Program-made: the position numbers and the translations under genes
The notes under the pieces: model-generated
What the model saw: only the letters and a program-made list of their open reading frames with translations
The model's database searches: none
Told to the model about the DNA's origin: nothing
In this document: piece after piece, positions 1 to 64,000 of the stretch
How positions within the stretch are numbered: position 1 is the stretch's first letter
Layout of the letters: each line of letters opens with the position of its first letter
Assembly (NCBI GenBank): GCA_000181795.3
Contig: CM012953.1
Location: 318,211-382,210 of the forward strand
DNA: 64,000 bases
DNA from: Trichinella spiralis
Lineage: Eukaryota; Nematoda; Enoplea; Trichinellida; Trichinellidae
Direction of reading: 5' to 3'

Positions 1-1612
1 TGGAACTTTAATCTTTTATTTAATTCAACTACAATTAAACGACTTTGAAAGTTTTTAATTTAAAACTATTAAATTACAGTAAATATTAAAGGCAAAATTT
101 GCAAGAAATAGTAGCAAGTACTTTTTCTTTAACTACAAATCGAGCTGTTTCTTCTAAGACTAGAAATATTTAAAATACATTTTCCAAAAACTATAAGTTC
201 AAAATTACTGTTTGCAGTGTTATAATTAGAAATTTGTTGAATTCAAATTTCCCAAAATTTGATACATTTATTTCAATTTGGTCAAATTATATTCACTAAT
301 ATATTCATGAATTGTTTGGACCGAATGTAAGACTATTTCTATGAAATATTTATTTTCAATACTCAGTATAATCTTTCAATTATAATTAATATTTTATGAA
401 AATTAAAAACAACAACGTGAAGCCATAACTTTGTCAAACAATGGAATTATTGATCGATAAACATTTCAATGATATATGCATGTTTCTTTCTATTCAAAGA
501 GAAAACATTTCAACGTTAAAAGTAAAGAAAATCAATAATCAGGATACTGTAAAAACACGTGAAATGGTGAGAAAAGCATTGAAATAACATGAAGCGTGAA
601 AACAAAAATATTTATTAAAAGCAGAGCGTTGCTGGCAAAAATTTACACCAGTTTGGAAAGTTTTTCTGATCAATTCAAATCGGATGATATTTCATTTGTT
701 CATTGATCAATAAAAGCATATTCAGCAATATATTTAGCAGATCAACTTGAACAGAAGAATAATTAGCTAGTTGGCTAGCTTCGAGTTTGTTTATGCATAC
801 GTTGAATACAACAAACTGATGACAATATTTTCCAGAAATTGAAAAAATGTGAATTCAATTTAAATTCAGTTCAATTTTTTTCATTTATCCTTAAAATGGA
901 AGTTAATCATTCAATTCAATTTAAAAAATAATATCAATAACATCACTGTTTTTATCAGAATCATTTATATTTCTCATCGTGCTTAAAATTGCTTTACACG
1001 CATCTTTAGCTATTCATTGCAGCTTTTTATAAAATCGTCAGAGGAATTACCTTTTATTTCATCAATGAAAAAAATCAATTTTATAGACAAAAAAAACATT
1101 TTATTCAACTGATGTGTTTATTCATTTTTGTACATATATGTTTGTAAGTAAACGGTCATATTTTTAGAAAAACAATTTCGCACAAAAGGAGAATTCTGTT
1201 AAAAACAAACACTTCTTCAATCAACGTTCAAAATATTTTCCATTGTATCTGGTGATTAACAAAATAATGCGAAATTTTTTAATTTTACAATTTAAATTAT
1301 TCCTAATGAATATGCAGTCAGTCGATACAGTTTTCTAATGAACATCAAACATGGAAAAGCTTTGAGAAATGCTAATTTATTTCATTTCACAACACACAAC
1401 TATAACCAATTTTAATTCGTACATAATACTTCAAATATAATTCCAAAACAAGTGCACTGACTATAACCAAAAAAAATCACCACTACATTACAATAATTAA
1501 TAATGCATATGTATAAGATAAACGTATAAAATGACTTTAGCAACTAAAATTAGAAAATTGTATTTTTCAACATTAAGTAAAAAGGATGCTTGTTTTAATT
1601 GCAAAGTGCATT
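1..1612. other. AT-rich intergenic sequence
   Basis: I see no gene. The only notable site is a TTTATT at 1376-1381, which is AATAAA on the minus strand and could be the poly(A) signal of the chromodomain gene that ends at 1613. Confidence 0.5.
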
Positions 1613-2752
1613 TCAAAACTCTGCAAATGAAAATTTCACACCATTATGAACCACCTCCGTCAGTTTAACAGATGAAAAGTAAAACAAGCGGTCAGTAATT
1701 ACTGTCAGAGTCCTTGTAGTCGGTGGTAAATAATCACCATCACTGGATGTTGATGGGCCAGAGTCCGGCAACTGAGGAGACAGAGCCGGCGGCAAGGGCG
1801 ATACTGAATGCTCGTAACTTTCTTCTCCAGAACAGCTTTCATTTTGCTTCTCCTCACTAATAACCACCAACTCACTTTTATTCACTTCTTCCTCCGTTTC
1901 GAGACTTCGTTTTTCTTCAGCATCCTGCTTTTCTTCCTTCTCTTTGACAGAATGCTCTTCTTCTTCTTCTTCTTCTTCTTCAACTTCTTTGATCACTTCC
2001 ACACTGTGAAGTTCTTCGTCCTCAGCTGTACTGTCAAGCACTGCAATACTTTCATCATCGGTACTATCAAGCACCGCAGTACTTTCATCATCTGTATCGT
2101 CAAGTACTGCAGTACTTTCTTCAGTTGAATCATCATCATCAGTCTGATCAACAACAAGCTTAAGATCACTATCGACTTGTTCATCGGGTTGCGACTTCGA
2201 TGTTGCAGGTGTACTTTCCACCTGTGCTACATGGGCATTTAATCGTCGGCGTTTAAGACCCAAAAACGGACCTCTACGACGTCGACGCTTCACAGTAGTC
2301 GTGGTCGGTTTACGTCCGGCTTCAAAAAATGTAATGAGACGATTATCCAAAATATTTGTTGCCGGCTCCCATGTATCATAACTAAATAAATAAATTTATT
2401 TCATTCCTTTATTAAAAATTCATAAATGAATACGTATAAATTAATCAATACGTCGTATAATTAATACGTCAATAAAATTATCATCAGCGACCACTTACTA
2501 ACTGGAAAAATCCTTCCAACGTATACGATACTGTAGTTCTCCCTAAACAAATTTAGAATTACAAATATAATTTATCAACACAATACAATCTTTATTCGAT
2601 AAAATACATTATTATTTTTGGACCAAAAGACAACAAAGTATAAAAATAATAAAACTGTAAAATATTAGATAAAAATTTACATTTCGCACTCGGGAAGCCA
2701 CTATTTTCTCCGCTGCATATACATCATTTCCGTTCAGTGGAGATCTTGGCAT
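1613..2752 (-). CDS. Polycomb (CBX)-type chromodomain protein
   Basis: Three exons on the minus strand, 2681-2752, 2499-2542 and 1613-2381, join in frame to 294 residues; donors are GTAAAT and GTAAGT. The chromodomain spans about residues 10-55: AAEKIVASRVRNGELQYRI, then WKDFSSYYDTWEP, then NILDNRLITFFE. This matches the Polycomb/CBX pattern, including the aromatic cage residues Y, W and Y. A basic patch (KRRRRRG, LKRRR) follows. The middle is acidic, with three roughly 11-residue repeats of the form STAVLDSTDDE and a run of glutamates encoded by a TTC tract. The C-terminus, KLTEVVHNGVKFSFAEF, resembles the Pc box that binds RING1 in PRC1. By family knowledge it reads H3K27me3 in the nucleus. 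The domain call is firm; the Pc box is a likely call by eye. Confidence 0.82.
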
Positions 2753-5700
2753 TTTCGACAGTCTAAAACGTAATTACATATACAAAATAATGTAGTTTTA
2801 TAACAGTGATGAATTGCAGCGCAGTAAATTCACGGCTACTGGAAAATATTCAGCTGTAAAAATCAAACAGGTCAGTAAACCATATTCAGATTCAAATAAA
2901 CTGTTTCATAAAGACACGCAAACGATAATAACGGTTTAAGACTACAATAACAACTTACTGTTTGTGGATTGATGTGCAAGTTTTACAGTAACGTGATATA
3001 CTGTAAAGAGTAAAATTATGATAAATAAATTTGTAAATTATAACACGCGACCCAAATTTATGTTAAAATCTAAATTATAAATATTTGTGTAATACCACTG
3101 AATGATGAATATCTATATGCCTAAATACTCAATTTTTTCACATTCAGTATCAAAAGTAATTGAAAGTTACAATCTAATCATAATTTTTGCTAAAAGTAAA
3201 CAATTATAAAATCTGTAGTCAAATGAATTTCTATAAACTAAACAACATCATGTGAATTCATTAATTTGATCTGTAATATTATTCCCATATTAATTTGTTT
3301 ATTTGACATCATTTTTATCCGGACTGATACTATTTAGTTTTAATAAAATAAAAAAACATTTAATTACCAAAACCAACGATTAAAAACCGTTACATATTTT
3401 ATGAAATCACTTTCTTGAGAAAATTTGCATACTGTTACAGTATAAAATCCAAAGGTTCAAATTATTGTTTTAACTTGAAATTCCAATAAACTGAATTTCA
3501 AAGATTTTTAGCAAATGAATATAACAATAATAAATGTTAAAAAAATTTTAATATATATATATTTGTTTTAAAATTTTAATTCTTCTTTCATTATTGTAAT
3601 TTCTTTAGTAAATATGTCCGGAGCGTTTTTTTGAATGTTTACAGCGCCTTTTTTTGTCTTTTATTTCGTTTATATTAGTTTTAGATCACTGAACAATAAA
3701 CTGCATCACAAATGCAAGTTTACTGAACAGTATCACAAATACGCACACATGAAATAAACTGCCATTTGTGCATTTTTGTTTTTGATGCAAAAATTGTTTT
3801 TTGTCTACAACGTTCTTGCTAAAAAAAATTGCAATAGCATATTTATATGTGGAATTATCTTATCTTCTCTGAAAAATTTCTACAGGTAAAGAATTCGAAA
3901 ACAAAAAAGTAAAAATGCCAAAGTGCTGAGAAGTATCTAGCCACTCGAACACAATAAATAAACAATTATGTATAATAACAATCTAAAAAATTCTTCACGT
4001 AAAACAAATAAAAGTGTATAATATTTAACTGAGATTCATAATGATGAAAAACGCCAAACGTAAGGGCATTGTTTCTATTTAAATTTTTCTTAGGGTTTTC
4101 TTATTATAGTTGATATACATATAAAGCAGCAGAAAGTACGAACATTTCCATAGTAGCTAAACATCAATGATAAGCACAAATAATATCATTCTTGGCAGGC
4201 TTTAATTTTATTCATTTGATGTATTGCAAAATGTGCCAAATGAACAAATCAGGTATTGTAAAACTGCATTCAATCGCACTTAAAATCACAAAGAACGTTT
4301 CCTGGATGAATGTTAAGACAATCGCCGATACTGTAAAATAGTTTGCTTCAAGTATGCATTTATTTTTGATTCCAGGCAATATACAAAATATAAAGGCATT
4401 CTATGTAAAAATTTGCAAATTGTAAATAACTGATGAAACCAGTGCAGTTTTAAAATACTTAATTCTGAACCCACAATTCATCATGACACTTTTCTTTATT
4501 CCAAATGGTAAATTAGGTTCCTTAGTTTACCCATATTATTAGAGCATATTCTGTGGAATCCGAGCGCAGGGATTTTGAGAGCTTGTGGATCTCACTGGTA
4601 GTCTGTACTCTACTCTTATGCTATTATCATATTATCCATATTAGCATTCATAACCATAAGCTTTGGGGTTAGGAATTATCATACATTAAATTAATCATTA
4701 ATACGCAAGTATATCAAAATTTTAACCATAGTTTCAAAAGAAACCAATATTTTGCGTCAGCTCGTTGAAATCTGTATGATATACTATTATCAATGTAGGA
4801 TAAAATAGACCAGTGATCTTAGAGAAGAGAAACTGCAAGAAAGCCGTCCTCTTATTGTTCACCGTGTCTCCCTTTTTCAGTATACAAGCAACTCACATTG
4901 CACAATATTATTCTGCTAGTTAATTTAGAATTTTTACTTCTAATGACCAATGTATATCAGTTTTTTAATTCTAGCTATGACGCTTATCACGGATGACACT
5001 ATTATACAGCTCTGATTGATTTTCAGAGTTTTGTGAATTCGATTTTACCTCTGCCGTGTTGATATTTTACGCTTTCTAAAGCAATCGAACAGGTCTCCAT
5101 TGCAACACTGCTTTTGCTAAATGGAGTGAGCCTGCATTTTTTATGCTGTTACACGCTACCGTTTTTCAAGCTGCTCTGGTATTCGACATTACAGGGCATT
5201 TCTTCCACCTATTTAGACAGTTGGAAAGAAATCAGAAACTTTCATCTAATAAAGTATCATATAAAAAACATCACAATCATGAAGCCAATTGACTGTCTAA
5301 ATTATTGATGTTACTATTATTATTAATTCAGTCTATCTAAAATAAATTTAATTTCTTGTTAGCTACTTTAAGCAATTTATAATTAATTAATTAAAGTACT
5401 TGTCTTTATCAGTAGTTGTCATTAGCTGCTGACCAGAAAATTATTTCAAGTTTCATTTCTTACCTGGCTATGATATATGTTCTTTTTACGCGTTATATTT
5501 CTATCTGCTGCATCATTTTTATACACATAATAATATTATTGACATATAATGATAATGTCATTTCTCTATAACGTTTCCTTGTTATTTGCATCCATTTCTA
5601 CCTTTATTTCTTTTTCTGATGAATAAAGCACTGCGCAAAATGCAATAATATGAAAATTAAAACTGTAATCCTCGAAATTACTTCTCTGAAATTTAAAACG

Positions 5701-8700
5701 CATATTTATTTTTAAAGTAATTTTACAACAAAAGTAGCTGCATGCTTTATTTGTCTCTTAAATTGGCTGTAACTGAAATCCTGAATAACAATTTTAAATA
5801 ATATTCCAAAAGCAAAAATATGCAAAACATTTATTTTTGAAATGTGGCATATTGCATATGCTTAAAAGTTTCACACAAAGCTCCAAATGGTTTAAACTTG
5901 AGAGTGTAATACGGTAGTTGAATTGATGGTGACGTGTTTGATGATGACTGTGATAAATAATGTGTAAACGTGTGTATTGGTTTGCGTACGCGTTAATATA
6001 ATAATGATTTTAAACTGAATATTGCTATTATTTGTTCATCTAACAAATTCTTTGGGTTTTACTCGTACTTGGAAGAAGTGAGTGAATGTTGATTGATGTA
6101 ATCGCGATATGTGAACAAACAGACAAATTTTCCGTCGTTTAAATTTGCGTAAATTAGAACTAAATCTATATAATAAATTTTATCATTTGGTTGGCATTTT
6201 ACATTTTACAAAAGATTTAGAAACCTGCAGATTTGATTCAAAAGTTGAATAAGCCTTGTGCTTAAATTGGTCTGAAATATCTTTATTGTTGATGAAAAAA
6301 TTGCATTGAGAAGTTCTCCAGCTAATGCAAAATAACTTTGAGCATTGTTGAAATTTAGTTCTGATAAGTAATCAGAAATTTTAGGATTTCAATTTATGAT
6401 TTGTAATAGAAATATTGAAAAATTTAAAATCTGAAGAAGCAGTGGAATATCATTAAGCTTTCGTATGAGATACATTGGCTGCGTATTCGGGTTATCTTTG
6501 TCGGAACAAACTAAAAGAATAGATTTGAAACAAACTAAAGAATGAGATGAACGATCATCATCAATGGTCAAAAACTTCGCGAATGGAATATAACTAAGTA
6601 TTACAATAGCATATATGATTTTACTTCATTCTAAGATTCATATGAAGTTGGAATTTATCATTGAAACGATGATGAAAATGCAGTGAAATTCTGCCATCTC
6701 AATGGCGTTCTGGCTGGCAAAATTCGAGAAATTAATGATTTTGCCATGCCAACTACTCTCAAACTATGGAAGCTTTGAATAGTTGTTACGACCTTTTGAG
6801 CTGATTGACGGATGATTGATGACTGATTAAATCAAATTTAGATAACATCAGGGACCAAATTACATTTAAATAATCATCCGAAACAGAAATGTTACAGCGT
6901 GTTGGTAAAAGCATCTGAAAAAGCATGACTATTTGGGCAAAACTTCATCAGCTTTTCAGATGAACAGTGTTTTCTTGTTCATTTTAAAACAGCAATTGCA
7001 TCATTTTGTTAGAAAAACGAGAATCTTATGTAGAGTAGAATAAACAATGGGAAATAAACTTTGACAATTTTATTAAGTTTATATAATAAGTTAAGTCTTA
7101 ATATCTGAGCAGATGAAGAATCGCATCAGAGTGGCAGAATTTTCGATTTCCATAAGTAAAGTAGATAGTTAGTGATCAGAAAGTGGAAGTCACTGAATCC
7201 ATCTGGTGAGATACAAAGTCGAAAACATGGGCACTGTAAAATAATAGAGGAAATTTGACACACTGCTTATACCAATCTACTGGTATGGTAGAATGTTGGT
7301 TTAGAAAGTTTAGCAAAGTTGACATCATGCATCAGTATACTGTGAATTGAATGAGGATCAATTTAGGTTTGATGTACAGTTTTCTAAAATTTTAGTTCAC
7401 TCAACTTAAATTCTATCAAGCTTTGTCACTGACAGGTTTCACTTTGATGCACCTTTTAATTTGTTTCACGATTCATTTTTATTTGAAAAATCAAAAATAG
7501 CGGCATATCTGTCACTGAATGCTGCGTGACCTTTTTTGTGAATCTTATTTTTCAGGTGTTAATGTTTTTATAGTGCAATGCATTTTGCTTCAAGTTGTAA
7601 TAGTTTATTATAGTCACATTAAAATGTCATGTGACCATTGTATTTTAATTGAAAAAGTTTTCATTTTCAAGTTTTCCATTGTAAAGCACTGAATATTATA
7701 CCACGATTTGCAAAAACTGGAAACTCTAAACTGCAAATATTTTTTTATAACGTAGCTTTCTTTGACAAATTAAAATTACTCAAAAGTGGCGATGCATGTA
7801 ACTGAGTAGAAGTCTGATATATTTAGAACAATTGTTTAACGCTTTTGCTTTTGCAATCACATTCAATTTATACCTGATTAAGGAAACTTTTAATTATATT
7901 ATCGACAAAGGAACTTTAATTTTTTGTAAATATGTCAGTCTTAAACTTTTTCAAAAAATTTATATATAGTTAATACATGATAATGCTTTCTCTCCACTGT
8001 ATGCTTTCTTTTAATGGAACGTTAGATTATTTTTATTTTAAATATTTTTTTAAACACACGATTGCATTTTAAATTATATTGCATTATATGTAAAAGTGGT
8101 TCGTAAAAGGTCTCTCATGATTACAAAACATATTTCAATCCTTGATTTAGAATTTTTTTTAATAAAATTGTATGGTAAATTTTTGAACTAATGAATATTT
8201 TTGAATAAATTTTTTTCCTTTTTTCTTATTTATTTAATTGTATAAAAATCCACAAATTATTTAATCTTAGAATGCTAAAAATCATATTTTGATTCTTTTG
8301 AAGAAACAACTAAACTTTGACAATAAATGCTTGGTGTATTTTTTGACATCTGCGTATGTTATACCATGCAATGTTCAGTTTGGGGTAAAATGTATGTTGT
8401 AAAAGTTTCATTACAAGCTTATATTTTCCAAAGTGTAACATGCATGACAAAGCAAAATAAACATAAATTTGCCAATTCATTAATTGGCTCTTTTAAATGT
8501 TGTATATTTGCTTTAACCCCTAGCCCTTTTGCTGTTTAACAACCCATTTCTATTGCTATCGAAGAATGAACAAAAACTGGTCTTTAGCATCTTTATTTTA
8601 TTACTTACCATGTAGAATAGCTTTTCATTTAAAAAAATAAGTAAATAATAAAATGTGATGGTCCATCAGTTGGTCAAATTTAGCAGTGCACATGCTCATG

Positions 8701-8839
8701 CTGAACAATGAATGCTCGGATCATTGAAAATATTTCTTCATCTGATGATGACGATGGATAAAATTTCCATTATTATAATATCATTATCATACATCAGCAA
8801 AATTAACATATATTATAAGAAAACAAGAAAACTTGTACA
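2753..8839. other. Long AT-rich intergenic stretch
   Basis: No gene is supported. Open frames here are 60-70 codons, have no recognisable similarity and match what AT-rich DNA gives by chance. Upstream exons or regulatory sites of the flanking minus-strand genes could lie here but I cannot identify them. Confidence 0.45.
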
Positions 8840-8845
8840 TTTATT
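8840..8845 (-). terminator. Poly(A) signal of the first BPI-fold gene
   Basis: TTTATT on the plus strand reads AATAAA on the minus strand, about 60 bases past the stop codon of the 8904-10547 gene. Position and sequence fit a cleavage and polyadenylation signal. Confidence 0.5.
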
Positions 8846-8903
8846 GTTTGAAATGGCACTTACATTCATTGTGTTTTCAATTTTTCCATTAAATTAAATT
8901 TCT

Positions 8904-10547
8904 TTACATTGCCTGGCTTACGGCCTGAATCAGTTGCGCTTGATTCACTTTGAAATCAAATGCTGCAAATAATGCGTTTTCTAGAACTTCAAATTGAGCG
9001 TTGCTAATTTGTGTGTTCTGTGAGGCCATTGGAAAGCCATCGGTAAGGAATTTTCGCAGACTCGTTTCCAAAATTTGCTTCGTGTAATCAGAAAAGTGAT
9101 TCAAACTAGCTTGATCAGCTTCGAGCTGATTTTCGGTCGGTTGGAAGGTCCATTTGTCAAATTGCATAGTTCCGGTGATAAGATTTCTTTTCGGCTTATT
9201 CGGCTTGACCAGCATTGAAAATTGTATATTGCCAACAATGGCACGAGATGCTGTGGATTCCGTTTTTCTTTTTGCCAAAACTTGAATCTCAAAATCGCCA
9301 AACAAGTGAATTGTACCGTTTTCAAAGCGCATTGCTGGTGGTTGGAGGAAATGAATTTTCACTTCAGGCTGTTGATCAGGAAATACTCTCGAGAACTCGG
9401 GTAGAACGTCAGTGATGCACACAGACTGTGGACAGGCAGTTTCGAAAAAGTATCCCATCCAGGGTGTTTCATTTTTGCTGAAAGTCATGTTGAACAATCC
9501 CAAATCGTAAAGCGTGTAAAGGAATGAATTTCCCACATAGTCAGATATGTAAATGTTCATCATGCGCTGCGGCGAGCGCAATTTTTTAGGAAGAGGTTTC
9601 GGATAGAATGGCATCTTACATCGACCCCGGGCACAGATCTGTCCATTCATTGGAATCGCTAAAAAGCTAGGCGACGAACTTACATACGGTGCGGCAACTA
9701 AACTCGGTCGAAACACCAGTGAATTTGATTTGATGTTGAATCTTTTTTGATTGCTAAGTGGCATCATTTTTACAATACGACGCATGAAATCAGGACTGAC
9801 AGGACTGCTGGATTTTCTGTCCAAAAGTGGCTTATCTTGAAATGGCATTTTCAGCATTGAAGACGCTCTGCTTGCAGCAGTGCCGATGTCGGTGCAAAGT
9901 TTGTCATTCAGCATGCCACGCACAATTTCTTCTATCCTTCTGGGACGATTCAGCGATACAACACCACGATACATCAACGCCACTTCATTAATATATGCAT
10001 CGCACTGAATGCCCAAAATAGTCAGCCCGCCTGAACGGTCCTTACCCAGACTGACAATCAAATTTCCTTGTATATCTAATAGTTCAGAAGTTACCATTCC
10101 AACATTGCGCCTGCGTAGCACATCGGACGTGGTGGTCACGTCGAGATTATCGAAAGTGATTTGGATAGAATTCGGGGCTCTCGGCTTGATGGCGAATCGT
10201 GCCTGTTGACCAACATCGATCACTTTAGTACCCACGAGATCAGTACTAGCTCCGGCTATGAAAACCCCATGCTTTTCCGGTATGCGAAGATTTTTAATAA
10301 CAGTCGAAACCACATTGCCCAACGATGATTGAATAGCGTTGAAAGCTCGATCAGTTAACATCAGCACAACGCCAGGATTGTTGGGCTTGCCGCCGTTCAG
10401 AAAATTATACACTTTAATACTGCGCTTAGCAGGCAGCAGGAATTTTCTACTGATCGGCTTGGATGAAATTTGATTCCGCTTAGTTGAAGCATGATGAACT
10501 AATGAAATCGCTTCACAGACGAGCAAGAAATAAACGAAGAACTGCAT
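8904..10547 (-). CDS. Secreted BPI/LBP/CETP-family protein (paralog 1)
   Basis: Single uninterrupted 547-codon frame on the minus strand. Residues 1-20 (MQFFVYFLLVCEAISLVHHA) form a signal peptide, so secretion is expected. Length and layout match the two-domain lipid-binding BPI/LBP fold. It aligns along its length with the protein at 15152-16804: NIYISDYVGNSFLYTLYDLG faces VNVYISDYVLNSLLYSLYEIG, and both carry PW..YFFET.C..SVCITD. A cysteine pair 36 residues apart (QCDAY...KLCTD) corresponds to the conserved disulfide of the N-terminal BPI barrel. Two further cysteine pairs (ICARGRC; ACPQSVC) are shared by both paralogs. Sequons NMT and NGT are present. By family, binding of lipid or lipopolysaccharide is likely, but the ligand is unknown. 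Absence of introns contrasts with most neighbours. Confidence 0.8.
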   Translation of the reverse strand: MQFFVYFLLVCEAISLVHHASTKRNQISSKPISRKFLLPAKRSIKVYNFLNGGKPNNPGVVLMLTDRAFNAIQSSLGNVVSTVIKNLRIPEKHGVFIAGASTDLVGTKVIDVGQQARFAIKPRAPNSIQITFDNLDVTTTSDVLRRRNVGMVTSELLDIQGNLIVSLGKDRSGGLTILGIQCDAYINEVALMYRGVVSLNRPRRIEEIVRGMLNDKLCTDIGTAASRASSMLKMPFQDKPLLDRKSSSPVSPDFMRRIVKMMPLSNQKRFNIKSNSLVFRPSLVAAPYVSSSPSFLAIPMNGQICARGRCKMPFYPKPLPKKLRSPQRMMNIYISDYVGNSFLYTLYDLGLFNMTFSKNETPWMGYFFETACPQSVCITDVLPEFSRVFPDQQPEVKIHFLQPPAMRFENGTIHLFGDFEIQVLAKRKTESTASRAIVGNIQFSMLVKPNKPKRNLITGTMQFDKWTFQPTENQLEADQASLNHFSDYTKQILETSLRKFLTDGFPMASQNTQISNAQFEVLENALFAAFDFKVNQAQLIQAVSQAM

Positions 10548-10860
10548 GATGTTCCAGTTTTAATACAAATGCGCGTTTGAAAGTTGGAACGCTTTTAAAT
10601 GTCCAAAGCTAAAACTGGCCAATTTTGTGAATGTAATTTATCAATCGTACCAATGAAAAAGAGACCGATGTTGTTTTCAGCTGAAAGCGAAAAGAGAAGT
10701 CGAACAGGCCCTGGACAGATGAAATGACGCGGTTGTTTTCGAAGCTGGGGCGTGGCGGTGCCTCGTCCTTGTTTTTGACCATACACCAGAGAAAGTGACA
10801 GCCAAGGTCGGTTGACTACACTATTAACGTCATCGACGCCTCAGGTCGCCCATTTACCAA
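10548..10860. other. GC-richer segment upstream of the first BPI-fold gene
   Basis: About 300 bases just upstream of the minus-strand start at 10547 are clearly less AT-rich than their surroundings. This may be the promoter and 5' untranslated region. I see no convincing TATA box or known motif. Confidence 0.3.
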
Positions 10861-13800
10861 CTAATACTAACAACTGAGGTGATTTTTTACTGTATTATTT
10901 GCAAAAATTGCGAAATAATTATGCAAATTTATTATAATTATTGCAACAAAAAAAACAAGTGACCATTTTTTATGGCAAAAATTCACGAAAGTTCTCCAAT
11001 TTGTAATGGATGCATATAATTCATACGGATTTTGCCAATTAAAAAAAAGTACAAAGTATGAATTAATCAAAAACAAATCATGTAAAGCAATATTTAATCA
11101 TAAACAAACATGAAGCAATAAAAGAAATTATTAAAATTGCGAACATTTATTATGTTAATGGAAAAGCTTGAAGTTTATTTTAAAAATATACACAAAGCAA
11201 CAGAAAAGATGCTGAATAAAAATATTTTTCACATCACTTTTCTGTGATTCAGTTGCATCAACAAAGCATAATTTTGAACCACTGTTTATCAAAATTTTTA
11301 ATATACAATATTATATTTATAATAATATAAACAACAGACAGTTTATAAAAATGGCAAGAAAAATTTATAAACGACCTTGATAATGAACAATTTCTTTGTC
11401 TTTATTACTGATTATGCTCCGATAATGTCACTTATTATTGGTGAACAAATTTGATGCAAACAGAATAACATTAATAACTGAACAATAAATAAACAACAAC
11501 GAATTTGCAGCATATAAATTTCAGTTTTCAGAAAATATTTTATTAATTTACTCAAAATTAAGCCAAATAAGCAATGTAATATGCAAACAAAGAAAGGCTC
11601 AACATAAATTACAAATAAATAATTTTTAAATACTATTAAATATTGTCTAAATTTTCAAAAAAAATTGTAAATTGAACATTTCTGCTTACTTTGCATATAT
11701 GTAAATGAAGTTCTTTTTTGTTCAAGGTTCTGCTGAATGATCGGATTGTGTCGTCGTAACAGTAGGCTAGTAACGAGATGGACAATTATCACGTGACCAA
11801 ATTTTAAACGTAAGTCATTGAAGTTTTTCAATGTAAGGCAGCTAATTTTAGTTAACCAGTTGATTTTCTTTTTACTGGCCTGTAATTTTTAATTTATAAT
11901 ATTGATTAAAACAGAAAAATGTTAATTTTGCCAAATTTTCATAAAAATATAAACACAATAAAAATTTTCAATGAAAACTTTCAATGTATTTCAAGAAAGT
12001 ATGATTGATAGAGTAGTTAGTTTGTAAGTGAGCTTCATTACAACAAATAATTGAATTTGAAATATTTTTGAAAAGAGAAACATTGTTACTAAATGAAACA
12101 AGAATTTTGATAAATTAGTTTGTTGATTTGTTAATTTTGTCACATGATTGTGTAATATGATCCTTATATAGCTTATCAACTTTTAATCTCAAAACTGCTT
12201 TTTTCTTTCTTTCTTATCTTGCATATGTCATTGTTCTAACTTTATTCTACATTTATTTTATATTTCAGGGCAAACAGTGAATTTATCCTTGCAACTAAAT
12301 ATACTTTTAGTGCACTGTTTGATTTAATTTGTGTGAATGTTTATTTGGACAGTGAATGACATATGCAAGTTTTACTTCAATTTTCAGTCAATTAAGTGAA
12401 TAATCAAAAATTATCTACAAGTAAAGCAGTTTCACACGTGTCATTTTCAGAAAATTTTGAATCTTTTCTCTTTTTCTTTTTTATTACAATTTTCTTTTTT
12501 CTTTAAATATTCAACTGTTGTTATATTATTTATGAGCATTTACGATAATAGTTTTCTTTGAAATTGTTCTATTATTCCTTTTATTGTCACAAGTTAAATA
12601 AGCGTTTATAATTTACATAATTTGCAGTTATTTCAGCAAACTTTGAAGCAATCTTCAATTACATTAACTAATACAGAAAAGTGAAGACTATTTTATTTTA
12701 TTTAACTGACCAAGAGATGTTAACTTTGGCTAAAAATATTTGACATTACTTTTAATAAACTTTTAAAATAATCAGCTTGTTCGCTGCAAGTTTTGCCATT
12801 GTTATTTAATGTGATGCAGTGCTTATTAGTTAAGCATTCATGAAGTGAACTGGTAACCATATGTATATAATATATATTTTTATGTAGTAATGAATCGAAT
12901 ATGTAATACAGGCTTTTGTACTGAATTTTCTTAAGATTAAAGTATGTCTTTTTTTAAACTTTACATTAAAACTTTAATTGAAATTTAATTAATTTGAAGA
13001 AAAGCATTTTTAATGCTCACAAAATGCTATTTTATTCTTCGTTTTAAGAAATAACAGTTCAACATTGATGCGTTGTAACACAGTATATATTTACATAGTA
13101 TATATTATAACATAATTATATGAATACCATTGTTTTTAACTAAAATAATAAATTAGCTTTTGTATATTTTTTAATGCCAGATAAAAATTTGGAAAAGCCG
13201 TTGCAATTGCGTCAGAAATGAACTAAATTTAACCATAATATAAATAAATAAATCATGTAGTCATGTTTTTATTCTAAAAGTGATTCTGTGTTGCTGTGCT
13301 GATAGCGTCTGCAAACAAAAGTCTGGCATTTATCAGATGACTACTAATTTTAACTAGACAGAGACATTTTTTTATAACATACTGACTAAAATAGTAGTAT
13401 TTCATTGTTATTTTAAGTTGAAATGTTGGAGTAAAGTAAATGGAGAAATTTAAATATTTTTTGATAATTATTTTAATGACTCCTTCTTAGAAGGATAAGA
13501 GATAGATAAGAGATAAGAGAGCTCATATGAATAATGCAGCGCGGATAATTTTATGCTTTATGCGAAGTTATTGGAAATTGGAATAAAAATGAATTGGAAT
13601 TTATTTTTATCGTTCATATTATTAACACGGACGACTGTTTCCATCAATGCTAAACTCGGTCATTTTCTTCTATTAATACTTTAATCAGATATCAAAATCA
13701 GTGAATACTGTAAAGTGTTTATTTTTACCGTTTGCTTCACAGTTGCTCGTAAGAGGAAAAAAATAATTTATTAGTATGTTGTATATCAACAAATTTACTC

Positions 13801-15150
13801 TAAAATATTTCGTTAAGTAATCATTTAAATGGCCAACGCTAAATATGCTTTAATAAATACATTGAAATGATAACATGAATTAAAGTGAACTATAGACAGT
13901 GAAAATAAATACATTAATGAAACATAATTTTTAAAATGAGTGCGCTTGTTAATTTTTAAATATCATACATATGTGAAAATCAGTTTTTGCACAATTATTA
14001 AAATGAATTGAAATTTTAATTTTTTTAACTTTAGAGCATTTCACAAACAAATTGCACTGCAATAGCTGTTTTTTCAGTAAAAAATGAATAAATTTATTAT
14101 CATAAAAGTTATCATTTGCGATAGAAATTTATTTCTAATTTATTTTATGATAGGGATATATAAACTGATATGCAAAAATCTATTAAAAATTTCAAACCTC
14201 CGTATTGGTCTCAATAATATTTTGATCATTAAAATTGTTTATTTAAAATTACCAATTTTTTTGAATTTTCTAATAAAAAAAACAAAAGTATTCATTTAAA
14301 TATCACGAATAAAATTATAAAAATAAATTAATGAATAATAATTCATAGTTAAATGAAAATTAACGATAAAGATTCTATTGATTAAAAAATTGCTACTTGT
14401 AGAAGTGCTAAAGGGCAAAGATTTCTCAGAATTAGTTTCATTTTAAAGCATTTCAACGATTTCTCAGAAATGTAAATTTAGTTTTATTCTTATATAATGC
14501 TACATATATGAGCTATTACTCCTTTTACATAATGACGATATTACATTGAAGGAAATGATGACCATGTTATGAAACATTGATTGCAAAACAATTATCAAAT
14601 CTCAAATTAAGCTATTCTCTTGTTATTATGAAGGAGATGAAATAAAATTTAAAAAACAAACTTGCATAAAATACATGAAAAGTTTAAGAATAAATTCATA
14701 CTATATTTCTTCTAAAGGCAAAGCTGAAGCAAGCATCATTATTTCATTTGCTATTCATCGATAGAAAAAAAATGATAAAATATACTTTGTTCAATACAAA
14801 TTTCATTCAATACCAGTATGAGTTACTCATTAATATAATAACGTTGCAATGTTTTTAGTTATTTTAGTTCAAAAGTGTTAAATTACAATAATTAAATTTA
14901 TATTTTCAAATTATAAGCTTAAAATTAACATGAATTAATAATTAGTATTGTTCATTTATTTATGAATTTGAATTAAATTTCATTTGCTAAATAAATTTGC
15001 AAACAAAAAGTAACTAGATATATTTTTAACAATATTTTATTGTTATAAATTTGAGAAAAACAGAGAAGATACGATTTAAACAATGAATATAATTTTAAAA
15101 TAAATCTTCATAAATTCACATTGCTGATTTCAGAACTTCTCTTACAAGGG
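10861..15150. other. AT-rich intergenic stretch between the two BPI-fold genes
   Basis: Nothing but low-complexity AT-rich DNA is visible. No frame here resembles a protein family. Confidence 0.5.
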
Positions 15151-15156
15151 TTTATT
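15151..15156 (-). terminator. AATAAA overlapping the stop codon of the second BPI-fold gene
   Basis: On the minus strand the end of the gene reads CATAAATAAACC: the TAA stop at 15152-15154 lies inside an AATAAA hexamer. A second minus-strand AATAAA near 15033-15038 gives a more normal 3' untranslated length, so the overlapping one may be chance. Confidence 0.25.
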
Positions 15157-16804
15157 TATGACCGGAAACTGTAGCATTGACAGCATCAATAATGCGCTTT
15201 TCATCGATTTTGAAATCAAAAGCTGCCATTAACGCATCATCCATCATTTCCAATTTTAAATTAGTAATGTTTAGAAATGGAAGTGATATGACAAATCCTT
15301 GCCTAAAAACACGCGCCAAAGTGGTTTGAATCAACTGTTTCGTGTAATCAAAAAATGAGCTGGCTTCCTGCACATCTGCTTTTATGTAATTTTCTTGTAC
15401 TCGCATGTTCCACTGGTCAAAATTTACTGTTCCAGCCACATGATTTCGAGCTCTTGGTGCGTTGAGCTGAATTCGCATAATGAAATTACACTTTGCTATT
15501 AGTGCTTTCTTTGCAGGTGAACTGTCGTCAAGCTTAGCTGACAAAGTGGTCAAAAAGTCACCATAAAATCGGGCACCGTCTCGTCTAAATTGTACCGCTG
15601 GCGGTTTGGAAAATTCCATATAGATTTCTGGATTTTGTTCAGGAAATGTACTGCTAAAGCTAGGCAATAAATCCGTGATACAGACTGATTTAGCACATTC
15701 AGTTTCAAAAAAATAACTCAACCAAGGTACTTGTTTTTTGTTAAATGTAAGTCGAAAAGTTCCTATTTCATACAAAGAGTATAACAATGAATTGAGAACA
15801 TAATCGGATATGTACACGTTTACCATATAATTTCCATCGCGGACTCCTTGAGGAAGTGGAGTTGGATGGAATGGAATGTTGCAGCGTTGACGATGACAAA
15901 CTTTTCCAAGCAAAGGTATTGAAAAAGTTTGACTTGCAGTAGCTTGAATTGGGCCAGTCAAGCTGGGCTTGAAAATTAACGCTCGTCCAAGAACGTAAAA
16001 TCGTTTCTGATCTCTTAGCGGTAACAATTTGAATAATCTTTTCATTGATGAAATTGGCACAAGACCATGGCTATGAGGGTCGAGTAAAAATTGTTCTCCA
16101 AATGGCTTTTTTATATAGCCATTCATGTCAGATATCATTTTTCCAATAATGCTACACTGTTTCTGATTTATCTGCGTTTTTATTGCCCGTTCAATACGAA
16201 ATGGTCTTATTACAATTACATCTTTATCATTCGTATTGTAATGTATATGCACTAAATTGGTTCTAGCTTGACAATGTGTCATCTCAACATGAAGAGATCC
16301 ATTTGAATCCGGCTGCATGGTAAACACAAATTCACCGTTAACATTTTTAAGCTCAGTTTTAGCCACACCGTCACGTTTTGGTCCTCGGATATTGGTGCTG
16401 AGATGTATTTCCAAATTTTTCATTTCCACAGCAAGACCATTTGGCTCAACTGGCTGAATGTATACATTTCCTTCTTTTCCAAACTTTTCCACTTTACCAT
16501 CTAAAATTTCACCAGAAAACGGACCCATGTTCATATCCGGCTGCGGTGGAATGGTAAAAAATGGCACTATTGCTCGAAAAACACTGTTCGTTGACATGCT
16601 CAACTGTTGAAAACCTTTTGGAGTGATCACCGCCACCAAACCTGGCAAGCCAGCTTTGCCACGTTTAACAAAATCATAAACATCCGTTTTATAAGCATAA
16701 TTTAAATAGCCAGCTTTGTTTAAAGGTCGGAGGCTTTTTGCAGCAAAACTGATACTGCTCATGCAAGCTAACAATAACAGTAGCATTATTGGATGAAGCT
16801 GCAT
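15152..16804 (-). CDS. Secreted BPI/LBP/CETP-family protein (paralog 2)
   Basis: Uninterrupted minus-strand frame of 550 codons from the chosen start. The frame extends to 16870, but the methionine at 16804 is preferred because it begins a clean signal peptide, MQLHPIMLLLLLACMSSISF. The protein parallels paralog 1 throughout: a cysteine pair 39 residues apart (HCQARTN...KQCSIIG), then VCHRQRCNIPF, then ECAKSVCITDLLP. This conserved pattern supports two BPI-fold barrels and extracellular export. The same strand, intron-less structure and about 4.6 kb spacing suggest an ancient tandem duplication. Divergence is high enough that distinct ligands are possible. The family call is firm; the function of nematode members is not established. 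Confidence 0.8.
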   Translation of the reverse strand: MQLHPIMLLLLLACMSSISFAAKSLRPLNKAGYLNYAYKTDVYDFVKRGKAGLPGLVAVITPKGFQQLSMSTNSVFRAIVPFFTIPPQPDMNMGPFSGEILDGKVEKFGKEGNVYIQPVEPNGLAVEMKNLEIHLSTNIRGPKRDGVAKTELKNVNGEFVFTMQPDSNGSLHVEMTHCQARTNLVHIHYNTNDKDVIVIRPFRIERAIKTQINQKQCSIIGKMISDMNGYIKKPFGEQFLLDPHSHGLVPISSMKRLFKLLPLRDQKRFYVLGRALIFKPSLTGPIQATASQTFSIPLLGKVCHRQRCNIPFHPTPLPQGVRDGNYMVNVYISDYVLNSLLYSLYEIGTFRLTFNKKQVPWLSYFFETECAKSVCITDLLPSFSSTFPEQNPEIYMEFSKPPAVQFRRDGARFYGDFLTTLSAKLDDSSPAKKALIAKCNFIMRIQLNAPRARNHVAGTVNFDQWNMRVQENYIKADVQEASSFFDYTKQLIQTTLARVFRQGFVISLPFLNITNLKLEMMDDALMAAFDFKIDEKRIIDAVNATVSGHK

Positions 16805-16870
16805 CGTTAACAACCTTGCAAATGAAAAATACCAAAACCAAGTAGAAATTTCCAAGTGCAAACTAGACAA

Positions 16871-19271
16871 TTTGTTATCAATTTAGGACGACAAAAGAGC
16901 GATGTACGAGAAAAAGCAATGCGCAATGTCGAACGAACTATATTAGACAAGATTCAGTTGCATAGTTCACATAATAAATCAGGTCAACATTTGGAAGTTT
17001 ATTGCAAAATTATATTTATTTTATTTAATACACAAGTTTAATGCTAACTTGCATAACTTCAATGTAATTATCATAATAATAACTTATTGCTATGCGTGAA
17101 TCACGCATGTTAGAGTATTTCTACATTCAATATTTTACATCTTAATAACTGGAGAAATACTACCATTTAGTATTATTTTTGAAATAAAATACGAAAGACT
17201 GTGAAGATTTTGAATGTGATAAGACACATGCTATGAAGAACAACTTTTTTCTAAAAATTTTCAGAAAAGTGGAAAAGAGAATAATGCACGTAATGCAGAC
17301 AGTTGCATGACCTGAAAATTGTCAACATGTTAAATGTTAGCAATTAACAAAATTCAGTTTTTTAATGATTGTGATAGAGTTATTTTACTAAAAGTGCTTT
17401 TTAATGACAAAAAATAAAATTATAAAGCAGGTAACTTATTTGTAAATTTATGAATTTTGAATGATGGCACTCTCTGTAAGAAATGTATTGAAAGTATTAG
17501 ACGTTGTCATCATTTAAACTTAGCATTTTATTTAAAATTAAAAATATAATTTTTTATTTACACTTAAATTGCTGCAGATTAATTTAAATTACTGTTAAAT
17601 TAGAAAGTTCAATGTTTACCTATCTCACAACAAATATATTTTGAAATTATTTGTTAATTCTGAAAAACCATCAGTGTGAATAAATGAATTTTATATTTAG
17701 TTGTCCAACTTACTAATTTAAAATAAGTAATGTATCATTAAAAAATTTTTCCTATTTTACATTTATTATAAATTAAATTTTTACCTGAAATACTTTGATT
17801 TTGCTTCCTAATTTTTAAGCAATTATTTTTGGTCATTTATAAAATTAAAAAAACCTTAAATTAAAGAATGAGTCACGCTTAATTTAATTTAATTTAATTT
17901 TATTTTATTTTATTTTATATTTTAAGTGAATTTTCAAAACTTTGAGCTATTAAAATATGTTGCATTTTGAAATTTGCTTTTTAAATTAATATTCGTAATG
18001 AATTGTTATATGGTAAGTAGGTTTCACTGTATGCGTTGTCATTTTGATGAAAATGGACTTTTAGAATTTTAACTAGAGCAGTTTGTGGAAACCCAGTTTA
18101 TCTGTTGCACATTCAAATTATATATTTACATAAATATAATTAACAGTATTTATATGAATATATATATATATAGCTGAGAATTTAAATAGAAATCAAAAGC
18201 AAAAGAGTTAAATCTGTTTTTTCATAATATTTATGTTATGTATAATTAGTCTGACAACGTTTTAAGATTATGAAATTCATTAGATTGCTAATTTTGCATT
18301 TCAAAGAATTTTACAGTAATTCCTTTGAATGAAAAATTTTCTAAAAATTGGCTAGTTAAGTATACTTCGTGTAATTAACATTGAGTTATGCTGTATTTAT
18401 GCTCAGTAAATATGCAATGCGCATTGTTTATTAAAATGCTTTGTCTGTAAAAATAAATGGTACGCAGAGCATGTAATTTTCTAAATCTTTATGAACAGTT
18501 TCTGAATAGCATTAGGATTCGCTGGCAGTGATTCAACTTTAGCTCACACATTCATTGGTTTAATTTTATCCGTTCTTTTTACTGATTTGTTGAAATAATA
18601 ATTTTTTGTATCAGATAATTCACTTACCTGAAAATGTTTTATACTGCCATATGTTGATCATAACTTTTCTGATAAATAATTTATGCCTGCGTGTAATGTC
18701 TTAACATTAACATTTGTTTGCAATTTTAATATCAGTTTTTAAAGTCACAATTTACATTTTGTTATCTAATTGAATTTTTTATGATTCAACATCCTGAACG
18801 AAACGGAATTGTATATCTAGGAGAATGAGACACAGTTATGTGCATATCACATATTAATACAACATAATACTATACAAAAAAGACAAACAACACAGAAAGA
18901 AAAATAAGATGAAGCAGTGTAATACTGCTGCACAATATATAACAAAACATAATATTAAAGATATAGCCACCTACTGTTATATTTTTAATAATTTAATATT
19001 GAAAGCTGCACAACTAGAGACTGCCTTGCTCCCTGCAGTTAAGAGGTTTCTCCTAAGTATTTACATGATGGGTTTGAAAACACCTATCAAGTAGTGACTA
19101 CTATAAGCGTGAGCAAAAAATTAAATCAGACGAATGTTAAATAAATATATATAGTTGCTGTAAATTAAACAAAATGTGATTTATTTATCAAATTTATGGG
19201 GTTTATTTGTTTGAATGGGTTCTAATTTTAAGTAAACTTGTTAATCAATCTCACGTATTTATCCAACATCA
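16871..19271. other. AT-rich intergenic stretch
   Basis: No gene recognised. It includes an imperfect TTTTA/TTTAA microsatellite near 17880-17920 and an AT microsatellite near 18160-18172. Confidence 0.45.
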
Positions 19272-21179
19272 ATGAATGCTAAGATGTTGCTTGGTAAAAA
19301 TTATTTGATGATTTACATCAGATGGATTTTATTTTTGTGCATTTATTTTCCGAGTCGTTCATTAGCAACATCAAAATGTCAAAATGCAGCAGGAACTAAT
19401 GCAGGAGACTGGTATGAGGTTGCTTTTAATTATTTTTGTATAAAAAGCATTTGTTAAAGTTTATATTTTCCTGGGTCTGTGAGTAAGATGTGGAATACTC
19501 TTTCTGAAAGACATGAAAGTACTTTATGCCTATACATCTAACAAAATGATCTGTTCATTTCTTTAAAATTTTTTCAGGGCCATTTTATATAAAGCTCCTG
19601 CACAAGCGAACGGAAAGATATTACTTCCTGGTGCGAACTGGGCAAATAACGCAGCACTTGTTACCGCAAATGGTGGTCATTCATTTGCTAAAGCTCTTGA
19701 GCATGTTGTCGCGTCAGGTGGAAATAACAAATTTATTGCATATAACAATGCTCCACCGGATATTTCAAAAGTTAAAACGAAATCAAACAGTAAAGGTAAG
19801 AAGAACTACAATTATAACATAAAGCAGCGTTTTGCATAGCACGTGTAATATTTAGGTGTATTAATGATGGATACAAGTAATAATGATGCTGCATCATGGA
19901 TTGTTCATACAGTACCAGGATTTCCAAAAGCACTAAGAGGATACTTATTTCCTCCTGCAGAAGTTCAGAAAGGCCATCTATTGATTTGTTTAACAATTAC
20001 GGAAGGCCAAATTGATACAATTGGTAAATATTGAAATATATGATAAATTACTTAATAAAATATGTAAAAATTATGTGTCTTTTATAATTTTTAAAGAAAC
20101 AAATATTTATGAACAATAGTTCTATCAAATATTATGCAAATAATTTTTAGCTCTGACATTGAGAATTGCAACTCCGTTGATATACCACAGTGATATACCA
20201 GATACTGAAATCGATTCTCGACCAAATCTTAAAAAACTGATTAATGGTGAATCAAGAATTCTGCCACCTTTAACAGTAACACGGGAAATTTCAACTGCAG
20301 GCCCCGGAGGATTGAAAATTACAATTTACAGCAAGAATGAAAAATCAAAATATGGTAAATTTTTATTTCCTTTAATTCAATCATTCAGCTGCTTAAAATA
20401 TTAAGTCCAAATTTTAAGTTTACTTAAAAAAGACAAATTAATAACAGCAAACTGAATTTTCAAAATGCAGTACGGTGAAAAATTGTTGGATAAAACTTTG
20501 AAACATAATATTTATCAAAATTATAATATCAAAGTTCACAGATCAAATAAAAGCATTTTGCGTTGTACTCTGGGAAATCTTATAAATCTGTTTCTGACAT
20601 TAACCCTTGAGTGGTGGCGCACTTGATCAGAACGTTATTAGTGGCGTGGGGTTCAGTGGGCCCCTCTACTGTTAACAAAAGTGATTTTAGAAATAAATTT
20701 TGCAAATAAATAAATCAAAATATAAATGCATGAATTTAAAATTTTACATTTATAAAATACATCTGTTGTTCATTTTTAAAATGCTAAAAAGACTTTTTCA
20801 GAGATTTACCGGAGAATACTGATCAAAAAGTTGAAGTCTACAATTAAAGTTTGGACAGCAAGAGATAAGAAATTAAAAAGTGATTGTAGAATCTCTGGGA
20901 AAAATATAAGATTAGTAACAAGTCCTATATCTGTAAATGGTGATCAAAGTACACTTGAAAATGATGTTTCTCAATGGTTAGTCACTGAAGTAGGAAATAA
21001 ATTTTGTGCCGTTGACAAACCATATCAGGTAAGGTTATATTCACAAAAAAGCAGTTGTTTGAAAAAACATTATTTAGAAAAGTCAAACGAAAGAATCTTC
21101 AATGGCAGTATGCATAGAAGATGTCACCATTTCAACTCGTTTTAATGAAATTGCGCTGAATTTGGAAAACTGCACTTGA
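19272..21179 (+). CDS. DNase II-like secreted protein with altered catalytic motif
   Basis: Six exons, 19272-19411, 19578-19795, 19856-20023, 20151-20354, 20802-21028 and 21078-21179, join in phase to 352 residues, the usual DNase II length. The start gives a hydrophobic leader (MIYIRWILFLCIYF) before SLATSKCQ. Family landmarks in order are GDWAILYKAP, SWIVHTVPGFP, IKVWTARDKKLKSDC and, near the end, SQTKESSMAVC, matching the SQ.KRGG..VC tail of DNase II. The usual DHSKW motif, whose histidine is the catalytic general acid (His295 in human DNase II), here reads DVSQW, so the histidine is valine. By family the enzyme cleaves DNA in acidic or extracellular settings; this copy is probably inactive or altered. 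AATAAA occurs at 21418-21423. Exon joins are my choice; ATGs at codons 5 or 13 are alternative starts. Confidence 0.78.
20602..20673. mobile_element. Possible piggyBac-like terminal fragment in a DNase II intron
   Basis: A GC-rich island in an AT-rich intron begins TTAACCCTTGAGTGGTGG and later contains GTTCAGTGGGCCCC before another TTAA. TTAA followed by CCCTT and a GGTCAGTGGG-like inner motif recalls piggyBac-type ends. It is only about 70 bases long and carries no gene, so the call is tentative. Confidence 0.25.
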
Positions 21180-22100
21180 AATATCTATAAAGCTCACTGG
21201 AATAACTATCTTATTTTTGTATATTTATTTTGTAATATAACTCTTTTAACAACCTGAAAATTTCAGAATATGAAATTTATAGAGATTTTATACACTTCAG
21301 CAAAAAATAATTTAAGAAATTTTATATGTATAAATGATTTTGAAGTAAACTAGGAATTAAATTTTTTTGATATCACTGTTCTATAGCTTGCCATGACAAA
21401 TCAACAATGCATAATGCAATAAATAAACTTTTCAGATTATATGTGGATCAGTTTGGCTGTTTCAGGAAGTTCATTCAGTTTGCTACATTTTTGGAGAAAA
21501 TTTTTATCGCGCTTTCTTATTAGTTACAAAAGTCGTTTTTTCATTGAATTTTTTGGCGTAGTCAGTTGGTTTTTGTTATTTAATTGTTCACCGATTCACT
21601 TTTCTTGGTTTTAATTAGCTGCTATATTTTTTATTTCATTGGTACAAATATTTTCATTTACGATGACGTAATGTTACTGTAGTAGTGACGTACTTCAGTA
21701 ATGTAACTTTTTATTATTTCCATATTTTAGTAAATTTATTTTTATCAACATCTATGAAGTTTTCTGATTCATTGAAGTTTTGCTTTTTAATATATTATTT
21801 GATTTGAAGTTCACACTTTTTAGTGATCAGTATATTCAAAAACAATATTTATCATTATTCTGTATTTTATTGTATTACAATGAAGTTATATCAAATGTGA
21901 CAGTAATAACGCAGCAAGAACAACACAAAATATAATAAGTGCAATAGTGATCTTACAACTTCCTTACAGCCTTATTTATACCAAAATAAACTAATTGTTA
22001 ATAACAAAAAATACGTGCTGTGCATTCAGCAAACTCTTTTCTACATCCTCAGCATTTTTTCTGTTTATCGGTATTTTTTTAGTTTTATCCCTTTCCTTCA

Positions 22101-22300
22101 TAAATTAAATCGTTGTCTGATCCAGGCAGTGAACCCCTGCTAGTGCGCAATTACTGTGCACCCGGAATAATGGGAACAAAAGCCTGGGCGGAAAATAAAA
22201 GATCAATCCATGTTCTATACCTGCTGACGGGGATAATTAGCAATGATTATATCGCAGCAGAGCAGATATAAAGCGGATAACGGGCACCAGTTTGGCGAAA
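22101..22300 (+). repeat. Diverged interspersed repeat, copy a
   Basis: This segment (TCTGATCCAGGCAGTGAAC and following bases) aligns by eye for about 200 bases with 48314-48510 (TCTGACCAAGGCAGTGAAC), including a shared CAATTA.TGT.CAC and AATGGGAA. Neither copy encodes a recognised protein. It is probably an old transposon fragment. Confidence 0.45.
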
Positions 22301-22634
22301 GCATTAACAAAAAGTAAATTTTGCTTGGTGTTCCGTTGAAATCATTTTTGTTGGCGTTTATCATTGAGAAAAAGTTAAAATGTCGCGTAAAGTGCATGGA
22401 TATGAAAGTAACAATTCAGAATTTTAAATGTAATATTATACATAAGAATATCCTATCATATTGTAAACTCATTATGAATTAATTCTCACCTCTATAATGA
22501 GCGTCTAACATAAAGTTACACATAACATAAAGTGTTCCGGGAAATGATTAATCATTAATCATTTCAAATGGACATTTCTAAAATTTCTCAAATTCAGAAT
22601 TTTCAGCGTGCGGAAAAATGGGGTTCCGCAAAAT

Positions 22635-23487
22635 ATTGTCAAATTGTGTGAAAAAAGTGTTGAAAAAGAAAAAAAGATTTGAAAAATAATGCAGGAGCTC
22701 CGTGAGACAAAAAAAATACATTTAGGGTTCTGCGAGGATGAAATTGTTGAGAAACGCCTTATTAATACATATGAAATATTTGAAGTTAACATTCTTATCT
22801 ACATGACATGGTATTTCATCAATCAGCCAGTTTCGCATTGCTTTGCTACATTCCTGAATCATTTAGCAAAATATTGCAAAAGCGGTTTTTGTTTATAACA
22901 GGATAGAGTTTACGAATTGAAATATATGCATAAATCAGAGACGTGCTAATTGTTCTGAAAATAAATTACTGATGTATTGATATTAATAATAAACTCAGAT
23001 TTCACGTGACTTCACATAATTTTACATGATCTCGGTTTAAACAATGTTATATGAGCAATTAATCACAGTAACGGACACATGCGCATAAAAGAAAAGCTGA
23101 AAAAGCAAAATATAAAAATAAAAAACTATATTAAATATAATAAACTACATTTTCATTCAATTGTGTTGAGTAAACAACAGACTGTCAAACAAAAACAACA
23201 GAAAACCTAAAAACAGCTAAAAATTTTTTTATTAAAATAGAAGTCATGAATGTATTGGTATCTTACCCAACAAAATATATACATAATAAACAGTAATACT
23301 GTATATAAGTAGATGCGCGCTGTACTATTCTGTAGAATAAAAAAGTAAAAAAAATAAATCACGTTTTTAGAGCTATTTATTTTAGAATGAATTATAATAA
23401 AAAATATTTTATATTTAAGTTTTTAAAAAAGCAGTGTTTTTTGCATTTATTAAATCAAAATTTATTAAATTTCTTAAGTCTTAAAAT
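22635..23487 (+). repeat. Host-type direct repeat, copy 1 (intact)
   Basis: 853 bases of AT-rich sequence recur at 28919-29057 plus 32710-33398. The two copies differ by scattered substitutions and an indel of roughly 27 bases near 23160. This copy keeps the uninterrupted site (AATACATATGAAATATT near 22764-22780) at which the gypsy palindrome sits in copy 2. It ends at the first base of the BEL/Pao LTR. Confidence 0.85.
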
Positions 23488-24420
23488 TGTTCCGAACGGA
23501 ACAACACCGACCCAGTCGGTGTGACCTGGCCAAGGGCTGGTGCCCAGAAGTCGCGGGTAGGCCAAGAACAATACCCGCGCATCGCCGGCCAGATCGCTAT
23601 CTGGGCGTCTGGAGGCTCTGAGTCGGGGTCAGAGAGGCCCCCTGCTGCGCCCCGATCTATCGTCGTTCGCGAGACAATGGCGAGTGCGCCATAGCGGCGA
23701 TGGCAGTGAGATCATAGGGCATGGAAATGGTCATTATGACGTGACCATTAAGGGATTAGCGCAAGATCATAAGATCTGAACCATAACAACATAATTGAAG
23801 ACCGACAAGGCTTTAGATCGGCGCCGGAGATAGGGAGCGTTCCCGCGGTGAGCGAGCTGCCTATTGGTGGTTCGCGTTGGGTCGACTGCGGGACCGCCGA
23901 CCCTGGCCCTATATACAGGGATAGAAAGTGCGCCGCGCGATATAAGCGTCAGTTGGACGATTGTTGTACGAGAGGACGAATTGGTTGCGAGAAGTTGGCT
24001 TAGAATACGTGGTATGCAGTACTGGTTGTCAGTATTGCCGGTATTCCGAAGAGACGAGTTGGGAAGTCTGGACGAACCGAGTCGAAGTGCAACCGAAGGA
24101 CGATCGAGCGAGGGACTCGTACGTATCGTATTGAAAGGCATTCGAATTACTGTTAGGGACAACGGTAGTAGCTCGGGTATTCGTACACTTCGAGCGTTTA
24201 GTCGCAACGTATAGTGTCAGTGGAGTCAGGGAACCGGAAGACGTCCGTGAAGGAGACCATCATCGACAAGAGTTTTGGAGACCCTAAATGCAGTCCACGC
24301 CGTGGAAGATACACCTGATCCACCCTAATTATACAGTCCACTTACGTTTGGCCGGACGAACGAACGTCTGGTCAATTTGTACCTGAAAGTTAGATTACTG
24401 TTGCGATTCTGACTCTAACA
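23488..24420 (+). repeat. BEL/Pao long terminal repeat, plus orientation
   Basis: A 933-base GC-rich unit starts TGTTCCGAAC at the junction with AT-rich host sequence and ends GACTCTAACA just before a primer binding site, so the ends are the expected TGTT..AACA. A TATA-like CCCTATATACAGGG lies near 23910. Parts of the same LTR recur reversed at 26930-27401 and 28392-28918. Open frames inside it are not taken as genes. Confidence 0.8.
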
Positions 24421-24421
24421 T

Positions 24422-24439
24422 TGGTCCTCCGAGTCGGAT
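24422..24439 (+). other. BEL/Pao primer binding site
   Basis: TGGTCCTCCGAGTCGGAT begins one base after the LTR end. A sequence starting TGG that could pair with a tRNA 3' end ending in CCA is what primes minus-strand synthesis. I cannot assign the tRNA. Confidence 0.6.
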
Positions 24440-24475
24440 CAATCGAAAACCAGCGATCTATAGATAGTAAATACC

Positions 24476-26050
24476 ATGGCATCATCTGCGAAATCACGGA
24501 GCAAGAAACCCGTGGCCCTCAAGGATCGGCTGAACCGATTGTTGGCAGAACTGGATGAGTTGTGCATCACATCCGCCGATGTCTTTGAGGTGGAGGAGCA
24601 GGTCTTCTTAATGGAGGAGTCGTTCCGGGCCGCAGACGCACTCCAAACAGAAGTGGAGCTGGATCTGGAAGGCGAAGAGCGGCAAGCCGCGATAGATGAC
24701 TGGGCGTTATGTCGCCAGAACTACCGTGAGGGAAAGACTCGAGCACGCGCAAGGATGGTTGAGGCGCGCGGAGAAGGTCCCATCGGTAGCTGCAATGTTA
24801 GCGCGGGCATGCCTGCGGTCCGGTCCAGCAATGGGAGGTTGCCGGAGGTGACTCTCCATAAGTTTACGGGGAAGGCGTTGGAATTCCCTTCCTTTTGGGC
24901 CCAGTTCGAGGCAAATGTGCACAAACGGAGTGACCTGGACAACGCCACCAAATTCACCTACTTGTTGTCCAACACAGAAGGGACGGCGCGGAATGCCATT
25001 GAAGGAATCCCTCTCACTCCAGAGAACTACACCCAGGCCGTCGACATCTTGAAGAAGCGTTTTGGTCGGCCGAGACAGGTGATACGCAAGCATTTGGCGG
25101 CCCTATGGAGGGAGCCAGTGTGTCGCGAGATGACGACGAGGGGCATCCAGTCACTGGTGGATGAAGTGACGAAACACCTGCGTTGTCTCACTGCTCTGGA
25201 CAGAAATCCGTTTGTTGGCCATCTCCCCGCAAGCGAGGTCTTGATGCCCATGTTGCTGGACAAGTTTCCCCCTGCATTGGTAAAGGCCTGGGACACAAAC
25301 ATCGGGCCGGATGCTGCCGAGGACGAAGACAACTTACAGAAGTTTCTGGAGTTCGCCCAGTGGCAGGCGAATCTGCTCGCCAAGTCAAAGGGAGAAGACG
25401 CGAAACCACCTGCAGCGAAGTCAGAGCAACGGACGCCCTCGTCGAAACCGTCGCGTCCTGAATTGACGTATGGGGATCGCATCCGGTCTACAGCGGCCGC
25501 GTTGGCGGTGGTCGCCACTAGAAGCTGCCTGTTCTGTAGCGGGGAGCACAAGGAAAAGGAATGCGAGAAGTTCCTACAGGCGGATCTGTCCAGGAGGAGA
25601 GACATGGTGCGAGCTAAGAATGTCTGCTTCAACTGTTTATCAACCGGTCATCGGGCGAGAGAATGTCCAAAGGAGCGCCGCTGTGGTGTGGACGGATGTC
25701 GCCAGGCGCATCATCGGCTCCTTCATCCGCCCTCGACGAGGGAATCGACACGGTCTTCAGAGTCTGACCGCACCCACCAGGGTCTTTTGGTCGTGCGAAG
25801 CACCTCTGGGAAAGGACTCCAGACCGCCCGTGCTTGCGCTTATGGGCGAAACGGAAACTATGTGATGGTGAATTGCTTGCTTGACACGAGGGCCGCAGTC
25901 TCCTTCATCCGGAAGGACGTGGCGAAAGCCCTCGGGCTCAACGGGTCCCATGAGTGTTGTCGCTTCACGACATTGGGAGGTCGTGTGCGGCCTGAGTGCC
26001 GATGGCGCAGAGTGGAATTCCGGCTTGGAGCAGTGGGAGGCTCAAGCTGA
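24476..26050 (+). CDS. BEL/Pao gag and start of aspartic protease
   Basis: A 524-codon frame begins at ATG in ATACCATGGC, 36 bases past the primer binding site. Residues about 1-110 are charged and helical. A DUF1759-type gag core follows (LPEVTLHKFTGKALEFPSFW, then NATKFTYLLSNTEGTARNAI). Near residue 350 come cysteine-histidine motifs: CLFCSGEHKEKEC, CFNCLSTGHRAREC and CGVDGCRQAHHRLLH, typical of Pao elements. The protease begins about residue 455 with NCLLDTRAAVSFI; the active triad is DTR rather than DTG or DSG, so it is probably inactive. The frame then ends and continues only as broken pieces. This gag acts in capsid assembly of a retrotransposon particle. Confidence 0.8.
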   Translation: MASSAKSRSKKPVALKDRLNRLLAELDELCITSADVFEVEEQVFLMEESFRAADALQTEVELDLEGEERQAAIDDWALCRQNYREGKTRARARMVEARGEGPIGSCNVSAGMPAVRSSNGRLPEVTLHKFTGKALEFPSFWAQFEANVHKRSDLDNATKFTYLLSNTEGTARNAIEGIPLTPENYTQAVDILKKRFGRPRQVIRKHLAALWREPVCREMTTRGIQSLVDEVTKHLRCLTALDRNPFVGHLPASEVLMPMLLDKFPPALVKAWDTNIGPDAAEDEDNLQKFLEFAQWQANLLAKSKGEDAKPPAAKSEQRTPSSKPSRPELTYGDRIRSTAAALAVVATRSCLFCSGEHKEKECEKFLQADLSRRRDMVRAKNVCFNCLSTGHRARECPKERRCGVDGCRQAHHRLLHPPSTRESTRSSESDRTHQGLLVVRSTSGKGLQTARACAYGRNGNYVMVNCLLDTRAAVSFIRKDVAKALGLNGSHECCRFTTLGGRVRPECRWRRVEFRLGAVGGSS

Positions 26051-26929
26051 CCGGACGCAAGCACCATGGTGAAGGCGCTTGCAATTCCTCGGGTATGTGG
26101 CGAGGTCCAAGCATGGCCGGCGGAGTCCTCAGACGGGGCACCGTCAAGGACCGTACCCGAGGGGGGACAGCGGCAAGGAACGTCGCTCATCGTCGATGTA
26201 CTGGTCGGCATCGACTACTATTACGAGCTCGTGACCGGTCGCATTCGAAGAGCGACCGGTGGGTCAGTAGCCGTGGAGACCCGCCTTGGGTGGATCACGT
26301 GCGGGAGAGCCGCCCGAAGACGGAGCTCGAAGGATCGTATGGAAATCTCCGTGTTGGGAAGGTCAGAGGCTGCGTGGAACGGGAGCGTCGACTATGGAGA
26401 GTTGACGTCCGGTGGGGGGGGGGCGTTGGCAGTTTGGGCCAGCCGGTGGCAAGTCGCCGCATGGGAGCGTTTGCCATCCAGCGGATCCGCGAGAAGATCC
26501 GACAGGGGGAGATGGACATATCGGACAAGTCGCATAAGGCGGCTGTCACCAAGATGACGCGGCGGCAATGGCCGCCCATAGGAGTGCGGATAGAGATCGA
26601 CTACTTTGGCTTCGTCACCGGTCGTATGAGAAGAAGAGCGACCGGCGGTCCAGTAGCGTTGGAGGCGCTATTCGGCTGGGTAGCTCGTGGAAGAGCAAGC
26701 CCCAGGTGGACTGCTGAAGTGGGAACCTTCCTGACGAATTCTGGGAAATCCGCCGATGTGTCGTGGCGGAAAACCGGGAGAATCGAGGCAGTGAAGATCG
26801 TTCCGGAAGAAAACGTTCCAGAAGGGAACAAGGAGGCTCTGGAGAAGCGCGAGGAGACCGAGACGTCGGGTGTAGAGAAGAGTCAGGTCAGTCTTCCGCG
26901 TTGCTCAGGTCAACGAGGCCTCCATAACA
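26051..26929 (+). pseudogene. Broken BEL/Pao protease/pol remnant with a duplicated motif
   Basis: Downstream of gag the Pao protease region survives in shifted frames. It carries VLVGIDYYYELVTGRIRR followed by GG.VAVETRLGW near 26190-26300, a motif typical of this family. A second diverged version, IEIDYFGFVTGRMRR then GGPVALEALFGW, follows at about 26590-26680. A run of ten G near 26412-26421 lies between them. No reverse transcriptase is present before the block is cut at 26929 by a reversed LTR end. Confidence 0.6.
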
Positions 26930-27401
26930 TGTTAGATTCAGAATTGCAACAGTAACTTACTTTCAGGTACAAATTGACCAGACATTCGTTCGTCCGGCCA
27001 AACGTAAGTGGACTGTATAATTAGGGTGGATCAGGTGTATCTTCCACGGCGTGGACTGCGATTAGGGTCTCCAAAACTCTTATCGATGGCGGTCTCCTTC
27101 ACGGACGTCTTCCGGTTCCCTGACTCCGCTGACACTATACGTTGCGACTAAACGCTCGAAGTGTACGAATACCCGAGCTACTACCGTTGTCCCTAACAGT
27201 AATTCGAATGCCTTTCAATACGATACGTACGAGACCCTCGCTCGATCGTCCTTCCGTTGCACTTCGACTCGGTTCGTCCGCACATCCCAACTCGTGTCTT
27301 CGGAATACCGGCAATACTGCCAACCAGTACTGCATACCACGTATTCTAAGCCAACTTCTCGCAACCAACTCGTCCTCTTGTACAACAATCGTACAACTGA
27401 T
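26930..27401 (-). repeat. Reversed BEL/Pao LTR fragment (3' LTR of an internally deleted copy)
   Basis: Reading on the minus strand, this is the 3' part of the Pao LTR ending at its true U5 terminus (TGTTAGATTC on the plus strand at 26930). At 27401 it is joined directly to gag sequence instead of to the U3 half. Confidence 0.7.
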
Positions 27402-28336
27402 GGTGGTTTCGCGTCTTCTCCCTTTGACTTGGCGAGCAGATTCGCCTGCCACTGGGCGAACTCCAGAAACTTCTGTAAGTTGTCTTCGTCCTCGGCAGCA
27501 TCCGGCCCGATGTTTGTGTCCCAGGCCTTTACCAATGCAGGGGGAAACTTGTCCAGCAACATGGGCATCAAGACCTCGCTTGCGGGGAGACGGCCAACAA
27601 ACGGATTTCTGTCCAGAGCAGTGAGACAACGCAGGTGTTTCGTCACTTCATCCACCAGTGACTGGATGCCCCTCGTCGTCATCTCGCGACACACTGGCTC
27701 CCTCCATAGGGCCGCCAAATGCTTGCGTATCACCTGTCTCGGCCGACCAAAACGCTTCTTCAAGATGTCGACGGCCTGGGTGTAGTTCTCTGGAGTGAGA
27801 GGGATTCCTTCAATGGCATTCCGCGCCGTCCCTTCTGTGTTGGACAACAAGTAGGTGAATTTGGTGGCGTTGTCCAGGTCACTCCGTTTGTGCACATTTG
27901 CCTCGAACTGGGCCCAAAAGGAAGGGAATTCCAACACCTTCCCCGTAAACTTCGGGAGAGTCACCTCCGGCAACCTCCCATTGCTGGACCGGACCGCAGG
28001 CATGCCCGCGCTAACATTGCAGCTACCGATGGGACCTTCTCCGCGCGCCTCAACCATCCTTGCGCGTGCTCGAGTCTTTCCCTCACGGTAGTTCTGGCGA
28101 CATAACGCCCAGTCATCTATCGCGGCTTGCCGCTCTTCGCCTTCCAGATCCAGCTCCACTTCTGTTTGGAGTGCGTCTGCGGCCCGGAACGACTCCTCCA
28201 TTAAGAAGACCTGCTCCTCCACCTCAAAGACATCGGCGGATGTGATGCACAACTCATCCAGTTCTGCCAACAATCGGTTCAGCCGATCCTTGAGGGCCAC
28301 GGGTTTCTTGCTCCGTGATTTCGCAGATGATGCCAT
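27402..28336 (-). pseudogene. Reversed, truncated BEL/Pao gag fused to LTR sequence
   Basis: The minus-strand frame starts with the same MASSAKSRSKKPVALK as the plus-strand gag and matches its first 312 or so codons with a few substitutions. It stops matching at AKPP, just before the cysteine-histidine motifs. Reading then continues into LTR sequence to 27215 without a family domain. The two gag copies form inverted arms of about 935 bp. This is a non-autonomous, internally deleted derivative; it lacks zinc knuckles, protease and all pol functions. Confidence 0.75.
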
Positions 28337-28372
28337 GGTATTTACTATCTATAGATCGCTGGTTTTCGATTG

Positions 28373-28390
28373 ATCCGACTCGGAGGACCA
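28373..28390 (-). other. Reversed BEL/Pao primer binding site
   Basis: The reverse complement of the 24422 site, again one base from the LTR edge, so the reversed unit has the same 5' end structure. Confidence 0.55.
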
Positions 28391-28391
28391 A

Positions 28392-28918
28392 TGTTAGAGT
28401 CAGAATCGCAACAGTAATCTAACTTTCAGGTACAAATTGACCAGACGTTCGTTCGTCCGGCCAAACGTAAGTGGACTGTATAATTAGGGTGGATCAGGTG
28501 TATCTTCCACGGCGTGGACTGCGATTAGGGTCTCCAAAACTCTTGACGATGATGGTCTCCTTCACGGACGTCTTCCGGTTCCCTGACTCCGCTGACACTA
28601 TACGTTGCGACTAAACGCTCGAAGTGTACGAATACCCGAGCTACTACTGTTGTCCCTAACAGTAATTCGAATGCCTTTCAATACGATACGTACGAGACCC
28701 TCGCTCGATCGTCCTTCTGTTGCACTTCGACTCGGTTCGTCCGCACATCCCAACTCGTGTCTTCGGAATACCGGCAATACTGAAAACAAGTACTGCATAC
28801 CACGTATTCTAAGCCAACTTCTCGCAACCAACTCGTCCTCTTGTACAACAATCGTCCAACTGACGCTTATATCGCGCGGCGCGCTTTCTAGCCCTATATA
28901 TAGGGCCAGGGTCGGCTG
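28392..28918 (-). repeat. Reversed BEL/Pao 5' LTR, truncated
   Basis: Minus-strand LTR from its U5 end at 28392 (TGTTAGAGTC) for 527 bases. It matches the plus-strand LTR up to the TATA-like CCCTATATATAGGG and the CCGACCC just beyond. The remaining U3 is missing, and the sequence switches abruptly to the second copy of the host repeat at 28919. Confidence 0.75.
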
Positions 28919-29057
28919 ATTGTCAAATTGTGTGAAAAAAGTGTTTAAAAAGAAAAAAAGATTTGAAAAATTATGCAGGAGCTCCGTGAGACAAAAAAAA
29001 AATACATTTAGGGTTCTGCGAGGATGAAATTGTTGAGAAACGCCTTATTAATACATA
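28919..29057 (+). repeat. Host-type direct repeat, copy 2, left part
   Basis: Matches the first 139 bases or so of 22635-23487 and ends with CATA, which is repeated at 32706-32709 on the far side of the inserted gypsy structure. Confidence 0.8.
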
Positions 29058-29623
29058 TGTAACATCTATTGCTGCACGACGGCGTTGCTAATTGCAGGTC
29101 CAGCTGAGGCAGACGCCGAACCGCGGCAATAAACCCTCCCTTCCCGCCAGTTCAAATGATACCGCCAGCGAGAACCGCGGTCGGCTTCTGGCGACCAACC
29201 CGCATGACCCGACGAGCCGGTGCTTAACCAGCCGGCGTTCAGCGTGGCGTTCGGTCACCGCCGGTCACTGATGGTCCGTTGGGGCAGCGGATCAAAGCCG
29301 CCGCGTAATAACCCGCTGATTTATAGAAGAGCCGCAAGCCGGGGTAGTGTCAGCAGGACAATGGAGGGATCGAATTTCAGTTGACCCACCCCGGTGCCCC
29401 CCTGCGGCGGAATACTTCTATATATAGAAGCGGCGGAGACCATCACGGAGTTATCGAGCGGACGAGTGTGGAGTGCAGTTGTGGCGACGATACGAGAGCG
29501 GATGATGGCGACACGAAGGAGAGAACGCGGGAGCGAAGACGAGTCGGCGAAGAGTAACAGCGGCGGACGAACTGGCGGAGACCTGGATGCAGATCGAGCG
29601 GCCGCGCCCAGCGGGTCGTTACA
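29058..29623 (+). repeat. Ty3/gypsy LTR, left arm
   Basis: 566 bases with matching ends TGTAAC and GTTACA. A TATA box (CTATATATAG) lies near 29418-29427. The ATG pair at 29502 and 29505 lies downstream of the TATA, inside the LTR. A primer binding site candidate follows one base later. Confidence 0.75.
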
Positions 29624-30902
29624 ATGGGGGCCTGTCCGGGAACCCGTACCAGTACCTTCACGCGGAGCATACTTCTACCCGCCTCCGGCATTTGGCCCGG
29701 GAATGGATGCCGAAGAGTGGGTGGAGAACCTGGAAGACTTCCTCCGCGCCAGCGGGGTACCAACGATGGATCATGGAGCTGTCGGACGACGCCTACTGAC
29801 GGCCCCGGTGCGCCGTGAGCTCTACCCACCCGGACAAGTGAGGGACTACTCTTTCGAGGAGCTGAAGAAACGGCTGCTAAACGCGTATGGTCCCGAGGAG
29901 TCGCTGGAGATGTTGACGGACCGATTCCACGCTCTGCGACAACGCGAAGGCCAATCCATCCAGCAGTTCGCCCAGGAGGTGGCAGAGTTGGGACGCAGAG
30001 CGGGTGTGTCAGAACGCGACCTCGTGAGGCGTTTTAGCGGTGGGGTAACGTCGAAAGAAGTCTACCGGGCGATCCGGCTGCAGGAACCGCCGACCCTCGC
30101 CGAAGCTCGAAAGCTGGCCACCAGGATACTCCAGGTGGAGGACGGCTACCAGGAGAAGCAACAGCCCCGCGCCGGCGTCGCGAAGACAGAGAAGTCGGAG
30201 ATGGCAGAGAAGATGGACGCCATGATAAGGGAAATGGACAACCTGGCCAAAAGAATGGAACAGTTGGAACGGGCCGCGCCACGGCCCCCCAGGACCGCAC
30301 CCGGATGCTTCCGTTGTGGCAGCCTGGACCGCCTCCGGCGAGACTGCCCCCAGCTCCGGACCCGAACCCGGCCAGCGCACGCCATGAACAATGGACACGG
30401 GGACCGCCGCCTTTTAGCGATGACAGAGCTCCAAGCTGGACATGCGCCGTCTGTAGCAGGTAAGCTAAACGGGCTGGAGATTTCCCTCCTTCTGGACAGC
30501 GGGGCGGTTGTCTCTGTAGTACCACTCTCGACCTGGCACAAGTCCACCGGGGGAGAACCTCTAGAAGCCGCCGGAGGCTGCATCCTGCTCGGCGACGGGC
30601 GACGAGTGCGCCTCTGCGGCCAGGGGACGTTGCCGCTGCAGTTGGGAAGCTGGAAAGGACGCCTCCACGTCGCCGTTGTGGAAAGCTTGGTCGGACCAGG
30701 GATCCTGGGTACCAACTTTCTCGACCGGTACGTCAAGCTAATTGACTGGCAAGCCGGGGAGATGACCATGACAGACGGCTCGAGTGTCCGGATCGTCCAC
30801 GAACCATCCCACGCAACGCGGCCCGGCATCGGATGCACCTGGATCACGGCGAACCCCCGGGAAGTATCACGAGACCGTAGGGGAGAGACCAGGGAACAAT
30901 AG
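29502..30902 (+). CDS. Ty3/gypsy gag-protease
   Basis: The open frame runs from 29394, but the TATA box near 29418 makes the methionines at 29502 or 29505 the likely start (about 466 residues). The gag core includes FYPPPAFGPGMDAEEWVENL and repeated ELGRRAGVSERDLVRRF-type helical segments. A zinc knuckle near residue 272, CFRCGSLDRLRRDC, has arginine where histidine is expected. An aspartic protease follows with LLLDSGAVVSVV (intact DSG) and VGPGILGTNFLDRY, which is the second protease landmark. The first 40 or so codons are encoded by the LTR. The polymerase continues in the +1 frame. Product: capsid and protease of a retrotransposon. Confidence 0.72.
   Translation: MMATRRRERGSEDESAKSNSGGRTGGDLDADRAAAPSGSLQWGPVREPVPVPSRGAYFYPPPAFGPGMDAEEWVENLEDFLRASGVPTMDHGAVGRRLLTAPVRRELYPPGQVRDYSFEELKKRLLNAYGPEESLEMLTDRFHALRQREGQSIQQFAQEVAELGRRAGVSERDLVRRFSGGVTSKEVYRAIRLQEPPTLAEARKLATRILQVEDGYQEKQQPRAGVAKTEKSEMAEKMDAMIREMDNLAKRMEQLERAAPRPPRTAPGCFRCGSLDRLRRDCPQLRTRTRPAHAMNNGHGDRRLLAMTELQAGHAPSVAGKLNGLEISLLLDSGAVVSVVPLSTWHKSTGGEPLEAAGGCILLGDGRRVRLCGQGTLPLQLGSWKGRLHVAVVESLVGPGILGTNFLDRYVKLIDWQAGEMTMTDGSSVRIVHEPSHATRPGIGCTWITANPREVSRDRRGETREQ
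29625..29640 (+). other. Ty3/gypsy primer binding site candidate
   Basis: TGGGGGCCTGTCCGGG starts one base after the LTR end, the standard position for a tRNA-primed site. The tRNA is not identified. The site lies inside the open gag frame. Confidence 0.5.
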
Positions 30903-31527
30903 CGGTGAGCTAGGAGCGTGTGAACGCGCTCTGGTGGACAGAGCGGAGTGTTCCGCGCAGAATCGGCGAACCCTACGCAGCCTAATCCGGAGGTACGGGA
31001 AGGCCATCTCATGCGGTGAGGGTGATCTCGGACGAACGAGCCTTGTCCAGCACCGCATCGAGACTGGAGGGGCCCAGCCAGTGAAGCTTCCACCCCGTCG
31101 CCTCCCACAGGCCCAGCGGGAGACAGTGGACCGCTTGATCAGGGAAATGCTGCATGCCGGGGTAATCGAACTAGCCTCAGGCCCCTGTAGCTCACCGGTA
31201 GTGCTGGTCTGAAAGAAGGACGGATCCCCACGGTTCTGCGTTGACTATCGCAGGCTGAATGCCGTGACACGCGTCGACGCTCAACCCATCCCGCGCATAG
31301 ACAATACGCTGGATGCGCTAGCGGGGGCCAAGTGGTTCAGCACTCTGGACTTAGCGTCCGGCTACTGGCAAGTCGAAGTCGCCGAAGAAGACCGGGAGAA
31401 GACCGCGTTCTCCACACACATGGAGCTCTTCCAATTCCGCGTCATGCCGTTCGGGCTGTGCAATGCCCCGGCGACGTTTCAGCGGCTGATGGAAAAAGCC
31501 CTGAGGGGATTGACGTGGAAGACGTGA
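30784..31527 (+). pseudogene. Ty3/gypsy reverse transcriptase, 5' part, with stop codon
   Basis: The pol frame overlaps the end of gag-protease in the +1 frame. Landmarks are [63 protein letters not shown] (catalytic aspartate of motif A) and [20 protein letters not shown] at 31210-31212 interrupts it between VVLV and KKDG, where other gypsy elements usually have arginine or tryptophan. It is cut before the YxDD box by the reversed gag arm. RNase H and integrase are absent, so the copy is not autonomous. Confidence 0.75.
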
Positions 31528-31544
31528 CGCGGACGGCATGACGC

Positions 31545-32139
31545 GTCCATCTTCTCGGCCATCTCCGACTTCTCTTTCTTCGCGACGCCGGCGCGGGGCT
31601 GTTGCTTCTCCTGGTAGCCGTCCTCCACCTGGAGTATCCTGGTGGCCAGCTTTCGAGCTTCGGCGAGGGTCGGCGGTTCCTGCAGCCGGATCGCCCGGTA
31701 GACTTCTTTCGACGTTACCCCACCGCTAAAACGCCTCACGAGGTCGCGTTCTGACACACCCGCTCTGCGTCCCAACTCTGTCACCTCCTGGGCGAACTGC
31801 TGGATGGATTGGCCTTCGCGTTGTCGCAGAGCGTGGAATCGGTCCGTCAACATCTCCAGCGACTCCTCGGGACCATACGCGTTTAGCAGCCGTTTCTTCA
31901 GCTCCTCGAAAGAGTCGTCCCTCACTTGTCCGGGTGGGTATAGCTCGCGGCGCACCGGGGCCGTCAGTAGGCGTCGTCCGACAGCTCCATGATCCATCGT
32001 TGGTACCCCGCTGGCGCGGAGGAAGTCTTCCAGGTTCTCCACCCACTCTTCGGCATCCATTCCCGGGCCAAATGCCGGAGGCGGGTAGAAGTATGCTCCG
32101 CGTGAAGGTACTGGTACGGGTTCCCGGACAGGCCCCCAT
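31545..32139 (-). pseudogene. Reversed gypsy gag fragment (right arm)
   Basis: On the minus strand this repeats the gag of the left arm, with a few substitutions, from the LTR edge through VEDGYQEKQQPRAGVAKKE to AEKMDA. There it breaks and joins the reverse transcriptase of the other arm. No zinc knuckle or protease is present on this arm. Confidence 0.75.
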
Positions 32140-32705
32140 TGTAACGACCCGCCGGGCGCGGCCGCTCGATCTGCCTCCAGGTCTCCGCCAGTTCGTCCGC
32201 CGCTGTTACTCTTCGCCGACTCGTCTTCGCTCCCGCGTTCTCTCCTTCGTGTCGCCATCATCCGCTCTCGTATCGTCGCCACAACTGCACTCCACACTCG
32301 TCCGCTCGATAACTCCGTGATGGTCTCCGCCGCTTCTATATATAGAAGTATTCCGCCGCAGGGGGGCACCGGGGTGGGTCAACTGAAATTCGATCCCTCC
32401 ATTGTCCTGCTGACACTACCCCGGCTTGCGGCTCTTCTATAAATCAGCGGGTTATTACGCGGCGGCTTTGATCCGCTGCCCCAACGGACCATCAGTGACC
32501 GGCGGTGACCGAACGCCACGCTGAACGCCGGCTGGTTAAGCACCGGCTCGTCGGGTCATGCGGGTTGGTCGCCAGAAGCCGACCGCGGTTCTCGCTGGCG
32601 GTATCATTTGAACTGGCGGGAAGGGAGGGTTTATTGCCGCGGTTCGGCGTCTGCCTCAGCTGGATCTGCAATTAGCAACGCCGTCGTGCGGCAATAGATG
32701 TTACA
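32140..32705 (-). repeat. Ty3/gypsy LTR, right arm (reversed)
   Basis: 566 bases, exactly the length of the left LTR and nearly identical to it, in opposite orientation so that its U3 end also faces outward. Confidence 0.8.
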
Positions 32706-32709
32706 CATA

Positions 32710-33398
32710 TGAAATATTTGAAGTTAACATTCTAAGCTACATGACATGGTATTTCATCAATCAGCCAGTTTCGCATTGCTTTGCTACATTCCTGAATCAC
32801 TTAGCAAAATATTGCAAAAGCGGTTTTTGTTTATAACAGGATAGAGTTTACGAATTGAAATATATGCATTAATCAGAGACGTGCTAATTGTTCTGAAAAT
32901 AAATTACTGATGTATTGATATTAATAATAAACTCAGATTTCACATGACTTCACATAATTTACATGATCTCGGTTTAAACAATGTTATATGAGCAATTAAT
33001 CACAGTAACGGACACATGCGCATGAAAGAAAAGCTGAAAAAGCAAAATATGAAAATAAAAAACTATATTAAATATAATAAACTACATTCTCATGCAAATA
33101 AAAACAACAGAAAACCTACAAACAGCTAAAAAATTTTTTTATTAAAATATAAGTCATGAATGTATTGGTATCTTACCGAACAAAATATATACATAATAAA
33201 CAGTAATACTGTATATATGTAGATGCGCGCTGTACTATTCTGTAGATTAAAAAAGTAAAAAAAATGAATCACGTTTTTAGAGCTATTTATTTTAGAATGA
33301 ATTATAATAAAAAATGTTTTATATTTAAGTTTTTAAAAAAAGCAGTGTTTTTTGCATTTATTAAATCAAAATTTATTAAATTTCTTAAGTCTTAAAAT
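32710..33398 (+). repeat. Host-type direct repeat, copy 2, right part
   Basis: Resumes the sequence of copy 1 just after the insertion site and follows it to CTTAAAAT. There copy 1 runs into the BEL/Pao LTR, whereas this copy continues into ordinary AT-rich DNA. Confidence 0.8.
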
Positions 33399-34404
33399 TT
33401 ATGAAAATCAAATATTCTTAAATTTTATAAATAATTATAATTATAAATAAATATATATATATTCATAATTTTAATGTTAGTCCTGATCTGTTTATTTAAG
33501 ACATGCTAAAAAATACTTTGTGAAATGCACTTTACTTTCTTAAATAAAACTTGATTTTCTCAATTGAACTTCATTGTTACTGTGTGTGTTTGCAAACTCA
33601 CTATTTTGCACCAGCAAGCTGCATTTCACAGTGCTTGATTTGTTATTAAAGGAATGTAATAAAGGGTATGTTATTTATACTGTATATTTTTTTGTTTTGT
33701 TTTTCAACTTTTTACAATGAAATCCTACGCAACAATATTAACAAATGCTATTTCTTTTCTAATTTGTTTAATTTTCATCATAATTTTTTTATAAATTAAA
33801 AATGTTGTTTATTCATTAGATGTACCATATGAAAAAGATTGTGAGCGTTGTTTTTATTTGTATGATAAGCTTTTGCTATCTTATCATTGAAGCGTGGCAC
33901 AGCCTATTTTAGTTGGCATTATTAGTGAATGCGGTTTTATAAATTCATAACTTTTATTTAAATTGCAACCCGTTTTAGATCAATTATATTTTAAACTTAC
34001 ATGTTAATAGAAATCTGAAGGTGTATGTTTATTGTGCGTTCATTTATGTTAATTAAAAACTGAAATGTTAGTTGTTTTTAAATGCAGTTTTTGTGATGAC
34101 TTTTGTATTCACACAGAATCAGAAATTTATAAGATCAGTTTGCCTATCAGTGAATAAGAAATTTTTATTAATCACAATTAGCATTTGCACATTTGTTATT
34201 TAAAACAGTGTTGTTTGTGTGTTAAACATTAATCAAAGTTTAATTTTAAACTTTAAAACCTTTAAAGTAATGGGGTATTTCTTTTGTCTACAAGCGATTA
34301 CTTCATATCAAACGTACTGTTAACAAACTTTTTTATTTTTTTAGGTTTATACTTTCAGTGGCGAATTCTTTATTTCGACGTAAGCAAGTCGATTGTTTTT
34401 TACA
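33399..34404. other. AT-rich region upstream of eIF3j
   Basis: No coding exon recognised. A TTTTTTAGG acceptor-like site near 34340-34346 followed by TTTCAG close to the eIF3j start could mark a 5' untranslated exon or a trans-splice acceptor. Confidence 0.35.
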
Positions 34405-36022
34405 ATGGCAGCTCATGAATCTTGGGGTAGGAAATAATGTTTTCCTTGCAATTTTTATTTTTTATTTTAATTAATTAATTTATTGTATTTTAATTTATGT
34501 AGAAAATGAAGGCGGAATGAACGATATGATGTTTTCGAGAAAGGATTGGGATGAAAACGAAAATGATGAAAATGTAAAGGTAAAAAGTGAAAAACTGTTT
34601 TTGTAGTATATGTTAAATTTATTTTAAAAATTTAAACATTTACAATTCAAATTAGGAAAACTGGTTTGACAGCGATGAAGAAGAGGAAAAGCCACCCGTA
34701 AAACAACCTCCTCAAGGTATAGTTGCACTTTGTTTTCAATGTATATAATATAGGTTTTATAATGTTAATCTTTCATTTACTTAGTTACGAAACCTGGAAA
34801 AAAGAAAGGAAAAAAGGCAGTTAAAGAAGTTTCAGATGAGGTATTGATGGTCCTTTTTTTGCATTTTTAAGAGATACCTATATTTGTCTTTTGCAATTCC
34901 AGGAACCAGAGAAACAGTTAAGCCAAAAGGAGTTGGAAGAAATTCAGAAGAAAGCTGAATTAGCCATTGCTCAAGAAATATTTAGTATATTCTTTATTGG
35001 TTGAAAAAATATTACTTTTACGTTTTTATTGTTTTTTTTAATAGGCACTGCTGATGATGATATGAAAGTCAATTTCGATTCCATGCATCCAAAAACTGAA
35101 GAGGATTTTGATAAACTTCGTCAAATGATTGTAAATAAGCTACATTTATGTGAGGTAAATCAATGCATATTTTATCTTTAATTCTAATATGTTTTAATTT
35201 TTTTATTGGAATATTTAAAATTCATATGATTTTAAATTTGTAAAAATTGTGAGCATTGTTTACTGTATTTTTATTCTAAATTAATTTTGCAATATTATTC
35301 TAACTGATGAAATTTTAGAAAGAAGCTGGATTTAATGGTTTTATGGAAAAATTAATTCACGATATTTTTATAAACAGTAAGTTTTTTCTTTGTTATATGC
35401 ATACATTATTTGCTGTTTACTTGTATTATTTTCATTGAAAAATATTTGGGGTAGTAGAATATTTGTAGCGCACCACAAATGGCATTGAAAACAGTTATAT
35501 TTTCACATATTTGTTGATTTTTGATAGAAAAGCAAATCAGTATTTGCTTGCCAACTAAAATAAATTGTATGTTCTGCATCCATTTGCAACTCTGATAAAT
35601 TATAGGACTGTAAGCTTTGTAAGACTTTGTATTTGGGTAAAGCTTCATTTTAAAATTAGGAGTTACATTTAAAAACTTGTAAGATTTAGTGTACAGAGGT
35701 ATGTTTTTATCATTTAATTTAAGCATGTATTGATTTGCAATTTTAGAACATTCGGATGTTGTACGAAAATTTTCACGCAGTTTGAATGCTCTTGCGTCAG
35801 AATTAGCAAAGATAGAAAAAGAGAAGGTGATATTGATTGTTAACCTGATTATGTTAATGTGAAAAATTCTTTTTATCGTACTTTTTGTTTTTTAAGCAAA
35901 AACCAAAACAAAAAAAGAAGGCCCCAATTGCAAAGATGAGTCGAAATTCTGACTTTTTTGATGACATAGTGAGCGGTATGGAAGGGGGAATAGAATATTA
36001 TGAAGATGAAGATTTCATGTGA
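34405..36022 (+). CDS. eif-3.J: Eukaryotic translation initiation factor 3 subunit J
   Basis: Nine short exons (34405-34426, 34503-34579, 34656-34716, 34785-34840, 34903-34984, 35045-35154, 35319-35376, 35747-35826, 35897-36022) join in phase to 223 residues, slightly shorter than human eIF3j (258). The order of features is that of the family: acidic start with ENWFDSDEEEEKPP, a lysine stretch (KPGKKKGKKAVKE), a helical segment QLSQKELEEIQKKAELAIAQ, the folded core with FDSMHPKTEEDFDKLRQMIV and FMEKLIHDIFI, a second lysine cluster KQKPKQKKAP, and an acidic end IEYYEDEDFM, like the EDFM terminus of other eIF3j proteins. It sits in the mRNA entry channel of the 40S subunit in the cytoplasm. Intron lengths are mostly 60-165 bases, with one of 370. 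Confidence 0.9.
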
Positions 36023-36118
36023 AAACCAGAGCAAATTCAAGTGCAACATCGTCTGGCAAAGAACCGTGATGAAACATGCTTTTGCATAGCAGAATTTGAT
36101 TTTTGGAATTTTTTCAGG

Positions 36119-36124
36119 AATAAA
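36119..36124 (+). terminator. Poly(A) signal of eIF3j
   Basis: AATAAA about 97 bases past the eIF3j stop codon on the same strand. Confidence 0.5.
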
Positions 36125-36971
36125 CTGTATTTAAAGATTGCTTTGTGCATGTCTGTTTTGTTTTCAGATATTTGTCCACCGTCCATTCCACATTAAGCAA
36201 AACAGCTTGTTGCAAGATGGAAAACGGCCTGTCTAAGCAATATTTTGAAGACAGTATAAGTTAAGAAACTTGAAAAAATTTAAAAATTAAGTCAATTATA
36301 ATACAGGATGAAATGTTTGCGTATTTCTCTTAATGACTGTTAATAAGAATGGTTGAAATGTGTCTTTATTCTCAATGCTAGCAAAATATTCTCTGTGAGT
36401 TCATAAAAATAAATTCGACGTCGCATTTGATTTTCTACGGAAAAATATTACGTTAAGTATTTCAAGATCTGAATTCACAAATGTTAACGTAAACAATACA
36501 GAAACATCTGCATACATGAAATAGTTGTTTATATGATAAATGCAAGTGAACTGTTTTACTTGTGAAGACTTAACATACTGTTAAAACCTGACATTCAGGA
36601 GGAATAAAAATATTGGACACAGTTTACAAACGCAGCTCTGTTTTAAATTCAAAGTTGATAATATAATTACCATAATGTAATTATTTTTACTGATTTATTT
36701 CTGAAATTATTAATTTTTCTTGATCTTTTGGTTGATGTCTAAGCCTGTAATTCAAACGTTCTGACAGTAAGATACAAAAAATATTGAAAAATTAAAATCC
36801 TTGTTTCATATTTTTAACCACATGAAAAGTTCTTCTGAATATTAATTCTGAATAATATGAATGGAGGTAAAGAGCAATCGTATTCAAACAATAAAACAAA
36901 AAGGGAGTAGATTGATTATTCATTTTACATTTTATGAAACGTAATGCGGACGGCTTACTCTAATTTCATTT

Positions 36972-37460
36972 ACACATTTATTAATTTCTGAGGTGGAATT
37001 ACTTATCAAAATTGAATAGCTAATAAAATAGTATAAGTCAGTCGCCAAATACTGATCAACTGCCGTACAAGTTTTGTGCGAGCAACCAATCGCACAAAGG
37101 GAGCGGGGTGGAGAAAAATGGGAGCGGGCGAAATCAGAGCACCTCGACCGAATCATGTAAAAGTGAGGATTTGCTTGTTTACGTAGAAATTGCTGAACCG
37201 AGCAAGCAAAATTTTCAATAGCAGTTTAGCAACCACAATGATGAGCAAGTTTGCTACTGAATGAAGAATGTATGATGAATGCGCATTGGAGTATTCCAAT
37301 TTTGCCCGCTCCCATTTTCCCCACTCCGCTCTCTTTTTGTGATTGGTTGTTCGCTCATAGCTTGTACAGCATCTGATCAGTAATTGGCGATTGTATTATG
37401 CTATTTTATTAGTTATTCAGTTTTTATCAGTAATTCCATCTCAAAAATTAATAAGTAAAT
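36972..37460. mobile_element. Foldback (MITE-like) element with ~160-bp inverted arms
   Basis: The segment 36972-37133 recurs inverted at 37303-37460, separated by about 170 bases. Shared landmarks are GCTAATAAAATAG, CGCCAA(A/T)TACTGATCA, CAACCAATC(G/A)CA and a purine-rich GGGAGCGGG. No transposase is inside. A third, shorter copy follows in direct orientation at 37440-37560 and a fourth lies at 51615-51785, so this is a dispersed family. Confidence 0.65.
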
Positions 37461-37560
37461 AAAACATAAGTCAATCGCTAATTACCGATCACACGACGTA
37501 CAGCCTATCAGTGAACAGCCAATCTAAAAAATGAGGTCGAATTTTAGCGGGAAAAATCAG
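37440..37560 (+). repeat. Third copy of the foldback-family arm
   Basis: TAAGTCAATCGCTAATTACC, then GATCACACGACGTACAGCC, then CAGCCAATC align with the arms at 36972 and 37303. It is diverged and lacks the GGGAGCGGG block. Confidence 0.5.
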
Positions 37561-39002
37561 AGTAAACTGGTATATATTAAAAATTGTCCCTAACAATATA
37601 AAAATATTTGCTATTGACTGAAAACTATTTTGAGCTAATAATAAAAATAAAACTTGATTTTCACTTAAATGATACTATTACGTCATCATATTACAGTAAT
37701 ACGACGCTGAGTTGAAATTTTATTCGCTTGGTGAAGTGGTGGCTGCGATGAAGTGAGATTCTTTTAAACATTGAATTTTTTCTTTAGATTTCAAATTCTT
37801 ATATTATACATTTATATACTGCAGAAGTTTCTTTTGCATTTAAAAATATAATTTACCATATATAAAAAATTAAGATATTATAATGTAATCTATTTATGGT
37901 ATACATTTACAATTACAGTTCAAATTTTTTATAAATTTTTTGAAGTAATTCTTTTTATTTAACTTTAGCTTATAAGAAATTAATTAGAATCATGAATTTA
38001 AGATTTTTATTTTATAACGGACACAATAATGCAACTATGCAGTTATTTCTTGAATTTTTTGATTCTGAAATAAGAAACCTCAATGAGATTCATAGAATAA
38101 CTGCCAAGAGTACTCTGATCAGCAGTGATTTATTTAGCAATTTTAATTTCCTTTTTTTCAATTTATTCAGTTAGTCAAATTTTTAAACGTCCGAAATTTG
38201 TTTTAAAGGCATTGCAATTATTTTCTGTCAGCTTGTTACACAAGTCGGCAAGTAAATATTGCATAGAATAATTCCATGGTTGTTTGGTACTCTGCAGCTA
38301 TACGTATACATATATATGTATTTGCAGAGTATTTAATTAAAATATGGTACAGAATATTTGTTAGGTAAAATTTAAATTTGACTTAATGTATGAAGATTTA
38401 TTACTTAAATTTTTGTTCCTTCTTTGTACAGTATGTTTCATGTACAGTGTCTTGGTAAATGTTAAATTTATAGATTGCACTTTTGGTATCGCAAGATTGT
38501 TTAACGAATTGCCCGTTCGGTATCCTGTGAAGCTGACAAGAAAGCGATAGTTTGGTTTAGGTGTTTTTTATTTTATTTCACTTTGTATTTCTTTTTTTTA
38601 TTTGTATTGAATATAACATGTTAGACGTTAAAATTTAAGTAAATCTGTTATTGGCAAAATTCATTTTAGCGGGTGCGTTTATTTCATTGCTCCCGATAAT
38701 ATGAATTTGCTATAGTGAGTGGATTAAGCTAGAATGGCGAAGTTTTATTGCTAGCCTTGTGGAATAATTCAGACAATTTTTGCTGTGTTATATGATTTGA
38801 TATGGAGTGATTGAATTTGAAAATAAAAGTGAAAAATAATTTACTTTTGTTATTTTTAGGTATACTGCAGTCGTTAACACGTGTACGGTTTTGTGCGTTA
38901 TGTATTTTTTTCATATTTGCACAATTTTGAGATGGGAAGATTTTCTCCATCGCAGGTAATGATGTTTTATGATTTTAGAAATAATTGTAACCAGTTTAAA
39001 AA

Positions 39003-39061
39003 ATGATGATCATTGTTAGGGACATCTGAAGTTCTAAAACAGTGACGATGTAGTGTTCTGA
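39003..39061 (+). ncRNA. Candidate box C/D snoRNA (orphan)
   Basis: Boxes in order: C ATGATGA (39003-39009), D' CTGA (39026-39029), C' GTGACGA (39042-39048), D CTGA (39058-39061). It lies in an intron, 76 bases before the acceptor of exon 39138-39184. The terminal stem is weak and AT-only, and I know no target for its guide segments. Confidence 0.45.
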
Positions 39062-41195
39062 TATATATATATATTTGTTTGTTTGTTTATATTGCCGTAA
39101 AAATTTTAAATTGTGTATTCAAAATAAAACATTTTAGGGAACGTTGAAAAACTCGTCACGTTCTATTTATTTCACTACAAAAAGGTAAGATGCTGAAATT
39201 TAAGAATGTTTTGTTTATTTTGCATATTTTCTTAAAAATTATAATGTAAAGCCTATTGGTGCTTATTTTGTTTGCACTTTCCAAAGGCAGCTGCGTACTT
39301 TCAGTTCCCTATTTCCCAGTGCATAAACTAAAGTATTACAACTTGGCGCTTAAGTGTGAAGAATAAATTTCTACATATTTGCGTTGTACTTACATATTTA
39401 TTTAGAACAATTTAAGCTACGTAAATCTTTACTGTTGAAGATAATTTGTATAAATATTTTTAATGGTTTAAAAGATGCTTAAAGACATCTTTTTAGAAGT
39501 GAATTTTTTGTCATTTTGTAGAAAATGGTGGAAGTACAGAGATGAAGAAATGAAACACAGTGTAAATGTATATTTGTTGCACTTATTTTCTGCAAAATTT
39601 ACGCATAAATTGTCGAATTATGACATCGATTTATTATCGAAGTAATGTTAATGTTATTTCTGAATTTAAAATAACGTTTTCACTTATGCTAGAAATTATT
39701 TGACAGTGACTGCTTTTGTAAGCTGACTTTAATTTTTGTTATTAGTACGTAATGATAATTTCATTAATTCAGGAAAGTATTGAATGCTTTAAAATTAGTT
39801 ATGATGAATTTTTTAAATTCAGCTTCCGATATCCTTTAGCACTGTCCAAACGAGCATCTTTGACGTTGAAGTTTTGGATGCTTTGGAATGAAGTGTGCTT
39901 ATATCAAGCGCAGTCCATTACTGGGGTCATAGGATTAGATTCGTTTTGACTATTGGAGGAATGCAACAGTTACTCTATTCTGCATTTATTGTGCTAATAA
40001 ATACGGATGGTTTCTTAAAAGCCCAAAACGGTTTCTTTTAAATTAAATAAATGTATTATTTAGTTTTGCAGTGAGTGATTAATTTTATTATAAGCAGTGC
40101 TGAAATGAATTTTAAATTCTAGTTTCGCTTTAGACATTTGTGGTTTCATCTATTTCGTCGAAACTGTCGTCTAGCTTTGTTTCATTTTGTTAAATGACAT
40201 CCTGAATTTTTGTAAGGTACTTATTTTCGTATTTTTCAGTGTATTTTTATATTATATGAAAAGTATAATTTAACGTTTCGAAATTTGCCAATGCTCCACA
40301 TTTGCGCATTAACTGTCTGATTTGTTGTGGGGCAGTTAAGCTAATTGGTGCAATAATGAATTGTCGACCTATCCTGCTGAAAATTATATATTTTTTTTCA
40401 GTGTGAAAAATCAACATACAATTTTTTAAGTTGCATTAATGTAATAAGTAAAACTCTGATGTAAAAGTAAAGAACATTGTAGTGAATTAATTGTATTTGA
40501 AACTGATTGTATGATAAGATATGGAAATAAATTATTTTAATGTTGTAGGATTTGCAGACGTTGGAAGATACTTTAACTTTTTTTGGCCAGAGCTTCTTAT
40601 TCACCATGAAATTAATGTAAGTAGTGGAATGCCATGTCATTTAAAAATGAGACATTTTTGAATGATTGGTTCGAAAGTTTGTAAATGTATCCGGAAAAAA
40701 TGCAGTTTTGTTCTATCTTAAATTGCTTTAGATTTTGCCGCATTTCGTTTGGGCAGATGCGCAGGCAAATTATAGATTTGGTAGTTGGCAAGCGTATTGT
40801 AAGCATCATTTCTGATTGATGGTATGTGGAATAGTCAAGAAATGTATATTTGTTTTTCAGCGTTCAACATGCATAATAATTCTTGCACTTCACTTGATTT
40901 GTTGATTATTTTTCAACAAATAGTTAAATAGTGCAAAAATCAAAATGTAGAAGTGTCGGCAAGTTTTTAATGTAATTTGCAGCGTCAGTCTAGCAGACAA
41001 AAATATTGCAGAACATTTTAATTCTTTCTATAAACCGATTTTGCTGATATTATATTTTAATTAATTTGTTTATTAATATTTAACAATTATAGGATACACT
41101 GGAAATGGAAGCAGTTGGAAATTGTTGAATAGACTTTGGAAATGTAAGATATTTTTTACTTGAAGCAACTTTGTTTTGATTTTTATAATTGTGAA

Positions 41196-41257
41196 ATGAT
41201 GATACGTTTTTCCACCAAGATCTCTGAAATTTTATGATAAAAATGCTTTTTAACTGA
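41196..41257 (+). ncRNA. Candidate box C/D snoRNA with LSU rRNA complementarity
   Basis: C box ATGATGA (41196-41202), D' CTGA (41224-41227), C' ATGATAA (41234-41240), D CTGA (41254-41257). The bases just before D' read CCACCAAGATCT, complementary over 12 bases to the conserved large-subunit rRNA segment AGATCTTGGTGG (recalled, not searched). By the five-bases-upstream rule the methylated position would be the C of AGATC. It sits in the intron 41144-41322, 65 bases before the acceptor. Confidence 0.55.
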
Positions 41258-41399
41258 TATTTTGTATTTTAATAATTTATACGTATATTTTTTTTACTTT
41301 GGTTAAGAATATATTGTTTCAGACCTAAGAATTGATTATGCATTGGTATTATGTGGCGATGATGCAACGAATAAAAAATAACAAGTGAGTAATGTGACG

Positions 41400-44345
41400 T
41401 AATTGCATGTTGCATCTATTTGACGAACAACTGAGCCAGGTATCAGTAGTGTAAATGTATTTTTGTAAATGCATTTTTTCAGTATCTAAAATTAAATTGT
41501 CTGTGATTATTGAAGAAAATTATGAGTCATTTGAACAGAATATTCCAATTTAACGTTTGATAGAAGTATTAAGTATTTATTATAACTCAGAATGGGAATA
41601 CATTTGAAAATTTGACTGGAAGTTTTGTGAATTATTAAAGTGGAAACAAAAGCAAAATTGAGACTTGCACATTGGAAAAGAAAGAATAGGTCAAAATTAG
41701 ACATGTTAAGCTTGTATTGCATAAAAGTGACAAAAACGATTCCAAATATGCAAATCGTTTCGTGTTTAGAAGGTAACTGAACTGTGACAAATTATTTTCA
41801 GTTTTGTTGCATTATTTGATTTTTTATTGCACCTGAAATCTGCAGATTGTTCTCTTTTTGTCAATCTGCACATTATAGTGCATATAGAGAGGTGTTCATC
41901 TCTTGCTGGGAGAACTTGCCTGTGCTCTTAGTGAATTTTGAACATACAGTTGCATATTAATTATCAATTAGAATTAGATAAAACATAACATTAATTCAAT
42001 TTCCAAAACAGTTCTGTCCATTTTGCAAAGAGAGTAGTGTGAAAAGATGTTACCGTTTGAATTGGCAATCAAATTTACAAGTTTGACCAGGGTTCGGTGA
42101 TAGTAATGTGTGGCTGCTTTCATGATGAATTGTGGGTGTTTGAAAGTACAGAAATATTTGTAAAGTTGCCATTCTGGCAGTACATTCTGTGATCTTTTAT
42201 AAAGTGGCGTGCAAGCGGTTGATGTTCAATTTGAAACCATATATTTGCATATACAGAGCTTTTCAAAAAATTGCATGATTGATTTGTATGTAAGCCGTCA
42301 TGATATTTCTGTGTGACGCGTCGAATAGTGTCGATTTGTCTTTGCAGAAGTGAAAATTGTCGATGAGTCGATTTTGAAAGATGATGATGAATAGTGCATA
42401 AGTTGAATTAACTCACGGGGAAACCAGTGGAAGTTCGGTACAAGTCACTCTCGTCTGGCTTGAATTTACCGACGAAAAACCTGCTTTGAGAAGCATAGCA
42501 TACCGACTGCTAAAAGTTTTGTAGTTGGTTTGAGAAATTTCTGGATAACACGGAATTGTTTTTCATTCAGCACGTTTGTGTCTGAATTTGGTTTGCGGTG
42601 GTTGTCGATGCAGTCTGTGTTGTAGATGCGGTTGAAATGGGTGAGTATATTATGTGTTGGAGCAGTGTTGTCACATGCGTGATGTTTGTTTGCTTGTTTC
42701 GTGATCGCTTTTTTCAGTAGTTTGTTATCTTTGAATAAAACCCCTTCCCACAGTGTTGTGTTATGCGTAAACTTGGTTGCAATCGTGAATCCAGTTCAAG
42801 ACAGCTGAAGCGGTTGATTCGAGTTGATCTCATGCAAAGAGAGAGATTTGTCTTGAAGTACTGCGCGTGGTGAATTCAATCCCATGTGGAATGCAGCTAC
42901 ACTCTGCAATCTAAGAATCAGCGAAACCGATTTTTCTATATTATTTGATGTGTAACTTGCCAAGCTTTCCTTCCAGCCGTTTTCTCAGTTGCTACAGGGT
43001 CAATTGTTGTAGAACGGTTCTTGAGCATTACGAGACAAATATACGACGAAACGCATGATATAACAATTTATTCAAGAGTAGAGTAATGATGAACAACACA
43101 CTAGCAGGGGAGCGCTTCCAGCTAACACATCCACGCAGTTGCACACTCGCCAACTCACCATCTTCTCTTTGATAATGTAGGTCAAAATGGTCGTTAAACG
43201 ATGAAAGTGCAACGTGACGTGACGGATCCGATGCTGGATGTTGACAGCAAGCGCGCCAACTGTCGCATTCTGTCAGTCCGCGTGCTAATCGGTGAATGAT
43301 AGCGTATCGGCCGTTTGACTGACACCATCAGTTGCGTTGTTTTTTTGTTGTGCAATGGAGCTGGGACTGTGTTGATGGTCGTTATCAGAGACCAAGATTC
43401 GGTCCAGGCGAACCTTCAAAAACAGTTATCGAATGAAATTGCCGGGCGTCACAAATGCCACGAACCGGGATCCTTATCTTCTTGGGAAGATGAATGCGAA
43501 ATTAGAAACAGCTCACTTGCATTGTAGTCATTTGAGAAAAGCCATGTCCTCACTGAACTGGACTGGACTGTACATCACTGAATAAGTGCTTGAATCCTGA
43601 ATCAAACTTTCAGTCAGATGTGCTGGACATCCCGCTCCTGTTCTGACAGAATCGAATTAGACTACAAGCTGACCTGGAAAAATGTACCTCCTGATGGAAC
43701 TGCATCCAGAGGGTCGAGATTCCTGTCGCTTCTTATGAGAGAAGCAAGTAGTTGGGAACCACCTGAAGGTTTATCACCTCACGATAGTATGTTGAAGGTT
43801 ACCTTTACCCACCATTTCTGGCCAAGAAGGTCCTAAAAGTATGCCGGACTTGAACAAAGCGACCAACAGGGTCCTGTCTGGCAGTAGTGGATGTGCGTGT
43901 GAATGTAACATGTATGTAAATGGGAGCACTTTTTGAAAAATCTGGGATTGCACAGGAACGGGCTTCATGATGACTTAACGTTCTTTCGTCATCATGACGA
44001 GTAGCACTATTTGCGTTAAAATTAAAAATTTTGTCAATTTGAAACTAATTATGTATTATGATAATACTGTGTTTGTCTGTTTTGGTTTTTCTTTTGTATT
44101 GTATGAACGTGAAAAAAGTCTGCGTGTGCTTGCTTGCGATTCCTTGCCAACATAATATGCGTTTTGGTCAGTTTGCTGTTCTCACGTTCTCAAATCAAGG
44201 ATTTTTAATTTAAAACCTAATTATATTGTGGCAACAGTATGCTATTCTTTGTTTTGTTGTAGAAAGCCTATCTGAATTTGACTTCGACGTACACCATCCA
44301 CCTGGCAAGAGACACTGGAATGCGGAGACATTCATATAGAATCGG
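41400..44345. other. Region without a recognised gene
   Basis: Mixed AT-rich and moderately GC-rich DNA. Frames of 60-72 codons at 43315-43527 and 43618-43836 match no family I know. The GC-richer part from 42.3 kb onward may be transposon debris or further exons of the non-coding transcript. Confidence 0.35.
43020..43276 (-). repeat. Possible solo LTR fragment, minus strand
   Basis: On the minus strand a GC-richer block begins TGACAGAATGCGACAGTTGG and, about 200 bases on, contains CTACTCTTGAATAAATTG, a poly(A)-signal arrangement common near the R/U5 border of gypsy LTRs. No flanking internal region or target duplication was found. Confidence 0.3.
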
Positions 44346-44351
44346 TGTAAT

Positions 44352-44460
44352 ATGCAGTAAAATTCCGTTATAACGAAATATTTGATGTAACGAACATTTT
44401 TAGATTCCCAGGCGAATTTCATATTAATTATATGTTACGAGAATCTCATTATAACGAATG
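44352..44460 (+). mobile_element. pogo/Tigger-like transposon end (left)
   Basis: CAGTAAAATTCCGTTATAAC followed by repeated TAACGAA motifs, as in pogo/Tigger terminal regions. A plausible partner end, TTAACGAAGTTCGACTG, lies inverted at about 46038-46056; 12 of the 16 outermost positions agree. No transposase is recognisable between them. Confidence 0.45.
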
Positions 44461-44507
44461 CTTAACAACGAAAAACTCGTTACAACTGCGGAATTTTGGG
44501 TTCTACT

Positions 44508-44890
44508 TCCTCAGCATGGTCAATTTCTACAGACGTTCCTACGTCACATTGCAACCACATTGGCACGTTGGACGCCATCGCATCGCCCGCCGCACCAACC
44601 AAGACACTCACGGTTGATCAACTGGAAGCTTTTAACGCGGCCAAGAGCGCGTTGCCAACGCCACTATGCAACACCACCCCCACCTGACAGCCAGGTACAT
44701 GCCCTAATGGTAGGCGCATCCGACCATGCAATCAGAACAGTAATTCATGGCAACCGTTGGCATTTTCGGTCACGTCCCACGCTCCGCATCTGTCTGCCAT
44801 CACCGCTGCGTAAGTCCACGTTTCGATCAGTCCACGGTCTATCACACCCTGGCATCCCCACAACCAAGCGTCTCATGATGGAAATGGGCC
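44508..44890 (+). pseudogene. Degenerate Ty3/gypsy RNase H-linker and integrase pieces
   Basis: In shifting frames: FLSMVNFYRRSYVTLQPH matches the connection between reverse transcriptase and RNase H, TVDQLEAFNAAKSAL the RNase H start, and VHGLSHPGIPTTKRLM the HHCC zinc-binding part of integrase. Stops and frameshifts throughout; not functional. Confidence 0.55.
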
Positions 44891-44904
44891 CTGGTACTCT
44901 ACCG

Positions 44905-45200
44905 CAGTGCTCGTGAGGAAGAAAGACGGTAGCTCACGATTCTGTGTCGACTACCGCGAATTGAATGAAGTCACCTGGAAAGACGCACAGCCCCTGCCAA
45001 GGATCGACGCGACCTTCGTCGCTCTGGCGGGGGCCAAGTGCTTTGCGACATTAGACCTAGCGTCTGGGTATTGACAAGTGGAGGTGGACGAGCTTACTCT
45101 GGAAAAGGCAGCCTTTTTTGTCCCGCTAGGGATATACAGTACCAGTTCAGCGTAATGCCCTTCGAACTGTGCAATGCCCCTAGGAAGTTTTAGAGTAGGG
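44905..45200 (+). pseudogene. Degenerate Ty3/gypsy reverse transcriptase fragment
   Basis: VRKKDGSSRFCVDYRELNEV, then [15 protein letters not shown] with a stop, then VEVDELTLEKAAF and, after a frameshift, QFSVMPFELCNAP. It covers motifs before the catalytic YxDD. In an intact element this lies upstream of RNase H and integrase; here it lies downstream of them. Confidence 0.6.
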
Positions 45201-45232
45201 GTAGCCAAAGTGGTCTATATCGACCCCTTGAG

Positions 45233-45616
45233 GAAAAGGCACAGAATGGAACGACTTTTCCGACTTCACAGCGAGATCAAGTAATTACCGACATTTTGCG
45301 AATTCAGTCAGATGGTTCAAAGTCTGTCCGTGATTATAAATTAAAAAATAAGTATGGAGTTTTGAAAATCGGCAAGGAAAGTAAACTAATCTGATTGGGC
45401 AAGTATGATGAATAATATGCATCGCTTTTACTGCAAAAGTCTTCGATGCTATCAATGCTGCTCATCAAAAGATTGATCATGGTGGAGAAAAAAAAACATT
45501 TCGAGTAGCACAGAATCAGTGGACCAACGTCACACAGGAAGCGTACCATTTCTTTCTCACGTTTTATGAAGAATGCCATAAGAAGAGAGCGAGAAAGCTT
45601 TTCCAAAAGCCATGAT
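45233..45616 (+). pseudogene. Integrase-like remnant (KRBA2/GIN type)
   Basis: One frame gives DILRIQSDGSKSVRDYKLKN then KYGVLKIGKESKLI. After stops, another frame gives KVFDAINAAHQKIDHGGEKK then VTQEAYHFFLTFYEECHKKR. The spacing of a DHGG histidine motif and a C..C-like pair resembles the zinc-binding start of integrase-like proteins such as KRBA2. The call is by resemblance only. Confidence 0.4.
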
Positions 45617-46037
45617 AAATTTTCAAACCATGCCAGATGGAGATTATAAATATGTATCATGACTTATTTGAATCACTGTATGAAGTTCTGCACTTTGAGT
45701 CCGCTAAAGTCAAGACAGGGTGAAGATCAAGCAAGATCAGAGATCAAAAGCGATCGCTTGTGAATTAGCTTATCTGTAGCGTTTACTTGAATTGCCATCT
45801 ATTTTCATTTCCATTTGCAACCTTTCAATGTATATATTTCAATGGTAACGAAATATTTAAACATTCCGCATCAAAAGCAGCTGCTATGATGTAGCTGATC
45901 TGTTTGATGTTGCATTTCAAATTACATTTGAACTTGGTTATAAGTGAGCATGGAATTTAGCAAGAATTACCATGCACTTATCCATTATTTTACCGTTTAA
46001 TTAACTACAGGGAATTTTTTTCGGCCAAAATCTTATG

Positions 46038-46056
46038 CACTTAACGAAGTTCGACT
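46038..46056 (-). mobile_element. pogo/Tigger-like transposon end (right, tentative)
   Basis: Reading inward on the minus strand, CAGTCGAACTTCGTTA resembles the left end at 44352. If the two pair, the old element is about 1.7 kb and filled with unrelated retroelement debris. Confidence 0.3.
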
Positions 46057-46239
46057 GTATTTTATATGAAATGTATGAACGTCAAACAGGATTTTTCATA
46101 CAAACAGCAAACCTCATCGACATGTATAAAATACATATATGGATGTTTTGTAACAAAAGAAACTTTGTAAATATTAAAGTAAAATTCTTGGATTGCAAAT
46201 AAGAAAGATTTAAATAGAACACTCCCAGTAAAATCAAGA

Positions 46240-46560
46240 AATTCATCAGATGCTAACAACTTAGTATTTGTCACTCCTTGGTTAAGCTTGAAAGCTGCAA
46301 CTGTGAACAATTTGTCACNTGTGCATTCTNCCCTTTGTATTAAAATCGCCTTTACCAACATATGTGATGTGACGAAGAAAAAGCGAAGAATGTTTGANAN
46401 AGGCNTATGCNTTTAATCATGCGTAAAATTAAATGAAATTGCGAGCTAACACGTAACGTTAGCATTAGTGCCATTTGTAACCCGAAAATTGGAAGTGTTG
46501 CCACAGCATTCCAGATTTTTCAAACAGATTATTCAGTATTCTGATATTACCACCCGGAAA
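46240..46560 (+). repeat. Unclassified interspersed repeat, copy 1
   Basis: Shares GATGCTAACA, ACAATTT.TCA, CCCTTTGTA.TT.AAT and GCCATTTGT with 48640-49290 and 61120-61690, in the same orientation. It contains several ambiguous bases. Confidence 0.4.
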
Positions 46561-47152
46561 GTTAACATCCAATCTTGATAAATTTCAACAAGGCAACAAA
46601 TTTATTTACAAACAGTCAGAGCAGATTTATATATCAGGAGGNANATCTNTACTAGACCATTGTTGGCTGTTCTTTACTGTTCTTGCTGCTGCTATTGGTT
46701 AGTGAAAAATAAAATCACCATTTAATTTATTTTTTTGTATTGTTTTTTTCTGAATTATGACTATCGCATTTTGATATAACCGTCACTTTGGTACAATAAA
46801 ATATAGAATAATGATAAAAAATTATTTTTCGNGAATGCTGGATCANGAAAAAAGTAATAAAACTTNCACCCACCAAATAATATATTTNAAATAAACAGAA
46901 TTTTCNAATGAATGACAAAACTTCAAACAAACAATTAAAATTTTTGGAANTATATAAATATTTCCCATTTTTTATGTTACGTCACTATTATTAAAGTTAC
47001 GTAATCCTAAATGGAATATTTGAAACCAATGAAATGAAAAAATATTACAGCTAATCACAACTGAAGAAGTTTGAATTCAATGAGCAATTAGTACAAAGAA
47101 AAACCAATACGANGAAACNANNTCNNNGCNCAANNAAAANGAAANNCNAATA
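46319..47152. other. Low-quality sequence with scattered N bases
   Basis: Isolated N calls occur from 46319 to about 47152, densest at 47113-47149. Frames here are unreliable and no gene is called. Confidence 0.9.
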
Positions 47153-48313
47153 CGAACAAAGCATTTGACGGTCCAATAAAATAGCATGGGCAAAGACCAA
47201 TAAGAAAAAAGTGGGACCGAGTAAAACCACCCCGCTGATCAACAGACTGTTTTCACAGAAACTTTTCTGCTATTCGATATAAGCGCTTCAGAACAAAGCA
47301 AATGTATAGTACAGAAATTTCCATTTTACAACAACAAGCAAAGCAGAACTTTATTGCAATATATACCATGGGCAAGATGGGCATTACAACAATAACGTAT
47401 AAATATGAAAAAAGTCCATTTCTAAACTTGTAGACACTGTGCCATGGCAACCAACTAATCGTTATATTGAAAAAATGGATAAGCTGTAATATTACAATAA
47501 TAATGTGCTACAATAAGCCATTGTTTGTATCTTTATTTATTATTATGATTTGTCCACTTGAGCGTGTGGCATCTCCCTTTGTGTATTGGCTTATGTCCGT
47601 TCTTTGAGATACAAACTGAAATTCATTATTATTAATTCTCATCCTTCGAAAACACATCTCAAACCTACGATACGGAAAATAGCACAATCATTGATGATAA
47701 GCATTGAGGAGTGAAATATGAAAAATAGAATTGACGGTTTTGTTCTTTACAAATTAAATATCTTTATTATCTAATTGCATTATTCTACAAAAATATAGAA
47801 GCAACAAATGAATAGCCTGAAGAAGAGATAACTGAACAAAGAGATGTTAAATAAACGTGTTTATCTAGGTCATTTTTTGTTTTCATAATTTGACATGTAA
47901 TGACTTTTTATGATGGAAACAGACCTAGTCTGGTTCACTAGCTTGACAATGAAGAAAGTTCTGCAGTAATTATTGTGGGCCAGGTCAACAGCATTCAGCA
48001 TGAAGGATTTTCTGAAATTTCACTAGACCAACACACATGTACTGCTGCTAAATATCCCATATGCTAGGCAAAAGCACTTTCAGTTCAATCTGTGCATTAG
48101 CTACGTTACATCTGAGAAATTTTTCACAGATCATCCATATAATGTGAAGTCAGTGCATACTGCACCACAAGCTTCATAACATTACACGCTAATCTACAGA
48201 AGCTGGCATTTCAGTATTTCTGAGCACTCTGATGCCATCTAAATGCACAAGCCATAAATTCATGCCATGATAAATGGTGGTCTGGAATTTTTACAATGCT
48301 GCGGATGCTTTCT

Positions 48314-48510
48314 CAAATAAACTCATTATCTGACCAAGGCAGTGAACTCCATGATATTGCACAATTATTGTTCACTCTCAACAATGGGAATGAAAATTTT
48401 GGCAGTACATGAAAGACCAGTTTATGCTCCTTGGTTGGTGACCAGGGTAATCAACTATGATCATATTTTGTCAGAGCATATGCGGTGCTTGAGCAAGATA
48501 ACGGACACAC
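48314..48510 (+). repeat. Diverged interspersed repeat, copy b
   Basis: Partner of 22101-22300. The shared stretch starts near AAATAAACTCATTATCTGAC and fades near AAGATAACGGACAC. A 60-codon frame here partly parallels one in copy a (LHNYCS.STMG facing VRNYCAPGIMG) but is broken there, so it is not called as a gene. Confidence 0.4.
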
Positions 48511-48639
48511 TCGTGATGAAGTGAACTTAAGATGAAAAATAATTTGCTTTCAGTTTCGTTTGGTGAAATCATTTCGAAATGCAACAGATATTTTTTGATC
48601 TGGAGTGTTGAACCATAGTAATACAACAATTGCAACTTC

Positions 48640-49290
48640 AATGTTTAATCAACCCAGTAGTCAGTTTTACTTTAGATATTGAAAAACAAATTTAATACCC
48701 TTTACACAAAATGTATAATCACAAATTTCTATTTTAAACAAAATTCCAGATTTTATTTTTTATATAAATGATACATAAGAAAAAAAACAATAACTCTTGT
48801 TAACAGGAACGAAAGAAACATTGAAGAGAATGAAGATATAAAATTCTCATCCAAACTTGAAATATTTTCAGCGAACAGAAAATATTAAGATGCTAACATT
48901 CAGCAATCACCACTTCTAGTTTTAGCCGAAAATTACTGCTGTAGACAATTTATCAATTGTAGATTTTCCCTTTGTACTTGAATAGCCCTTAGCTGCTCTT
49001 CAGAGAAATTTCTGACAAACGGAAAAACACTTATGCATCAATCTCATATAACTGCTAGCTAAAACGTAATTTATCTGATGAGAGAAACAACTGTTTGTTG
49101 ACATTCTTTGAAACAGTATTTATCAACGCGGATGGATAAAAGTAAAGCACTTTGAAAACAGAAAGAAAGCGATGAACAGCACCAACCAAGCACAAAAGCG
49201 CTTAAAGCTGCTTCAAATTCACTTTGCAGTGGACATCGCATTGTTTGATGTCAGCATATGTGCGCCATTTGTCTGTGATTAATAATCTTC
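48640..49290 (+). repeat. Unclassified interspersed repeat, copy 2
   Basis: Aligns over most of its length with 61120-61690: TTGAATAGCCCTTAGCT, GCTAGCTAAAACGTAATTTA, TTGACATTCTTTGAAACA and GATGGATAAAAGTAAAGCAC are shared. It lies just upstream of the MULE gene at 49478. Confidence 0.7.
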
Positions 49291-49477
49291 TGTCAACATC
49301 AACAAAAGGCGTTGCGCTACAACGAATATCACAAAAGTTGATCTTAAATTGTAGATAAGATGAGAATGAAAACTTAATGTTGCAAAATGGTTATTTAAAA
49401 CGGAGTTCAAAACCGTTGAATTTATTTTCCGTGGTTTTCCGTGTAGTTCAGTGCTTCGTATTTGAGAGTTGTTAATA

Positions 49478-50515
49478 ATGGAGAGTGATGAAATTCAGTT
49501 TGTTTCTACTCAAAGGAACCAACAAAAATTGGTGTACAGAGGAAGGTGTTACACCCTCAAGCGGACGAATCGCAATGACAAATGCTGGATATGTGCATCA
49601 GTAAACAGAATTATTTTATTATAGCACGTTGTTATTATTGTGCAGTATCATGAGCTTGCAATTTCGTTTCCAATTTAGGGAATGAGACGCTGCCGTGGCA
49701 CACTGTCCACAAATCTGGAGGCCACAGAAGTCATCCGCTTATGTGAGCATGCGGAAAGCTGCCCGGTAAACCCTGACGCATTTTACCATCACCAGCAGCT
49801 TGCCGAGTTGAGACGGCTGGCCTCAGAAGACACGAGACCGGTGATGGAAATATACATTGAACTGGCGAGCAATGCCTCCACTAGCTCAGATACTGCCGCT
49901 TATTTCCCATCGTGGGAGCAGGCCCGAAACACAATGTACTACAGCCGGGCCAAGAGATACCAACGACTTCCGGCCAGGCGGCAGGATCTGCGGCTCACTG
50001 CCGAGAAGAGAACAACAACATCCGGTGCGCAATTTTTAATGTATCATTCGCGGACCAATGAATGATATATTAATTTTTGCCACCGGGCTGGTGTGAGACT
50101 GCTGGCTCAAAGTAACTGCTGGTGTGTGGGGATGGGACGTTTAAGATTGTTCCATCCTGGTACCAGCAGTTGTTTACCCTTCATGTGTTCATCAGGGGTA
50201 AACTGCTACCCGTCATATATTGTTTGACTGTTAGGAAAGATCTGCCCACGTATAGTTGGATATTTGAAATGCTCCATTCCAAAGCGGAAGAACTTGGCGT
50301 CCAACTTGATCCGGCAAAATTTGTTTGTGATTTCAAAATAGCCTTGATCCCGGCCATTCAAGGCAACTTTCCCAACACCCGGATGCAAGGTTGTTTCTTC
50401 CACTTTTGCCAAGCCGTGCTTCGGCAGGTCGGCCGGCTTGGCTTAAGAACTGATTTTAATAATCAGGAAATAAGAAAAAAGAGTAAAAATGCTAATGGCA
50501 TTAGCATTTTTGCCA
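49478..50515 (+). pseudogene. FLYWCH-MULE transposase, broken copy
   Basis: Exon 1 (49478-49600) begins MESDEIQFVSTQRNQQ and starts a FLYWCH zinc finger (KLVYRGRCYTLKR, then KCWICAS). After an intron of 78 bases exon 2 (from 49679) completes it (MRRCRGTLSTN, then CEHAESC). The MULE core follows with GDGTFKIVPSWYQQLF, VCDFKIALIPAIQGNF and GCFFHFCQAVLRQV; in the intact relative the second of these reads CDFETAF. At least two frameshifts (near 50064 and 50110) and another near 50490 break it. Similarity to the copy at 59416-60875 stops near 50515, where an LTR-like sequence begins. It once encoded a cut-and-paste transposase. Confidence 0.75.
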
Positions 50516-50526
50516 GTAAACCTTGT

Positions 50527-51059
50527 ACCCGCGGGTTTCGAAATCTTAAATGTTGGGGCGTCGGGTCAAGTGGAAACCTTGTTCCAGTACTAGCACCTTT
50601 GAACTATTCATTATTGTTGTATATATTTTTTATTCCTACTGATTGTATTGTTTGTCTTTGTCCATTGTATATATTGTAATATAGTGCAGCGGACACGGAC
50701 CGAACTAATGAGATCTTTCCTGCAGAAAATGAAGGCGAAGAACACTGAAGCTGCAGTATGAAGAATAATATATGAAGATCGGAGGAGCAGTACGGTAAGG
50801 GTTGTTTACAGGAGGGTTGGCAAGTTGCCAGAAGTGAGTGCTCGTGTTTTACATCGTCGTCGATCCTGGTTTCCGATTGTCTAATAAAGTATGTACTCAT
50901 TGCTTGTTCTTTTGTTGTCGCAATGCCATCAGGAAAGCGCGAGACTGAGCGAAAGGGAAATGCACCAGTCAATACCGGCCCGTCGCCAAATAGCGATGGA
51001 CGCGCCAATAACCCGGTGGAAGAAGCGGAGGAGCCCGCTCGAGGTAGCGGCTCGTTACA
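50527..51059 (+). repeat. Ty3/gypsy-type LTR truncating the MULE copy
   Basis: The block runs from about TGTACCCGCGGG to CTCGTTACA, with an AATAAAG near 50884. An ATG at 50923 opens MPSGKRETERKG, which continues to GSGSLQ at the LTR end and parallels the LTR-encoded gag start of the 29-kb element (also ending SGSLQ). No primer binding site follows and no target duplication is visible, so this is a solo or partial LTR; the left boundary is uncertain. Confidence 0.5.
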
Positions 51060-51200
51060 ATAGTTCAGATTTGTTTGTTGTTAATTCTTATTGATTGTTG
51101 GTTATTGTTGATTCTCATTGTTGTTGTTAATCTTTATTGATTGTTGTTGTAACATGAAGCTGTATACTATATATTTGCCTAATTCGGAAGCGCATGTAGC
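51060..51200 (+). repeat. TTG/TTA-rich simple sequence
   Basis: Imperfect repeats of GTTGTTGTTAAT and TTATTGATTGTTG over about 100 bases next to the LTR end. Confidence 0.5.
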
Positions 51201-51614
51201 GAAAAGCAGAAATGTTTCTGTGCAAAGCAGTCTGCTGATTAGCATATATGTGAAGAAATATAATGACAAAAGCAAGTTATGTTAAAAATGAAATGTAAAA
51301 CTGAAGAATCATTAATGTTATTGGCTAAGATGACCACTTATTTAAAGCCAATTTAAATATTGCAAAACGTCTTTTTAAATGCTGCTCTTAACAATATACA
51401 CAAAGAATACGCAAATGTAAAGAAGTTAAACATTAGTTTTAAGCATGTTAACTTTGTTATTGTTATAATTCCTTTAACGCAATACAAGATAGCTAACACC
51501 ATATCTTAAAAAGCTGCGTTTTAAAAAATAGTAAATGCTTCTTTATGTCCATATAAGGTAATTTGATGGTAATGCACCCAAATTTGGAAAAGGGTTGATA
51601 AACAACAAGCACCC

Positions 51615-51785
51615 AATCCTTGATCGAAGCTTAATAGCTAATTAAATGGCAAAGTTATTCGCCTAATCACTTATCATAAAAATTAGCTAATAAAGTAGTA
51701 AAATCTATTAGCCAATTACCGATCAATCGCGTGCAACCTATCAGCGTACACACAATCACAAAAAAGGGGCGGAGTTTGTGGAAAT
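51615..51785 (+). repeat. Fourth copy of the foldback-family arm
   Basis: TAGCTAATAAAGTAGTAAAA, then GCCAATTACCGATCAATC, then CACAATCACAAAAAAGGGGC match the arms at 36972-37133 and 37303-37460, about 14 kb away. Confidence 0.6.
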
Positions 51786-52453
51786 TAGGTCTTGGATGAG
51801 TTCAGAATAGCCGGAAGCAACATTTTATCAGTTTGTTACATCAAATGGGAAGCAACATTGCAGTATGCATGTCTGTCTATCAGTTTTTACCATGGACATT
51901 TTTGCACCAAATCTGGATCAACGTATTGTTTAAAATTACACAAAACTGTTTATGAAAAACAAAGTAATTTTTGATAATTGAAGTGTGCTTTTAATTCAGC
52001 TATTAACTTTTGATGAAACTGATTCTTCAGCTACTTCTGAAAGGACAGTTTCCAGCAAACGAGAATTCAGTTTTACATCTACTGCACAGGAAACGTTGGT
52101 TTCATTAAAATGTTTCCATAAAAAACGCAGTACTTCTATATATTAAAAATGACTGTCGTATGAATGAACTGCTTTACTGAAGCAAAGATGCTCATGCTTG
52201 TTCAATAAGAACATGAATAGCAAAAGAACTGCTTTAAATCAACTGCAAATTCAAGTTCAATAATTTAATTTCATTATTTATATAATGCATCCAAATTAAA
52301 AATAAATACATTCGTTGTTCTACATACCAATCCAAATTTGCATAATAATTGAAGTCGAAAACTTCAGATTAAAATAATGAATCATAACTAATGAAGAGTT
52401 GAATTCAAAATATGTCATTAGCATAGAGCAGAAATCAAATGCATACATTGTTG

Positions 52454-55400
52454 CTACACTTGTTTTCCCAAAAAGTCATCAACAAGAGCGCTCAAATTCT
52501 TTGCATGATTGACCTAAACAAAATAAATCATCGCTAAAATCACAGTTTATAAAATAATGTCATCATTAAAAATTAAAAATACATTTAAAAATTATTATTC
52601 GTGCTATTTCAATTACGCAATTACATTAAAATCTCGTTATTGATAAAATAAAAGTAACAATGGCTCTAATTGTAAGATTCAAATGTAAAAATAACTGTAT
52701 AATGTAGCATCGGTACCTTTTGTTCTTGTTCTTTTCTCAGAGTTTCCAGATGCACGTGTTGTTTTCGAACTGTCATTTTAAGAGAAACTATTTCATCTTT
52801 TTCTCTGTTAATGTCTTCTCGACATGCTTTATAGCATCTTAAACAAAATATATATGTTTATACGATAACTAATGCACACTATATATAACACATATACATA
52901 TGTATCTATATGCAATAATAATAATGCTCACTCTACTATTTCTTTTTTGCAAGATTCTCTGAATGTTTCAAAATCTTCTACGGAAATGCGTAACTGTTCT
53001 CTCAGCTCTGATAGTTGTTTACGCATTGCAGATTCTTTCTAATATCAAAATTCATTAAATGAAAAAGAAATAATATACAGATAATCATTCCAAACAAATA
53101 AATAATCTGTCAGTTCGAATCTCTGTGATTCAAAATAAAACGCAGTACAATATAGATTATCAAACTGATTTTGAAAATTTCTACATGTAATAATTTATAC
53201 CTTCTTGCATTCTAAGATACTTTCACGAATCCTTTGATCACAATCTAAAAGTTTAGCTATAACATCTTCGGCTGATTTCAAATCCTGGAGAGTCTGCAAA
53301 AATACGAAATTAAACAACGAACATCAAAATTTTCAACTTTTACTTTGTAACGCTCATTGTTCACATCAGTCAATTGCCTCTGCTGTGCTTCTAAAAATCA
53401 ACCACAATCATTTACCAACCGCTTATAACAAAAAAATCAGGAAATTTTTATTCTATGAATAAAACCTTAACTTTAAATAATTTTTAAAAAGAAACACATG
53501 AAAATCTGCTGATGAATAAACTTTAGCAAATAATTTTACTGAACAAAATGATACTTACTGATAAAATTTCAACTACTGAAAAGTGCACATACCTTTTGCC
53601 ATTTTCATTTTTATCTCGTAATTTTCTTTTTCCTGACTAAAAAATTATTTCACAGTTTAAATGCTGCATTCAAATTTTAACTTTCGAAAAAACCTCAATT
53701 TTTTCAATTCATTGTCAACAGATGTTGCTTCGGATATCAATTGTCGACGCTCCTCATTCATCTGTTCCAAACGCAAACGATTCTCCTGACTTTTCAACAT
53801 CAGCAATTTCAATTCATCGTCATTTCTCTTAGCAAGGTCACACTAAAACATAAAGCCCAATAAAATATGCAAAATTTACAATTCAGCCAAATGTAAACTT
53901 GTATATTTTCATTCATTTCATTGCATTCATTTTTCTCCAAGTCATTTTTCATTAAATTTGAATGAAAGGTCTCATTTTTCTCAGAGTTCAACGTATTCTC
54001 AGCTTCATCCCTAAACAGAGCGGTTATATAAATTAAAATAACAAGAAAACGCATATTATATTACATTACATTATCACTCACCAGCTAATTAGTAAATTTT
54101 CATCATTATCAGCAGTTTTTACAGATTTTGTTTCATCTTTCATTTTCAAAACAATGTTTGTCGGTACTTTGTTTTCCTCCACTTTCTGCAATTCCCCAAC
54201 TGACAGTGGATCAAATTTAACAAACAGTGAATCTCTTCGAAATGTGTCGTTTTTAGATACTGCATTTTTTGAGCACATTTTTTCAAGATATTCAAATGCC
54301 ATTGTATTGTTAATAAAATCAACTTCTTCACAATGAGCAATTTTATCAGAATATTTGTTTTTCACAATTCGTTCCTGCATCTGAAAAATTAAACTAGACA
54401 ATTGGCGGCATCCCATCTTGCCTGATGCATTTTATGGAGTTTTATATTCAAATATTAGAAAACAATTATTATCACATTTTTTCAAAATTCAACTATTAAA
54501 TATGTCAAAAATTGCATTATTTTACAACTTCATAAATTGTTACATCTAAACATTAAAAATTAAAGTTATATATATATATACCCATTTTATAATTTAATTT
54601 TGAGCAGTTATAACCATCAGCAAAAAGTAGCATAATTTTCCAATTTACATCGTAATTATTACTTTTAAAGTTCTATAATATGAAATATAAAAAAATATTC
54701 GTAGCATATTTTAACTGGAATATTTAACCAGCAAACAGTTACATTTCAAGGTAAAATAATGAAATTTAATTATTCTCAATTTCTGGAAAAAATATCAAAA
54801 TATACACCTGAAGTCTGCTTATAATAATCAAATAAAATACATAGTATTATAAATTACGTATATCACAGTAAACTCAAAGTTATTAGCAAAACAAATGAAC
54901 TTTTTATAAAACTGATTGCATACTTAAACTCTCCATAATTCCAAATAATGAAACCACTGCAATTATTACCAACACGCAACAAAATACAACTTCTACATAA
55001 CATGTAAAACTAACTGTAAACTAAATAAAATGATTAGCAATACCTTGTCCATTTCGATGAGATTTTCTGAGATTTCAACAAATGGAGCTGTTGCCGAAAA
55101 GTCATTCATTGCGGTCGTTTTGGTTTTCATATTTCTAGTACACATCAATAAATCTCATAACTGTATGCTCAAAACAAAATTCTTTCCAGCCTCAAGAATA
55201 TATATACAAAGATTAACTTTAACGAATAAATAATGAAAAAATAAAATGTTATAACGAAAAAAGGTTAATTTTACAACTAACAGTGTAAAATAATTTTTTA
55301 AGCATAATAAAATCCATAATCTTTTAAAAAATAGAGCATTCTTAGATTTTATAAAAAATAAATTATCAAATTTGAAAAATGCAATGAGCATTAACCACAA

Positions 55401-56444
55401 ACAAATTAAAATATAATTCAACTGAAATTTCTTGAAATTAAAATTGCAAAACATTAGACGCAATTGCTAGATTAGACATTCTTTTTTCGATAAATGTAGT
55501 CAATTACCTTTCGATAATAGGATTCTGAACATTAGCATCAAACAGTGGAGCAGCTCCAAATGAATCGTCTTTAGAAAGCAGTGGATCAAATCTTTGAAAT
55601 ATAGACTGTCTACGTAAATCATCGTCAAATCTTTTTCCACAATCAGTTGACAAGTGCTCCAAAAACTTTATTGAAAATGTATTATTAAGCACTGCATCCA
55701 GACCAACATTCATCTGCCTTCTTTCTTCGCCCAAAAATTTAAAAAACATAACTAAATATCATAAAATATTTAACTGAAATGATTTTATTACTTCTTCGTG
55801 CGCATTACACTTCGTTGATTTCAGCTTTGCCTGCTAAAAATAAACTTTTAAAGCTATGAAAATAAACCCTAAATTTCCTGATGCCATTTCAAATAAAGAA
55901 GATAAGTGAAGTTTCATGAAAAAAAATTATTTGCAAATTCTCATGTTACTAAACTCAAACTTTGAAAATTCAAGATCAATAAGTTCTAAGCTACCATACA
56001 AACATTAAAATTTCAACAGCTCTGCTGAACATGAAGTTAGACCAATTTCATTATTCTTTAGATAATGTAAAACTGAAAACTTTAAATAAAAATTATTATA
56101 ATGATCAGAATTCAATTATAATAACAAACCATATCAGAAAGTCTTTTCGGCCTTTCCAACATACAAGCTGCAGGATCATATTCATTCGCATTAGATTTCA
56201 AATTAACATTTCCAGGCAAAGCGTTTTCTTTCTCTGATTCTAAAAGTGTTTTATTTTGATCGTAATCCATACTGCTTTCTAAAATATCTATATAGTGAGC
56301 AAATTAGTAATTAACAAAAAGTACAAAAAACAACAAACCTAATGAACTACGTAATTCACTTGTGGTTTCAAAAGCTGTCTTGAAAGAATTATCAGAACTA
56401 TAGTTCTCCACAGAACAATAACTCACATCGGAATCAGAACTCAT
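52454..56444 (-). CDS. TACC-family (transforming acidic coiled-coil) protein
   Basis: About fourteen exons on the minus strand: 56339-56444, 56130-56278, 55792-55833, 55508-55713 or 55751, 55044-55134, 54082-54380, 53899-54010, 53694-53842, 53593-53636, 53344-53390, 53201-53293, 52932-53038, 52717-52837 and 52454-52513. With the exon 4 acceptor at CAG|ATGAATG the total is in phase at 541 residues; the stronger TTTAG acceptor (exon to 55751) breaks the frame. The N-terminal half is acidic and serine-rich and holds two copies of a motif, LRRQSIFQRFDPLLS and FRRDSLFVKFDPLSV, matching the R.SL..KFDPLL signature of TACC proteins. The C-terminal 240 residues are coiled coil, starting CDLAKRNDDELKLLML and ending KNLSALVDDFLGKQ. 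TACC proteins act with XMAP215 at centrosomes and microtubule plus ends. Confidence 0.72.
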
Positions 56445-57212
56445 GAATTAACTGTTTTCTAAACAATTACCTTGAGGCGAAGGACACAATTACAGTGATT
56501 TTCGCGGGCTTATAAATGATTTTCAGGTACATATAAAATTTGCTACCCTAAATAAAATGTTTTTTAGTTTCATAAATTCATTCTATTTATTATAATAATA
56601 TAATAAATATGTGCTGCAATGAAATAAAGAATATATGATATATAAATAATAAATAACGTTATTGCATTTCACAATAAACAAGGAAAATCCTTTCACTTGA
56701 AAATTATACAGTAATGGGGCACATGTTAGTGTATGATTTTCAGGCACGTAAAGCGATTCTAAAAGGTTTAAGCTGAATATTTACATTTCTAGCGGACAGA
56801 ATGCACAGATTCTATTAAGAAAATTTGATCATGAAAAAGTGACTGAAAAAAATACAACAGCGTTAGTTCTAAGTATATTTCCACAAAGTTGTTTACGAAT
56901 CAAAAATGTGAATTTTTTCATTTTTTCATTTTTATTTTTATATTTTTTTAATATATCGTGCTTACTATTTTTGACCGCTCGATTCTGGTTTCGGCTTTTG
57001 TATGGTCTTCTCTGATTGGCTGATGTAGATAGGTCCCTAATTGGCTATTCACTTCTGCTATTTCATTGGCTACTCAACGTTCATCTGTGATTGGTTGAGG
57101 GTTCGTTACTAAATTTTTACCAAATGTAGCTAATGTAGTAATAATTTGCCTTTTCTATTTTTAATGTCATTGCTCTGTTTGTTCTGTAACCAGCGTCGTT
57201 ATCATTTGATCC
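56445..57212. other. AT-rich spacer upstream of the TACC gene
   Basis: No gene seen. Between 57008 and 57105 four ATTGGCT/ATTGGTT boxes (CCAAT in reverse) occur within 100 bases, possibly promoter elements or part of a repeat. Confidence 0.35.
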
Positions 57213-57490
57213 TGTAACGAGCCGCTCACTCATGCGGGCTCGTTCGTCACCCCAACCGAGCTATAAACACAGTAGCATCGACCGGCGGTTTCTTCCGCGC
57301 CGTCAGGTGCTCCCTCTGGCTTCCGCCGCCTCTGCTGCCCTTTCTTCCGGGTTCGCGCTTCCCCGATGACATTGCCGCATTCACAACACAGGTAAAGAGA
57401 ATAATGTTTAAACAACTCTGAACAAGGACCGTCACCAATCCACCATAGTAAAATTCCAGAATCAACGCTCGTTCACCCGCTACAACCACC
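57213..57490 (-). repeat. Ty3/gypsy-type LTR fragment, minus strand
   Basis: GC-rich island whose edge reads TGTAACGAGCCGCT on the plus strand, i.e. AGCGGCTCGTTACA at the 3' end on the minus strand, as in the LTR ending at 51059. On the minus strand ATG at 57372 opens MSSGKREPGRKG, paralleling MPSGKRETERKG at 50923. A frameshift separates this from the conserved SGSLQ at the end. No internal region follows. Confidence 0.5.
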
Positions 57491-57807
57491 GTAAAACCGT
57501 AATACTTTTCTGATGTTCAAGTATCACTCTGTTTACGGTAGCTTCTCTGCTCTTGTTCCACATCGTCCGCTACATTGCATAAACAATGCAACTACGAATT
57601 TTATCCATCTTCGTGAGAAATTTTCTATAAACAATACCGCTGAAATTTCAACAAAAGTGGTTAATTTTGCCTTTTTTGTAATCAATGCTGCAAATTTTTA
57701 TGATGCGCGAGGTAAATGTGAATAAAACATGTTTGTTTATGTTATAACTTCAATTAATTTAATTCATTTAACTATATACTGTGAAATTTTCGTGTTACTT
57801 ACTTCAA

Positions 57808-57816
57808 CTTTATGTC
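57808..57816 (+). repeat. Target duplication of the outer MULE (left)
   Basis: CTTTATGTC, repeated exactly at 62528-62536 on the other side of the element. Confidence 0.75.
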
Positions 57817-58701
57817 GGGGTAGACCCTGAGTATTCATCAAAGACATGCCGCTTCACACTTTGATTGGTTGTATATTTTGCGTAGAACTCTGATTGGTTT
57901 TGAATTTTATTGGTTTACACGGCGGCTAAGTTTCATTAGATGTTGTTGCGATGAATTTTACTCGCTGTTGGGAATCTCAATTTTACTGGTTGTCATTTTC
58001 ATGCATTCTATTTGTCAAATTTTGGTTTCTTTTTAATGGTCACTTTTTTATTCTAAGCTTTACTGATCTTCTATATGTATATTAGTAGTAGCTAAATTAT
58101 ACATTTAAAAGCTGACTAGCAATTTAAAATTATAAGTTTATCAACAAATTTGCTTGTGGTTTCATTTTTGTGTATAATTATATTCATAGAACTGCTGATC
58201 AGATCTAAGAAATTCGCTTTACTTTAATTTAAACTGACTTAGTTTATTGCGTGTATACTATTGAGCACTTTAAAGACCTTGTTCAAAAGATTGCTTTCTA
58301 TTAATTTGTTTCTTAATTTGATGAAGTTAAATACAAGTTTAAGTTAAAGTATAAATTGAATTTAGAAGTTATGGATGCTATTTGTAAGAAAGATCACGTG
58401 GATTCACCATTTCATTGAATTTCATTAAATAATTAATTGTAATTTCACTATATAAATATAATAAAATAGTAATTTTCTAATATATATACATATGTACAGC
58501 AGATAAATAGTAAAGCTTTGAATATCAGAAAATTGACCATTAAAATGAAATCAAAATTTGACAAATAGCACGCATTACAATGACAACCAGTAAAAATTTA
58601 GGTTTGCGACAACGAATTAAACTCATCGGAACAGCAACTAATGAAATTTAGCCGGCATGAAAACCAATGATATTTAAGGCCAATCAAACGTCGAGCGGCA
58701 T

Positions 58702-58710
58702 GCCTTTGAA
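58702..58710 (+). repeat. Target duplication of the inner MULE (left)
   Basis: GCCTTTGAA, repeated exactly at 62499-62507. Joining the flanks restores the right terminal repeat of the outer element. Confidence 0.75.
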
Positions 58711-59415
58711 GGGTTTAGTCTCGTTTTTGCCATCAAAGGCATGCCGCTCAAAATTTGATTGGCTTTAAATTTTATTGGTTTTCAAGCCAATGAGCGCAAC
58801 TAAATTTTAGTGGTGGTCGTTGTGGTGAATTTTATTTGTTGTCGCGCGGCTAAATTTCACTGGTTGTGGTTGTGATAAATTTCATTTGTTTTCGCAAACC
58901 TAAATTTTAATGGTTGTCGTTGTAGTGCTTTCTATTTGTCGAATTTCGGTTACTCTTCAATGGTCAGTTTTCTGATATTCAAAGCTTAACTTTTTTTATT
59001 CCACATATATTAGTAGTAGCATTAAGTAAAATTAAAAGTTGACTATCATTTCAAAATTATAATCTTAAAAGCAAATTTTCTTCCGATTACATTTTTGTGT
59101 ATATGCTGATCACACCATAGAAATTTGCTTATCTTTAAGGTATGCTAACTCAGTTTATTGCTTGTGTACTATACAGCATTTTATAGAACTTGTTCAAAAG
59201 TATCCTTTCCAAGTTGTGAATTAGATAATTATAATTTTCAGTGGTGAAAATTTATTCAGTGGTAAAAACTATAAAACTATATAGAAGACAATACAATACA
59301 ACATTATAATACAACACAATACAAGACATTGCAATATGATATACTATAATACAAACAAGAATAAACACTACGAAGAATAAGAAAATATAAAATAAAGGTG
59401 CAGGGAAGGTGGCAC

Positions 59416-60875
59416 TCAGAAGTTAATCGGCTCAGGGACATCATACGCAACAGCTTTTAAGAACTGCTCCATTGTACGCGTTCCGCCATCATATTCAGCA
59501 GTCAACGCTGTTATGCGTAGCTGCACCTCTTCATATTTACTGTTCTTTATTCGTAAATCGTTGGCGGTAACGCGTCCTGACGTCACCTGCTGAATCAACG
59601 TTTCCGTTGATCCTTGCTCATCAATCAGCAATTGGAGCAGTTCATAAAAGCTGAGGTGATGTTTCCCCGCTTGCCGGTTCATTTTCAAGTGCCAACCTTC
59701 TAAGTGATTATTTGTTCGTGTCTGTACATTATATACATTCCATAACGGCAGCTTGTTGGGGGTCATCCATTCTCTTCGGAAGTAATCAAACAAGGCTGCT
59801 ATTAGACCCGTAACGTTTCTGCCAAGCAGACCCACGGCAGCAGGTACCTCAGGAAGTGGCAAAAATGCTGTTGCCATCAGCATTTTGATCTTCTTTTTTG
59901 TTTCCGCTTCGTGAAGGTACCTGGTTCACAATCCAAGCTCTGCCACTTTCCGCAGAACTGCTTGGCAGAAGTGAAAATAGCAACCTTGTATTTGAACGCC
60001 CGGGAACGATGCCTGCACCGCAGGGATAAAGGCAGTTTCGAAATCGCAAATCACAGTTTGCGGCTGAAGGACAACCCCTAACGCTGCCGCTTTTAAAATT
60101 AAATTATCGAAAATTTCATGATATGTTGGGAGATCTCTTCTAACTGTTAAACAATATACAAGTGGTATTAATTTACCTTCTTTAAACACATGAATGCTGA
60201 ACATCTGATGGTACCATTCAGGAACAATTTTAAATGTTCCATCCATGCACCAGACAGTATGTCCAGCCAACTCCCGTATATTTTCATCTGTACAAAATAT
60301 TAAAACAGAATTATGTACATTATTATACATCAAAAACTGCCGGCCAGACTTCGTAACACGCCATTGTGCTGGAATTTCCAGCTGCTGGCGTGTTGCTGGC
60401 AGTGGTGGAAAACGTTTGGCCCGGCTTCTGTACATGGCCGCTTCCACTTTTTTGTATGTTGGAAACTGACTAGCAGTTTCCAAACTGGTGGATGCATTGC
60501 TACATTCTTCGTTATATATCTGCGGCACTGGCTTTGTTTCCTCCCCTGCGCGGCGTTAAAGAGTGTTCTTCTTCTCCATTTTATACAATATGTAGTCGTC
60601 GGCAGTGCACGTTACTGCATGCGGTGCTGTTCTCAAAACCGTGTTTACTTCGAGGTTGGTGTAAACTGTACCTCTACATCCACTTCTCACCTGCATGAGA
60701 AATCAGAATGCTGACTGATAAAAATAGCATATTATAATAATGAAATATTATTTACCCGTTGGCAAACCCACTGTTTGTCTTCAAAATTTGTGTGTCTTAG
60801 GAGATGAACTCTACCTTCATACACTAAGTTGTAGTTATTTCGATTATTTAAAACCAAATGCAAATCAGCAGCCAT
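59416..60875 (-). pseudogene. FLYWCH-MULE transposase with two premature stops
   Basis: Exon 1 (60756-60875) and exon 2 (59416-60690) give one frame of 464 codons interrupted only by TAA at 60556-60558 and TGA at 59926-59928. The FLYWCH finger spans the intron: NLVYEGRVHLLRH, QWVCQR, then SGCRGTVYTN and APHAVTC. The MULE catalytic core is complete: MDGTFKIVPEWYHQM (first D), VICDFETAFIPAVQ (second D), GCYFHFCQAVLRKV (C..H motif) and TNNHLEGWH (E). The FLYWCH finger is expected to bind the terminal repeats. Relative to the copy at 49478, the second stop replaces an arginine codon (AGA there). A product might still arise by read-through, but inactivity is likelier. Confidence 0.8.
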
Positions 60876-61119
60876 GAAAGAAGATGAATCAAAGCGAAGT
60901 CAAGCACACAGAACAGAAAACTGGTAAAATGGTGAAAACGGGGTTCACCTCTGATTATATGTAAAATTCTGCTCCTACGGTTTGTAACTAACTTTGTTGC
61001 TTGTTGAAATTTGCCGGTTTAGTCTCGTTATTCCCTTCAACATTTCGTTATCATTGAAAATACAAGTTGGAAGGTTACAAATGCAAATGGTAAAGTAATG
61101 GCAACTTAAGTGTACACCA

Positions 61120-61690
61120 ACGCACTAGTCAGTTTAGTTCAGATGTTGAAAAACAGTTTAAAATTTACACAAAATGTACAACCACATGTTTCTTTATTTT
61201 TAAATAAAATTCAAGATTTTTATTTTTTTATTAACATGAAACATAAGAAGAAAAACAATAACTCTGGTGAACGGAAGCCAAAGAAACAGTGAAGAGAGTA
61301 AAGATAAAATTTTCCTTTGTACTTGAATAGCCCTTAGCTACTCTTCAGAAAAGTTTCTGACAAAATGAAAAGCATCTTGTGCATAAATCTCGTTAAATTG
61401 CTAGCTAAAACGTAATTTATCTTACGAGCAAAGCAACTGTTGGTTGACATTCTTTGAAACAATATTTATCAACGTGGATGGATAAAAGTAAAGCACTTAG
61501 AAAGCGGAAAGAAAGCGTTGGACAGCACCAAGCAGAACAGCTGCTGAAGCTTTTTCATTTCACGGGGCAGAGGATATTGCATACTTTGATATCAGCTTTG
61601 GTGCGCCATTTGTGGATAAATTAAAACTGTTGGCCCCATTTCCAAATTTTTCAGACAGATTATCGATTTTCCTACATCTTGCATGGAAGT
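61120..61690 (+). repeat. Unclassified interspersed repeat, copy 3 (inside the inner MULE)
   Basis: Same block as 48640-49290 and, in part, 46240-46560. Here it stands upstream of the minus-strand transposase gene, antisense to it; at 48640 it stands upstream of a plus-strand gene, in the sense direction. Confidence 0.65.
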
Positions 61691-62527
61691 GGACATTGAA
61701 TCGAGAAAAAATTTGAACAAGCAAAACATTCAGTTACAAAACATAGGAGAAGGTTGATATTCCTATGGACAATGCTTAAGGTCTCAGACGAAAATTTTTT
61801 CTTTTACTATTCCTTGTTCTCTTTATGTCTGATAATTCTGATTTGCTTCTTGTAAGCAACCGTTGCAGTAAAACGTCCCTTGTTTTTGAAGCGAGGGCAT
61901 ACAAACTGAAACACCGGCAAACAGAAGAAATATCAGGGATGTTCCACAGTGTACACTCAATGTGCATCATGTGTTTACTGTTTTTAAAGAATAGTTTATT
62001 TTGATATAAAATAGGCTGCAGGGGTGCAATGTGTACAAATTTAAAAGCCACGGATGCTATTAGTAAGAAAGATCACTTGGAAACTTGCGCGGTGGATTCA
62101 CCATTTTACTGAATATTATTAAATAATTAACTGTAATTAATTTCATTAAATAAGTACCATTAAACAGTAATTTTTTAAATATATATAGGATATAAATAGT
62201 ATAGATTTGAATATCAGCAAACTGACCATTGAAGAAAAACTGAAATTTGACAAATAGAACGCATTACAAGGACAACCAGTAAAATTTAGGTCCGCGAAAA
62301 CAAATAAAATTCATCACAGCCACAACCAGTGAAATTTCGCAGCGCGATAACAAATAAAATTCATCACAACGACAATCAATGAAAGTTAGTCAGCTTGTAA
62401 ACCAATGAAATTTAAAGCCAATTAAATTTGGATGGGAAATTTATAGCCAATCAAATTTCGAGGCGGCATGTCTTTGATGGCAAAAATGAGTCTACCCCGC
62501 CTTTGAAGTACACTCGGGTAGTAGACC

Positions 62528-62536
62528 CTTTATGTC
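62528..62536 (+). repeat. Target duplication of the outer MULE (right)
   Basis: CTTTATGTC, exact match to 57808-57816. Confidence 0.75.
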
Positions 62537-62652
62537 ATGGAGAAAAAAATAGCACCTAAAAAGACAAGTAATGAGAATAGTTTCACAATTCTCAGTTTCA
62601 TGGAAAATGCAACAAATGCGTCATGTGTGGACTCGATTTAAAACGCTCTTCT

Positions 62653-62860
62653 AGAAGGGGGAAATAATGTAACGCCCGGAAGCTCAGGGCATTATCTCAT
62701 TTGATAATTGCTTTTAAAGGTTTGCCTGCTGTGGATGACAAGAACAACAAGCATGCCAAGCATGCAACAGACAAGTTTGCCTCCGCTGCACAACATGAAA
62801 AAACGCAGCTGATTAATAATAGCAAAGAGCACACGCGTTACATGTTACACAAACTTTAGA
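62653..62860 (+). repeat. Polypurine tract and LTR start of an old gypsy element
   Basis: AGAAGGGGGAAATAA at 62653-62667 is directly followed by TGTAACGCCCGGAAGC, the arrangement of a polypurine tract and a 3' LTR start. The LTR is not traceable beyond about 200 bases, and no pol gene is left upstream. Confidence 0.4.
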
Positions 62861-62899
62861 ATATGGCCAGTGTTTTCTGTTTACATGAGTAATTTTACT

Positions 62900-63590
62900 T
62901 TGTACGCGCTGCTTTCATGAACAAAGCACATACCGCAACAGCAGGCCGTCGTAACTGCAGAATCGCGAAAGCAAGACAACAACAATAAAAATTAAAAATT
63001 TCTATTCTGTTAATTTTAAATTCTGCAATTGAAACTTTGACCTTTGTCTTACCTTCAATTTTAATCACCTTGTTGTTTTTCAACATCTGCCTTGGCATCA
63101 TCGTGAATAAATTGAAATTGTTGACGCTGCATTCACAATTTTTCATACGAATTCTGAAATTTTACCCAAGAGTTCTGTTAGCCTTAGTGCGTGAAACACT
63201 TGCTGAAAACTGCTTGCTACTGGACCACATCTGGACAGCTCACAAAACGCAAATTCAGAAGCTGACTTCCCTTAAATTGTCACTTTCATGAGTATGATTT
63301 TATTCCAAATTTTAGTCAGCCACTGATCGTTAAGCTGCACTTTATGCAGTAAATGAGATTAAAAGAATAGATTGCTAATACAAGAAACAGTTGCAGCACA
63401 GGGTAATAAACTGTATGTAGTATGACTATTTTCAGTTATTCTTATGCAATATTATACATCTCCCTAAACAGCATTGTTTATTCCACATTCAAACGCTTAT
63501 ATACCCAAAAATAAAAATAATAAAAATGAACCATAATAAAATCATGGATGTTGATGGAACATGAATTTTTTTATTGGTTGAACAAAATTT
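62900..63590. other. AT-rich sequence without recognised features
   Basis: Frames of about 84 codons on both strands near 62895-63291 show no family resemblance. Confidence 0.35.
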
Positions 63591-64000
63591 TGTTTAATCT
63601 ATATTGTCCCCAGGGAATTGGTTTCTTTTATTTTAACAAAAATTTCCAAATAAACTGGTTTTCAATATTTTCCAAAAAATTAAAGGGATGGGTTTCCCAA
63701 GCCTATGGCTATTTTGAAAAAAACCCAAAAAAATGGCAAATGGAAAAAACCGGTGGGGGAGTACCCCTTAAATGGTTTAAAAGAATATTTTTTTTTTGGA
63801 AGGATTTTTGGTCCAGGGGAAACAAAAAAAAAATGGTTAAAGCCCCAAAATAATGAAAAATTTTTTTTTGGGGGCGGGTCATAATAATATTTCATAATTT
63901 AAATAAATTTTGGAAAAAAATCGGCCAATTTTTGGTTAAATGGAAAATTGCCCTTCCCATCAAAAAATAAAAACTTTTCCCCCGCGGGAAAATTCCCCCC
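63590..64000. other. Low-quality sequence at the window end
   Basis: Bases appear doubled or stretched (GGGGG, CCCCCC, long A and T runs) in a pattern typical of the tail of a Sanger read rather than of genomic DNA. Frames here should be ignored. Confidence 0.65.

Follow-up and report, generated by a model that had tools for sequence, protein, structure and literature searches.

Aberrant inverted DNA is known from retroviral autointegration, whose products are circles or branched forms, or internal inversions made by integrase. Among LTR retrotransposons, chimeric elements of the Triticeae have been attributed to aberrant template switches during reverse transcription; as described there, these complex elements entered in one step with a target-site duplication (TSD) of normal length and closely similar outer LTRs, and combine two same-strand elements that have a third LTR in common and ordinary outer ends (Sabot and Schulman, 2007; PMC1950507). 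In retroviruses, strand-displacement-assimilation and copy-choice recombination let cDNA strands switch between co-packaged templates, also in plus-strand synthesis, and the switches described in that source keep polarity and give no inverted like-ended product (PMC3187697). At double-strand breaks, inverted templated insertions, most of them about 5–34 bp long, are reported to be produced by foldback and completed by end joining (PMC11724301). The element analysed here (Y) occupies positions 29058-32705 of the window, the whole 64,000-nucleotide stretch of Trichinella spiralis DNA under analysis, and adjoins a second inverted element, X (23488-28918). Like the Triticeae elements, Y has the TSD of a single integration and highly similar outer LTRs; unlike them, its parts are inverted instead of being same-orientation parents around a shared LTR, and its two ends are one and the same terminus. 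Its inverted, like-ended form sets it apart from the retroviral switches as well, and it is linear and integrated through two U3 ends, unlike the products of autointegration. Like foldback insertions, its junction carries short stretches copied in inverted form from close by, but foldback insertions arise at chromosomal breaks and would not alone account for a TSD and a U3 at either end.

Y is an inverted cDNA of a Ty3/gypsy-like element, arranged as LTR-gag-protease-RT, a short filler and an inverted gag-LTR. The left arm (29058-31526, forward strand) resembles C1:15572664-15577629 up to position 31526 and comprises the left LTR (29058-29623, forward strand, compared with other genome copies) followed by an A and the PBS-like TGGGGGCC, an open frame with gag (29394-30902, forward strand; Retrotrans_gag PF03732, E 2.7e-7), and protease and RT that were named by eye. 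The right arm (31543-32705, reverse strand) holds the start of gag, within the open frame 31479-32369 (reverse strand; PF03732, E 2e-8), and the right LTR (32140-32705, reverse strand). Both frames were scanned against Pfam and gave no domain besides gag. The LTRs, 566 bp each, face each other with their U3 termini outward, so that TGTAACATCTATT reads outward at both outer ends of Y. The arms (29055-30220 and 31543-32708) are inverted and 99.06% complementary across 1166 nt, ten substitutions separating them (10/1149 compared sites), and the outer LTRs show 4 differences at 562 compared sites. Y ends within RT, and its label gypsy-like is given from the gag; besides the Retrotrans_gag-type gag of both arms the label agrees with LTR ends TGTAAC...GTTACA, with the PBS-like site beside U5 and with a PPT-like AAAGGGGGGAGTAG that lies directly before the 3' LTR, abutting U3, at locus L081.

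Y lies within one copy of a duplicated 853-bp sequence whose two copies directly border X on either side. Copy A (22635-23487, 853 nt) contains an empty CATA site (22768-22771), and copy B runs from 28919 to 29057, is interrupted by Y, and resumes at 32710-33398. CATA flanks Y on the left (29054-29057) and on the right (32706-32709); when the flanks are joined they leave a single CATA and align to copy A (aligned range 22635-23488), with the alignment running straight through the insertion point. A 4-bp TSD is also found in ordinary insertions of the same family or close relatives (L004, CATT; L013, ACTG; C1:17741-17744k, GCGT). More generally, ordinary copies from this family or related ones (C1:19164408-19169281, C1:17741-17744k and the solo LTRs L004, L013, L032-L035, L053 and L059) share the TSD lengths and resemble Y in their LTR termini, whereas, unlike Y, they have one U3 and one U5 end. 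Given a TSD typical of the family, an empty sister site and two intact U3 termini, we are highly confident that Y arose by one-step integration of a two-U3 molecule. This was the reading of the initial annotation, and its particulars held: two U3 ends (TGTAAC outward), facing 566-bp LTRs, a 4-bp CATA duplication, an empty site in the sister repeat and an internal junction near 31530-31545, here located at 31526/31543. Points that it does not mention are that X is inverted as well, that the sister repeat is the duplication bordering X, and that further same-ended insertions exist. Two separate head-to-head insertions were ruled out, as one CATA pair brackets the whole of Y and no host sequence lies at its centre. 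A DNA transposon with long inverted repeats was likewise ruled out, the arms being LTR-gag with a PBS and the two scanned frames giving gag alone.

Two further readings of the locus were weighed against this evidence. That an ordinary insertion turned into a palindrome after integration, whether by inverted duplication, by gene conversion or by another insertion from the same family, is very improbable: rearrangement of palindromes and nested insertions does occur, the locus has had an eventful history, as X shows, and the R-U5 copies of X look mosaic, but neither end of Y has a U5 while both have CATA, the sister copy retains the empty site, an inversion at a later time would need a breakpoint precisely on the border of LTR and TSD, and two more same-ended insertions also have TSDs of family length. 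An assembly artefact, either a palindromic chimera or a collapsed repeat, we consider slightly less probable still. N runs do occur at other LTR loci of the assembly, among them L032, L037, L040 and L042; on the other hand, the interval 22-34 kb contains zero N (the window's 29 Ns all lie at 46319-47148), the arms of Y differ by substitutions, the TSD is perfect and faces an empty site, and same-ended cases occur twice more elsewhere.

At the centre of Y, RT sequence, a templated filler and gag follow one another without LTR ends. The filler (31527-31542) consists of two short inverted copies, from sources at 31436-31444 (9 nt) and 31438-31450 (13 nt), 76-90 nt away, and the copies extend a few bases into both arms; a match of 13 nt was reached by 0/5000 shuffles. 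Such a filler is as compatible with template switching as with the foldback end-joining of broken cDNAs. In the latter case, a pair of double-stranded cDNAs that were incomplete or broken but retained an intact U3 end each would be fused at their breaks by host alternative or foldback end-joining, and integrase would insert the dimer via the U3 ends. This origin is possible, though unlikely. The copies that form the filler come from near the left break, inverted templated insertions made by foldback are reported at breaks (PMC11724301), and the differing variants of the Y arms suit two molecules. The same origin would, however, need the very short fragments of the two cases described below as partners. 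The absence of an LTR terminus at the centre also bears on autointegration, in which a cDNA end attacks DNA of the element itself, giving a product that is subsequently integrated. An exact U5 terminus within X adjoins what reads as pol sequence, a junction such as integrase would make, but the inner junctions of Y and of both other same-ended insertions have no LTR terminus, and the circular or branched products of autointegration are not linear molecules with two outward U3 ends; we hold this to be the least probable of all the origins considered.

The initial annotation had proposed testing for other insertions with two U3 ends, and one was found at C14:9847-11266 (the C14 case), together with a U5-U5 insertion at C1:17000234-17003247 (the mirror case). 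The C14 case is flanked by CCAT, and its second U3 arm is just 48 nt long and meets gag at 8-12 nt of microhomology, which fits what would be expected of a barely started plus strand. The mirror case belongs to a BEL/Pao-like family, assigned by similarity of LTR, pol and CCHC region to X without a Pfam scan, and is flanked by GATAT; its short arm of 143 nt is joined to gag and is 95.9% like its own 3' LTR, compared with at most 92.3% for 12 other listed loci. Fragments of 48 bp of U3 and 143 bp of U5 fit nascent strong-stop strands better than end-joining partners, unless a palindrome centre was later deleted. All three insertions combine exact termini with a TSD of family length (4 bp in Y and the C14 case, 5 bp in the mirror case), and none has one U3 and one U5 end. 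Genome sequence thus indicates, for two different families, that two like ends suffice for the integrase of an LTR retrotransposon to carry out a normal concerted insertion in a germ line. The class comprises these three TSD-flanked cases from a small and directed survey. Among 98 BEL-type gag matches, no convergent pair within 5 kb was present besides X, and L042, an initial candidate, was dropped because it is a fragment of U3 next to a gap. In the open-licence papers searched, no retroelement insertion of U3-U3 or U5-U5 type was seen to be described, which is weak evidence of absence.

Strand switching in reverse transcription is probably, with considerable reservation, the source of the two-U3 molecule. 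If several cDNAs were present in one particle, a plus strand begun at the polypurine tract would have U3 as its 5' end; on losing its template it could copy another plus strand backwards to the latter's own U3 end, and the product would be a duplex with U3 at both ends. Integrase would recognise the termini TG...CA that the two LTR ends share (TGTAAC at U3, GTTACA at U5) and join both U3 ends to staggered cuts 4 bp apart. As a general rule, a growing cDNA strand that switches onto a strand of its own polarity would acquire two like ends, with plus strands starting at U3 and minus strands at U5; applied to minus strands the rule therefore predicts U5-U5 insertions, of which one was found. Of the earlier suggestion of an aberrant inverted cDNA made by template switching, the inverted cDNA stands, and template switching is the likeliest cause, although end-joining of two broken cDNAs would give the same product. 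Three of the ten differences between the Y arms match variants that separate L081 from the C14 case (P 0.002-0.010). The distribution of variants hints, not cleanly, that more than one template took part, and in Y this comes from three sites.

X is an inverted BEL/Pao-like element with a gag of DUF1759 type, which marks BEL/Pao elements, and a CCHC knuckle (PF03564 and PF00098). It has one intact U3 end (23488), and its other end is broken ~10 nt upstream of a TATA-centred palindrome (28916). Its inner piece, an inverted R-U5 (26929-27413, reverse strand), has an exact U5 terminus at one end, stops at the other near a TCAGT motif located 39 nt beyond the point where TATATA begins, and resembles minus-strand strong-stop DNA in having about the same ends; that it stops about where such DNA does speaks against end-joining. 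The R-U5 copies of the outer arms differ from each other at 18/526 sites and from the inner piece at 26/485 and 20/485 sites, while the gag arms differ at 4/989 (outer R-U5 vs gag, P 7e-6), a further hint of more than one template. Among states absent from six other copies, four are common to the right and inner copies (24053-24115) and four to the left and right copies (23956, 24029, 24260, 24405), so that a clean tree of the three copies was rejected, 4 sites vs 4. Gene conversion after insertion would also yield this mosaic, which therefore lowers confidence in strand switching. The divergence of the gag arms disagrees with that of the flanking copies A and B (19/824; P 0.0004), and age is therefore not used as an argument. 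The break in L081 lies ~12 nt upstream of the TATA-centred palindrome, and those in L058 and L083 just downstream; the idea that X and L081, with their 'truncated U3' ends, mark a single defined RNA 5' end was rejected, as only loose clustering remains.

Same-ended insertions would constitute a genomic record of strand-switching errors in reverse transcription together with their molecular ends. In Y, two facing LTR promoters lie over a long inverted gag and would therefore make hairpin RNA, and palindromes of this kind may be sources of silencing RNA. Mu killer in maize is a precedent for an off-switch of its own family. For Trichinella spiralis, a proposal exists of silencing through a Dicer/RdRP pathway that includes RNA-directed DNA methylation (PMC4323106). 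A wider proposal, which we regard as speculative and rather improbable, is that like-ended insertions are a regular class, in which strong-stop or longer nascent DNA mis-transfers to a strand of its own polarity, giving U3-U3 from plus and U5-U5 from minus strands, and is taken up by integrase as readily as normal DNA, and that hairpin RNA from Y-like loci is a natural off-switch for the family. LTR finders that rely on two direct LTRs would miss such insertions; the search rule gained is to look for elements that lie between TSDs and have either U3 or U5 at both ends. Separately, an inverted repeat of 95% to 75% was seen at C1:19229.4-19239 kb, and U5 pieces face each other at C2:10582824/10583324.

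The inverted Ty3/gypsy-like insertion, Y (29058-32705), carries a U3 terminus at both ends, as the initial annotation had proposed: both copies of the target duplication CATA, read from the sequence at 29054-29057 and 32706-32709, adjoin U3 termini, the left one reading TGTAACATCTATT... after CATA and the right one being the complement of the same end, followed by CATA. The opposed LTRs (29058-29623 and 32140-32705) are indeed of equal length (566 bp), and self-comparison of the window gives inverted arms of 1166 nt (29055-30220 and 31543-32708) that are 99.06% complementary. The left LTR is followed, after a single base, by a PBS-like sequence (TGGGGGCC); the left arm then continues from LTR through gag, protease and RT (the last two assigned by eye) to 31526, and the right arm, past a filler of about 16 nt, comprises only an inverted gag start and LTR. 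Retrotrans_gag was detected in both arms by Pfam scan and the gag frames are open in both. Y looks like a dead copy because the remainder of pol is missing; a hairpin RNA from its opposed promoters is a predicted possibility.

With Y removed and its flanks fused, the sequence aligns to 22635-23488, where there is a single CATA and the sequence is unbroken at the insertion point, so that the reported duplication and empty sister site were recovered. Duplications of 4 bp also accompany ordinary insertions of the same family or close relatives (CATT at the solo LTR L004, ACTG at L013, GCGT at the two-LTR element at C1:17741-17744 kb); at L010 and L015, only 3 of the 4 flanking positions agree. 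An event after integration could be proposed as the origin of the palindrome, but it would require a cut precisely at the LTR/TSD border, which makes the one-step integration of a two-U3 molecule, as first suggested, nearly certain from the family-length TSD, the unbroken empty site and the U3 at both ends.

The 14 contigs of the genome searched total 53.1 Mb; three are large (20.0, 17.5, and 15.3 Mb), in line with the three chromosomes of Trichinella (PMC13334664). A search with the Y LTR gave 42 matches and a second two-U3 insertion: C14:9847-11266 consists of a full LTR, gag and an inverted U3 stretch of 48 nt; CCAT lies at either side, and 8–12 nt are common to gag and U3 at the junction. 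A related BEL-type LTR (46 matches) revealed the mirror case at C1:17000234-17003247, with U5 at both ends and GATAT flanks, in the order 143 nt of inverted U5, gag and pol (both forward) and a complete 3' LTR. Its gag sequence resembles the CCHC region of X, the neighboring inverted element, and its short arm is 95.9% identical to its own 3' LTR vs. at most 92.3% to the 12 other loci listed. The ends of 20 further LTR insertions (6 + 14) were inspected; 10 have an exact family-length TSD (L004, L013, L032-L035, L053, L059 and the two-LTR elements C1:19164408 and C1:17741581), all with one U3 and one U5 end, and in the remaining 10 the TSD is absent or partial, or the flanks are too short on one or both sides. 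Like-ended insertions, those with the same LTR terminus at both ends, thus make up 3 of 13 with exact TSDs, a fraction not usable as a rate because the sample is directed and small. By coordinates alone, the 98 genome matches to BEL-type gag include a single pair that converges within 5 kb, X, and the 15 to Retrotrans_gag likewise a single one, Y. Two further arrangements were seen. At C1:19229446-19239000, gypsy-like gag and RT form an inverted repeat whose gag sides face the center (95% falling to 75%); it may represent an inverted duplication or, alternatively, an old U5-U5 insertion. At C2:10582824-10583650, two opposed U5 pieces have 353 bp between them.

Cereals have complex insertions formed by template switching and bounded by single TSDs (PMC1950507); those described there are not inverted, unlike Y, which shares the single TSD. 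Plus-strand recombination is known in retroviruses (PMC3187697). No description of a like-ended genomic insertion was found in the open-access literature searched, which lacks most of the subscription journals in which earlier work on retroviruses is to be expected.

Plus-strand synthesis is initiated at the PPT and yields a product beginning with U3; minus-strand synthesis is initiated at the primer site and yields one beginning with U5 (PMC3187697). In L081, a normal-orientation copy of Y's family, AAAGGGGGGAGTAG directly precedes the TGTAAC of U3, at the PPT position. A growing cDNA strand would switch onto another strand of its own polarity and copy that template back to its 5' end, giving U3-U3 from plus strands and U5-U5 from minus strands. 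Y, C14:9847-11266 and the mirror case all fit such switching, and the short arms of the latter two (48 and 143 nt) have the size expected of just-started strands. In Drosophila, retrotransposon cDNA is a substrate of alternative end-joining, and the joining of two cDNAs could also have produced a like-ended molecule. The filler at the Y junction contains two inverted copies, of 31436-31444 and of 31438-31450, and none of 5000 shuffled versions of the 21-nt stretch there reached a 13-nt match. Such a filler is a template-switch signature, equally producible by foldback insertion with end joining, which makes inverted templated copies (PMC11724301). The template-switching cause first suggested therefore stands as the likeliest but not the only one: like ends and filler agree with it, the same filler comes from the foldback route, and we consider strand switching by reverse transcriptase the probable source, with some reserve, and end-joining of two cDNAs rather unlikely.

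X (23488-28918) is a BEL/Pao-like inverted element with a DUF1759 gag. Its left arm (LTR-gag-pol) starts at an intact U3 terminus and extends up to 26928; an inner piece of inverted R-U5 (26929-27413) has the exact U5 terminus at one end, reaches at the other to about a TCAGT motif located 39 nt beyond the start of TATATA, and has the outline of minus-strand strong-stop DNA; the right part, inverted gag and R-U5, is broken off at 28916. X lies exactly between the two copies of a duplication, A (853 nt, 22635-23487) and B (828 nt, 28919-33398 once Y is subtracted).

The arms of Y differ at 10 of 1149 sites, and comparison with L081 and C14:9847-11266 showed that 3 of the 10 carry the two states separating these copies (P 0.002–0.010; about 0.26–0.47 expected under the same model). 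The outer arms of X differ at 18 of 526 sites in R-U5 vs. 4 of 989 in gag (P 7e-6), and its inner R-U5 differs from them at 26 and 20 of 485. These variants point to more than one template. States absent from six other copies were then compared among the three R-U5 copies of X (23956-24405, 26929-27413, and 28391-28916): four are common to right and inner (24053, 24065, 24069, 24115), four to left and right (23956, 24029, 24260, 24405), and none to left and inner alone. The three copies are a mosaic whose variants do not sort cleanly, a pattern to be expected either from recombination in reverse transcription or from patchy post-insertion gene conversion; because of it, our confidence in strand switching was lowered slightly and that in end-joining raised slightly. 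Copies A and B differ at 19 of 824 sites, more than the gag arms of X (P 0.0004) or the arms of Y (P 0.012), which also speaks against a simple history; A and B may derive from two different homologues, or conversion may have acted on the arms.

L081 (C1:15572664-15577629; also L008, L003) has one intact end (U5); its 5' LTR is without most of U3, the TATA palindrome lying 12 nt downstream of the LTR start. The element is flanked by a duplication of 494 bp, 98.4% identical. In the BEL-like L058 (C1:11532480-11533466), the U3 start is joined to inverted gag and the right end is broken in R-U5; no flanking duplication was seen in the 3.1 kb examined. The TSDs seen are short in elements with two intact LTR ends, and the two long duplications seen belong to elements with one broken end; we read the one-broken-end elements as joined at one end by integrase and at the other by repair.

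TATA-centered palindromes (such as CTTCTATATATAGAAG) occur in LTRs of both families (23906-23920, 29417-29432, L058:1628-1643), and four LTR breakpoints fall no more than about 30 nt away. At C1:12553426-12553724 an R piece abuts a U5 terminus that is exact and inverted, resembling the inner X junction. The BEL-type LTRs L044-L049, L053, and L060 align to X in U3 (about positions 1–450) and little or not in R-U5; this suggests that U3 was exchanged at the R boundary or that R-U5 changes faster. At C1:18844174-18847165 a BEL-type internal region lies beside a gypsy-type and a BEL-type U3 piece, apparently a mixed or nested element. Elsewhere in the window, all on the - strand, LBP/BPI/CETP-domain frames occupy 8904-10547 and 15152-16870, and a MULE transposase domain (PF10551) lies at 59926-60528. 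The product of the 15152-16870 frame, an LBP/BPI-like protein, shares 97% identity with a protein of Trichinella murrelli and 80% with one of T. pseudospiralis (2 proteins, E ≤ 0.001).
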